A DNA stretch of 43,904 nucleotides from an uncultured Synergistales bacterium. GTDB lineage: Bacteria; Synergistota; Synergistia; Synergistales; Aminobacteriaceae. The stretch is taken from NCBI GenBank assembly GCA_905235735.1, contig CAJOMU010000016.1, positions 1-43,904 of the forward strand. The letters are read 5' to 3'. Positions 1-43,904 of this stretch are shown here, one piece after another (the first letter of the stretch is position 1; each line of letters starts with the position of its first letter). Both the position numbers and the translations under genes were made by a program. Under the pieces are notes generated by a model. That model saw only the letters and a program-made list of their open reading frames with translations, was not told the DNA's origin and did no database searches.

Positions 1-411
1 GTCATCCCAGCACATAACTTTGATTCCGAAATTGCGTGCTTCAGCGCAGATGTCTTCAACGGCGTTTGCGTCTGACGGGTGAACCATTATCAAATCGCAC
101 CCTGATGATATGAAGTTCTCTATCTGAGAAATCTGCTCAGCTGAACTGTCCTTGCATGCAACGATTGTTACTTCTGCACCAGCTGCCGTGAGGACTTCCT
201 CAAGAGCTGTCATAACGCCTGCCCAGTAAGCATTCTGGAGCGACTGAATTGCTACGCCTAACTTCTTGCCCTTGAGAACTGACAGGTCAGCTTTTGCATA
301 GAACTCAGGTGTAGCCTGAATTCCTTCGGTTGAACCGGTATCAGCGGCCATTGCGCAGACGGGGAGCGCGAGGATCATAACGAGAACGAATAATGCTGTG
401 AATTTTTTCAT
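1..411 (-). CDS. Sugar ABC transporter periplasmic substrate-binding protein (partial)
   Basis: This is the N-terminal 137 codons of a periplasmic binding protein of the RbsB/Peripla_BP_4 type; the rest lies outside the window. The minus-strand ATG at 411 follows an AAAGGAGA ribosome site. Residues 1-22 form a signal peptide (MKKF, a hydrophobic run, then VCAMA before the cut). The mature part starts a type I binding fold: LGVAIQSLQNAYWAGVMTAL, a beta-alpha unit, then CDLIMVHPSDANAVEDIC. It should capture a free sugar or polyol for an ABC importer. It is the last visible gene of the catabolic operon that begins at 5146, so it probably feeds those enzymes. Family is clear, ligand unknown. Confidence 0.88.
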   Translation of the reverse strand, partial: MKKFTALFVLVMILALPVCAMAADTGSTEGIQATPEFYAKADLSVLKGKKLGVAIQSLQNAYWAGVMTALEEVLTAAGAEVTIVACKDSSAEQISQIENFISSGCDLIMVHPSDANAVEDICAEARNFGIKVMCWDD

Positions 412-471
412 GAGAAACTACTCTCCTTTTTGTGTAATATATTATTCATGCCCATAGTCGGACATTGAATC

Positions 472-1248
472 CTAGAAGCACGTGAAAGCTCCGTCCAGAC
501 AGAAATCTGCACCTGTCGTGAATGTTGATGTGTCGCCTGCCAGATATACGCAGATTGACTCCAACTCTTCGGGTTTGCCGAGCCTGCCCATAGGAGCAAG
601 TTCATTCCATTTTGCGATTAAGGGTTTCAGGAACTCAGAACTCAGCGTTAAATCTGTTCCAATGTAGCCGGGGCTGATTGAGTTCACACGTACACCCCTC
701 TTTGCCCACTCAATTGCTAATGACTTCGTGAGCTGAATCACTCCTGCCTTCGATGCGTTGTATGCGCACTGAGGCTGAGGAACATTCACGATATGTGCGG
801 ACATTGAGGCCGTGTTGATGATTGAACCGCCGCCATGAGCGAGCATGTACTTTCCTGCAATCGTGTCCGTGAGGAATACGCTGTTGAGGTTCACGTCGAT
901 ATTCTTCTTCCACTGCGCATAGCTCATCTCATCTGCCGCAACGTTTATGCAGATTCCCGCATTTGCATGACAGAAATCCAAACCGCCGAGTTCAGCAACA
1001 ACCTTATCGACCATTGCCTGAACATCTGCCTCACTCGTAACGTCGCATTTGATTGCGATGACTTTGCGACCTGTTGCCCCTGCGATCTCTTTTGCTGTCT
1101 TCTCTGCTTCAGCTATGTCGAGATCAACTATCGCAATGTCTGCGCCTGCCTCTGCAAATGCCTTCGCTGTGCATTTGCCTATTCCGCGTGCCGCACCTGT
1201 AATGAAACCCTTCTTGCCGTCGAGTCTCATCTTTTCAATGATACCCAT
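472..1248 (-). CDS. SDR-family NAD(P)-dependent polyol/ketose oxidoreductase
   Basis: A 258-residue classical short-chain dehydrogenase. Visible motifs are the nucleotide loop TGAARGIG (residues 17-24), NAG (96-98), catalytic Ser148/Ser150, and Tyr163 and Lys167 in YNASK, then the SPGYIGTDL segment. The Asp after the second strand (VDLD) favours NAD over NADP, by family rule. The start ATG follows GGGAGG. It lies between the kbaZ-like gene and the binding-protein gene in a sugar operon, so an interconversion of a polyol and a ketose (mannitol, sorbitol, arabinitol or galactitol type) is the natural inference. The exact substrate cannot be read from sequence. Confidence 0.85.
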   Translation of the reverse strand: MGIIEKMRLDGKKGFITGAARGIGKCTAKAFAEAGADIAIVDLDIAEAEKTAKEIAGATGRKVIAIKCDVTSEADVQAMVDKVVAELGGLDFCHANAGICINVAADEMSYAQWKKNIDVNLNSVFLTDTIAGKYMLAHGGGSIINTASMSAHIVNVPQPQCAYNASKAGVIQLTKSLAIEWAKRGVRVNSISPGYIGTDLTLSSEFLKPLIAKWNELAPMGRLGKPEELESICVYLAGDTSTFTTGADFCLDGAFTCF

Positions 1249-1272
1249 TAAAGTTTTACCTCCCTTTATTAT

Positions 1273-2595
1273 TTAAAATATGCCGCCGATGATGTAATGC
1301 AGTTTTACGGCATAGTTATAATCTTCTGCAATTTCAACTACGCAATCTTTCGCCAGTGATGACGCTTTCATCTCAAGTAATCCGTCGCGGACTTTACGAT
1401 ACTGTACGGGCATGTACTGTCTGAGCATTCCCGCAGGAACTTCTACGCTGTCGATGTTCGAGAATAATTTTGCGATTGATGCTTTTATCTCCGGCAAGCT
1501 GAAATAGTATCTGCACCTGTCCGAATAACTGTATTTTCTCGCGAGCCTCATCTCCTCATCTGAACCGCGATAATGCTTCTGCCAGTTCGATGGATTTTCA
1601 AGCATTACACGTTCAAGCGTCTCAATGAAATTAGCTCGTTTATCCTCTGGAAGCAATTCCCTCTCAATCATGCTCAATGCGAATAGCCCTTCACGCAATG
1701 CAAACGTTAAAGCCGGGCCTACTTTGAGAATTGCAATTCCGTCTTCAACCATTTCACGAAGTTTCTTCGGAGGCTGATAGTCCGTTGAATGTCCCTCTAA
1801 AACCACATCAGGATATTCCTTCAATATATCGCATAATTCTCTTGCCGCATTCCTATCATACTGATGAATGTCCTTGTCTCCGAATTCAACTCCGGGCTGA
1901 ACGACTACAGCAATCACGTCCTGCCATTTATCTGATATTCCATGCTCTTTGAACTTGCGCTTGTATCTGCTTAATGTATCTTCAAAATCAGATACTCTCG
2001 TTACCTGAACTCCTCCGTCATCTTCCTGTGCTCCTCCGGGTATTGGCACTTCACTTCCGATTACGTACACGGGACGCATTGCATTAGGATTCGTCTTCAG
2101 AAGTTCCTGATATGCCTTCTCGCATTCCTCAAGAAGAATTACTCCTCTTTCTGCTATGACTTCATTGCTCAGTCGTTCGTTCTCAGGGTCGCCTTTGAGC
2201 TTCATGCTCGTATCAAGATGTATCTTCGTGAATCCCGCAAGAATAGCAAGCCTCAGAAGTTCCTTTGAGTTATTCATGGCCTCATCAGCAGGAAGGTCTG
2301 ACCACACTAACGGCCCGAAATGATCTGCACCCAGAATTATTTTGTCATGTTCAAAGTTGATTCTGTCTGCAATTCCATGAACATAATCGCGGAAATCTGA
2401 AGGTGTCATTCCCGTATAGCCGCCGAACTGATTAATTTGATTTGCTGTTCCCTCAATCACTATGGGTTCTGCAAACCTCTTCGACTGTTCCATAACTGCC
2501 TCAATTGCGAGTTCATTTGCAGTACAGTATGACGGAATGCCTATCTTGAATCCTTCTCTGCGACGTTCAATCATTGCGAATAATGGGTTTTTCAT
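1273..2595 (-). CDS. D-tagatose-1,6-bisphosphate aldolase subunit GatZ/KbaZ-like
   Basis: A 440-residue protein of the GatZ/KbaZ family, the non-catalytic partner that stabilises class II tagatose-1,6-bisphosphate aldolase (GatY/KbaY). Family hallmarks run through the sequence: GIPSYCTANELAIEAVMEQ near the N terminus, EGTANQINQFGGYTGMTP, LGADHFGPLVW, THIHLDTSM-like KIHLDTSMKLKGD and VYVIGSEVPIPGGA. The ATG at 2595 follows GGAGG. No catalytic GatY is visible in the window; it may lie beyond the left edge or elsewhere, or this protein may act alone, since some members of the family occur without a partner. It is six bases from the GatD-like gene, so it is in the same transcript. Confidence 0.87.
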   Translation of the reverse strand: MKNPLFAMIERRREGFKIGIPSYCTANELAIEAVMEQSKRFAEPIVIEGTANQINQFGGYTGMTPSDFRDYVHGIADRINFEHDKIILGADHFGPLVWSDLPADEAMNNSKELLRLAILAGFTKIHLDTSMKLKGDPENERLSNEVIAERGVILLEECEKAYQELLKTNPNAMRPVYVIGSEVPIPGGAQEDDGGVQVTRVSDFEDTLSRYKRKFKEHGISDKWQDVIAVVVQPGVEFGDKDIHQYDRNAARELCDILKEYPDVVLEGHSTDYQPPKKLREMVEDGIAILKVGPALTFALREGLFALSMIERELLPEDKRANFIETLERVMLENPSNWQKHYRGSDEEMRLARKYSYSDRCRYYFSLPEIKASIAKLFSNIDSVEVPAGMLRQYMPVQYRKVRDGLLEMKASSLAKDCVVEIAEDYNYAVKLHYIIGGIF

Positions 2596-2601
2596 GGTCG
2601 C

Positions 2602-3651
2602 TTATGCCTCCGAGTCTACTAGTATTTTCCCCTTCACTGTTCCGGGTACTTTGAACCATTCAAACGCTTCTGCAATCCTGCTCAGAGGGACTATCTTATA
2701 TATGAACGAATCATCAAATTTAAGTTCGCCTGTCCCGAAGTAATGTGCAGTCATTTCCCATTCATGGCCTGGAAAAGGTGCAGAGTATGACATCCATGAC
2801 CCAGTCAGAATGAACTCTTTGCGGTTCATATTCTCCCATTCTGATACGCTGAATGAAAGTTCTCTGGTTGGTGTACCTATGAAGCATACCTGAGCCTTAT
2901 TAGCCGCCAGCTTAAACGCCATTTTCATCGTTATTGTATTTCCTGCAGTCTCGTAAACATAATCGAATCCTTTTCCGTTCGTTATGTCTAATGCCGCCTG
3001 CATAAAGCCTTCATCTTTCGTGTTTATCACGTTGTCCGCGCCTAACCTCTTTGCGAGTTCGAGACGTTCATCTACGATGTCAAAGACAACTGCATTCCTT
3101 GCACCGAAAATTTTTGCCCATTGAAGCGTCATCATTCCGATTGTTCCGCCTCCAAGTATTGCGACCGAATGACCCCCTTGATAATTCAAACGTTCAAGGC
3201 CATGTAACGCAACGGTTGAAGGTTCAAAGAATGCTCCCTGTTCAAACGGTACTGTGTCATCAAATCTCACAAGGTTACGTTCTGGAACGCATACATATTC
3301 AGCAAAACTTCCGAATTCGCGTGAACCTATGAAGCTGTAATGCTTGCACAATGAATAATTTCCTTTCATGCAGTCCTCGCACTTCATGCACGGAATTAAA
3401 GGAATACCTGCCACTCTGTCTCCTGTCTTGAGGGATGTAACACCTTCACCGATTTCCGCGACTGTTCCGCAGAATTCATGACCGAGTATGTTCGGAAAGT
3501 AATGACAAGCATCACCGTTGACTCTCGGAATATCTGAACCGCATATCCCAGTGTATTTAACCTTCACTAAGACCTTTCCGGCTGATACTTCAGGCGTTTC
3601 AAAGTCTTCATATCTCAAATCAAAAGGTGCATGTAAAACTCCGGCTTTCAT
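2602..3651 (-). CDS. Zinc-dependent galactitol-1-phosphate 5-dehydrogenase-like (GatD family)
   Basis: A 349-residue medium-chain zinc dehydrogenase. Catalytic zinc ligands are Cys37 (GICGSD), His58-Glu59 (GHEF) and Glu143 (FFEPSTVALH); four structural zinc cysteines sit at 88, 91, 94 and 102; the Rossmann loop is GGGTIG (167-172). Resemblance to enteric GatD extends over the HYFPNILGHEF, FIGSREFGSFAEY and LTGSWMSYSAPFPG blocks, so galactitol-1-phosphate to tagatose-6-phosphate is the best guess; a related polyol or polyol phosphate is possible. The ATG at 3651 follows GAGGGG in the end of the kinase gene, with only four bases between the genes, which implies translational coupling. Confidence 0.85.
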   Translation of the reverse strand: MKAGVLHAPFDLRYEDFETPEVSAGKVLVKVKYTGICGSDIPRVNGDACHYFPNILGHEFCGTVAEIGEGVTSLKTGDRVAGIPLIPCMKCEDCMKGNYSLCKHYSFIGSREFGSFAEYVCVPERNLVRFDDTVPFEQGAFFEPSTVALHGLERLNYQGGHSVAILGGGTIGMMTLQWAKIFGARNAVVFDIVDERLELAKRLGADNVINTKDEGFMQAALDITNGKGFDYVYETAGNTITMKMAFKLAANKAQVCFIGTPTRELSFSVSEWENMNRKEFILTGSWMSYSAPFPGHEWEMTAHYFGTGELKFDDSFIYKIVPLSRIAEAFEWFKVPGTVKGKILVDSEA

Positions 3652-3655
3652 GATG

Positions 3656-5146
3656 TTATCCCCTCATTATGTGCTTCAAATTCCTGTATATCTCAATGTA
3701 CGTCTCATAATTCTTCGCGTACACTTCCTCATTTGCTTTGTTCGGTTCATGGACACGCATAATCCTGACTGTCTTCTTTACTGCATCGTCATATCCCGAA
3801 TATATTCCTGCTCCCACACCTGCGAGAATTGCCGCTCCAAATGTTGTTGCAGTATCCGATGACGGAACTTCAATTCGTTTACCCGTAACATCGGCCTTAA
3901 TCTGTGTCCATAAGTGCGAGTTCGCTGCTCCTCCCATTGAACGCAGCTCTGATATTCCAGCTCCGGCATGTTCGGCAGTTTCTAGGTTATGTTTCAGTGA
4001 ATACGCTGTGCCTTCCATGCATGAACGTATGAAATGTCCCTTCGTCTTTGAGAAATCTATTCCATAAAACACACCTTTAGCATCAGCATCCCATATAGGT
4101 GTCCGTTCACCTGACATATACGGAAGGAATATCAAGCCTTCACTGCCTGCGGGTATTTTCTCTGCAAGTGCGTTAATCTCAGCATACACTTCACGTTTTG
4201 ATTCGCCTGTACAGAACTGTTCAATGAACCAGCGCATTGCACCGCCTCCGCCTGTTGTTCCGCCTTGAAGGAGCCATTTATTTGGGACAACATGAAAACT
4301 GAGAATCAGCTTTTCATCAGCGGCATAATTCTTGAGGCATATACTCATTCCGCCTGCCTGACCGCCCTGTTCCTGAACTTCACCTTCATGAATCACTCCT
4401 GCTCCCAATGTACCGCATGCCGCATCGAGTCCTCCGGCAACAACTGGTGTACCTTCGATTAGTCCTGTCTCAAGAGATGCGGACTTCGTTACGCCTCCGA
4501 CAACCTTATCGCATGGCACAATCTCAGGAAGAAGACGTTTATCAATTCCGAGTTCATGAGCCATATCATATGACCAGACTCCTTTACGCATATCGAAACA
4601 GTGCCAGCCGTACCCCTGACTTATGTCCTGAGTGAATTTCCCCGTCAGCTTGTACACCACATACCCATTGCTCTGAAGTATCTTGTATGCGTGCGAATAT
4701 ACTTCATTAAGATTCTTCTTGTACCATATCACTTTTGGAGTTGTGTAGCCTGGCTTCAATGGATTTCCTGAAATTGAAAATATATTTGTCGCTCCGATTG
4801 AGTTGTTAATGTCCGTGCATAAGTCCTTTGCTCTCGTGTCCATCCATAGAGGAGTGTTACACAGACACTGCCCGTTCTTGTCGACAGGTACAGCCGCCCA
4901 GCTTTGTCCGTCTATTCCTATTGATGCAATCTCATTAGGCGAGACGTTCTTATCTGAGAATATTTTTCTCGTGCAATAAGATACAGCCTTCCACCATTCA
5001 TTTGGGTCTTGTTCCACATATCCGCGTTCAGGACTGCATACAGGATAAGTCTTACTCTCTGTCGCAATCACTTCACCGTCGGCATGAAACACGGCTGCCT
5101 TACATGCACTAGTACCTATATCAAGACCAAGCAGTAATTCTCTCAA
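3656..5146 (-). CDS. FGGY-family carbohydrate (xylulose/polyol) kinase
   Basis: A 496-residue FGGY kinase with the usual two actin-like lobes: the N-terminal phosphate loop GLDIGTSACK (residues 7-16), the DGQSW segment of the substrate site, GTTGGGGAMRW, FLPYMSGERTPIWD and the C-terminal ATP block GGAANSHLWTQIKADV followed by FGAAILAG. It would phosphorylate a sugar or polyol delivered unphosphorylated by the ABC importer, which fits the lack of a PTS here. The start is a TTG at 5146; no in-frame ATG precedes the conserved strand and the upstream Shine-Dalgarno (GGTGA) is weak, so initiation may be low. It is the first gene of the minus-strand operon and has a promoter at 5198-5226. Confidence 0.87.
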   Translation of the reverse strand: MRELLLGLDIGTSACKAAVFHADGEVIATESKTYPVCSPERGYVEQDPNEWWKAVSYCTRKIFSDKNVSPNEIASIGIDGQSWAAVPVDKNGQCLCNTPLWMDTRAKDLCTDINNSIGATNIFSISGNPLKPGYTTPKVIWYKKNLNEVYSHAYKILQSNGYVVYKLTGKFTQDISQGYGWHCFDMRKGVWSYDMAHELGIDKRLLPEIVPCDKVVGGVTKSASLETGLIEGTPVVAGGLDAACGTLGAGVIHEGEVQEQGGQAGGMSICLKNYAADEKLILSFHVVPNKWLLQGGTTGGGGAMRWFIEQFCTGESKREVYAEINALAEKIPAGSEGLIFLPYMSGERTPIWDADAKGVFYGIDFSKTKGHFIRSCMEGTAYSLKHNLETAEHAGAGISELRSMGGAANSHLWTQIKADVTGKRIEVPSSDTATTFGAAILAGVGAGIYSGYDDAVKKTVRIMRVHEPNKANEEVYAKNYETYIEIYRNLKHIMRG

Positions 5147-5189
5147 AAAGGATTCACCGTCCCTGCGAATTTAAGTTGTATTGGGAAAA

Positions 5190-5226
5190 GCGTAATTATT
5201 ATACGCAAATCAAAAAACTACGGCAA
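5190..5226 (-). promoter_or_regulatory. Promoter and operator-like palindrome for the polyol operon
   Basis: On the minus strand a TTGCCG box (5221-5226) is 17 bases from a perfect TATAAT (5198-5203). A GCGTA-N7-TACGC inverted repeat (5190-5206) overlaps the -10 box, where a repressor would block polymerase. A second short palindrome, GATAG-CAAA-CTATC (5246-5259), lies just upstream. The likely regulator (LacI, GntR or DeoR type) is not in the window. Boxes and palindromes are seen; their use is inferred. Confidence 0.55.
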
Positions 5227-5286
5227 TCATTATTCTCTGCAAAAAGATAGCAAACTATCAAAAATTTTTTATGAACATAAATTCAT

Positions 5287-5315
5287 TTGTTGATTCAAAC
5301 GCTTTAACATATGAT
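5287..5315 (+). promoter_or_regulatory. Sigma70-type promoter for the TMEM43-family gene
   Basis: TTGTTG (5287-5292), a 17-base spacer, then TATGAT (5310-5315). The predicted start of transcription near 5322 leaves a short leader before AAGGAGGT (5337-5344) and the TTG start at 5353. Confidence 0.5.
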
Positions 5316-5352
5316 AATTACAAGCAAAATTATTTTAAGGAGGTCGTTTAAT

Positions 5353-6528
5353 TTGGCTTATACAGAAACAACATCTAAAAGCTGGTTTCAGAGAGTCAAA
5401 GAGTCATTCGGAGGAGTATTAACAGGTATCATTCTTATTGTAATAGGAACATGGCTGTTATGGTGGAATGAGGAACGTACATTCAAGACTGCCGGAGCAA
5501 TCGGTGAAGCGGAACTCATCACGGAAGATGTTCAAGACATCAGCAGGTTAGATACATCGCTTGAAGGTAAAGTGATTCATGCAACCGGCCATGCGGATAC
5601 AAAAGATATTATTCGTGATGATTTGTTCGGACTGAGTGTGAACGCGATAAAACTTGAACGTAAAGCCGAATATTATCAGTGGGTCGAACATGAGAGGAGA
5701 GAGACAAGAAAGAAGCTCGGAGGAGGAGAAGAGACTGTTACGACATACACATACAAATCTGAATGGACAGATGAACCAGTCGACTCACAGAACTTCAAAG
5801 AGTCATATTACAAAGGCAGGAATACAATCATTGCGAAAATCGATGACCTGGATACATGGGCACCAAATGTAACCGTCGGAGCGTATACTCTTCCTGATTT
5901 TCTGAAGCACAGCATCGGAGGAGCACAGCCTATGACGCTTCAGAGTGTTGATGTGAATTCATTGGCCGGTACTGTACGTGTAAAAAGGTCAGAGACATTG
6001 AAAAACTTAATCACAGTGTCAGGCAGTACGGTTTACATCGGACGAAATCCATCCTCACCGCAAATAGGAGACGTTCGGGTTACGTTCAAACAGACTCCTC
6101 CCGCAGACGTATCGGTTATTGCGCAGGTCTACAGGAATACATTCAATGAGTACAGGGCATCAAACGGTTACACATTCAGCAGGCTTAGAATGGGAACTGT
6201 TGGAATGAAGGCCATGTTCGAGGACGCGAAAAGTGAGAATAGCATCATGGCGTGGATACTTCGAATTGTCGGAGTGATATGCGTGTACTTTGGGATTAAT
6301 AGGGTATTCAAACCGTTATCCGTGATTGCTGATGTGATTCCGCTTCTTGGAACTATCGTAGGAGCTGGAGCAGGATTCGTTAGCTTTGTGCTTGGACTTG
6401 CATGGTCATTGGTCGTGATTGCGGTTGCATGGTTACGATTCAGACCATTGATAGCTGCCTGTCTGATTGCGGCTGCAGTTGCTCTTATCGTCATATCATA
6501 CATGAAGGGCAGAAAGGCTTCAGCGTAA
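5353..6528 (+). CDS. TMEM43-family membrane protein
   Basis: About 391 residues, resembling the TMEM43/LUMA family (formerly DUF1625). The start is the TTG at 5353, eight bases after AAGGAGGT; a longer frame opening at ATG 5311 has no ribosome site. Layout: a short charged N terminus (AYTETTSKSWFQRVKESFGG), one membrane segment (GIILIVIGTWLLWWN, typical of the family with its WNE end), a large extracytoplasmic domain, then three or four hydrophobic helices near the C terminus. The bacterial role of the family is not established. It is transcribed divergently from the polyol operon, with a small secreted protein next downstream. Confidence 0.75.
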   Translation: MAYTETTSKSWFQRVKESFGGVLTGIILIVIGTWLLWWNEERTFKTAGAIGEAELITEDVQDISRLDTSLEGKVIHATGHADTKDIIRDDLFGLSVNAIKLERKAEYYQWVEHERRETRKKLGGGEETVTTYTYKSEWTDEPVDSQNFKESYYKGRNTIIAKIDDLDTWAPNVTVGAYTLPDFLKHSIGGAQPMTLQSVDVNSLAGTVRVKRSETLKNLITVSGSTVYIGRNPSSPQIGDVRVTFKQTPPADVSVIAQVYRNTFNEYRASNGYTFSRLRMGTVGMKAMFEDAKSENSIMAWILRIVGVICVYFGINRVFKPLSVIADVIPLLGTIVGAGAGFVSFVLGLAWSLVVIAVAWLRFRPLIAACLIAAAVALIVISYMKGRKASA

Positions 6529-6625
6529 ACGTTGGTATTCATGCGCAAGAAGTTGCAATTAATTATTTACACGATAAATATTGCGTGCGATAATGTGCGA
6601 AATTTTTTTCGGGAGGTATTATTCC

Positions 6626-6976
6626 ATGAGAAATATTAAGTTTCGTGTATTGCTCGTTGCAATGTTTGTATTAGCTGCTACAGGAGTTGCATTTGCGGGA
6701 GCGCAGGATTTTGTCCTTGTCAACAAGACTGGACGCGACATATACATCATCAACATCAGTCCATCGAGTACCAATGACTGGGAAGAAGATGTACTCGGCT
6801 CGGATATTCTTGAAAATGGGGAGTCGGTAACAGTGCGTTTTGGGTCAGGAAGAACTAAGTACTGGGATCTTCAGGCAATATTTGAAGATGAAAGCTCAAT
6901 TTCATGGTACAAGATCAATCTTCTTGAGACATCCGAGATAACCCTCTACGCTGATGGAACTGCAGAGCTTGAATAA
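6626..6976 (+). CDS. Small secreted protein of unknown function
   Basis: A 116-residue protein starting at ATG 6626, which has GGGAGGT eight bases upstream; the longer in-frame opening to 6581 has no such site. Residues 1-23 are a clear signal peptide (MRNIKFRVLLVAMFVLAATG, then AFA before the cut). The mature domain is about 90 residues, without cysteine, and looks all-beta: DFVLVNKTGRDIYIINISPS, an acidic loop, GESVTVRF and ITLYADGTAELE. Similar small export proteins with a strand reading NKTG-x-DIYxIxIS occur in several gut and environmental bacteria, but I do not recognise a characterised member. It may be co-transcribed with the TMEM43-family gene 97 bases upstream. Confidence 0.7.
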   Translation: MRNIKFRVLLVAMFVLAATGVAFAGAQDFVLVNKTGRDIYIINISPSSTNDWEEDVLGSDILENGESVTVRFGSGRTKYWDLQAIFEDESSISWYKINLLETSEITLYADGTAELE

Positions 6977-7002
6977 TGTGCGAAAAAATTTCCCGTTGAT
7001 TT

Positions 7003-7617
7003 TCATGTCAGCGGGATTTTCACTTCAAGAAATTCATCAGGCAAATCTTCAGAGTATACCCCGATAACATAATCATCAATAAAGAAATTCCTTCCTGAAA
7101 TATTTTCGCAGTTTACGTTCCGCATCACATTCATCAAATCCATTCCCGTACACTTCATGTAACTTTCTTTGAGTGTCCAGTAACACATAAATTTTCTCAT
7201 AAAGTCTTCTTCGTTCATGCTTCCAAGAATCATTTTCTCTTCATGAGTGAAGAAGTGATTTGCAATATTATGATTTGCTCTGGTCAATTTTTCGACATCA
7301 ACACCATTAGGTTTATCTCCGACTGAGAGTACTGCATATTCTCCGCTATGAGAGATGCTGAATTCAAGATTATGTTCTGATGATATGTATGGTTTTCCGT
7401 TCTGGTCTCTGAATATGTGAATTGATTCTATATTCGTGTCAGTCTTCAATGCGATTACATGACGAGCAAGGAGTTCAGCCCATAAAGTTCTGTTCTGGTC
7501 GGATAAGTTTTTATAGCGAAGAATTTTCTCTCTGCGTTCAGGTGTGAAGAGGCATAGATAATCATCTACTGTTTTATGAAGTTTATCTTTTAGATTCAGC
7601 ACATATAGTTCAGTCAT
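7003..7617 (-). CDS. 4'-phosphopantetheinyl transferase, Sfp type
   Basis: A 204-residue enzyme that moves the phosphopantetheine arm of CoA to a serine of an acyl or peptidyl carrier protein. Motifs: FSISHSG (86-92), GVDVE with the magnesium-binding Asp and Glu (105-109), and WTLKESYMK (147-155) with catalytic Lys/Glu. Length suits the Sfp/AcpT-like superfamily rather than the short AcpS form. No carrier protein or NRPS/PKS gene lies nearby, so the partner is unknown. A copy of its first 36 codons has been duplicated at 9955-10061. It is divergent from the gene at 7713. Confidence 0.88.
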   Translation of the reverse strand: MTELYVLNLKDKLHKTVDDYLCLFTPERREKILRYKNLSDQNRTLWAELLARHVIALKTDTNIESIHIFRDQNGKPYISSEHNLEFSISHSGEYAVLSVGDKPNGVDVEKLTRANHNIANHFFTHEEKMILGSMNEEDFMRKFMCYWTLKESYMKCTGMDLMNVMRNVNCENISGRNFFIDDYVIGVYSEDLPDEFLEVKIPLT

Positions 7618-7712
7618 TTAAAATTATATCTCCTAAAAAATATTATTTGATTGTATAATTATACTTCACATTTTCAAGAAAAAATTTTTCAGGAAGGGGT
7701 TTATGTAAAGCC

Positions 7713-8078
7713 ATGTGCTTCTATATTGGGATTGAAGATCTTGCGGCTAATGCTCTCATTGAACTTTTGAGGAAAGACAGCAGCAAACGATTTGTAACAT
7801 ACTCAGAGATTGAGAAATATGGCTCTGTTGTTGTGCAGATCCTTAAGGATAAAGGAGAAAAAGCGATATTGATTCTTTCGAGAGACAGCACAGACGCACT
7901 GTTCAGAAATTATTCTGAATTTTTCAAGGAGGGTAAGAATGAACATGGCATCGAGGGAATTCAACTCAGAGAAAACAAAAATGTTTCTGATTTGATACGA
8001 CAATTCAGAGGATACCTCGCACTTGATGTACTTCTTGCATTCGTCAATAAAAAATCCGTCAAAGCTCTTTGTGCTTAA
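7713..8078 (+). CDS. Hypothetical protein, first gene of the HD-phosphohydrolase unit
   Basis: 121 residues, not recognised. It reads as a soluble alpha/beta protein: YIGIEDLAANALIELLRK, then SSKRFVTYSEIEKYGSVVVQ, EKAILILSRDSTDALFRNYS and a C-terminal helix YLALDVLLAFVNKK. The ATG at 7713 is 14 bases after AGGAAGGGG, while a start-stop pair ATGTAA (7703-7708) sits at the ideal distance from that site. Its stop is two bases before the ATG of the HD protein, so the two are translated as a pair; this fixed pairing suggests a regulator, inhibitor or sensor of the HD enzyme (inference). Confidence 0.65.
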   Translation: MCFYIGIEDLAANALIELLRKDSSKRFVTYSEIEKYGSVVVQILKDKGEKAILILSRDSTDALFRNYSEFFKEGKNEHGIEGIQLRENKNVSDLIRQFRGYLALDVLLAFVNKKSVKALCA

Positions 8079-8080
8079 AT

Positions 8081-9763
8081 ATGTCAGGTGAACTCAAACG
8101 CTTAAAGGATCCGCTTTATGGCTATATAACAATACCTGAAGAGTATGTGAATAATATCATCGACACTGCACCCTTTCAGAGGCTTCGAAGAGTTACACAG
8201 ACAAGTTATGCTCCTCTGTACCCTTCATCAGTGCATAATAGATTTGTTCACTCTTTAGGAGTGTATCATCTAGGATGTCTGGCCTCAGAGCGAATCAAGG
8301 CAGAGATTACGAAACTTGAAATAAAAACGCGATTCTGCATAGAAAAGTACTGCAAGTTGTTTGTGCTCGCATGTCTTCTTCATGACGCAGGACATTCGCC
8401 GTTTTCTCATGTAGGCGAGAAATTTTTCATTGATGATGAACCAGGAAGAGAATATGAACGTCTTCATAAACTGCTCATTAATGAAGCAGGCAGCAGAAAA
8501 AGTTTCGTAAAAGATATTCCTAAGGACTCAAGCCGTTCAGCAGCACCACATGAAATTATGAGTGCCATAATAGGAATCAAAGAGTACGGTGTCATGCTTG
8601 ATAAACTTGATGAAAGCGAGGGCAGAGAATTTTTTGCGAGATGCATAACAGGATACACATACAGCAACAGAGATACGGACAGCGATATAAAAAATTGTTT
8701 CATATCATTGCTGAATTCAAAAGTTATTGATGTCGATAAACTCGATTATCTTTTGCGTGATGCGTATATAACGGGCTTCGATACAATAAGTATCGATTAC
8801 AATAGGCTAATAGGATCAATTACGATAGCAGCAGAAAAAGAACATTATAGAATTGCGTATTATAAATCAGCAGTTAGTGTGATTGAGAATGTAGTTTATG
8901 CTCACGATGCTGAAAGGAAATGGATTCAGAATCATCCAGTCGTTTTGTACGAAGCATATATACTCAGACGTGTAATTGATGCACTAAGCGGGCATCTTGA
9001 TTCTGACGACAAGAAATTATTTTCATCTGAAGCTCTCAGCAGGAAAGGACAAAGATTTAATCACGGAATAAAAATATCACTGCTATGTGATGATGACATC
9101 ATATTTCTCATGAAAAACGGAGACTTCAGAGAACTTGGTGCTCTTAGTGAAGAATTTTTTGACAGAAAGACTCGCAGACATCCTATATGGAAATCAGAAT
9201 CCGAATATAAAGCATATATTCTAGATTTGGATTCTGACATAAGTCTAGTGGAGGATTTTGAGGCTATAATGACTGAGACAGCAAAGTATCTCAGTAAGGC
9301 TACAACTGACGGAGTTATTGACGATGCTCTCATAGCAAAGTTCGAGTCTGAACTGAAGGAAATTGAAAGCATTGATATTCCAGATATTGATGAAGAATCA
9401 AAAGAGATTCAGATTAAAAACAAGAAACTTATTCTTGAAGTTATGAAATCATTGAAGGCATATTCATCTGATAATGGTATTGAATGCAGCTTTGTTATAC
9501 TTGAGGCACGGCAATTTACAAGCGGATTCGGGAAACCTGATTTTGCGAACATAAATATTGTTTTCAGGACATCAGCTGAGGATAAATTAGCCACAGTAGA
9601 CAAAATAGTTTCATCCATTCAAGCAAAAGCTAAAGAGAATGACAGAGATACTTTTTTCTATATTTTTTACAAGAGGAAAAACGGTTCAGAAAAATTAGAC
9701 AGTAAAGATTTCTGTGAAAAACTTTATATGAAGATAAAAAATTTGCATAAGGATAGGATATAA
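8081..9763 (+). CDS. HD-domain phosphohydrolase (COG1078/dNTPase-like)
   Basis: About 560 residues from ATG 8081; a TTG at 8069 that overlaps the upstream gene is an alternative. There is no Shine-Dalgarno, so translation probably depends on coupling to the stop at 8076-8078. The N-terminal 250 residues are an HD domain of the SAMHD1/YdhJ-like group: KDPLYGYITIP, FQRLRRVTQT, metal ligand His57 in HNRFVHSLGVYHL, His101-Asp102 in LLHDAGHSPFSH, and the late Asp in VDKLDYLLRDAYITG. These enzymes hydrolyse (d)NTPs or nucleotide signals. The C-terminal 200 residues are helical and charged and not recognised. The gene is AT-rich, and with its small partner looks like a two-gene accessory or defence unit (inference). 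Confidence 0.85.
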   Translation: MSGELKRLKDPLYGYITIPEEYVNNIIDTAPFQRLRRVTQTSYAPLYPSSVHNRFVHSLGVYHLGCLASERIKAEITKLEIKTRFCIEKYCKLFVLACLLHDAGHSPFSHVGEKFFIDDEPGREYERLHKLLINEAGSRKSFVKDIPKDSSRSAAPHEIMSAIIGIKEYGVMLDKLDESEGREFFARCITGYTYSNRDTDSDIKNCFISLLNSKVIDVDKLDYLLRDAYITGFDTISIDYNRLIGSITIAAEKEHYRIAYYKSAVSVIENVVYAHDAERKWIQNHPVVLYEAYILRRVIDALSGHLDSDDKKLFSSEALSRKGQRFNHGIKISLLCDDDIIFLMKNGDFRELGALSEEFFDRKTRRHPIWKSESEYKAYILDLDSDISLVEDFEAIMTETAKYLSKATTDGVIDDALIAKFESELKEIESIDIPDIDEESKEIQIKNKKLILEVMKSLKAYSSDNGIECSFVILEARQFTSGFGKPDFANINIVFRTSAEDKLATVDKIVSSIQAKAKENDRDTFFYIFYKRKNGSEKLDSKDFCEKLYMKIKNLHKDRI

Positions 9764-9881
9764 TTCCTCTGTTAATCCTCTTATCGCTAGTAATTAAATC
9801 ACCTCTTTAAATTGAGTTTAGAACTGATAAAACAAAATAATTTATCAGGAGTAAAATTATCCTTATAAAGGAGAATAAGCT

Positions 9882-10019
9882 ATTAGGAAAACATTTTTTG
9901 CTATATTGTTGCTTTGTGTTGTCTCGCTGCTGTCCATTGGGGAAGCAAACGTTCTTATAGCGAAGAATTTTCTCTCTTCGTTCAGGTATGAAGAGATGAA
10001 GATAATCATCAACTGGTGA
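9882..10019 (+). pseudogene. Signal-peptide gene remnant joined to duplicated DNA
   Basis: AAAGGAG (9867-9873) precedes an open frame with no normal start: it opens at ATT 9882, reads RKTFFAILLLCVVSLLSIGE (a good signal peptide), then crosses at about 9950 into DNA copied antisense from the phosphopantetheinyl transferase gene and stops at 10017-10019. It looks like the 5' end of an exported-protein gene cut by a recombination event. Intact function is unlikely. Confidence 0.45.
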
Positions 10020-10061
10020 ATTCAATCTGTCTTTGAGATTCAATATATATAGTTCTGTCAT
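9955..10061 (-). pseudogene. Duplicated 5' fragment of the phosphopantetheinyl transferase gene
   Basis: These 107 bases match 7511-7617, the first 36 codons of the transferase, with mostly single-base differences (MTELYILNLKDRLNSPVDDY against MTELYVLNLKDKLHKTVDDY). The copy is in the same orientation 2.4 kb away. After RREKILRYKN the frame leaves the homology. It is too short to act, and marks an old duplication around the HD unit. Confidence 0.75.
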
Positions 10062-10072
10062 GAGATAAATAA

Positions 10073-10102
10073 AATTCCTCCCCAATAATTCAGAGAGGAA
10101 TT
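10073..10102 (-). terminator. Terminator of mtaD-ahcY
   Basis: AATTCCTC (10073-10080) pairs with GAGGAATT (10095-10102). On the minus strand the hairpin is followed by a T-rich stretch (TTATTTAT), 17 bases beyond the mtaD stop. An ATTCTT on the other side may let it act weakly in both directions. Confidence 0.55.
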
Positions 10103-10119
10103 ATTCTTGTCATCTAGTC

Positions 10120-11391
10120 TTAACGTGTAATTGCTTCTCTTGATTCTCTCGCCTTACTCATAATCTCTTCTCGGTCAAGCGCAGGATATTCACCGTTACG
10201 ATATGCCCACCTGCCATTAATCATTGTGCCGGTAACATCAGCTGAACTCCCTGCATAAACGAGATATGCCGCAAGATTCTCTTCGTTCACTCCGATATAG
10301 TGAGGCTGATCCAGATTCACCAACACTAAATCTGCAACCCAGCCCTCGCGAATCATTCCCTTCCGCGAAAATCCAAATGCACGCGCACCTTCATATGTCG
10401 CCATTCTCAGTGCATCAACCGCAGGAACACATACAGGATTCATATCAACGCCCTTGTTAAGCAATGCAGCAGTCCTCATCTCTTCCCACATGTCTAACCT
10501 GTTGTTGCTCGATGCTCCGTCTGTGCCCAGTGCAACAGGTACATCACGTTCAAGCCATTTAGGTAACGGCATAATTCCGCTTCCGAGTTTCAGGTTGCTC
10601 GACGGATTGTGAACAAGCGTAACGTTCTCAGGAAGGGTTATATTCGGGTCAAGCCACACTGCATGTGCAAGTGCAAGATACGGAACATCAGACAGACCTG
10701 ATTCATCAAGATATTTCTCTGGAGACATTCCGAGATTATCAAGCTCATTCTTCGTCTCCAAAAAGTGAAAGTGTACTCCCAGACCGTGAGACTTCGCTGA
10801 TTCGCATAACACCTTCATGAACTCTATCGGCACTGTATACGGTGCATGAGGGCCAAGCTGAACTGTGATTAATCCCTCGCGGCCATGATAATTTTCTGCA
10901 AGCTCAAGGTTATTCTGCAATGAACGTTCAAGTTTTCCAGGTTCACCCGCAGTTATCCCTCTGCATAATGCACCACGTATTCCCGCACTCAATGATGCCT
11001 CCGCAACTCTGTCCATCTCAAAATACATGTCAGCAAAGCATGTCGTTCCTGTCGATAACATCTCAAGAATTGCGCTCAATGTTCCCCAGTAAATATATTC
11101 GGGAGTGAGTTTGTCTTCAACAGGCCATATCTTATTTTGCAGCCATTCCATTAACGGAGCTTCCTCGCCTAATCCACGTAAGAGTGTCATTGCCGCATGA
11201 GTGTGTGCATTCACGAATCCGGGAATCACTGCCATTTTTCCATGACCGTAAACTATCTTGTCTGCCGTTGGTGGTGTCTGATTCACATCGAGGATTGATT
11301 CGATTCTGCCTTTCGAGACGAGAATATGAACACGTTCTGCCTTAGTCCGTGAACCGTCAATCATCAGTACATCTTTGAATAACGTTGCCAT
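10120..11391 (-). CDS. mtaD: 5-methylthioadenosine/S-adenosylhomocysteine deaminase
   Basis: A 423-residue amidohydrolase of the TrzA/AtzB group that deaminates S-adenosylhomocysteine, methylthioadenosine and sometimes adenosine to the inosyl forms. Metal ligands: His63 and His65 in NAHTHAAMT, a third His in HFHFLETKNE, another in LAHAVWL, and the Asp in GTDGASSNN. PHAPYTVP and GFSRKGMIREGWVADLVL, the returning beta-sandwich, are typical. It starts with ATG 11391 behind CAGGAG in the end of ahcY, six bases apart, so both are made together. The pair removes the SAH left by methyltransferases by two routes. Confidence 0.88.
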   Translation of the reverse strand: MATLFKDVLMIDGSRTKAERVHILVSKGRIESILDVNQTPPTADKIVYGHGKMAVIPGFVNAHTHAAMTLLRGLGEEAPLMEWLQNKIWPVEDKLTPEYIYWGTLSAILEMLSTGTTCFADMYFEMDRVAEASLSAGIRGALCRGITAGEPGKLERSLQNNLELAENYHGREGLITVQLGPHAPYTVPIEFMKVLCESAKSHGLGVHFHFLETKNELDNLGMSPEKYLDESGLSDVPYLALAHAVWLDPNITLPENVTLVHNPSSNLKLGSGIMPLPKWLERDVPVALGTDGASSNNRLDMWEEMRTAALLNKGVDMNPVCVPAVDALRMATYEGARAFGFSRKGMIREGWVADLVLVNLDQPHYIGVNEENLAAYLVYAGSSADVTGTMINGRWAYRNGEYPALDREEIMSKARESREAITR

Positions 11392-11397
11392 AATCTG

Positions 11398-12642
11398 CTA
11401 CTCCTGCCAGCTTCGCATATATTCGACCTGTTCATTGGTCATCGTGTCTATTTCGATTCCCAGTGCTGAAAGTTTTGATTCCATTACTGCACGGTCTGTT
11501 TCATGAGGAACAGGATAAAGTCCCGGCTCTAACTGATGAGTGTAGACGTGCAACGCTGATTCTAATTGCAATGAGAAACTGAGATCCATAATCTCAATCG
11601 GATGTCCGTCAGCACAGGCCAAGTTCGTTAATCTTCCTTCACCGAGAAGATTGATTCGTCTTCCGTCCTTCATTACATACGTGTCTATGTTATCGCGTAG
11701 ATGTTCAACATGATCTGACAGTGCAGACAAATCCGGCTTGCTTATTTCAACGTCAAAGTGTCCTGCATTCCCCAAGACTACACCGTTCTTCATGCGCATA
11801 AAATGTTCCCTCCGAATAACGTGAATGTTCCCCGTGAACGTCAGGAATATATCTCCGATTGCCGCCGCCTTCTCCATGCTCATGACACGGAAACCGTCCA
11901 TTAATGCCTCACATGCTTTATGCGGATCAACTTCCGTTACGACAACATGAGCACCAAAACCTGCCGCTCTCATTGCAGCACCTCTTCCGCACCAGCCGTA
12001 TCCTGCAATGACAACGGTCTTTCCTGCAACTATCATGTTCGTTGTCCGAATGAATCCGTCCCACACTGACTGGCCAGTTCCGTATCTGTTATCGAAGAGG
12101 TATTTGCTCAATGCGTCATTGACATCAAGCACAGGGAATTTCAATACAGCCTGATTTGCCATTGCCTTCAGTCTTTTTACTCCTGATGTCGTTTCCTCTG
12201 ATGCTCCGTGTATTTCTGGAATTAATTCCTGTCTCTGCGAATGAACAGTTGCAACTACATCTGCTCCGTCATCAATTATGACGTTGGGCTTGTAGTCGAG
12301 TACCTTGTTGACGTTGGCGAAGTATTCATCCGTTGACATTCCTCTTCTGCTGTAGACATGCACACCATTCTTCGCGAGTGCTGCACATATATCGTCCTGT
12401 GTTGAGAGTGGGTTGCTTCCACATGCTGCTACTCTTGCGCCGAGCTTCGTTAATGTGATGAGAAGGTTTGCGGTCTTGGCCTCAAGGTGAAGACATGCGG
12501 CGATTACAGCACCTTTGAAGGGCTGTTCTGCTCTGTACTTATTGTAGAGAAACTGCATTGAGGGCATATACTGCCACGCCCAGTCGATTTTTTTCTGTCC
12601 TCGTTCTGCTAAATTAATATCTGCTACTTCATAATCTGCCAT
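11398..12642 (-). CDS. ahcY: Adenosylhomocysteinase (SAH hydrolase)
   Basis: A 414-residue NAD-dependent enzyme that splits S-adenosylhomocysteine into adenosine and homocysteine. Seen: DINLAERGQKKIDWAWQYMP at the N terminus, CLHLEAKTANL, GSNPLSTQDDICAAL, the NAD loop GYGWCGRGAAMRAAGFGAHV, LGNAGHFDVEI, and the C-terminal block ending KLSALGIEIDTMTNEQ. At 414 residues it is the compact bacterial/archaeal form without the insert found in many proteobacterial enzymes. ATG 12642 follows GGGAGG. It is the first gene of the ahcY-mtaD pair. Confidence 0.92.
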   Translation of the reverse strand: MADYEVADINLAERGQKKIDWAWQYMPSMQFLYNKYRAEQPFKGAVIAACLHLEAKTANLLITLTKLGARVAACGSNPLSTQDDICAALAKNGVHVYSRRGMSTDEYFANVNKVLDYKPNVIIDDGADVVATVHSQRQELIPEIHGASEETTSGVKRLKAMANQAVLKFPVLDVNDALSKYLFDNRYGTGQSVWDGFIRTTNMIVAGKTVVIAGYGWCGRGAAMRAAGFGAHVVVTEVDPHKACEALMDGFRVMSMEKAAAIGDIFLTFTGNIHVIRREHFMRMKNGVVLGNAGHFDVEISKPDLSALSDHVEHLRDNIDTYVMKDGRRINLLGEGRLTNLACADGHPIEIMDLSFSLQLESALHVYTHQLEPGLYPVPHETDRAVMESKLSALGIEIDTMTNEQVEYMRSWQE

Positions 12643-12703
12643 TTATATTTTGGCCTCCCATGAAAATATTATCGTTGGTCCCGTAGTGAATAGTATAACA
12701 AAA

Positions 12704-12732
12704 ACCCTCCCGACAAAAATTATCGAGAGGGC
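12704..12732 (-). terminator. Terminator downstream of the uvrA/toxin-antitoxin operon
   Basis: On the minus strand the arm CCCTC/GAGGG with an inner CGA/TCG pairing closes on an A/T loop and is followed by TTTTTGTT. It begins 24 bases after the stop of the YgiT-type gene and separates the uvrA transcript from ahcY. Confidence 0.7.
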
Positions 12733-12755
12733 ACATTGATTTTTTTATGCCGCAG

Positions 12756-12983
12756 CTATGCGACCTTTTCGTAGTCAACAATGATTACTTCCTGCATTAA
12801 CTGCTTCACGTTCTTCATGATATTCTCGATTCGTAATGCAACATCGCCAGTGTAAAAAATTTCATCGCACTCTCTGCACTTGTAACACGGAATCTTCCTG
12901 ATAACTAATAACCCGCAATCCATTTCTATGGCTTCAGTTGTCGTACTTCTATATGAATCTTTGCCGCATCGCATACACTTCAT
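12756..12983 (-). CDS. YgiT-type zinc-finger antitoxin
   Basis: A 75-residue protein with two CxxC pairs (MKCMRCGKDSY and KIPCYKCRECDEIFY), which is the MqsA/YgiT N-terminal zinc finger, followed by a short helical tail. There is no C-terminal HTH domain of MqsA. Proteins of this size commonly follow a DUF4258 gene as the antitoxin, and here its start overlaps the stop of that gene by four bases (12980-12983). It ends before the terminator at 12704-12732. Role by family and context; not shown for this pair. Confidence 0.78.
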   Translation of the reverse strand: MKCMRCGKDSYRSTTTEAIEMDCGLLVIRKIPCYKCRECDEIFYTGDVALRIENIMKNVKQLMQEVIIVDYEKVA

Positions 12984-13297
12984 GATTCTTTCTCCTTTCG
13001 TGTTTTGAAATCATTCTCCCACGTTGTATTATCTGGAACATAAGCCGTTATGACATATATCATTCCTTCATTTATACTCGCTACAACGTGTATTATTCTG
13101 TCTTCTGAATGCCCCATGATAAGACAGCTCGGAAATGGGAAATCATCAGGATATTGTTCAATAATTTCACCTGTATCAATAGCAGCGCAGACATCTAATA
13201 TTGAGATTCCACGCTCATAGAATCTCTTTCGGCTGTGTTGAGTGATTATGATTGTCTCAAGTCGATTTAATGCCCTGAAATCTTCTATCAGCATCAA
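12980..13297 (-). CDS. DUF4258 protein, probable toxin
   Basis: About 104 residues with the DUF4258 pattern: HSRKRFYERGISILDVCAAI, then an IEQYPDDFPFPSCLIMG strand, HVVASI and VITAYVPD. This fold is related to RelE/BrnT-like RNase toxins, so an mRNA-cutting toxin paired with the overlapping zinc-finger antitoxin is likely. The start is TTG 13297 or ATG 13294, both directly behind the uvrA stop (13298-13300); the ribosome site AAGGAGG is inside the last uvrA codons. It therefore depends on uvrA transcription, unless a promoter lies inside uvrA. Confidence 0.75.
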   Translation of the reverse strand: MMLIEDFRALNRLETIIITQHSRKRFYERGISILDVCAAIDTGEIIEQYPDDFPFPSCLIMGHSEDRIIHVVASINEGMIYVITAYVPDNTTWENDFKTRKEKES

Positions 13298-16120
13298 TTA
13301 CATTTTTGCCTCCTTGTAATATTGCTTCATGAATCCTGATGTGTAACCCCGATTGCTCTTCATAATCTCTTCAGGTGTACCATATGCTACAACTTCACCG
13401 CCAGATTCTCCGCCTTCAGGCCCTAAGTCAATTATATAATCAGCCGATAATAATACATCTAAATTATGCTCAATGAATATCACCGTACTCTTGTTCCTGT
13501 CGATTATCCTGTGAACAATTTCAAGCAGTTTCTTCACGTCCGTATAGAACAATCCCGTTGTAGGTTCATCAAGCAAATATAATGTCCTTCCTCCGAATTT
13601 CTTCGAGAGTTCCTTTGATAGTTTAACCCTTTGTGCCTCCCCTCCTGAAAGCGTCAGTGCTGATTGTCCGAGACTGATATAACCCAGTCCTGCATCATGA
13701 ATCATTCTGAGCTTATTTGCAATCTTGGGAATATCACTGAAGAAATCTATTGCCTCATCAACCGTCATTCCCAGAACGTCAGCTATATTCTTATTCTTGA
13801 ATCTCACCTCCAGCGTCTCATGGTTATATCTCGTTCCTCCGCATACCTCGCAGTCTGAATATATATCAGGAAGGAATAACATTGAGGTCTTAACACTACC
13901 TGCACCACCGCAAGCCTCGCATCTTCCTCCCTTGACATTGAAGCTGAATCGTCCTGGTGAATATCCCCGAATCTTTGCGTCTGGCAATTCAGCGAAGAAA
14001 TCACGAATCAATGAGAAAACTCCAGTATACGTTGCAGGATTTGAGCGCGGAGTTCTTCCTATTGGACTTTGATCTACAAGAACAATATTATCGAATGCTT
14101 CTGCTCCTGTGATTGATTTGAATTTTCCGGGACGTTCCCGATAATCCTTGTCGAGTATCCGCCTCATTCCCTTATACAATACATCATATAGAAAGCTGCT
14201 CTTGCCTGAACCTGATACTCCGCTGATGCATGTGAACACTCCGACGGGAATATCAACGTTTATGTTCTTGAGGTTGTTATGTGATGCCCCTTTGACATGA
14301 ACCCATGCTGTTGGTTTTCGTCTTGATTCTTTCATGACGATTCCAGTTGATTCACCTCTGAGATATTTTGCTGTCATTCCGTCAGTCTTAAGGAACTCAT
14401 CATAACTCCCTGCATGTAAAATCTCTCCGCCTTTACTGCCTGCATCAGGGCCAAGTTCTATTAGTTCATCTGCTGCTTTCATGGTTTCTATGTCATGTTC
14501 AACAACTACTACCGTGTTTCCCAAATCACGAATAGATTTCAGCGAACGAATTAATTTCTCAGTATCACGTGAATGCAAACCTATAGTAGGTTCATCAAGA
14601 ACATATAATACTCCGCTAAGATTACTTCCGATTTGAGTTGCAAGTCTTATACGCTGGCTTTCACCTCCTGATAACGTGTCTGCACGCCTCAATAATGATA
14701 GGTAACCCACACCTACATCACATAGGAATTCGAGACGTTTTATGATTTCATTCATGACCTGCTCAACTATTGATGATTCAGTCTTAGTGAGTTTGAATTT
14801 CTTCATGACGGATAACAGTTCATCGACCGGCATTGTAATCAGCTCACCTATTCCGTAACCCGAAACTTTTACGTTCAATGCCTCCTGCCTGAGCCTCAAA
14901 CCTCCGCATGTCTTGCAGATGTCTTCTTCTCTGTATGATGCAACTTCATCAACTACATTTTCATTCTCAGCGAACCATTTCAATTTTGTCTCAAGCCATC
15001 CGATTACACCTTCATATCTTCCCATGTACGGACGAGATATGCCTTTCTCATCGAATATCATCATTACCCTTTCATCGCCTGATCCATTCCAGATGAAATT
15101 CTGAATCTCCTCTGAAAGCTCCTTATATGGAACGCTCAAATCCCAGTTATGTTTTTCCGCGAAGATTTTCAATTTATCCAGCGTATGAGGTTTCGACCTG
15201 AAGGGTATAATTGCACCGTCTAAAACCGAACGTTCAGGGTCAATTGCAAGTTCACGTGAAAAGTGTTCATGACTTCCCAAACCTCCGCAGTCAGGACATG
15301 CGCCTAATGGATTGTTGAACGAGAATAATCGCGGTTCAATCTTTGGTATGCTGACTTCGCAGTCAGGACACGAATAATTTTCCGTCATTGTGTATTCATT
15401 CTTGCCTTCTGGAGCAATGAGAACGTAACCTCCTGAGAGTTTCAATGCTGCCTCTACACTTTCTGCTATTCTGCTTCTTCTGTCATGTGTAATCTTCAGT
15501 CTGTCTACAACGATTTCAATATTATGTTTCTTCTTCTTATCTAACGTTATCTCTTCCTCAAGATAATATACAGTTCCGTCAACTCGTGCTCTAGTGTAAC
15601 CTTTCTCTCTAGTCTGGCTGAATAGATTCCTGAACTCTCCCTTTTTGTTTTTCACGAGAGGCGATAATATTTCGACACGTGATTCATTTTCATGTTCAAG
15701 AATGTAGCTTAATATCTCATCAATCGAATGTCTGTGTACGGGCTTTCCGCATTTCGGGCAATGAGGCACACCGATTCGACCGAATAACAGCCTGAAGTAA
15801 TCATAAATCTCAGTTACAGTTCCGACAGTTGAACGAGGGTTATGACCTGTACCTTTCTGTTCAATCGATATTGCAGGCGATAAACCTGAAATTTCATCGA
15901 CATCAGGTTTCCTCTGAACGCCTAAGAATTGTCTTGCATACGCTGAGAGTGATTCGACATATCTGCGCTGACCCTCTGCATATAATGTGTCGAATGCGAG
16001 TGATGATTTTCCTGATCCTGAAGGCCCTGTGATTACGATTAATTTTCCTCTTGGAATTTCTATGTTAATGTTCTTGAGGTTATGTTCTCTTGCACCTCTG
16101 ATTGTGATTGTGTCGTTCAA
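13298..16120 (-). CDS. uvrA: Excinuclease ABC subunit A
   Basis: 940 residues, the usual UvrA length. It finds DNA damage in nucleotide excision repair and loads UvrB. Two ABC modules are complete: Walker [11 protein letters not shown] (31-40) and GVSGSGKSS; signatures [17 protein letters not shown] and [17 protein letters not shown]; Walker [13 protein letters not shown] and [11 protein letters not shown]. Zinc-finger pairs are at [24 protein letters not shown] and CEACGG/CEVCGG. The start is a TTG at 16120 behind [20 protein letters not shown] right after it is the conserved start of the family. The toxin-antitoxin pair is appended to its 3' end. Confidence 0.96.
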
Positions 16121-16180
16121 ATTGTTCTCCTTGTATTTTGTTCTGAATGTCCGTATATTTTAGCTCACATGAAAATTCTG

Positions 16181-16211
16181 TTTACCTAATGCAACTATGA
16201 TGTGATATAAT
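16181..16211 (+). promoter_or_regulatory. Extended -10 promoter of the RiPP operon
   Basis: TTTACC (16181-16186) stands upstream of TGATATAAT (16203-16211), an extended -10 with a perfect TATAAT. The string TGTGATATAAT recurs at 23644-23654 before the methyltransferase. Predicted transcription start is near 16218, leaving a leader of about 60 bases before the first precursor. Confidence 0.6.
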
Positions 16212-16280
16212 CATTCAACAAAGCAAAACAGTCATAGGACAGCATTAATATTGACTGTACGAAATGAGGTATGTAGCATT

Positions 16281-16628
16281 ATGGTCAGCAAGAAATTTCT
16301 CGAAGCCGTATCAAATGATTCAGCGTTAAAGGCGGAACTCGAACATGCAACACTCGCGGCACTTGGTGAGTTCCTGAAGTCGAAAGGTCTTGATGAGGAA
16401 GCCGGAAAAATCGCAGAGGCGGCAATGACGAAGGTAGCAGAGGCTCACGGCTTCATGGCTGACGAAATGGAAGCACTCAGCGATGACAAACTCAAAGCTG
16501 TCGCAGGTGGAGTGTGCGCTTGTCCTTTTGCAGGCGGCGGTACAGGAAACGGCAGACAGTGCGGTTGTTTCTTTTACGGTAAGGGGAAGGGGTACGAGTG
16601 TATTATCATCGGCGCTATTTCAGAATAA
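16281..16628 (+). CDS. Nif11-type RiPP precursor peptide 1 (divergent core)
   Basis: 115 residues: a Nif11-like helical leader of about 77 residues (MVSKKFLEAVSNDSALKAEL at the start), ending LKAVAGG, the double-glycine cleavage site, then a 38-residue core. The core has cysteines at 2, 4, 17, 19 and 30 and the glycine block GGGTGNG between the first two CxC pairs. Unlike peptides 2 and 3 it has lost the third CxC (YECIII) and the acidic GxDD tail, so it may be a drifting copy or a distinct product. ATG 16281 is chosen because it aligns with the other precursors; GAGGT lies ten bases upstream. A longer frame to TTG 16251 is less likely. Confidence 0.82.
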   Translation: MVSKKFLEAVSNDSALKAELEHATLAALGEFLKSKGLDEEAGKIAEAAMTKVAEAHGFMADEMEALSDDKLKAVAGGVCACPFAGGGTGNGRQCGCFFYGKGKGYECIIIGAISE

Positions 16629-16661
16629 AGGATAATTTCAAACAAAAAGGAGAAAATTAAA

Positions 16662-17030
16662 ATGACAGTCAGCAAGAAATTTCTCGAAGCCGCATCAAAG
16701 GATTCAGCGTTAAAGGCGGAACTCGAACAGGCAACACTCGAAGCACTTGGTGAGTTCCTGAAGTCGAAAGGTCTTGAAGCAGAGGCCGGAAAAATCGCAG
16801 ATGCGGCAATGACGAAGGTAGCAGAGGCTCACGGTTTCAAAGCTGACGAAATGGAAGAACTCAGCGAGGACGAACTCAAAGCTGTTGCTGGTGGAAAATG
16901 TGCTTGTCCTGTTGTAGGCGGCGGAACTGGCACAGGCAAACAGTGCGGTTGTGTCTTGGGCGGCAAAGGCCATAATAACAGCGGTCAGGGCTGTGTGTGT
17001 TTCGTTGGCGGCGGCGGCATTGATGATTAG
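16662..17030 (+). CDS. Nif11-type RiPP precursor peptide 2
   Basis: 122 residues: leader of 78 residues (MTVSKKFLEAASKDSALKAE at the start) ending ELKAVAGG, then a 44-residue core. Core positions: CAC at 2-4, Pro5, GGGTGTG at 8-14, CGC at 17-19, CVC at 33-35, and a VGGGGIDD tail. The leader is nearly identical to that of peptide 3 down to the codons, so the genes arose by recent tandem duplication (period about 408 bases). AAAAAGGAGAAAA precedes the ATG. The Nif11 leader is a docking domain for modifying enzymes and the radical SAM gene downstream is the obvious partner. Confidence 0.86.
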   Translation: MTVSKKFLEAASKDSALKAELEQATLEALGEFLKSKGLEAEAGKIADAAMTKVAEAHGFKADEMEELSEDELKAVAGGKCACPVVGGGTGTGKQCGCVLGGKGHNNSGQGCVCFVGGGGIDD

Positions 17031-17069
17031 CCCCAGCCAGATAGTTCGGAAGAAAAGGAGAAAATAAAA

Positions 17070-17438
17070 ATGACAGTCAGCAAAAAATTTCTTGAAGCAG
17101 CATCAAAGGATTCAGCGTTAAAGGCGGAACTCGAACAGGCAACCCTCGCGGCACTTGGTGAGTTCCTGAAGTCGAAAGGTCTTGAAGCAGAGGCCGCAAA
17201 AATCACAGAGGCAGCAATGACGAAGGTAGCAGAGGCTCACGGGTTCAAAGCTGACGAAATGGAAGACATCAGCGGTGACGAACTCGAAGCTGTTGCAGGC
17301 GGATGGTGCGGTTGTCCTGTTGTAGGCGGCGGAACAGGAACAGGCAAACAGTGCGCTTGTGTCGGGTACGGAACAGGCACGAATGACAGCTTGAAAGACT
17401 GTTTTTGTTTGGTGGGCGGTGAGGGCGAGGATGATTAA
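17070..17438 (+). CDS. Nif11-type RiPP precursor peptide 3
   Basis: 122 residues with the same plan as peptide 2: leader ending ELEAVAGG, core of 44 residues with CGC at 2-4, GGGTGTG at 8-14, CAC at 17-19, CFC at 33-35 and a VGGEGEDD tail. Cysteine spacing is exactly that of peptide 2, while other core positions differ (Lys1 to Trp1, CVLGGKGHNN to CVGYGTGTND), the pattern expected when cysteines are the sites of modification. It has the same AAAAGGAGAAAATAAAAA ribosome region and lies 53 bases before the maturase gene. Confidence 0.86.
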   Translation: MTVSKKFLEAASKDSALKAELEQATLAALGEFLKSKGLEAEAAKITEAAMTKVAEAHGFKADEMEDISGDELEAVAGGWCGCPVVGGGTGTGKQCACVGYGTGTNDSLKDCFCLVGGEGEDD

Positions 17439-17491
17439 CCCAGTCAGACAATTTAATTAGAAAAGGAGAAAATAAAAAGGAGCAAAGATAA

Positions 17492-18922
17492 ATGTATTAC
17501 AGGCTGAAGGATAATTTCGTTCTTCGAGGCTACGAAAAACTTCCCTATGCGCTGGTTAACTTGAATAACGGTTATGCGGAATTTCTCAATGCTGAAGCGA
17601 TGAGTGCTGTTCAGCTCTGCGACGGAAGCGTTGATTTATCCATGCCGTTTATTCCTGAAAGCGTCCGTGAGTTCATACGTACACTCGAAGAACATAATGT
17701 GATAGAACAGTGCGAAGCCGATCATGGTCTGACAGAGAAGCAGAAATACAGAAAGTACCCTGTGCGCTATATCCGTCAGGCTCACTGGTCAATCACAGGA
17801 AAGTGTAATTACAGGTGCAGGCATTGTTACATGTTCGCCCCTGATGCGAAACTCGGCGAACTTTCCCATGAGACTATCATGAATATCATTCAGCAGCTAT
17901 CCGACTGCGGAGTTTTCAGCGTCTCTCTTACCGGCGGAGAACCTTTAGTGCGGAGTGATTTCCTTGAGATTGTTGATGCACTTCTTGAACGTGATATTTT
18001 CGTTAAGGAAATATATTCCAACGGTGCATTAGTCAATGAGAAATTGCTTCGAGAACTTGATGCAAGAGGTATTCATCCGAAATTTGACATGAGTTATGAC
18101 GGTGAAGGCTGGCATGACTGGTTACGCGGTGTAAAGGGAGCAGAAGAAACAGTGAACCGTGCGTTTGCGTTGTGCCGAGATATGGGATTCTCGACAGGCT
18201 CCGAGATGTGTCTGCACCAGTATAACAAGCATACTCTCAGGGCGAGCGTAAAGCATTTAGGCTCATTAGGAGTACGTTCAGTGAAGACGAATCCAGTTTC
18301 GGACGTAGGAGCGTGGCATGAAAACGGTTACGGAGAATCAATCGGCATGAAGGAACTATATCAGCTCTATCTAGATTATATTCCGCAGTACTATGAGGAC
18401 GGTATGCCTATGGGAATTATGCTCGGAGGATTCTTCATGGCCAGTCCGGACGAACCTGAACGTTTTTATATTCCGAGCTATAAGCCAGTCTGCGAACCTT
18501 CAACGATGTGTATGTGCGGACATGCGAGACATGTGATGTATATTTCGCCAGAGAGCAGGACGTTGCCGTGTCTTTCGTTATCAGGAATGGCGATACAGGA
18601 AAAATATCCGCTGATAACGGACGTGGGGCTTGCGAAGTGCATAACAGATTCGGCGTACATGAAGCTTATAGACACAAGAGCGAGTGAATATTTTGCGCTT
18701 CATGAGGATTGCAGGGAGTGCAGATATTCATTGAGGTGTTACGGAGGGTGCAGGGCTGATGCACTGGGTGCAGATGAGACTGATATAATGGGAAAATCTC
18801 CGGGAGCTTGTGAACTTTATCGGGGAGGCTGGGTTGATAAGATAATCAAAACGGTGAAAGAATTCGTTCCCAACGTGAAATCAAGTGTGCTTGATGATCC
18901 GTTGTGGCAGGAATTAAAATAA
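17492..18922 (+). CDS. Radical SAM/SPASM maturase for the Nif11-leader peptides
   Basis: 476 residues. Residues 1-80 resemble a PqqD-like leader-recognition domain (YYRLKDNFVLRGYEKLPYAL, then a short winged-helix-like part). The radical SAM core has C105-x3-C109-x2-C112 (CNYRCRHCYMF) for the SAM cluster and TGGEP at 147-151. The C terminus is a SPASM domain for auxiliary clusters: Cys334, 340, 342, 360 and the block C407-x2-C410-x5-C416-x3-C420, then Cys440. This architecture occurs in maturases forming thioether (sactipeptide, ranthipeptide) or C-C links. With three CxC-bearing precursors just upstream, thioether or other cysteine-centred chemistry is inferred. ATG 17492 has a clear AAGGAG; a second AAGGAG 14 bases earlier looks like the relic of a lost precursor. 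Confidence 0.9.
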   Translation: MYYRLKDNFVLRGYEKLPYALVNLNNGYAEFLNAEAMSAVQLCDGSVDLSMPFIPESVREFIRTLEEHNVIEQCEADHGLTEKQKYRKYPVRYIRQAHWSITGKCNYRCRHCYMFAPDAKLGELSHETIMNIIQQLSDCGVFSVSLTGGEPLVRSDFLEIVDALLERDIFVKEIYSNGALVNEKLLRELDARGIHPKFDMSYDGEGWHDWLRGVKGAEETVNRAFALCRDMGFSTGSEMCLHQYNKHTLRASVKHLGSLGVRSVKTNPVSDVGAWHENGYGESIGMKELYQLYLDYIPQYYEDGMPMGIMLGGFFMASPDEPERFYIPSYKPVCEPSTMCMCGHARHVMYISPESRTLPCLSLSGMAIQEKYPLITDVGLAKCITDSAYMKLIDTRASEYFALHEDCRECRYSLRCYGGCRADALGADETDIMGKSPGACELYRGGWVDKIIKTVKEFVPNVKSSVLDDPLWQELK

Positions 18923-18968
18923 ATTCATAAAAAAGGCAAAAATCAAAAAAGCTGAGAAAATCGATTCG

Positions 18969-19004
18969 CCTGATACTCATATTACAAAGGAAAGGAGTAT
19001 CAGG
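18969..19004. repeat. Perfect 10-base inverted repeat
   Basis: CCTGATACTC (18969-18978) and GAGTATCAGG (18995-19004) flank a 16-base loop that contains AAAGGAAAG. There is no T tract after either arm, so it is not a normal terminator; it could be an operator or an mRNA 3' stabilising hairpin for the RiPP transcript. Apart from it and the terminator at 19088, 18923-19164 holds nothing I can support. Confidence 0.5.
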
Positions 19005-19087
19005 TGAATATGTGAAAGCAGTGAAGACAAAATCCTGTTGGCTAATAGGAAATATATTTATAACATTCTTCAATTATCTGAAAATTA

Positions 19088-19128
19088 AAATCCTCCCGGT
19101 TTATGTTCATTGCCGGAAGGATTATTTT
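19088..19128. terminator. Bidirectional terminator between the RiPP operon and the SprA-like gene
   Basis: AATCCTCCCGG (19089-19099) pairs with CCGGAAGGATT (19113-19123) with one mismatch, flanked by A-rich and T-rich sequence (AAAATTAAA and ATTTTAA), so it can stop both converging transcripts. Confidence 0.7.
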
Positions 19129-19164
19129 AATAGCATAGAATCAGTTTTCTCATTTCACGTTTGA

Positions 19165-20091
19165 TTATGCCGCTGGAATTAGACTCTGTATCTGAAGTTC
19201 CTTCACCGCCGCCAATACTGACTGCACTCCGTTCATGCTTGGGTCTTGCAGTTCGTTCTCTCTGCTTACTGGTTCTATTATCGGAGTACCTTTTGCTACT
19301 GTCGCTGCGAGTTCTGAGCTTTCAGATTCAGTTTCATCATTACGGTTGAGTTCACTTCTCGCCTTCGCCGCAATCGCCGCCGCTTTAGTCGCAACCTGTC
19401 TGTCCTGCCCTGATGGATCTGCTGGTGCACTTGCCGCCATTTGAACCTTCTGCATGTTCCGCAGAGTTTCTTCAGGTGTAGAACCCTGCTTGAGCTTTAT
19501 GGGAACTTCTCCGCCAGTAATGTAACGCTTTCCGTCTGGGCCTTCCGTGTATGCGTAGCTTATTGCTCCGCCGAATTCTCCTGCCGCCGCCTTATGCGCT
19601 GCTTCATGTGCAATCACTTCATTCTGAATACTTTTGAGTTCACGTACTTGCGAGTCTTTCTCGTTCTCTGCTTTATCCTTCTTCTTTGAGGCTTCTCGCT
19701 TCTCCGATTCAGACTTGATGATGTTCTGAGCGTCTTCGGTCTTCTGGTCTTTCTTCCTTAGAGCATCTTGGGCTTCCTGCTTCTGACTCTGCAAATCCTC
19801 TGTTGCTATTCCTCCGCTCACACGATTCAGATCCTGCTCACTGCCCTTCATCGTTACTGATGCTCCCGTGATGTAACGTTTTCCGTCAGTGCCCATCGTG
19901 TAATGATAGACCGTGTGAACCTGCGCAGAATTTCCGAGCTTGGCCTTCAGTGCCTGTTCCTCCGCTAATATCTCCTGTTCCTTCGCCTGCTTTGACTGAT
20001 CTACTTCCTTTACCTGATTCACATTCTGAACTCGCGATACTTGCTGTACAGGCTCTAAGTATCCCGCAGAAAGCATTGATGTTATCTGCAT
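19165..20091 (-). CDS. SprA-related putative metalloprotease-like protein
   Basis: About 308 residues. The conserved C-terminal half has VIAHEAAHKAAAGEFGGA, an HExxH zinc-binding motif, then a GPDGKRYITGGEVPI block and KMQQV-like MQKVQMAASAPADPSGQDRQVA, which together mark the SprA-related family. A GTDGKRYITGASV repeat precedes it. Between lies a long charged helical region (QKQEAQDALRKKDQKTEDAQ). ATG 20091 follows AAGGAGGT; a further in-frame ATG at 20118 is upstream of that site. Members lack a proven function and often stand near core genes. It shares the minus strand with holA and leuS. Confidence 0.75.
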   Translation of the reverse strand: MQITSMLSAGYLEPVQQVSRVQNVNQVKEVDQSKQAKEQEILAEEQALKAKLGNSAQVHTVYHYTMGTDGKRYITGASVTMKGSEQDLNRVSGGIATEDLQSQKQEAQDALRKKDQKTEDAQNIIKSESEKREASKKKDKAENEKDSQVRELKSIQNEVIAHEAAHKAAAGEFGGAISYAYTEGPDGKRYITGGEVPIKLKQGSTPEETLRNMQKVQMAASAPADPSGQDRQVATKAAAIAAKARSELNRNDETESESSELAATVAKGTPIIEPVSRENELQDPSMNGVQSVLAAVKELQIQSLIPAA

Positions 20092-20122
20092 ACCTAACGC
20101 ACCTCCTTGTACGCACATTATA

Positions 20123-21034
20123 CTAGATTTTTGTCATTAACTCCCATAATATTAACTCGAAACCCTGCCAGCCCTCCGAATGATTCGTCTTCTCAAGATA
20201 TGATAGCCTGATTGACTTGGCCATGAACTTTTTGATTGCATTCTCTCCGAAATTCTTTAACGCTGCTCTCGCCTTCTTCATTGCGTAATTGCTCGCCCCT
20301 GTTGTCTTCAATGCTTCATCTGAATTCTCGAAACATGAGACTATTAGTGCAGGACGTAACCTGTTCGTTATTGCTGTGAGTGTAATGATAAGAGGATTAG
20401 TGCGAAGATATTTCAATGAACGAATCACATCAAGAGGTTTATTGTCGCAAACACCATCAAGAAAGATTAACTGCGCTCTTCCTCCCTCATCAAATGATAA
20501 TTCCTCAACATCAGATATATTTACGTCCCTTCCCTGAGAATATAAAGATAACTTGTGAACTTCTGAACGCAATTCTTCTTGTGATTGAATCGTATCTGCT
20601 AGTAACTGTGAGGCATCTGGTGCTAATTTGAATCCTTTTTCCTTTGCGAGATTGATTAACCAGTCTCTGCGTTTCCATGCGGGGATTTGTGCTTCTGCTT
20701 TGATGAACGTGATTTGATTCGTTATTGCCTTCAGGTTCTTCGTGTCAGTATTGAACATCAGAATAATAATGCAGTCAGCTTTGTCATCTTCAATGAGATT
20801 TGAGAGTTCAGTGGGAAATTCTCCGAGTGTCTCTGCATTTTCAATCACGATTGCTTCACGCGTTGCAAATAGTCCGGGTGTAATTGCATTCTCAAAGAGT
20901 GCCTGCCATTTTCCGAATGTCTGTGCTTCATATTTAGCTGTGAGAGGCCAGCCCTTTTTTGCTAGTGAGTTTAAAGTTTCACTGAGCTGTCTTCGCTGTG
21001 CTTCTGAATTTTCGATTGCTATTATGTGAGGCAT
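20123..21034 (-). CDS. holA: DNA polymerase III subunit delta
   Basis: About 303 residues of the HolA family, the clamp-loader subunit that opens the beta clamp. Evidence is the family pattern: a degenerate AAA+ part with FGKWQALFENAITPGLFATR and AIVIENAETLG, the DCIIILMF strand, KRRDWLINLAKEKGFKLAPD, LRSEVHKLSLYSQGR and a C-terminal helical collar. Divergent sequence is normal here. MPHIIAIENSEAQRRQL at ATG 21034 is taken as the start, since the longer frame runs back through the leuS terminator. There is no strong ribosome site. It has leuS upstream and the SprA-like gene downstream. Confidence 0.8.
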   Translation of the reverse strand: MPHIIAIENSEAQRRQLSETLNSLAKKGWPLTAKYEAQTFGKWQALFENAITPGLFATREAIVIENAETLGEFPTELSNLIEDDKADCIIILMFNTDTKNLKAITNQITFIKAEAQIPAWKRRDWLINLAKEKGFKLAPDASQLLADTIQSQEELRSEVHKLSLYSQGRDVNISDVEELSFDEGGRAQLIFLDGVCDNKPLDVIRSLKYLRTNPLIITLTAITNRLRPALIVSCFENSDEALKTTGASNYAMKKARAALKNFGENAIKKFMAKSIRLSYLEKTNHSEGWQGFELILWELMTKI

Positions 21035-21049
21035 GGTAACAGATAAAAA

Positions 21050-21071
21050 CCCTCCCATATTAACAGGAGGG
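21050..21071 (-). terminator. leuS terminator
   Basis: On the minus strand CCCTCC/GGAGGG arms with a 10-base loop, followed by TTTTTATC. It sits between the leuS stop (21083) and the holA start (21034), so holA may rely on readthrough or its own promoter. Confidence 0.72.
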
Positions 21072-21082
21072 CATATGTACAT

Positions 21083-23575
21083 TTATCCTTTTACGACAAT
21101 ATTCACTAACTTATCAGGAACAGTTATTACCTTCACGACTTCATGACCCGTAAGCCTGTCCTGAATCATCTTCTCTGACATTATGCTTCTCTCAAGTTCT
21201 GACTTCTCCATTCCCGCAGGACGTTCAAACTTTCCGCGTACCTTTCCGTTAATCTGCGCGACAATCGTTACGCTGTCCTTCACGAGTGATTCATCATCCG
21301 CACTTGGCCATGCCTCAAGACAAAGCATATTCTGATGTCCGAGCATCTGCCATAATTCCTCTGTAATGTGAGGGCAGAAAGGCGATAAGCAGTTCAGCAA
21401 TACATCAACGGCCTCACGCTTTAATGTCCATGAATCAGCACTCGAATCATTCAGAGAATAAACGGCATTAACGAGTTCCATTAATCTGGCTATGGCTGTG
21501 TTGAACTGTTTCTCATCGTAAATGTCGTGCGTAACATCCCGAATAGTCGTGTGAATCTTCCTCTTCAGCTCACGAAGTTTTGCATCCTTAATCGCGTTCA
21601 TCGGAATAATTTTATTTCCGTGTGCCTTGAGTGCCTCTGCGTTATCCTCAATATATCTCCATACTCGATTCAGGAATCTATGTGCACCTTCAACGTTTCT
21701 GTCAGACCACTCTAAATCATTGTTGGGTGGTGCGGCAAATAATATAAACAGTCTGATTGTATCTGCTCCGTATTTCTTCACCATTTCTGTCGGGTCTACC
21801 GTGTTTCCGAGTGATTTCGACATCTTTGCTCCGTCTTTAATCACCATTCCCTGAGTTAGTAATCTCGTAAATGGCTCTCTGTATTTCGTAAGTCCTATAT
21901 CAGTCAGGAACTTTGCGAAGAACCTTGCGTATATCAGGTGAAGACATGCGTGTTCAATTCCTCCGATGTACTGGTCAACGGGCATCCAGTAATCAACATC
22001 TGATTTCTCGAACGGTGCTTTGTCATCTCCTGGTGAACAATATCTATCGAAGTACCATGACGAACAGAAGAACGTATCCATAGTATCAGCTTCACGTCTT
22101 GCAGGGCCTCCGCAATGAGGGCATGTAGTGTTCAGGAATTCGGGAAGGTCGAGCAATGGTGAATGTCCAACTTCTTTTACCTCCACGTCTTCAGGAAGTC
22201 TCACGGGCAATTGGTCTTCAGGGACGGGAACAACTCCGCACTTGTCGCAGTATACAAATGGAATCGGAGTTCCCCAGTATCTTTGACGGGAGATGAGCCA
22301 GTCTCGTAACTTGAAGTTCACCTCACGCTTGCAGATGTGCTCTTTCTCTCCCCAATCTATCATGGCTTTGATTGCGTCCTCTGTCTTCATTCCGTTGAAC
22401 TGTTCAGAGTTGCAAACGATTCCGTCTTCCTCGAATGCATGTGTCATCGTTGAGCCGTCAAGAACAGTACCGTCTGAAGGATTAATCACGGGGATAATCG
22501 GAATATCATACTTGCGGCAGAAATCGAAGTCTCTCTGATCGTGTGCAGGTACTCCCATGATTGCGCCTGTACCATAATCGATGAGAATATAATTCGCAAT
22601 CCATATCGGAATCTTCTTGCCTGTTACTGGATGAATACCATAGAACGGAGTCTTGAATCCGAGTTTTTCTGCTCCTGCATCAGAACGTTCAATTGAAGAC
22701 TGAGAACTCACAAGACTAACGAACTCTGAAAGTTTCTGTGCATCTTCAGCATTCATTGAATCTTTCATGCGTTTCACGAGTTCATGTTCGGGTGCTAATG
22801 CTATGAATGTGATTCCGTACACCGTATCGAAACGTGTCGTGAATGCTTCAAGCTCATAATTCAGTTCTGGAATCTTGAACGATAACCTTGCACCTTCTGA
22901 ACGTCCTATCCAGTTCGTTTGCATTATGCGTACACGTCGAGGCCATCCGCCTAAATCTTTTTCTATGTCATCAAGCAATTCCTGTGCATAATCCGTTATC
23001 TTTATGAACCATTGCTTTAAATTCTTTTTCGTTACGGGTGTTCCGCATCTCCAGCAGCCGCCTTCTACTACTTGTTCATTCGCTAATACTGTTCCGCATG
23101 TACTGCACCAATTCACTGGGGCTTCTTTCTGAAAGACTATACCCTTCTTGTACATTTGAAGGAATATCCATTGATTCCATTTGTAATATTCGGGAAGGCA
23201 GGTTATAGCTTCGCGTCGCCAGTCGTAACTATATCCCATGCGCTTTAATTGTTCAGTCATGTATGCGATGTTCGAGAGTGTCCAATCATGCGGACGTGTT
23301 TTATACTTAATTGCGGCATTTTCAGCGGGCATTCCGAATGAATCGAATCCTATTGTGTATAATACATTCTTTCCGTTCTTGCGTAAGAATCGTGCGAGTA
23401 CATCACCGATTGAATAATTTCTGATATGTCCCATATGAAGAGCACCTGAAGGATAAGGGAACATTTCGAGACAGAAGAACTTTTCCTTTGAGGGATCGGT
23501 GTGAGATTCAAAGCAATGTGATTCGTTCCATCGAGATTGCCATTTTTGTTCTATGTTTGCGAAATCATAAGGCAT
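21083..23575 (-). CDS. leuS: Leucyl-tRNA synthetase
   Basis: 830 residues, the normal length for bacterial LeuRS, charging tRNA-Leu. It starts [16 protein letters not shown]; the HIGH motif is in [19 protein letters not shown], followed by [14 protein letters not shown]; the CP1 editing domain is present ([20 protein letters not shown] and [12 protein letters not shown], with the tRNA-editing Asp); the KMSKS motif is [15 protein letters not shown], and the anticodon-binding and C-terminal domains are complete ([13 protein letters not shown]). CAAAGGAGG precedes the ATG. A minus-strand TATAAT at 23610-23615 is a likely -10 box. Confidence 0.97.
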
Positions 23576-23645
23576 TAAGATATTGAAACCTCCTTTGATA
23601 TTTCACGAAATTATACAACAGGCAGAAAATCAATCGCATAAATTG

Positions 23646-23654
23646 TGATATAAT
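23646..23654 (+). promoter_or_regulatory. Extended -10 promoter of the methyltransferase
   Basis: TGATATAAT, preceded by TG, the same string found before the RiPP operon. Transcription from about 23661 would include AAAGGA (23671-23676) and ATG 23692. No good -35 is seen, as is common with extended -10 promoters. Confidence 0.45.
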
Positions 23655-23677
23655 TTGAAAAAATCAGCAGAAAGGAC

Positions 23678-23705
23678 TTGACAAAAATCGAATGACCTCC
23701 ATAAT
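23678..23705 (+). promoter_or_regulatory. Consensus-like promoter abutting the GACTCAG tract
   Basis: TTGACA (23678-23683), 16 bases, CATAAT (23700-23705); the repeat tract begins two bases later, at the expected start of transcription. The order AAAGGA, TTGACA, CGAAT, ATAAT, heptamers is repeated at 29456-29495. If this promoter is used, ATG 23692 is not in the transcript, so it competes with the translational-switch reading. Confidence 0.5.
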
Positions 23706-23706
23706 T

Positions 23707-23758
23707 GACTCAGGACTCAGGACTCAGGACTCAGGACTCAGGACTCAGGACTCAGGAC
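23707..23758 (+). repeat. Heptanucleotide tandem repeat (GACTCAG) x7.4
   Basis: Seven perfect GACTCAG units plus GAC. No frame of the heptamer contains a stop, and three units encode seven residues (DSGLRTQ). Because seven is not a multiple of three, each gain or loss of a unit shifts everything downstream into another frame relative to ATG 23692. Confidence 0.97.
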
Positions 23759-24401
23759 GAACTATTCTCGTGATCGTGAATACTGGAATAAGTATTATTC
23801 CTCATTAACTCACGAAATATCACACCCAAGCAATTTTGCAATAACTATACTAAGCGAACTTGAAGCAAGCAGGCATATCCTTGATTTAGGCTGTGGGAAC
23901 GGGAGAGACAGTATATATTTTTTGGGGAACGGCCTTAAAGTAACTGGGATTGACGCATCAGATACTGCAATAGAAAATCTGATACAGATGACATCAGGCA
24001 ATGAACGGGCAAAATTTATCTGCGGAGATTTCGTAAATGATCACAGAATTTACAAACAAAAGTACGATTATGTTTATAGCAGATTTACTCTTCACGCAAT
24101 AACGACTTCACAGCAAAATGAACTCCTAAGAAATATAACAGGGATTCTAAAATCAAGCGGAAAAATATTCATAGAAGCACGTACGCTACGCGATGATTTA
24201 TACGGCAAAGGTGAAAATATCGGAGATAATGCGTTCATTTACAACGGACACTACAGGAGATTCATAGACCCTGAAGAATTAGCATGCACAATGAAAAGTA
24301 TTGGCTACAAAATAAGTTCTCTAAATGAAAGAAACGGTTTCTCAAAGTTAGGTACTTCAGATCCCGTATTATTGAGACTTATTGCCGAAATTGAAACATA
24401 A
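23709..24401 (+). CDS. Class I SAM-dependent methyltransferase, out of frame with its start (phase-variable or decayed)
   Basis: The open frame runs from inside the repeat tract to 24401. It encodes REYWNKYYSSLTHEISHPSN, motif I HILDLGCGNGRDSIYF, the acidic VTGIDASDTA strand, FICGDF and a post-core YVYSRFTLHAI, all typical of small class I methyltransferases of glycan or small-molecule type. There is no ATG, GTG or TTG in this frame before TTG 23922, which lies beyond motif I. ATG 23692 reads into the repeats in another frame and stops at 23806. One more repeat (8 copies, or 5, or 11) would fuse that ATG to the methyltransferase. Likely a switched-off contingency gene; simple loss of the start is the alternative. 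Confidence 0.7.
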   Translation, partial: LRTQDSGLRTQDSGLRTNYSRDREYWNKYYSSLTHEISHPSNFAITILSELEASRHILDLGCGNGRDSIYFLGNGLKVTGIDASDTAIENLIQMTSGNERAKFICGDFVNDHRIYKQKYDYVYSRFTLHAITTSQQNELLRNITGILKSSGKIFIEARTLRDDLYGKGENIGDNAFIYNGHYRRFIDPEELACTMKSIGYKISSLNERNGFSKLGTSDPVLLRLIAEIET

Positions 24402-24408
24402 CATAAAG

Positions 24409-25989
24409 TTAACGCCCCGCTTCAATCTCTCCTAGTTTCTCCTCAAATCCGTAGATGGTCGGATCAATACTGTCTACGGTCTTGTTCAATTCATCTATCA
24501 GTCTGAAGCGTTTACTTCTCGGCAATTGATTCGAAAGTCTCTTAATCTTCAGCAACGCCTGCAAATAATTCCTCTCATACTGCATAATCAACTTCGCGGC
24601 CATTAATGCACTCGGAGTAGGTTCATCGAGGAACAATCTCGCAATCTCCAAATTTTCATCAACGTCCATCTCGTCATACCATATTTCTGAAAGTATGCTC
24701 ATGAACTTTTTGCGTTCTCCTCCGCGCGTTATTCTCTTCGCTGCTAGGTCTATCTTCTTCATTCCAGCTTTCAGCTCTGCTAATACACTTTCGGCTCTCA
24801 GTGATGGTAGTGAATATTCTGCAATGTATTCGGCTTCGTACTCAATCATGACCTGTTTGCGGAGTATTTTCCCGTATGACGGTCTCAATCTCACAACTGC
24901 ATCTTCTGCTCCCATACTCATTAGCTTTCTGAATACTTTTCCCGTGTTGAAATTATTGCATTCATACGCCGAATCCTTCAGCCACGTAACATATCCGGGA
25001 TCAAATAATCCCTTTCTGCCTGCTCGTCCTGACATCTGTATGAACTCGTTATGCGTTATGGGTTTATAGTTGAAGTAGTTCACTAGCTGTGCAAATATCA
25101 CGAATTCAGCAGGGAGATTCACTCCGAGTGCAAGTGCATTCGTTCCGCAGACTACATCAAGAAGTCTCTCACGAAACGCAGACTCAATTAACAGTTTCTC
25201 TTTGGGTAGCATTCCTCCGTGATATATCCCAACTCCCTTATAGAGACATGGAGGTATATGTTTAACTTCGAGAATATCAGCAAGTTCATTCAACCTGTTC
25301 GCGGGACTTCCGACTATCTTCCGTCTCGATGATGCAATCTTCATGGCCAAATCCGCAGCTCCATTCTGCGAGAATAAGAATACCAATGCGTCATGAATGT
25401 TGTATATTCTGACAGGGTTATTAGGCTGGAAGATTAAATCTGTAACTCTTGTTCTTGCCGCATGGATCACAAAATCACGCTCGCATATATTGGAAAGATA
25501 TTTTCCGACACTCTTTATGCCTCCCATTGTCGCAGACATTACGAGAATTGGCGTATCGGGATTCGTGTTCTTTATGCCGTCAATGTATGTCCGTGCTCTG
25601 TCTGAATCCGTAAATATGTAATGAAACTCATCAACTATCAGCATTTGATTCGGAAGTCTGGCATATTTCATCGTGTATATCTCCTGAGTACAGCAGATTA
25701 TATTTGCTCCCTCGTTGCGTTTGAAGTCTCCCGTCTCAATCCCTACGTCTAATCCCATTTTGCGAAGGTCAAGATAGCGTTCATTGCTTAATGCCTTAAT
25801 CGGTGCAGTGAATATTATCCGTGATGCTTCCGGCTGAGTGTTTATGCTTCCGTCATAATTCAGAATTCCTGCCCATAAATATGCTACTAGTGTCTTCCCC
25901 GATCCTGTTGGGGCTGATAACACTGCGCTGTTATTCCTGATATGATTGTATGCTCGTATCTGCCAGTCGTAAAAGTTCATGCGTTCCAA
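24409..25989 (-). CDS. Ski2-like DEAD/DEAH-box helicase
   Basis: 526 residues with a full superfamily 2 helicase set: Q-like NFYDWQIRAYNHI, Walker A SAPTGSGKT (25-33), FTAPIKALSNERY (Ia), Walker B VDEFHYIF, SAT motif MSATM, and motifs V-VI GTNALALGVNLPAE and QMSGRAGRKG. The GRAGRKG form and GVNLPA belong to the Ski2/Mtr4/Hel308 side of SF2. The rest is a helical tail without the large Ski2 insertions. It should unwind RNA or DNA 3'-5'; the bacterial role is not known. The start is TTG 25989 behind GAAAGG or ATG 25980. It converges on the methyltransferase. Confidence 0.85.
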   Translation of the reverse strand: MERMNFYDWQIRAYNHIRNNSAVLSAPTGSGKTLVAYLWAGILNYDGSINTQPEASRIIFTAPIKALSNERYLDLRKMGLDVGIETGDFKRNEGANIICCTQEIYTMKYARLPNQMLIVDEFHYIFTDSDRARTYIDGIKNTNPDTPILVMSATMGGIKSVGKYLSNICERDFVIHAARTRVTDLIFQPNNPVRIYNIHDALVFLFSQNGAADLAMKIASSRRKIVGSPANRLNELADILEVKHIPPCLYKGVGIYHGGMLPKEKLLIESAFRERLLDVVCGTNALALGVNLPAEFVIFAQLVNYFNYKPITHNEFIQMSGRAGRKGLFDPGYVTWLKDSAYECNNFNTGKVFRKLMSMGAEDAVVRLRPSYGKILRKQVMIEYEAEYIAEYSLPSLRAESVLAELKAGMKKIDLAAKRITRGGERKKFMSILSEIWYDEMDVDENLEIARLFLDEPTPSALMAAKLIMQYERNYLQALLKIKRLSNQLPRSKRFRLIDELNKTVDSIDPTIYGFEEKLGEIEAGR

Positions 25990-26035
25990 TTTGTGCCTTT
26001 CAAATATGCGAATAATTATCCCTTCATGATATGAG

Positions 26036-26377
26036 AGGGGCAGTTAATAAGCCGGGTTCTGTGTGATTAACGGTCATTTATCTGGACATCTCCTCGCGAA
26101 GTGCCTCAAGCGATCATACCCAGAGGTCAGCGGGCCGCCTTCAACCCTCTCTATTAGATCTTGCTTCGTATGGGGCTTGCATAGCACATGAATTGCTTCA
26201 TGCCTGGTGGGCTTTTACCCTTCACCTTTTCACCATTGCCGTAAATTTCTTCACGACTGTATCTTTTCTGCTGCGCTTTCCCTCAGATTGCTCCGGCCGG
26301 ACGTTATCCGGCATACTGCCCTGTGAAGCCCGGACTTTCCTCATGCTTTGAACATGCAACCGTCTGAACTGCCCTGC
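26036..26377 (-). ncRNA. rnpB: RNase P RNA (class A)
   Basis: On the minus strand the RNA begins near 26377 with GCAGGGCAGUUCAGACGGUUGC and shows the universal elements: GAGGAAAGUCCGGGCUUC (P4 5' strand region), GCAAGCCCCAUACGAAGCAA, AGGGUUGAAGGCGGCCCGCU-type CR blocks, and the 3' ACAGAACCCGGCUUAUUAACUGCCC that pairs P4 and closes P1 with the 5' end. The length of about 340 is normal. A TAGAAT -10 box (26382-26387) overlaps the end of the M20 gene. It processes the 5' ends of tRNAs. Confidence 0.95.
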
Positions 26378-26387
26378 AAGTATTCTA

Positions 26388-27503
26388 TCACGCTTCAGAC
26401 CTGAATATGCTCATGAATATATCAACTGCTGTCTCAAGAATATTATCGTTGAAGTCATAACTGTCTGTATGTATCGCAGGATAATCTTCACCGTTACCCA
26501 CATAGAATATCGCTCCGGGAATCTGTTTCATGTACCACCCGAAATCTTCTGATGCACGAATTGCTTCATTCATCTCAATAACTTTCAGGCCAAGTTTATC
26601 TGATGCATTCTTCACCTTCATCACACATTCTGAATCGCTGACAGTCTCAGGAAAATAATCATGCGTTTCAAAACTCACATTCACTGAATGAGCTTCTGCT
26701 ATCTTAACTGCAAGTTTCCGAATGTCATCATCAAAGCTATTCATGTCCTTCTCTCGTTCTGCTCTGAGTGTCAGTGATACTTCACCGTCTCCGGGAGATA
26801 TTCCGAAGTTCCTGCTGCCCACACGAACATTCACGACTGTGCATAAAACTTTTCGGCCTTCATATTTTTCGTAGAGTTCCTTCGCTGACATTATGAATCT
26901 TCCTACAGCAAATGATGGATTGATTCCCTTTTCTGGTTCACTTGCATGTGATGATATGCCTGTGAATTTCACCGTCAAACCCTGTGATGCACACTGACAT
27001 AACCCCGAACGAATCACAATGCTCTTCTCAGGATAACCGCTCCAGTTGTGGAACGCATATATCTCGCTGATATTCCTTTCACGAAGCATTGCTGAACATT
27101 CAGATGCTCCCTGTCCTATTTCCTCTGCATGTTGAAATATCAGATACACCGAACGATTTACATTTATATTTGCGAGTTCAAGTGCAAGTCCGCAAAGTGC
27201 TGCACAATGTCCGTCATGTCCGCACTTGTGTGATACTCCCTCATTCACTGAGGCATATGGAAGCTCTATCGTCTCATTCATGGGTAAAGCGTCCATATCT
27301 GCACGGAAAGCTATTGCAGTTGTGCCTTCAACATAACGTGATGCATAGAACCATTTCCCGCAGTCAACAACGGCAAGGTTCGTATTGGTCTCGATGAAGT
27401 TCATTAAACGCCGTTTAGTTTGTGATTCATTCATTGAGAGTTCGGGATATTTATGCAATTCATGACGCAGTTCTATTATCTTCTTTAAATTTTCAGTTCT
27501 CAT
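26388..27503 (-). CDS. M20-family metallo-amidohydrolase/peptidase
   Basis: 371 residues of the M20D (N-acyl-amino acid or IAA-amino acid hydrolase) family. The fold markers are RHELHKYPELSMNE, FRADMDALPM, the metal ligands in KCGHDGHCAAL and QHAEEIGQGA, FHNWSGYP, the dimerisation domain with GISSHASEPEKGINP, and the last metal His in PAIHTDSYDF. It removes acyl or carbamoyl groups from amino acids. The ATG at 27503 overlaps the stop of the chromate-transporter gene by four bases, so the three minus-strand genes from 28598 form one transcript. Confidence 0.88.
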   Translation of the reverse strand: MRTENLKKIIELRHELHKYPELSMNESQTKRRLMNFIETNTNLAVVDCGKWFYASRYVEGTTAIAFRADMDALPMNETIELPYASVNEGVSHKCGHDGHCAALCGLALELANINVNRSVYLIFQHAEEIGQGASECSAMLRERNISEIYAFHNWSGYPEKSIVIRSGLCQCASQGLTVKFTGISSHASEPEKGINPSFAVGRFIMSAKELYEKYEGRKVLCTVVNVRVGSRNFGISPGDGEVSLTLRAEREKDMNSFDDDIRKLAVKIAEAHSVNVSFETHDYFPETVSDSECVMKVKNASDKLGLKVIEMNEAIRASEDFGWYMKQIPGAIFYVGNGEDYPAIHTDSYDFNDNILETAVDIFMSIFRSEA

Positions 27504-28045
27504 AATCCAATCACCCCGAATAATATTACTCCCATTAATGCACTGAACAATATCACCTTCGGAATTGAAATCTTGAATTTCATCAGGAGAATCAGATTAA
27601 TGAGGCCAAGTATCAATGAAGGCACATGAACTCCTCCTGCTGAATCTGCATAGTTCGCGAGTGCAAGCTGAATCACTACTCCTGCAACCATTCCAACACA
27701 TGCAGGACGTACTCCCGTCATAATTTGTGCTAGTCTCTTGTTCCTATTGAAGTGTTCAAAGAAGACTGCCGCCGCAAAACATAACGTGAATGTAGGAGCA
27801 AGTGCACCAATATTCGCAACAATTGCACCGGCTAAACCTGCTGCTCTCATTCCCGCAAACGTCGCACAGTTCAAACCTAATGGGCCTGGTGTCATTTCGG
27901 CAATCGCTACTATGTCTGATACTTCATGTGCATTCATCCAGTTATGCGAGATCATTTCACTGGAGATTAACGGAATCATTGATAGTCCTCCGAAACTCGT
28001 AAATCCGATTTTCACGAAGCTCCAGAATAATTCAAGCAGTAACAT
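27500..28045 (-). CDS. Chromate transporter family protein, second half-size subunit
   Basis: About 181 residues from ATG 28045, which overlaps the upstream subunit by 14 bases; a longer frame to 28102 lies inside that gene. It has the CHR-domain signature ELFWSFVKIGFTSFGGLSMI, then AEMTPGPLGLNCATFAG and five or six membrane segments. Paired short CHR proteins work together in many bacteria. Family members export chromate, but in anaerobes the true anion is uncertain. Confidence 0.85.
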   Translation of the reverse strand: MLLLELFWSFVKIGFTSFGGLSMIPLISSEMISHNWMNAHEVSDIVAIAEMTPGPLGLNCATFAGMRAAGLAGAIVANIGALAPTFTLCFAAAVFFEHFNRNKRLAQIMTGVRPACVGMVAGVVIQLALANYADSAGGVHVPSLILGLINLILLMKFKISIPKVILFSALMGVILFGVIGL

Positions 28046-28598
28046 CAATTCCGCGTCTCCTCTCGTAATATTCGCACATGATAAGGCCAAGTACTGCACC
28101 AATCACTACGAGCCATACACAGCTTACATTGAAGAAGAAGAACAGTATGAACATGGCCAGAGCGATAACGAAGCACGGAGGAATTTTGAACGCACTCTTA
28201 ACCATTCCCATTAATGCACTCAATATCACTGGTGCTACTGCTGTACGCACTCCCTTCATTGCAGACGCTACCCAGATGTTAGACTGAAATGCAGTATAGA
28301 AAGTTGTGATTGCGATTAGGACTATCATCGGGACAGTTATCATTCCGAACATGCAGGCAACTCCTCCGAAGAAACCTGCCTGACGATGTCCGTAAAACAT
28401 TGCGATATTCCCTATCATTGTTCCGGGTAAACTTCTTCCTATGCTCGTCATGTCGAGTAATTCTTCATCAGTGATATTCTTCTCACGCTCAACATATAGT
28501 TCCTTCATCTGCGCAACGATGCTCCATCCTCCTCCGAAGGTGAATGCTCCGAACTTCAAGAACTGAAGGTACAATCTCCATATCATGAATCGATTCAC
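28032..28598 (-). CDS. Chromate transporter family protein, first half-size subunit
   Basis: 188 residues, starting at GTG 28598 or ATG 28587; neither has a strong ribosome site. The CHR domain is clear: YLQFLKFGAFTFGGGWSIVA, SIGRSLPGTMIGNIAMFYGH, then hydrophobic helices. It is the partner of the overlapping gene downstream, equivalent to one half of the fused ChrA transporter. Confidence 0.85.
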   Translation of the reverse strand: MNRFMIWRLYLQFLKFGAFTFGGGWSIVAQMKELYVEREKNITDEELLDMTSIGRSLPGTMIGNIAMFYGHRQAGFFGGVACMFGMITVPMIVLIAITTFYTAFQSNIWVASAMKGVRTAVAPVILSALMGMVKSAFKIPPCFVIALAMFILFFFFNVSCVWLVVIGAVLGLIMCEYYERRRGIDVTA

Positions 28599-28602
28599 AT
28601 CC

Positions 28603-29355
28603 CTATATCATGAGGTACTTTATCGTCTCGAAGATTAATCTGTGAAGATAGTAGAACTTGCTCATTCCGTACTTCTTATAGATGCCGTATATCTCATCGA
28701 TTCGTTTTTTCACATCACGAAGGCTTTTCTGCGTGCTCATTCCTCCGAACGTGAAGTTGCTGATTACTTTATCGATTGGCATAATCTTCTTGCCGTCTAA
28801 GTAAACGTGAGTAGCATAATCAAAATCATCGTGAGTGTTCGTTAATGGGTATGGATATTCGAGGAGTGTCTTTCTCGATGAGAATGCTGCGGGATGACAC
28901 CAGTGCGAGGTCGTCCATAACAATCCTTTTCTTGCATGCTTAATCATATTGCCGGATTTCTTAATCACCCTCACGCTTCCCCATGCTAGATCATAATGTT
29001 CACGTTCATATAATTCTGCCATAGTTGAGACTGCATCAGGTTCATAGAAATCATCTGCATTAATCTGACCGACAATTTCACCATGTGCCATATTTGCACC
29101 CTTATTGAGTGCGTCATACATTCCTTTGTCTGGTTCAGATATGACCTTCATGCTTCGTTCTGGAATTGAGTTGAACTGTTCAATATATGATTCCGCAATT
29201 GAAACTGTATTATCTTTTGATAGCCCGTCTATCACAATGTATTCTATGCGTCTGTATGTTTGATTCATCACTGACTTTATTGTTCGTGCAATAGTCTTTT
29301 CGCTGTTCAATGCGACAGTTAGAATCGTTACGGGTATATCTGTCATTGTAATCAT
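28603..29355 (-). CDS. GT2 family glycosyltransferase
   Basis: About 251 residues of the GT-A fold: PVTILTVALNSEKTIARTI, VMNQTYRRIEYIVIDGLSKD, SEPDKGMYDALNKG and the metal-binding GQINADDFYEPDA, then SHWCHPAAFSSR. The DKGMYDAxNKG form is that of WcaA/WcaE-like enzymes making exopolysaccharide or LPS side chains. The start is placed at ATG 29355, behind AAGGA; the longer frame to ATG 29442 has no ribosome site. It is divergent from the glycosyltransferase at 29631. Confidence 0.85.
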   Translation of the reverse strand: MITMTDIPVTILTVALNSEKTIARTIKSVMNQTYRRIEYIVIDGLSKDNTVSIAESYIEQFNSIPERSMKVISEPDKGMYDALNKGANMAHGEIVGQINADDFYEPDAVSTMAELYEREHYDLAWGSVRVIKKSGNMIKHARKGLLWTTSHWCHPAAFSSRKTLLEYPYPLTNTHDDFDYATHVYLDGKKIMPIDKVISNFTFGGMSTQKSLRDVKKRIDEIYGIYKKYGMSKFYYLHRLIFETIKYLMI

Positions 29356-29463
29356 CATCGTCCTTATGAAATTTTCTGCGATTATAGCATGCTGATATGA
29401 TTGCATTGTTGACTTTTCAAAATCACTTTGGTAATGTAACATAAATATTTAACCTAAAGGAGG

Positions 29464-29493
29464 TTGACAGGTTTGCGAATAAGTCATTATAAT
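29464..29493 (+). promoter_or_regulatory. Perfect-box promoter abutting the GTTCGCA tract
   Basis: TTGACA (29464-29469), 18 bases, TATAAT (29488-29493), with the first heptamer at 29495 where transcription would begin. A second possible promoter, TTGACT-N17-TAATGT with an extended TG (29409-29437), would put the leader ORF at 29473 into the transcript. Confidence 0.65.
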
Positions 29494-29634
29494 AGTTCGC
29501 AATTCGCAGTTCGCAGTTCGCAGTTCGCAGTTCGCAGTTCGCAGTTCGCAGTTCGCAGTAGCTTAGTCTATCTTTTCATATATTCCCAAGTTGCAAAAGC
29601 ATATTCACAGTCAGTGCATGAGGTGTCGTTATGA
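29473..29634 (+). CDS. Leader ORF across the heptamer tract, coupled to the glycosyltransferase
   Basis: AAAGGAGG (29456-29463) stands nine bases before TTG 29473. The frame runs 53 codons through the nine heptamers (each three units give VRSSQFA), then SLVYLFIYSQVAKAYSQSVH, and stops with TGA 29632-29634 overlapping the ATG (29631) of the next gene as ATGA. In the other two frames a stop follows the repeats at once (29559 or 29564). Thus coupling to the glycosyltransferase depends on repeat number. It is untested whether it is translated; transcription from the promoter at 29464 would exclude its start. Confidence 0.4.
   Translation: MRISHYNSSQFAVRSSQFAVRSSQFAVRSSLVYLFIYSQVAKAYSQSVHEVSL
29495..29559 (+). 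repeat. Heptanucleotide tandem repeat (GTTCGCA) x9
   Basis: Nine units; the second (29502-29508) is ATTCGCA, the rest perfect, then a partial GT. As with the GACTCAG tract, no frame contains a stop. It differs in sequence from that tract but shares period, position and leader. Confidence 0.97.
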
Positions 29635-30554
29635 AGTGCGGCCTTGTGATACTGAACTACAAAGACTATGTACTGACGCAGAAACTTCTCGATGCAGTGA
29701 AAGATTTTTCTGAAATAGATAACATAGCAGTAGTAGATAACTGTTCGCCAAATGAATCATACGAAGTCCTGAAGAAAAATGCGAGCAGTAAAATCACTGT
29801 GCTTCAGTCAGACCGCAATGGAGGATATTCATACGGGAACAATATCGGCATCAGGTATCTCATAGAGCATCATAGTCCTGACATAATTGGCATCGCTAAC
29901 CCTGATGTTATGTTCGGAAATGAACTCGTGAGACGCATAAAGGAAACGTTTGAATCTAATCCAGACTACGCAATACTAACAGGCTTTCAATTGAATGCAA
30001 AAAATGAAACAGGTGCACATCCATTCTGGGAGGATAATGGTAATGCTTCATCAATACTTCAGTCTATGGCCTATTCTTTAACTATATCGCCGTTCGTTAA
30101 ACTGTTTAGGAAAATTCTATGCATGAAGAATATAAATAAATACAGAGAATATTGCGGGAGAATCAAGAACAGTCCCGAAAATTTGAATCAGGTATGGGCA
30201 GTTGAAGGTAGTCTGTTCTTCATCAGGACAAGCGATTTTGAATCCGTTGGTCTCTTCGATGAAAGGATTTTCATGTTCGGTGAAGAAGATGTTCTAGCAA
30301 AGAAGATAAAGAATTTAGGCAGGAAGACAGGAGTCATCAATGATGTAACATACATTCATAATCATATAGAGCACAAGAACAGCAATCCGTTCAAATTCAG
30401 CCCTCTCGAACGAGGACAGATATTCCATTTCTGTAATTACGTCACCGAAAGCAAAATCCTTCATGCCATGTACATAACGTTAATGTACCTTAGCAGACTA
30501 AAACACATACTCAAAGTTGCAATCAAAAAATTAATCTCACGTTCAAATGAATAA
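29631..30554 (+). CDS. GT2 family (rhamnosyltransferase-like) glycosyltransferase
   Basis: 307 residues. GLVILNYKDYVLTQKLL, VVDNCSPNES, LQSDRNGGYSYGNNIGIRYL and GIANPDVMF (DxD-like) form the GT-A donor site, and EGSLFFIRTSDFESVGLFDE with MFGEEDVLAKKI the acceptor side, as in WbbL-like rhamnosyltransferases of O-antigen synthesis. The ATG at 29631 has GAGGTG upstream and an in-frame TGA at 29619, so the start is fixed. Its leader carries the GTTCGCA repeats, so expression may vary between cells. Confidence 0.85.
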   Translation: MKCGLVILNYKDYVLTQKLLDAVKDFSEIDNIAVVDNCSPNESYEVLKKNASSKITVLQSDRNGGYSYGNNIGIRYLIEHHSPDIIGIANPDVMFGNELVRRIKETFESNPDYAILTGFQLNAKNETGAHPFWEDNGNASSILQSMAYSLTISPFVKLFRKILCMKNINKYREYCGRIKNSPENLNQVWAVEGSLFFIRTSDFESVGLFDERIFMFGEEDVLAKKIKNLGRKTGVINDVTYIHNHIEHKNSNPFKFSPLERGQIFHFCNYVTESKILHAMYITLMYLSRLKHILKVAIKKLISRSNE

Positions 30555-30561
30555 ATCATAG

Positions 30562-30590
30562 TTGACTTTTATGAAACCCTCTGCTAATCT
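30562..30590 (+). promoter_or_regulatory. Promoter of hrcA-grpE-dnaK
   Basis: TTGACT (30562-30567), 17 bases, TAATCT (30585-30590). The CIRCE operator begins 20 bases downstream, at a place where bound HrcA would block initiation or clearance. Confidence 0.45.
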
Positions 30591-30609
30591 TATCAGCGTT
30601 TTAATCTTA

Positions 30610-30636
30610 TTGGCACTCATTCATATAGACTGCTAA
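30610..30636 (+). promoter_or_regulatory. CIRCE operator (HrcA binding site)
   Basis: TTGGCACTC-N9-GACTGCTAA, differing from the classical TTAGCACTC-N9-GAGTGCTAA at one base in each arm. It lies 25 bases before hrcA and gives heat-shock autoregulation: HrcA represses until chaperonin is titrated by misfolded protein. Confidence 0.9.
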
Positions 30637-30660
30637 GATATGAACAGGAGGTGAGTAAAA

Positions 30661-31704
30661 ATGACAGAAAGACAGTTAAGCATAATTCTCGCAGTAGTAT
30701 ACGAGTACATAAAGACAGGTGAACCCGCAGGATCTCGCACTCTCGTGAAGAAATATATAAAATGGTTAAGCCCTGCAACAATACGCAATGAAATGGCTGA
30801 CCTCGAAGAAATGGGTTATCTATATCAGCCTCACGCATCATCAGGCAGACTTCCAACTGCATTGGCATATCGCGTGTACGTTGACAGCATAACGGCAAGA
30901 GCACGAACACATTCACATGAGGCAGACATTCGGAAGGAAATACTCGGAAGCAAAAGCGGTGTCGAAGAATTGCTGAATCACATTACTCACCTTATGGCTC
31001 GATTGACTCACTGTGTAGCAGTTGCAGCTGTACCAACATTGAATGACGCAAAGATTCAGCATATTGATTTAATCACTGTCGGAGGAGATAACATTCTCGC
31101 ATTGATAGTTCTCGAAGGAGGATTAGTTCATCACTCGCAGTTTAAGCTGAACTATGAGGTAATACCCGGAACACTTGAGGAACTCAGCAGAAGAATCAGT
31201 GCAGTAGCATGCGGTCATTCATGGAGTCAAATACGAGGGACATTATACGGTTATGTTCTCGACGGCTTAGAGAAGACAGAAGCAGCATGTCAGGCAGCAT
31301 TGAAGGAACTCGATAACTTCCTGACGAATAAGAACTACAGGTTTTTCTCATCGGGTACAAGACAGATATTAGAGGTGCCGCATTTTCATGAGCTATCACG
31401 TCTTCAGGCGGTGCTTACGATACTTGAGCAGGAAAAACCGTTAGCTCATCTTATAGAGAAGTGCAAGAACTCTAAAGACGTTAAGGTTTCAATCGGTTCA
31501 GAGAATGAGACTGAAGGCATGGAAGATAACGCAATGATTCTTATTCCTGCAAGGCCAAGACAGCAGAAGGCAGTTTTAGGTTTAATCGGGCCTATGAGAA
31601 TGGACTATGAAAAATCAATCAGTGTCCTTGAGAGCGTTGCTGAAATCTTAGATGAAGATTCATATTTGAGAGGAGGCGATTCAATTGGAAAACGAGAATC
31701 TTGA
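30661..31704 (+). CDS. hrcA: Heat-inducible transcription repressor HrcA
   Basis: 347 residues. The N-terminal winged helix has RQLSIILAVVYEYIKTGEPA, then SRTLVKKYIKWLSPATIRNE and MADLEEMGYLYQPHASSGR, the family's DNA-binding core; the GAF-like inserted dimerisation domain follows and the C terminus ends IGPMRMDYEKSISVLESVAE. ATG 30661 follows AGGAGGTG. It represses this operon through CIRCE. The end overlaps grpE by 20 bases. Confidence 0.95.
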   Translation: MTERQLSIILAVVYEYIKTGEPAGSRTLVKKYIKWLSPATIRNEMADLEEMGYLYQPHASSGRLPTALAYRVYVDSITARARTHSHEADIRKEILGSKSGVEELLNHITHLMARLTHCVAVAAVPTLNDAKIQHIDLITVGGDNILALIVLEGGLVHHSQFKLNYEVIPGTLEELSRRISAVACGHSWSQIRGTLYGYVLDGLEKTEAACQAALKELDNFLTNKNYRFFSSGTRQILEVPHFHELSRLQAVLTILEQEKPLAHLIEKCKNSKDVKVSIGSENETEGMEDNAMILIPARPRQQKAVLGLIGPMRMDYEKSISVLESVAEILDEDSYLRGGDSIGKRES

Positions 31705-32227
31705 AGAAAAACTTGAAGAAGAGATTACCGAAGAGATTCAGAATGAAGAGACTGAAAGTGAAAGTGAACCAGAAGATGAAAAAGATAAACGCATAAAGGA
31801 ACTGGAACATGATTTAGCAGTATGCAGAGCTGATTCATATAATTACCGTCAGAGAGTGATTAAGGAACGCAATGAAACACGGAAACGTTCGCAGGAAGAA
31901 GTGATTACGGCAATACTTCCTGTTCTGGATAATCTCAACAGGGCACTTGAATCCGCACATATGGATGACGGGAATAACATTCTTGTCGGTGTTGAGATGG
32001 TTCAGAGACAATTCATGAGTGTGCTTGATAGTTTAGGTGTCAGCGAGATAAAGACGAAAGGAGAATCATTTGACCCTTCACTGCATCACGCATCAGGAAC
32101 AGAAGAAGTTGATGATGAAGCTCTTGACGGGAAAATCATAACGGAACATTTAAAGGGTTACAGGACAAAAGAAAGAGTATTGAGACCGGCACAGGTAACA
32201 GTCGGAAAGAAGAAAAATGAACATTAA
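31685..32227 (+). CDS. grpE: Nucleotide exchange factor GrpE
   Basis: 180 residues from TTG 31685 behind GGAGG, within the end of hrcA. The N-terminal 40 residues are strongly acidic (a Glu-rich arm), followed by the coiled-coil helix LEHDLAVCRADSYNYRQRVI and the beta domain ending LKGYRTKERVLRPAQVTVGK. It releases ADP from DnaK. Confidence 0.94.
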   Translation: MENENLEEKLEEEITEEIQNEETESESEPEDEKDKRIKELEHDLAVCRADSYNYRQRVIKERNETRKRSQEEVITAILPVLDNLNRALESAHMDDGNNILVGVEMVQRQFMSVLDSLGVSEIKTKGESFDPSLHHASGTEEVDDEALDGKIITEHLKGYRTKERVLRPAQVTVGKKKNEH

Positions 32228-32245
32228 CGAAGGAGAATAAATATT

Positions 32246-34078
32246 ATGGCAAAAGTAGTAGGAATAGATTTAGGAACAACGAACTCATGCATAGCAGTGC
32301 AGGAAGGCGACCAGACAACAATAATTCCCAATAATGAAGGCGCAAGAACTACACCCTCAGTAGTGGCATTCACGAAAGACGGAGAGCGTTTAGTCGGACA
32401 GCTTGCGAAACGTCAGGCAATAGTGAACGCAGACAGAACGATAATGTCAATCAAGCGTGAAATGGGTACAGATTACCGTGTGAATATCGACGGAAAGAAA
32501 TATACACCTCAGGAAATTTCAGCAATGATTCTTCAGAAACTCAAGAGAGACGCAGAAGATTATCTCGGTGAACCAGTAACGAAGGCAGTAATAACAGTGC
32601 CAGCATATTTCACTGATGCACAGCGTCAGGCAACGAAGGATGCAGGAGCAATAGCGGGACTTGAAGTTCTGAGAATCATAAATGAACCTACAGCTGCATG
32701 TTTAGCATACGGTGAGAACAAGAAAGATGAACATAACATCTTAGTGTTTGACTTAGGCGGCGGAACGTTCGATGTCTCAATTCTGGAAGTTGCAGAGGGA
32801 GTGTTCACAGTTCTTGCGACCGCGGGCGATAACAGACTAGGCGGAGATGACTGGGACAATCGTATAGTTGAATGGATAGTGAGCGAGTTCAAGAAGACAG
32901 AAGGAATTGACCTGAAGAATGATTCAATGGCAATGCAGAGACTTCGTGAGGCAGCAGAGAAAGCAAAGATAGAACTCTCGAACATGACAGAGACGACAAT
33001 ATCATTGCCATTCATCACGGCAAATCAGACAGGCCCGAAGCACCTTGAGATGAAACTTACACGTGCAAAGTTCGAGGAGATGACAGCAGACCTTCTTGAC
33101 CGGACGATAAAGCCCACGCAGAGAGCACTTGAAGATTCAGGATTGAGTGCGAGTGAAATCAGCAAGGTTCTGTTAGTCGGAGGCTCAACGCGTATGCCAA
33201 TGGTGCAGAAGAAGATAGTTGCATTGCTCGGCAAAGAACCAACGAAGGGCATTAACCCTGATGAATGTGTTGCGGCAGGAGCAGCAATTCAAGGCTCAAT
33301 TCTTGGAGGAGAACGCAAAGATGCAGGTATCGTTCTCGTTGACGTTACGCCTTTGACACTTGGAATTGAGACGCTCGGAGGAGTTATGACGAAGATGATT
33401 GAGCGTAACACAGCAATTCCGGCCAAGAAGAGCGAGATTTTCACGACAGCAGCAGACAATCAGCCTCAGGTAGAGATTGCAGTGTATCAGGGTGAACGTC
33501 CAATGGCGAAAGATAATGTTGCACTTGGACACTTCACGCTTGACGGTATTGCACCGGCACCTCGTGGAATTCCGCAGATAGAGGTTACGTTTGACATCGA
33601 CACAAACGGAATAGTGAACGTATCAGCGCGCGACAAGGGAACGGGAAAGGAACAGAAGATTACGATTCAGTCATCGAACCTTTCAAAGGAAGAGATTGAA
33701 CGCATGAAGAGAGATGCTGAAGCTCACGCAGATGAAGATGAACAGAAGAGAGCAGCGGCAGAGACACGGAATGAGGCAGATGCGGCAGTGTTCAGTGCGG
33801 AGAAGCTCATGAGTGAACTCGGCGACAAGATGACCCCTGATGAGAAAGGGAAAGTGAATGCGAAGGTAGATGCGCTCAAGAAGGCAATTGAATCGAATGA
33901 CACATCAGCAATGAAATCATTGAAGGATGAACTGAACAAAACGATGCAGGGATTTGGTGCAAGATTGTATCAGAATGCGGGAGCAGGAGCGGGTGCAGGA
34001 AGTCAGAATGCAGGAGGAAGTGCTTCGAGCAATAATGATAATGATACAGTAGATGCGGAGTTCAGCGACAAGAACTAA
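32246..34078 (+). CDS. dnaK: Chaperone protein DnaK (Hsp70)
   Basis: 610 residues with all Hsp70 signatures: [43 protein letters not shown], the linker [16 protein letters not shown], the substrate domain [16 protein letters not shown], and a lid with a glycine-rich, acidic tail. The ATG follows AAGGAGAATAA. It is last in the operon; dnaJ is not next to it, unlike many hrcA operons, and a strong terminator follows. Confidence 0.97.
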
Positions 34079-34098
34079 AACATAAAGAGAGAATCTAA

Positions 34099-34128
34099 AT
34101 CCCGGTTGTAAATGGCCGGGATTTTTTA
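34099..34128 (+). terminator. dnaK operon terminator
   Basis: ATCCCGG (34099-34105) pairs with CCGGGAT (34116-34122), then TTTTT. It marks the edge between conserved chromosome and the decayed accessory region. Confidence 0.85.
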
Positions 34129-34140
34129 TTATCCTATTTC

Positions 34141-34603
34141 CTATTCATTATTATCAAATCTGCTATGTCTTTCCTGTTCCGGTTCAATTCTGGGTATCTT
34201 GAACTTATCAACGAGAGGACGAATTGGCGGAGTAACTGGAGGTTCAACTTGACGATCTGTTGGTCTGTCAATCAGTTATAATTATAAATATCGGCTGATA
34301 GTAATTGAATCCTTCTCTCGTTCCTGATTATATCTTTGTAGTGTTCAAAAAGATCAAATTCTTCATTCACTGCTTTGCAGATCATTATGCGTTCATCTGA
34401 TTCAAATCACGGCGGAGAATTATCTGGTGTAAGCTCTGAGAACTCAATTGTCTGAACAGAATATTTTATGCTATGATTTTATATAGCCTAGTAACAAGAT
34501 CATTCAGAATGTCCATACTGCCGCTGACAGAACCGATTATATCGAGACAAAAACATACCAGTGTTCATGTATCAGAACGGTTTGCATATTGATTGGGCAT
34601 CAA
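34141..34603 (-). pseudogene. Decayed VWA-domain protein gene
   Basis: From TTG 34603/ATG 34600 (AGAAAGGAG upstream) the minus strand reads MPNQYANRSDT, stop, TLVCFCLDIIGSVSGSMDIL, matching the MIDAS strand of von Willebrand A domains (usually LLDxSGSMSG). After a frameshift it reads TIEFSELTPDNSPP, stop, FESDERIMICKAVNEEFDLF, then in another frame a proline-rich tail ending PEQERHSRFDNNE and a TAG at 34141. At least two stops and two frameshifts interrupt it. TerY-like VWA is the best guess, from the motif alone. Confidence 0.5.
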
Positions 34604-34693
34604 TTTTTCTCCTTTCTTATGTCTCGCTTATGATGAAAAGAAGGCTTACATACTGAAATATAACAATAATTACTTAAGATATTAAGAAATAAA

Positions 34694-34718
34694 TATGTAT
34701 GATGAAAAATCATACATA
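34694..34718. repeat. Perfect 10-base inverted repeat
   Basis: TATGTATGAT and ATCATACATA around GAAAA. There is no T tract next to it. It lies in 34604-34990, an AT-rich stretch where I see no other intact feature; it could be a protein-binding site or a relic terminator of the mobile element. Confidence 0.6.
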
Positions 34719-34990
34719 AACAATGGAAATAAAGCGTAAGGTAACAAAACTATGATCCAAACCTACGAATACCCATAATTACAAGCATTCATGCAACATA
34801 TTTCAATTTTGCGAATTATCTGCATTCTACCTTTTACTTTCTCTGCACGCTCCTAATACGTATAACACGTAGAGTTTAAGCCATTTCCTACTATCATCAT
34901 CATTTGCAAGAATGTATCGGTTCATCGCCGATTACTATTTAAAAGATTGGCTAGCTCAAACTCAAATTCTCAACAATAGGAAGTGATAAT

Positions 34991-35347
34991 TTGGAAACAC
35001 CAAACACTATACGTTCTGTTCTGTCTCAGGCTTACGAGACTTCTTAATATTGGAAGGTCTTTCATGATTTGCTCATCACTGATGGTGTTAAATGGATGAC
35101 CGAAATGTGCGAGGCTTACTGGCTGCTCAATGAGATTTTCTTTATGCTTCATGATGAAAAGGTCAGAGGTGAAGAGTTCATAGTATTTCAGCTTACACTC
35201 AAAGGCTGTTCGGCAACGCTCAAAGCAGAAGACGGCAATAAACAGTTATTAGCTAGCCTTGAAATTCCCTTTATCGATTTTCCGTTACAAGAGGGAATGA
35301 GTATTTACTGGTGCGATAACGTGCTTCTTTTGCCGACTGAGTATTAA
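34991..35347 (+). pseudogene. DUF6876 family gene with an internal stop
   Basis: AGGAAG precedes TTG 34991. The frame reads LETPNTIRSVLSQAYETS, a TAA (35045-35047), then YWKVFHDLLITDGVKWMTEM, CEAYWLLNEIFF, a FQLTLKGCSATLKAEDGN strand and FPLQEGMSIYW with a final LLPTEY, the layout of DUF6876 proteins found on plasmids and conjugative elements. Only one lesion is visible, so decay is recent. Alternatively the downstream part starts at TTG 35069. Confidence 0.65.
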
Positions 35348-35492
35348 GTCCGTAGTTTCAATCTAAAATGCTTTTAACAATTTTCAGACATTCAGCCCAA
35401 ATTTAAGTTCTTTTCAGTTATATCAATCGCCTATCAAGTTACTTATCTGCCAAATTTCCGACATTCTCAGCCATTTTGCCGACCCCAAATTT

Positions 35493-36134
35493 ATGATTAC
35501 AGACAAACTCACAATGAGAACTGAAACTGTCTTTTCCGATGACAAACTTAACAGGTATTTACTGCGTAAGGAATGGGATAATAAGAAGCCGAAAGCAACA
35601 ATTATCATGATAAATCCGAGTGTCGCAGAATTGCTGACTTTGGATTACACAACGCTCTACATTCTGAACAACATATCCAAGCTCGATTTTGGAGCAGTCG
35701 ATATAGTCAAGATGACTTCAAGGATTACTACGAAGCTGAACGTCAAGGAAGAATTAGATGTAGAGATTGAACCGACAAATGCCGAGTTCATAACGAAATC
35801 AGCCGAGCATTCTGACATTGTAATAATCGCGTGGGGCAAACTCGGAGAGAACAACAAAAAGGTTCGCCAAGTCTAGAATAACATCTTGACGCTGTTAGCA
35901 CCATTCAAAGACAAACTGCGTTACATTGGTAACTCACAAGGCGATTACGGCTTTCATCCACTCGCGCCTCAGATACGCTTTCAATGGGTACTTAGAGCGT
36001 TTGATTACTAGGCAGAGCAGGAAGCAAGGAAAGAAGAACAGAAAGCCCATGAAAAACATCTCAAAGCGTTCAAAAATAGGCTTAGTTTGCGTTTTATCTA
36101 TGCCCCTGCTTGTGAGTTCCGCAGGACTGAGCAA
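35493..36134 (+). pseudogene. DUF1643 family gene with two internal TAG codons
   Basis: The frame opens at ATG 35493: TVFSDDKLNRYLLRKEWDNK, KPKATIIMINPSVAELLTLD and SAEHSDIVIIAWGKLG are the DUF1643 core. A TAG at 35874-35876 ends it, but the same frame goes on with NNILTLLAPFKDKLRYIGNS and FHPLAPQIRFQWVLRAFDY, a second TAG (36009-36011), then a charged helix AEQEARKEEQKAHEKHLKAF to TGA 36132-36134. Homology continues past the first TAG, so the stop is a lesion. Function of the family is unknown; it is common in phage and mobile elements. Confidence 0.65.
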
Positions 36135-36266
36135 TGACGCAATGTGACGAAAATATTCAAATTACAAATTGTTGTAATGCATTTATATTACTGAATAACT
36201 TGAATATACGGACGAAATGACGGAAGACACTACAAAGCATTTTCCATTTTCAGAAAGGAGTTTAGC

Positions 36267-36647
36267 ATGTATCAGTTAGGCACATTTGCAGAGTTCAATT
36301 TGCTCTCGTTTCCAATTCCCGATGAAGTAAAGCACGAATTATCTGCAATAGCTACAATGCTTGATGAGAATTTCGGAGCAAGTCGTGATGTTCAGAATGA
36401 TGAAGGAGGCTTTATATTCATTGCTCTTAATGATGAAGACTTAGCCTGCTTCAAGGATAAGTACACAGAGCTTAATTCTCCGCTCTTGGAGTACGTTTTG
36501 GCAATCAAGGCCACGAAAGGCAACTACTTAAATGCGTTTTACCTTTACGGCTACGACTACGGAATAAGCCTGTTCATGCCTGTATCAAGCGCTCCTGAGT
36601 TCATATTACGGGAGGCATTGAATAATATACAGCTTTGGAACGGTTAA
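36267..36647 (+). CDS. Hypothetical accessory protein (tandem paralog A)
   Basis: 126 residues from ATG 36267 behind AGAAAGGAG. Not recognised. It has a helical N terminus (VKHELSAIATMLDENFG), then RDVQNDEGGFIFIALNDEDL and a C-terminal half with TKGNYLNAFYLYGYDYGISL. The next frame downstream is a clear paralog, with the same RDV-x2-ND-x-GGF-x-FIA core and a GxYL-x-xFL block. The gene appears intact, in contrast to most neighbours. Confidence 0.6.
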   Translation: MYQLGTFAEFNLLSFPIPDEVKHELSAIATMLDENFGASRDVQNDEGGFIFIALNDEDLACFKDKYTELNSPLLEYVLAIKATKGNYLNAFYLYGYDYGISLFMPVSSAPEFILREALNNIQLWNG

Positions 36648-36660
36648 GGCAGCTCACAGC

Positions 36661-36969
36661 GTAAAAGGTAAAGTTCTCAGGACAGTATATGAAAGAGCAT
36701 TAGGAATTGTAAACATTCTCGATAAATATTACGGCAAGGATAGAGATGTTTACAAGAATGACGGAGGATTTGCATTCATAGCTGAGGACAAAGTGGATTT
36801 GAGCTATTTCATCAGTCATTATATAAATTTTAATAATAGCACATATGAAGATGCTCAAATATTCAGGACAGAGCAGGGATATTATCTCGATATATTATTC
36901 CTGTGCAATAACGAGTTCAGCACAAACCTTCTGACATCGGCGGGATTATTGCCTGAAGTATCAGCATAA
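36661..36969 (+). pseudogene. Tandem paralog B lacking a start codon
   Basis: About 100 codons reading KGKVLRTVYERALGIVNILD, KYYGKDRDVYKNDGGFAFIA, SYFISHYINFNNSTYED and GYYLDILFLCNNEFSTNLLT, ending LLPEVSA. It aligns along its length with the gene at 36267. No ATG, GTG or TTG stands in frame between the upstream stop at 36619 and the conserved part, so it is either a fusion partner lost by frameshift or a dead copy. Confidence 0.55.
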
Positions 36970-37007
36970 GCCCGTAACAGGTGATAAAGTAAAGGAAAAT
37001 GAAAAGC

Positions 37008-37112
37008 ATGAAGCATTTTCTGTACGGATTTATAGCAACGTTAATTGCCCTAATAATCCTTGACCCAGAGCCGAAGAACAAGGCAGTAACAGCAGAAAGG
37101 ATAAAGGCATGA
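37008..37112 (+). CDS. Small membrane peptide
   Basis: 34 residues, one membrane helix (HFLYGFIATLIALIILD) and a charged tail. ATG 37008 is 11 bases after AAAGGA; ATG 36999 is too close to it. The stop overlaps the next small ORF as ATGA, a sign of real coding. Function unknown. Confidence 0.45.
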   Translation: MKHFLYGFIATLIALIILDPEPKNKAVTAERIKA

Positions 37113-37255
37113 TAACGTTGTTAGCATCAATAGCTGAGTCGGAGAGCGTGAAGCTGTTTGTCGTGGAAGTATTGCTTGCGGTTGAGATTTACCGTGTAGC
37201 GAAACAGCGTAAAACGCCGACTAAGGAGAAGAAATCTGCTACACGTAGGAAGTAA
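37109..37255 (+). CDS. Small hypothetical protein
   Basis: 48 residues: a hydrophobic helix (SVKLFVVEVLLAVEIYRVA) and a basic tail KQRKTPTKEKKSATRRK. It overlaps the preceding small membrane peptide by four bases and is followed by a terminator, so the two form a small operon, perhaps with the paralogs upstream. Confidence 0.45.
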   Translation: MITLLASIAESESVKLFVVEVLLAVEIYRVAKQRKTPTKEKKSATRRK

Positions 37256-37264
37256 GATGATAAA

Positions 37265-37290
37265 GGGGAGTTTTAACGCTCCCCTCTTTT
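37265..37290. terminator. Bidirectional terminator
   Basis: GGGGAG (37265-37270) pairs with CTCCCC (37279-37284), followed by TCTTTT on the plus strand and TTTATC on the minus strand. It ends the small-ORF operon and the Sel1/SH3 pseudogene. Confidence 0.75.
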
Positions 37291-37305
37291 ACCTTAATCT
37301 ATTTT

Positions 37306-38830
37306 TCACTTACTGAAGATGTTGATTAAGTTTTGTCTTTCCCCGTACGCCAAGGGCATGATGTTTATATATTTTCTGCTGACGTAGGCTTCGTCAACGT
37401 ATCTTATTTTTTGTGCCTGTCCATCAATAGCAAAACGAACCCTGCACCATTCGCTCCCGTAAGAAGGTGTTTCGATAAAGAGCGCGTCTTTATTGCTTCT
37501 TTGCACTTGGAATAAAACTCTGCTCTGAGTGTCTGGAGCATCGCGGACATTCAGTCTGCCGTTCGCGGTGATGGACGCGCTGTAAATTTCATCTCTGTAC
37601 AGATACAAGAGACTCATCATTTTGTGCGTGTAAAAATCTTCCGTGCTGAGATAATTGTATTCTATATAATCTACTCTACCGTCGGTTATATGAATTTTGC
37701 TTCAGTGCTTCCCTCATTGACATATAACGTGTCCTGTTCTCCGTTCCATGAGCCGAAATCGCCGAACAGTGAGTTTATTTCACTGAAAGATGAGCTGACT
37801 TTAATTCTTCCTGCGAAAACGAAATCGGGTGAGTAAGTCCTGAAATTTGCAACGTAAGCTTTTGACCATGAACTGTCGGGATAACTACAGAACATGAAAA
37901 GGTCTTCCGCATACCGTGAACGCATGTAAACGGTTTCCGCTTTGTCCCTCATTTCATCGGCGGACATAAATTCACTGTCCTGCGTTGTGTACAGTTTAGT
38001 TTTGCTGAGTTTTTCTGCAACTTCTTCTATGCTGTTAAGGAATTTTATTGCATTTCCCTTTGCTTCGTCAAAATTGTTGGGCTTACTTAAAGGCGTTATG
38101 TTTTCGTTTTTAGACGATTATGTTTGAGTTTGCGTAGTGATTGAAGAGTTTTGCGACTTTTGAGCCTGTAAATGTTGCAACGCATCATTTGCGTTAACTT
38201 TTATATCGTAATCGCCGTTTGCAACAGCTTTTCTGAGATAAAATTCAGCTTTGTCGTAGTCCCATACTACTCCTTGACCGTTCATATAAAGTTTCCCAAG
38301 TTCACATTGAGATATGGCGCGGAATTTTGTTACTTCCACATCAGAGAACTGCTCAGCCGCAAAAAAACGTTCTATATCGGCGATTTTTTTGAATAATTCA
38401 CAGGCACGTTTATAGTCTTTCTCTGTACCCACTCCCTCATAATATGCAACAGCTAAGAAAAACTTGCGTCTAGTTGTACTTCTTTTGTCATAAGACTTTT
38501 TTAACCAATAAAAAGCATTTTTATCATCTTTCTTGACGTTTTCGCCATTAAAATACGTCATAAACAAACGGAATTGCGCGTTATCATGTTATGTTCTGCA
38601 GACTTATTGAACCAGTAAAAAGCCTGTTCATAATTCTGCTTAACATTTTTACCCTCATAGTATATTTCACCGAGTTCATATTGTGCATACTAGTCGCCTT
38701 TTTCAACTCTGCTTATTAAATCATCGAGTTCACTCTGCGATAAATTTTCTGCACTGAATAAAACTGACGACGAAACGATAGCAACAAATAACACATCAAT
38801 GACATACTACAATAATTTTACTTTATTCAT
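37306..38830 (-). pseudogene. Decayed secreted Sel1-repeat/SH3b protein gene
   Basis: One gene of about 505 codons with several lesions. It starts MNKVKLL at 38830, TAG (38807-38809), then a signal-peptide helix YVIDVLFVAIVSSSVLFSAE; TAG again at 38690-38692 inside a Sel1 repeat (KGD, stop, YAQYELGEIYYEG); a frameshift near 38585; intact Sel1 repeats (GENVKKDDKNAFYWLKKSYD and GQGVVWDYDKAEFYLRKAVA); TAA at 38118-38120; a middle domain; a frameshift near 37685; and an SH3b-like end (GRLNVRDAPDTQSRVLFQVQ). Sel1 repeats are protein-binding TPR-like units. The parts look like separate ORFs but read as one former protein. Confidence 0.65.
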
Positions 38831-39036
38831 AGTGTAAAAATAATAAAACAAACAACGATTTTCTCTAGCGCTAAAAAACAAAAAAACGGAGAAAAACAAT
38901 AGCCTGTAGCTATTCCCGTACATCGTGCACACAGATGAAATTGTCGCTCTTTAACAAAAAATAAACGTTCAAACCTATGATGACAACACCAATACTTAGT
39001 TAATATTAAATTATCAACAAATAACATTATTAACAA
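38827..39036 (-). CDS. DUF2085 membrane protein (short, probably truncated)
   Basis: 69 residues with the DUF2085 signature: YWCCHHRFERLFFVKERQFH followed by LCARCTGIATGY, then one hydrophobic segment. Complete members have about twice the length and more membrane helices, so the gene is probably cut short; the stop overlaps the start of the Sel1 pseudogene. The start is TTG 39036 or ATG 39027. Function of the family is unknown. Confidence 0.55.
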   Translation of the reverse strand: MLIMLFVDNLILTKYWCCHHRFERLFFVKERQFHLCARCTGIATGYCFSPFFCFLALEKIVVCFIIFTL

Positions 39037-39226
39037 CTTTTCCCATATTTTTTTTATTGTACCTAACCTTATTGAGTTTTATATTTCTCGTTTATAAAAA
39101 ATGTTATTATGAATTATAACATAATTTATAAACTATATTTTATCATGTTAAAACTTAATATTGTGAAAATTATAAACATATCATTTCTCACATTCTAAAC
39201 CTAAAATAAAATTGAGGTGAAAGACT
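39037..39226. other. Very AT-rich intergenic spacer
   Basis: About 190 bases almost without G or C, with runs such as TTTTTTTTATT and many TATAAT-like words on both strands. It separates the minus-strand DUF2085 gene from the plus-strand regulator and probably holds promoters for both; an origin or nucleation site for a silencing protein is possible but has no direct support. Confidence 0.4.
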
Positions 39227-39426
39227 GTGAAAGAAAACGCCACTATTAAAATCCCTAAAAAACCGCACATGAGAGGCGAGGAAGGATATAAATCTTTTCT
39301 GTCCGTATCAGGAATGAAACTGCTAATGCCCTTGAGGAGCTATCAATCAAAAGCAACCGCTCACGAAATGAACTCATCGGCATGATTTTAGAGTACGCTG
39401 TTCACCATACAGACATTACCGACTAA
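39227..39426 (+). pseudogene. Ribbon-helix-helix (CopG/Arc-like) gene with a one-base deletion
   Basis: GTG 39227 follows GAGGTGA. The frame reads ENATIKIPKKPHMRGEEGYK and SF, then the homology moves to the next frame: SVRIRNETANALEELSIKSN, RSRNELIGMILEYAVHH. Adding one T to the run TTTT near 39299 restores a whole Arc-type repressor of 66 residues. It was probably a regulator of the mobile element. Confidence 0.65.
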
Positions 39427-39445
39427 TAAGGGCATAAGCCCCTGC

Positions 39446-39613
39446 TCATGAGAGCACTACTCGAAATGTTACATCTGGGCTTGTTTCGCTCTCTACCGTC
39501 AATTCTTCATCATAATATTTCTTAGCAATGACTTTCATAGCTTCCTGCAAACTCCGAGCGTCAATCTCAAATCTTGACGTAATGCAATCTGAAACTTCGA
39601 TTGTATAAACCAT
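39446..39613 (-). CDS. DpnD/PcfM-like small protein
   Basis: 55 residues (MVYTIEVSDCITSRFEIDAR, LQEAMKVIAKKYYDEELTVE, then DVTFRVVL), the pattern of the DpnD/PcfM C-terminal domain seen on conjugative plasmids and ICEs. ATG 39613 follows AAAGGAGG. It is intact in a region where most genes are broken. Confidence 0.6.
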   Translation of the reverse strand: MVYTIEVSDCITSRFEIDARSLQEAMKVIAKKYYDEELTVESETSPDVTFRVVLS

Positions 39614-39720
39614 AAAAAGCCTCCTTTCATTGAATAAGGCTATGCTATCACCAGTTTAATGAACTCACAAATTTACATAAGCATTCTTATATTTTTATGA
39701 ATAAATGATATTCTTTTGAC

Positions 39721-40075
39721 ATGAAGAAGAACAATAACGAAATGAATGAACGAATAAGGACTTTAAGAAAAGCCTGAAACTAAGGCAGGCTGATTTTTAA
39801 AGGCAAATCGGGCTTACTCAAACGTCCCTATCAATGATTGAATGAGGCACTAACACGCTCACGGATAAGAATATCAGGCTTATTTGTACTGTATTAATGT
39901 CAGGGAAGAGTGGTTAATAGCTGGGAACGGAAATATGTTTAACGACAGCACTTATATTAAGGAACTGTGCGAGGTTATCAATAGTCTCACTACTGAAAGT
40001 CAGTTAAGTATTTTGAAAATCGCAAGGGAAGTACGTATAATTGAAAAAAAAAAAAAAAAAAAAACTACTAACTAA
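39721..40075 (+). pseudogene. Decayed XRE-family repressor gene
   Basis: It begins NNEMNERIRTLRKA at ATG 39721, then a stop or frameshift, LKLRQADF, TAA, RQIGLTQTSLSMIE, TGA, GTNTLTDKNIRLICTVL, a frameshift, and VREEWLIAGNGNMFNDSTYI onward. Put together this is a common phage or ICE repressor with an N-terminal helix-turn-helix (QADFxRQIGLTQTSLSMIE). The end runs into 21 A residues. Four or more lesions show that it no longer works. Confidence 0.7.
40044..40064 (+). repeat. Run of 21 A residues
   Basis: An uninterrupted poly-A near the 3' end of the XRE pseudogene, coding lysines. Such a run is prone to slippage in the cell and to sequencing error, so its length should not be trusted. Confidence 0.9.
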
Positions 40076-40177
40076 TTCTAACGATTTTCAGTAAGTAGCT
40101 ATGATATTTATGGATTTATGATATTATGTTATTTACTTGTATACTACGAGCGAAGCCGTTTTTAATAAAGGAGTATA

Positions 40178-40303
40178 TTGACAACTGAATACAAAGCAAT
40201 ACAAGTTCCTATTTTGTATTTGATAAGTAGGGAGCACTCGGTCAGGTTATACGCTGGCCTGATTGTGAGGTGACTGGAGGCGATTATCAAACACGTAGCA
40301 TAA
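40178..40303 (+). pseudogene. Short remnant ORF before the primase
   Basis: AAAGGAG stands five bases before TTG 40178. The frame reads TTEYKAIQVPILYLISREHS and VRLYAGLIVR to a TGA (40271-40273), then LEAIIKHVA in the same frame to TAA at 40303. It may be the start of a lost replication or regulatory gene. The remainder of 40076-40436 holds nothing I can name. Confidence 0.35.
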
Positions 40304-40436
40304 AATCCCTTAGATAATTTTAGATTGTTCTTGTTTTATAAAAATTAGTAAATGCTGAGTTGTTAGTGATATTTATGAACACATTGATGTAACACACTTT
40401 TTATAAGAATTTAAATTTATCGAAGGAGGTACAACA

Positions 40437-41444
40437 ATGTCCGCGAAAACACAAATAATCGTCGAAAGGGTAAGAGAAAGATATTCAGAACGACAGCTTT
40501 ACTTACGTTCTTTATCCTTTACAGCGACGGCTTATCAGGGAAGAGTGTACTCTGCTCAATTCTGTGTGAGTTAGCAGGAGGAGATAAAAACGTTAGCAGT
40601 GTAACACTAAGCAACTTAGGCAATAAGTTTCAAAGAGCCGAGCTGTACGGGAAAATTCTGAATATCAGTACGGAGAACGAAGCCAGCAAGTTTAACACAG
40701 AGGCTTTGAAATCCATTACAAGTTGCGATTAAATACAAGGTTGAGCATAAGTTTCAAAACCCGTTCACAACGAGAATAACTGCAAAACTGCTTTTCGCTA
40801 TGAACAGCTTACCTGAACCGCAGGATAAGACGTTCGCGTTTTATCGCCGTCTCGTTTTTCTACCTTTTTTAACGCGATTTGTAGATAATCCTAGATAAGA
40901 AACAAATAAATTACAGCTTAAACCTAAGATTTAGGAAGAGCTATTAGAGGAATTACAAGGCATACTTGCATGTAGTATTAGGGGCTTAATGCAGTTAGTT
41001 CAAAACAAGTACCAGTTTACACCTTCGAAAGAAGCCGACAAGCTAATGTTAGAGTATCGTAAAGACATTTCGCCTGTTTTTGGCTTTATAGAGAATTGTA
41101 TAGAGAAAGATACAAAGATAAACCGAACCTCGCGCTTTGGTAGCACAATTTCTACTCATACTATCTTTAACGCTTACAATCGTTGGTGTGTCGAAAACGG
41201 CATTCACGATAGAATTACTAAACGCTCATTCTTAAAAGCATTAAGAGAGGAACTAACTAAATCTAATATTCCTTTTCACGAATATTATTCTGGAATTGTC
41301 AGATACTTCACGGATATACATCTCTCATATAACATACGCAAGGCTTTGAACGATTATATACATGATGATGAAGATGATTTTGCAGAAGATAAGAGAAGTC
41401 ATTATGTCGTAAAAGATTACGAAGACGATAATGAAGTCGCATAA
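40437..41444 (+). pseudogene. Decayed P4-family phage/plasmid primase-helicase
   Basis: AAGGAGGT precedes ATG 40437. After a frameshift near 40510 it reads LYSDGLSGKSVLCSILCELA (Walker A GLSGKS of SF3 helicases), SSVTLSNLGNKFQRAELYGK and ISTENEASKFNTEALKSIT. Another shift near 40724 leads to IKYKVEHKFQNPFTTRITAK, LLFAMNSLPEPQDKTFAFYR and RLVFLPFL. TAA (40896) and TAG (40932) follow in frame, then the C-terminal helical part EELLEELQGILACSIRGLMQ to 41444, which opens as a frame of its own at 40989. The intact gene would have replicated the element. Confidence 0.75.
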
Positions 41445-41655
41445 ACGGTAAGAACACTTTATCGGTCTTTGCTTATGATGAATAAGTTACTTGAGACAAG
41501 ATATTCAGGTAAACAAGGACACTGAATGTTTTACAACGTAATCTGAAACAAATTCCTCTATTTCCGAAGAGTTAATATCACCGTTGGTGAAAATGCTGCA
41601 TAGTATTTACATTGCGGATATGGCAACAGGAACAGGTTAAACTGTCAGACTATAA

Positions 41656-41691
41656 AGCGTTTCGGGAGGGTTTAAGCCTTTCTGAGACGCT
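41656..41691 (+). terminator. Possible terminator before the recombinase
   Basis: AGCGTTTC (41656-41663) and GAGACGCT (41684-41691) pair with one mismatch, followed by CATTTATTT. The rest of 41445-41766 contains only broken frames that I cannot assign. Confidence 0.4.
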
Positions 41692-41766
41692 CATTTATTT
41701 ATCGTAATTAAGAGTATTACATCTAGATATTATTCCTATGAACAAAGACTTTTAAGGAGGTATTAA

Positions 41767-43043
41767 ATGAATAGCTTTGACGGCACAGCCGTAATTTATG
41801 CACGTTTCTCAAGTCATAATCAACGGGAAGAGTCAATAAAAGCGCAAGAAAGAGCTTGCAGAGAATACGCTCAACGCAAAGGGCTTCAGGTTATAGAAGT
41901 CTACGCAGACAGGGCTAAATCCGGCACAAGTGCAGAACGTGAGGAGTTCCAGCGCATGATAAAAGATAGTGGAGAAAAGAAGTTCCGTTATTTGATTATC
42001 CATAAACTGGATAGGTTCTCGCGTGATAAGTACGATTCTGTTATTTACAAACGCAAGTTAAGAGCGAACGGAGTAATTATAATTTCCGTAGTAGAACAGC
42101 TTGACGACTCACCAGAAAGCATAATGCTTGAAAGTGTCATTAAGGGTATGGCTCAGTATTACAGCAAGAACATAGCACGTGAAGTGATGAAGGGACTTCG
42201 TGAAAGTGCTTATGACTGCAAGCATTTAGAAGGCATTCCACCTTTAGGCTATGATTTTGACCCAGAAACGCAAAAGTACGTTATCAATGAAGCTGAGGCT
42301 AATATAGTGAGGCTGATATTTGAAAAGTATCTTGACGGCTGGGGGTATAAAAGGCTCTTAGACTATCTCAACAACATGGGCTATAAGTCAAAACGTGGTC
42401 GTTGCTTCCGCAAAAACAGCCTGAGTTCAATTCTGACGAATGAAAAGTATATAGATCGCTACATATTCAACAAGAGACAGGAAAAGACAATCGACGGTAA
42501 ACGCAATCCTACGTTAAGGCCCAAAGAAGAATGGATAGTGATTGAGGGCGGTATTCCAGCAATTATCGAGCAAAGCACATTTGACGCAGTGCAGGAGAAA
42601 TTAAGCAAGAATAAGCGCAAATCAGGCACATTCAAGGCAAAGGAAACTTACCTTGAATGTGTTATTTGGGCTGATATTCTGCGGAGAGTGTGGCGAGGCA
42701 ATGCACGGAAACAAACACCTTGACGGCAGGAAGAGAAGCAATTACTCATCGTATCGCTGTCATGGCAGGTAGAACAAGTGAGGCTGTAAGAATAAGGAAA
42801 TCAGGCGAGATTATATAGATAGTTTCGTGCTCGATGAGCTTTATAAAACGCTTATTCTCTAAAATCTCGTTGCAGAAACTAACTGAAATGCTCAATGAAT
42901 ACAATCAAAAAGTATCATTGGATACAAACAGCGAACTCCCAAAGGCTAAAGCGGAATTATCGGAAGTTCAGCGTAAGGTATCAAGCATTATCAAAATGGT
43001 AACTGAAGCCGGAATTTCGATTTTTATCAGATACTCCTTTTGT
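41767..43043 (+). pseudogene. Large serine recombinase, frameshifted
   Basis: ATG 41767 follows AAGGAGGT. The first 300 codons are an intact serine recombinase: AVIYARFSSHNQREESIKAQ with the catalytic Ser, HKLDRFSRDKYDS, IAREVMKGLRE, the recombinase domain GIPPLGYDFDPETQKYVINE and a GKRNPTLRPKEEWIVIEGGI block. Near 42655 the frame shifts; the next frame gives the zinc ribbon FGLIFCGECGEAMHGNKHLD and YRCHGR, TAG, NK, TGA, GCKNKEIRRDYIDSFVLDEL. Another shift leads to the coiled coil LQKLTEMLNEYNQKVSLDTN and IIKMVTEAGIS. Such enzymes insert and excise phages or ICEs; this one is dead, so the element is fixed. Confidence 0.85.
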
Positions 43044-43068
43044 ACTCCTCTAAATTTATGAAGCAATG

Positions 43069-43275
43069 CTAAACGATTACTGTAGCTTGTCTTTTACGAG
43101 GTGTTACAGGTTTGAGATTGCTCATTCTGAAATTATACCGCTGAATAACAGGCTTAGTTTTAGCATTCAAATAATCTACCTCTTCTCTCGGCGTCATGCC
43201 TTTAGTCTCCTCATAAAGACTTAAACGTATAGCATCCAATTCATCGTCAAAATTATCAAATATTTTTTCATTCAT
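43069..43275 (-). CDS. Small probable antitoxin of the PIN-domain pair
   Basis: 68 residues: an acidic helical N terminus (NEKIFDNFDDELDAIRLSLY), EETKGMTPREEVDYLNAKTK and a basic end. It overlaps the PIN gene by eight bases and is translated after it. Size, charge and overlap suggest an antitoxin, although toxin-first order is less common for PIN pairs. No named family recognised. Confidence 0.5.
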   Translation of the reverse strand: MNEKIFDNFDDELDAIRLSLYEETKGMTPREEVDYLNAKTKPVIQRYNFRMSNLKPVTPRKRQATVIV

Positions 43276-43771
43276 TTTTGTTTAATGCCTCCTCTGCTGT
43301 ACAAATAATAATTTCTTCATAGCCTTCTTCTTGATTTATAGTTGTAGTTAGTTTTTTAGTTTTATCACGGTTAATATGTTTGAAATTATAAGAAACTATA
43401 CAATCAAGTCCATAAACTGAGGCTATAGCAATATGAGTACTATCATAACGATATGAAACTGGAATTATATTATTTTCTATGTAAAGATTGGATAACCTTA
43501 TTGTTTCCTCATCGAAAGGTAATAATATTATTTCATATTCTTCAATAAGATTTAACATTTTACTTTTCTTAGGTTCTTGCGCTCGTTCTAATTCCTCTGT
43601 AACATATCGTGAAGTATAAGCCTCATATTTTTCTGCTCTAATAGCTTCAAATAGCTTCAAGACATCTTCATGCCCTGTTCTGTCCTCGTCAAAGTAATAA
43701 TTAAACACTGTTGTCTCAAGATATAATTTTAACTTTCCGATTTTCATTGCCTCCTTTTTCAAATTTTTCAT
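43268..43771 (-). CDS. PIN-domain protein, probable toxin RNase
   Basis: 167 residues from ATG 43771, or 159 from ATG 43747, which has AAGGAGG very close upstream. PIN pattern: KLKLYLETTVFNYYFDEDR with the first acidic ligand, TSRYVTEELERAQ with the central Glu, and YDSTHIAIASVYGLDCIVSY with NFKHINR, where Asp residues complete the metal site. Such proteins cut tRNA or mRNA as toxins, or act alone. It lies at the far edge of the decayed element and looks intact. The 133 bases to the window end show nothing. Confidence 0.75.
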   Translation of the reverse strand: MKNLKKEAMKIGKLKLYLETTVFNYYFDEDRTGHEDVLKLFEAIRAEKYEAYTSRYVTEELERAQEPKKSKMLNLIEEYEIILLPFDEETIRLSNLYIENNIIPVSYRYDSTHIAIASVYGLDCIVSYNFKHINRDKTKKLTTTINQEEGYEEIIICTAEEALNKNE

Positions 43772-43904
43772 ATTTTACAATATTCATTCCCAAACTCAAA
43801 ATTTAAATTTTCTGACTATTAACTTAGATATTATATTTATGAAGAATAATTATTCTGATATACATAATTTAAGGTGTTTATTATGGTTTTAATTTTGCCT
43901 TAGA

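Follow-up and report, generated by a model that had tools for sequence, protein, structure and literature searches.

A Synergistales RiPP gene cluster with Nif11-like precursors, a radical SAM/SPASM maturase and a repeated CxCxxxGxG unit: a candidate source of nested glycine sactionines

Introduction

The Nif11 leader family, its link to NHLM transporters, and sactionine chemistry are all already known. Two described sactipeptides bear directly on the locus considered here. In ruminococcin C2, the donors of a CxC pair form nested bridges, Cys22-Asn35 and Cys24-Glu31, of which the inner bonds form first (PMC8172795). In streptosactin (GggA/GggB), a C-alpha thioether joins Cys31 to Gly34, providing an example of a short-range glycine acceptor (PMC8172795).

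Here we describe a RiPP cluster from an uncultured gut bacterium of the Synergistales (Synergistaceae), located in a 43.9-kb stretch of DNA (hereafter, the window). Our reading, to which we assign a probability of roughly 0.6, is that one RRE/radical SAM/SPASM enzyme acts on three Nif11-like precursors to form nested glycine sactionines, and that the products leave the cell through NHLM-type export in trans.

The gene cluster and its precursors

The cluster occupies positions 16281-18922 and comprises four open reading frames, all on the forward strand: three precursor genes (P1, P2, and P3) followed by a maturase gene (Table 1). The first-pass annotation of this DNA had proposed a four-gene RiPP cluster here, and the reading frames confirm it. 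Genes on both sides lie on the opposite strand: upstream, one for a UvrA-like excinuclease; downstream, unrelated housekeeping genes that include one for a leucyl-tRNA synthetase-like protein (21083-23575), both named from their translations. Scanning the cluster for promoters and terminators gave no signal above shuffled background worth using, and a search for plasmid carriage returned zero matches at E 1e-30. A defence role was considered from a PADLOC pVip match (49.7 bits, residues 98-190) and rejected, the match being to the shared radical SAM core.

Table 1. Positions in the window of the cluster genes, the maturase elements and the core units
Feature	Position	Strand	Remarks
P1 precursor, 115 aa	16281..16628	+	Nif11-like leader, VAGG, two complete CxC-x3-GxG units plus degenerate third
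P1 unit 1	16515..16541	+	CACPFAGGG
P1 unit 2	16560..16586	+	CGCFFYGKG
P1 degenerate unit 3	16593..16619	+	YECIIIGAI; C3/G7 kept, C1/G9 lost
P2 precursor, 122 aa	16662..17030	+	three complete CxC-x3-GxG units
P2 unit 1	16899..16925	+	CACPVVGGG
P2 unit 2	16944..16970	+	CGCVLGGKG
P2 unit 3	16992..17018	+	CVCFVGGGG
P3 precursor, 122 aa	17070..17438	+	three complete CxC-x3-GxG units
P3 unit 1	17307..17333	+	CGCPVVGGG
P3 unit 2	17352..17378	+	CACVGYGTG
P3 unit 3	17400..17426	+	CFCLVGGEG
Maturase, 476 aa	17492..18922	+	N-terminal RRE-like region, radical SAM barrel, SPASM domain
RRE-like region of maturase, ~residues 1-75	17492..17716	+	structure model; SkfB alignment from residue 7
Radical SAM motif CNYRCRHC (C105, C109, C112)	17804..17827	+	invariant in 23 homologues
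SPASM Cys C342, C360, C407, C410, C416, C420, C440	18515..18811	+	invariant in 23 Synergistaceae sequences

Each precursor has an acidic leader of ~77 residues that terminates, as the annotation had it, in VAGG, and a core of ~37-44 residues. The annotation also placed the core cysteines of P2 and P3 at 2/4, 17/19, and 33/35, and reading the sequence gives the same positions. Its description of CxC triplets in all three precursors holds for P2 and P3 and fails for P1, where the core, VCACPFAGGGTGNGRQCGCFFYGKGKGYECIIIGAISE, shows only two CxC pairs followed by a single cysteine. P3 has a near-identical orthologue in genome G012 (locus L040, 2179-2565).

The window leaders score 16.8-20.9 bits against TIGR03798 (curated cut-off 32.3) and 15-18 bits against PF07862 (cut-off 23.8), below threshold in both cases. 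Homologous CxC precursors score 43.0, 42.2, 39.1, 67.5, and 50.0 bits against the Nif11 leader model, above its cut-off. Thus, the Nif11 assignment, made at first pass and supported by these homologues, rests for the window leaders on homology. A profile search of the window and homologous precursors gave no match to a SCIFF-type precursor. AlphaFold, run on the precursor alignment, modestly predicts the leader helices; core pLDDT is below 50 and uninformative on hairpins.

The CxCxxxGxG unit

To define what accompanies the cysteines, each CxC was lined up in 201 units from 68 precursors at 38 loci, and positions 4-12 were scored. Glycine occupies position 7 in 95% of these units and position 9 in 95%, whereas positions 6 and 8, part of the same glycine-rich stretch, hold glycine in 40% and 41%, respectively. 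Both G7 and G9 are glycine in 184 of the 201 units; when the non-cysteine residues were permuted within each core (2000 tries), the mean was 15.3 and the maximum 32. The pattern persists among non-redundant cores sharing no more than 50% identity (96/103 units; shuffle mean 7.5, maximum 18), and all eight of the CxC units in the window conform to CxCxxxGxG. Exceptions mostly have a four-residue loop preceding GxG, or an overlapping CxCxC. At five further loci that played no part in defining the unit (L172, L175, L176, L177, and L181), every CxC unit keeps GxG, with a loop of 3-4 residues. Across 42 aligned precursors with a mean identity of 26%, the invariant columns are the GG site and the unit cysteines and glycines only. 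Exactly three complete units are present in 56/67 precursors.

A plain CxC motif was thereby superseded. The annotation had arranged the CxC pairs around a GGGTGxG block; the motif proper is CxCxxxGxG, and GGGTG stands only as the version of unit 1 found in the window clade. Its suggestion that each CxC is bridged to the next block of residues gains support from the sequences as probable, the block being the GxG after each CxC, and homologous precursors keep the cysteines, whose loss it had named as counting against the idea.

Could the cysteines instead form a metal site? In that case free or oxidised thiols would bind Zn, Cu, or Fe-S, with the glycines allowing the chain to turn tightly, and the modification made by the radical SAM enzyme would be a different one. 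CxC pairs and glycine-rich turns are indeed common in metal sites, and most precursors (43/67) have six thiols per core. However, histidine and acidic ligands are not conserved, and all of the precursor sets adjoin a radical SAM/SPASM maturase, although they were also sought that way. Together with the pattern of residue loss described below, this makes a metal site unlikely.

Covariation and bridge pairing

The pairing of donors and acceptors can be approached through units that have lost residues. Counting units anchored on C3 and G7, G9 is present in 188/193 units with C1 and in 3/14 without it (odds ratio 138; Fisher p 2.6e-12). Shared ancestry is not corrected for in this test, which counts dependent paralogues as separate units, and some single-cysteine units may be chance. 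In 11 of the 14 units lacking C1, including P1 unit 3, both C1 and G9 are lost while C3 and G7 are kept; other units reduced to C3 and G7 occur at L105 (three paralogues), L108/L110, and L112. The middle unit of L177, IGCAMYGGA, has also lost C1 and G9 together; that of its orthologue L176 lacks C1 and retains G9. Five units, at L106, L108, L109, and L110, have C1 but carry Ala (three units), Asn (one), or His (one) in place of G9, so other acceptors would be required there.

Because C1 and G9 go together while C3 and G7 remain, these sequences favour nested pairs: C1-G9 outside and C3-G7 inside. The fixed 2:2 spacing would equally suit a parallel arrangement, in which C1-G7 and C3-G9 thioethers, both i to i+6, form interlocked rings. 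This arrangement predicts that G7 should disappear with C1; the opposite is seen in those 11/14 units, in a set anchored on G7. Moreover, known multi-bridge sactipeptides are nested, except for streptosactin with its separate rings (PMC8172795). We consider parallel pairing improbable. The same observations weigh against a metal site, which leaves unexplained both the joint loss of C1 and G9 with retention of C3 and G7, and the units with one cysteine and one glycine at i+4 (P1, L105, and L108).

Glycine has only a C-alpha and no beta carbon, so a carbon-sulfur bridge to glycine must be a sactionine. This suggests a model for the nested pairs. The N-terminal RRE-like region of the maturase would bind the helical leader, and the enzyme would abstract the C-alpha hydrogen from G7 and then from G9. 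The inner bridge would join the C3 sulfur to G7 (i to i+4), and the outer bridge the C1 sulfur to G9 (i to i+8). Each unit would thereby become a small, doubly stapled, beta-hairpin-like loop, with donors at i and i+2 facing acceptors two residues apart on the returning arm. P2 and P3 are predicted to carry six sactionine bridges each (-12 Da), and P1 five (-10 Da). Cleavage behind GG would then free the peptide from its leader, and an NHLM-type C39 ABC transporter pair would carry it out of the cell. A stapled, glycine-rich peptide of roughly 40 residues is the probable product, and its role may be antibacterial or signalling.

The maturase

The annotation had proposed a PqqD-like/SPASM radical SAM maturase, and three observations bear on this. 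First, the radical SAM domain matches PF04055 at 63.3 bits (cut-off 29.5). Second, the protein fits the seven-cysteine SPASM motif, CX9-15GX4C-gap-CX2CX5CX3C-gap-C, except for Ser355 in place of the consensus glycine; PF13186 scores 13.2 bits, below its cut-off of 21.5. Third, the N-terminus of the structure model (pLDDT 93.2) shows, at high confidence, strands within residues 2-31, helices 34-41 and 56-67, and a strand at 71-74. This strand-helix region looks, in the model, like an RRE (PqqD-like); searching the maturase as a whole protein gave no Pfam or NCBIfam match to an RRE among the matches listed.

Among solved enzymes, SkfB is the nearest both in sequence (E 3.4e-19, 71.9 bits) and in fold (Z 27.2; rmsd 4.8 across 351 residues; model residues 7-434, RRE-like region included). 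Because anSME, ChlB, SuiB, and CteB, enzymes of various reactions, also match at Z 24-26, the fold does not fix the reaction; an open-access literature search for ChlB gave nothing. The annotation had allowed that the maturase might belong to a characterised family. No known NCBIfam equivalog emerged among the matches listed, the best being ScmE (92 bits; cut-off 400). Scores against characterised sactisynthase families are likewise below cut-off (StsB, 78.4 vs 625; AlbA, 49.7 vs 850). By sequence, then, the maturase is related to the StsB and AlbA families and is a member of neither.

Related SPASM enzymes also raise the matter of ranthipeptide-type chemistry, in which C-beta or C-gamma thioethers would reach variable residues within the loop or beyond it, leaving the glycines a conformational part only. 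Thioether formation is known or proposed for PapB and CteB, and the maturase from CxC locus L096 scores 58.9 bits to PapB (cut-off 340); PapB is absent from the best 25 matches of the window maturase. Yet positions 4-6, 8, and 10-12 are variable, with no acidic or other acceptor fixed, and the conserved glycines lack a C-beta. SkfB is, moreover, nearer in sequence than CteB (71.9 vs 30.3 bits). We regard this chemistry as very unlikely.

Export

Relatives of the cluster are commonly associated with transporters: NHLM-like ABC exporters are encoded in 24/38 CxC loci, several together with a short HlyD-like protein. The exporter pair at L096 passes both cut-offs (TIGR03796, 934.8/853.3; TIGR03797, 723.5/709.4). 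A transporter search found no exporter or protease for the cluster within the window. The only Peptidase_C39 in the window genome belongs to an ABC gene that lies, with its partner, on contig 25 (G000:C25); this pair falls just under the NHLM cut-offs (845.9/853.3 for TIGR03796; 679.6/709.4 for TIGR03797). We infer that the contig 25 pair may act in trans, cleaving and exporting the peptides. A local exporter copy may have been lost, or the separation may be of long standing; the data fit both alike.

Relatives and distribution

The window genome encodes three more maturase paralogues, with 54, 47, and 30% identity; the four paralogues are accompanied by different core types. In a first survey, close full-length maturase relatives were found in 12/37 genomes of the genus, the window genome counted, and across the phylum 19/188 genomes exceed a strict threshold. 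Prevalence beyond the genus is low: 7/299 genomes in the family to which strain D16-51 (source of L096) belongs, and 8/300 in the family of L080. One scan of named genomes yielded 79 loci, in Synergistaceae MAGs from goat and deer, Lachnospiraceae, Oscillospiraceae, Erysipelotrichaceae, Atopobiaceae, Coriobacteriales, Selenomonas, Mailhella, and Treponema. Related maturases adjoin CxC precursors in about 37-38 loci, whose hosts are Synergistaceae, Lachnospiraceae, Oscillospiraceae, Atopobiaceae, Coriobacteriales, and Mailhella.

In a tree of 99 maturases, the nine from Synergistaceae that adjoin CxC cores cluster on a single branch (SH-aLRT 97), nested in a Synergistaceae group whose remaining members have other cysteine patterns. 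CxC cores reappear across the Firmicutes and Actinomycetota parts of the tree. Some of the cores labelled "other" reflect overlooked precursors (CxC cores were later found at L083, L099, and L118), so the count of core-type changes was set aside.

More distant maturase clades adjoin cores with C-x-x-x-G only (L123, L128, L131, and L132) or with almost no cysteine (L178 and L179). With these and other cysteine patterns represented, the maturase superfamily is not uniformly devoted to thioether chemistry. The nearly cysteine-free cores imply other chemistry, or bridges to other residues, in some members, and raise the idea that the CxC enzymes, too, make another backbone or side-chain change (epimerisation, or C-C or C-N bonds), the cysteines later forming disulfides. 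In the CxC clades, however, conservation is limited to cysteine and glycine, and glycine is not epimerisable. A disulfide within CxC, moreover, would require joint loss of C1 and C3, which is not seen. We give this explanation a small chance.

Sactionine formation on nested glycines remains our preferred reading for the CxC clades, and it extends to a broader proposal: a modular RiPP family, present in several gut phyla, in which one maturase makes usually three CxCxxxGxG hairpins, each doubly stapled onto glycine acceptors, with C-x-x-x-G as the minimal bridge. C-x-x-x-G does occur alone, in P1 unit 3 and in the cores of related clades. We would give this proposal even odds.

If true, two thioether staples are specified by one invariant cassette of nine residues, and loop positions 2, 4-6, and 8 are free to vary around the constant staple. 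Nature would then supply a modular scaffold, and a sactisynthase would obey a clear substrate rule; known sactipeptides have no such rule, because their acceptors vary. It would also permit a direct test of nested-acceptor choice by one enzyme, and would suggest that gut and rumen bacteria hold a peptide repertoire that is still mostly unmined.

Comparison with known systems

The CxCxxxGxG peptides are apparently an undescribed, widespread type of peptide natural product. No account of a Nif11/CxC/GxG radical SAM family turned up in a search of the open-access literature, a weak negative in that most subscription journals lie outside its scope. As far as that literature shows, what is new is the combination of known parts, together with the CxCxxxGxG rule.

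Each part has a counterpart. The leader family and the association with NHLM transporters recall the N11P/NHLM clusters, which Haft et al. (2010) link to TOMM and LanM enzymes with radical SAM unmentioned (PMC2887384). Nif11/NHLP leaders do accompany a radical SAM enzyme in the spliceotides (PMC11002830); there, however, PlpX excises tyramine at Xaa-Tyr-Gly, which is not a conserved feature of CxCxxxGxG cores. SkfB, the sporulation killing factor sactisynthase, combines an RRE, a radical SAM domain, and a C-terminal auxiliary-cluster domain (PMC6231123), an architecture that the window maturase, with its RRE-like region, resembles. In SkfB the auxiliary domain is of the Twitch type and holds one cluster, whereas the window maturase keeps the full set of seven SPASM cysteines; the two are ~16% identical where their structures align.

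Streptosactin offers a counterpart to the proposed glycine acceptor, and the StsB family of sactipeptide maturases is among the better matches of the window maturase (78.4 bits). Streptosactin differs in its unnested rings, its 14-residue product, and its lack of both a Nif11 leader and CxC. Ruminococcin C (RumC/RumMC) resembles the system proposed here in several ways: CxC donors within a single hairpin form nested C-alpha thioethers, the cluster encodes several precursors, each peptide has more than one hairpin, and the hosts are gut Firmicutes (PMC8172795). RumC has two hairpins, bridged to Asn, Ala/Glu, Lys, and Arg at i+7 to i+20; here, by contrast, the proposed acceptors are glycines at i+4 and i+8, in three small units behind a Nif11 leader.

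Additional maturases and precursor cores

The window's own genome encodes three paralogues of the radical SAM/SPASM maturase (Table). The Nif11-like cores adjoining two of these, on contigs C14 and C19, have Cys patterns other than the CxC type, for example VECKHGWFKGECDSWFAGRCDSLFD; the orthologue of the C17 locus in a related genome, G012, reads IYNCTGAVSHLVCDIVTW. A single species thus appears to use one family of enzymes for more than one type of core chemistry.

Three of the four tandem Nif11-like precursors at L154, also in the window's genome, end in short Cys clusters (VCSGCGC, CTKCNC, and CTGCVCKW); the 5 kb of sequence covered there encodes no maturase. The core of the L043 peptide scores 21.1 bits against PF00096, below the cut-off.

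In the related Synergistaceae MAGs G005, G024, and G033, several of the maturase genes (L056, L048, L060, L061, and L062) are split by frameshifts or stops, reflecting either decay or assembly errors.

Features of the window and of related loci
Feature	Location	Strand	Remarks
Maturase paralogue (L037)	C17:117570		
Maturase paralogue (L038)	C14:14163		
Maturase paralogue (L039)	C19:53811		
Four tandem Nif11-like precursors (L154)	C21:28708-29927		At contig end
65-aa peptide	L043 10315-10512		GG site, C2H2 zinc-finger-like core; near CxC cluster
DUF4258 protein and adjoining 75-aa protein	Window 12756-13297	-	DUF4258 match, 81 bits
Sfp-type 4'-phosphopantetheinyl transferase	Window 7003-7617	-	

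Other genes of the window

The neighbour of the DUF4258 protein is 75 aa long and contains two CxxC pairs; together they look like a small toxin-antitoxin-type pair. The phosphopantetheinyl transferase gene lies in no evident biosynthetic cluster.

Relation to the CxC clusters

Two loci from other members of the order (L178 and L179) encode Nif11-like precursors whose cores nearly lack Cys, along with maturases of the window's family; their chemistry likely differs from that of the CxC clusters. At five others (L123, L128, L131, L132, and L136), cores with solitary C-x-x-x-G units, such as MSCGVIGASQVGESCFIAGQN, adjoin related maturases. These units are possibly a minimal form of the proposed CxCxxxGxG bridge.
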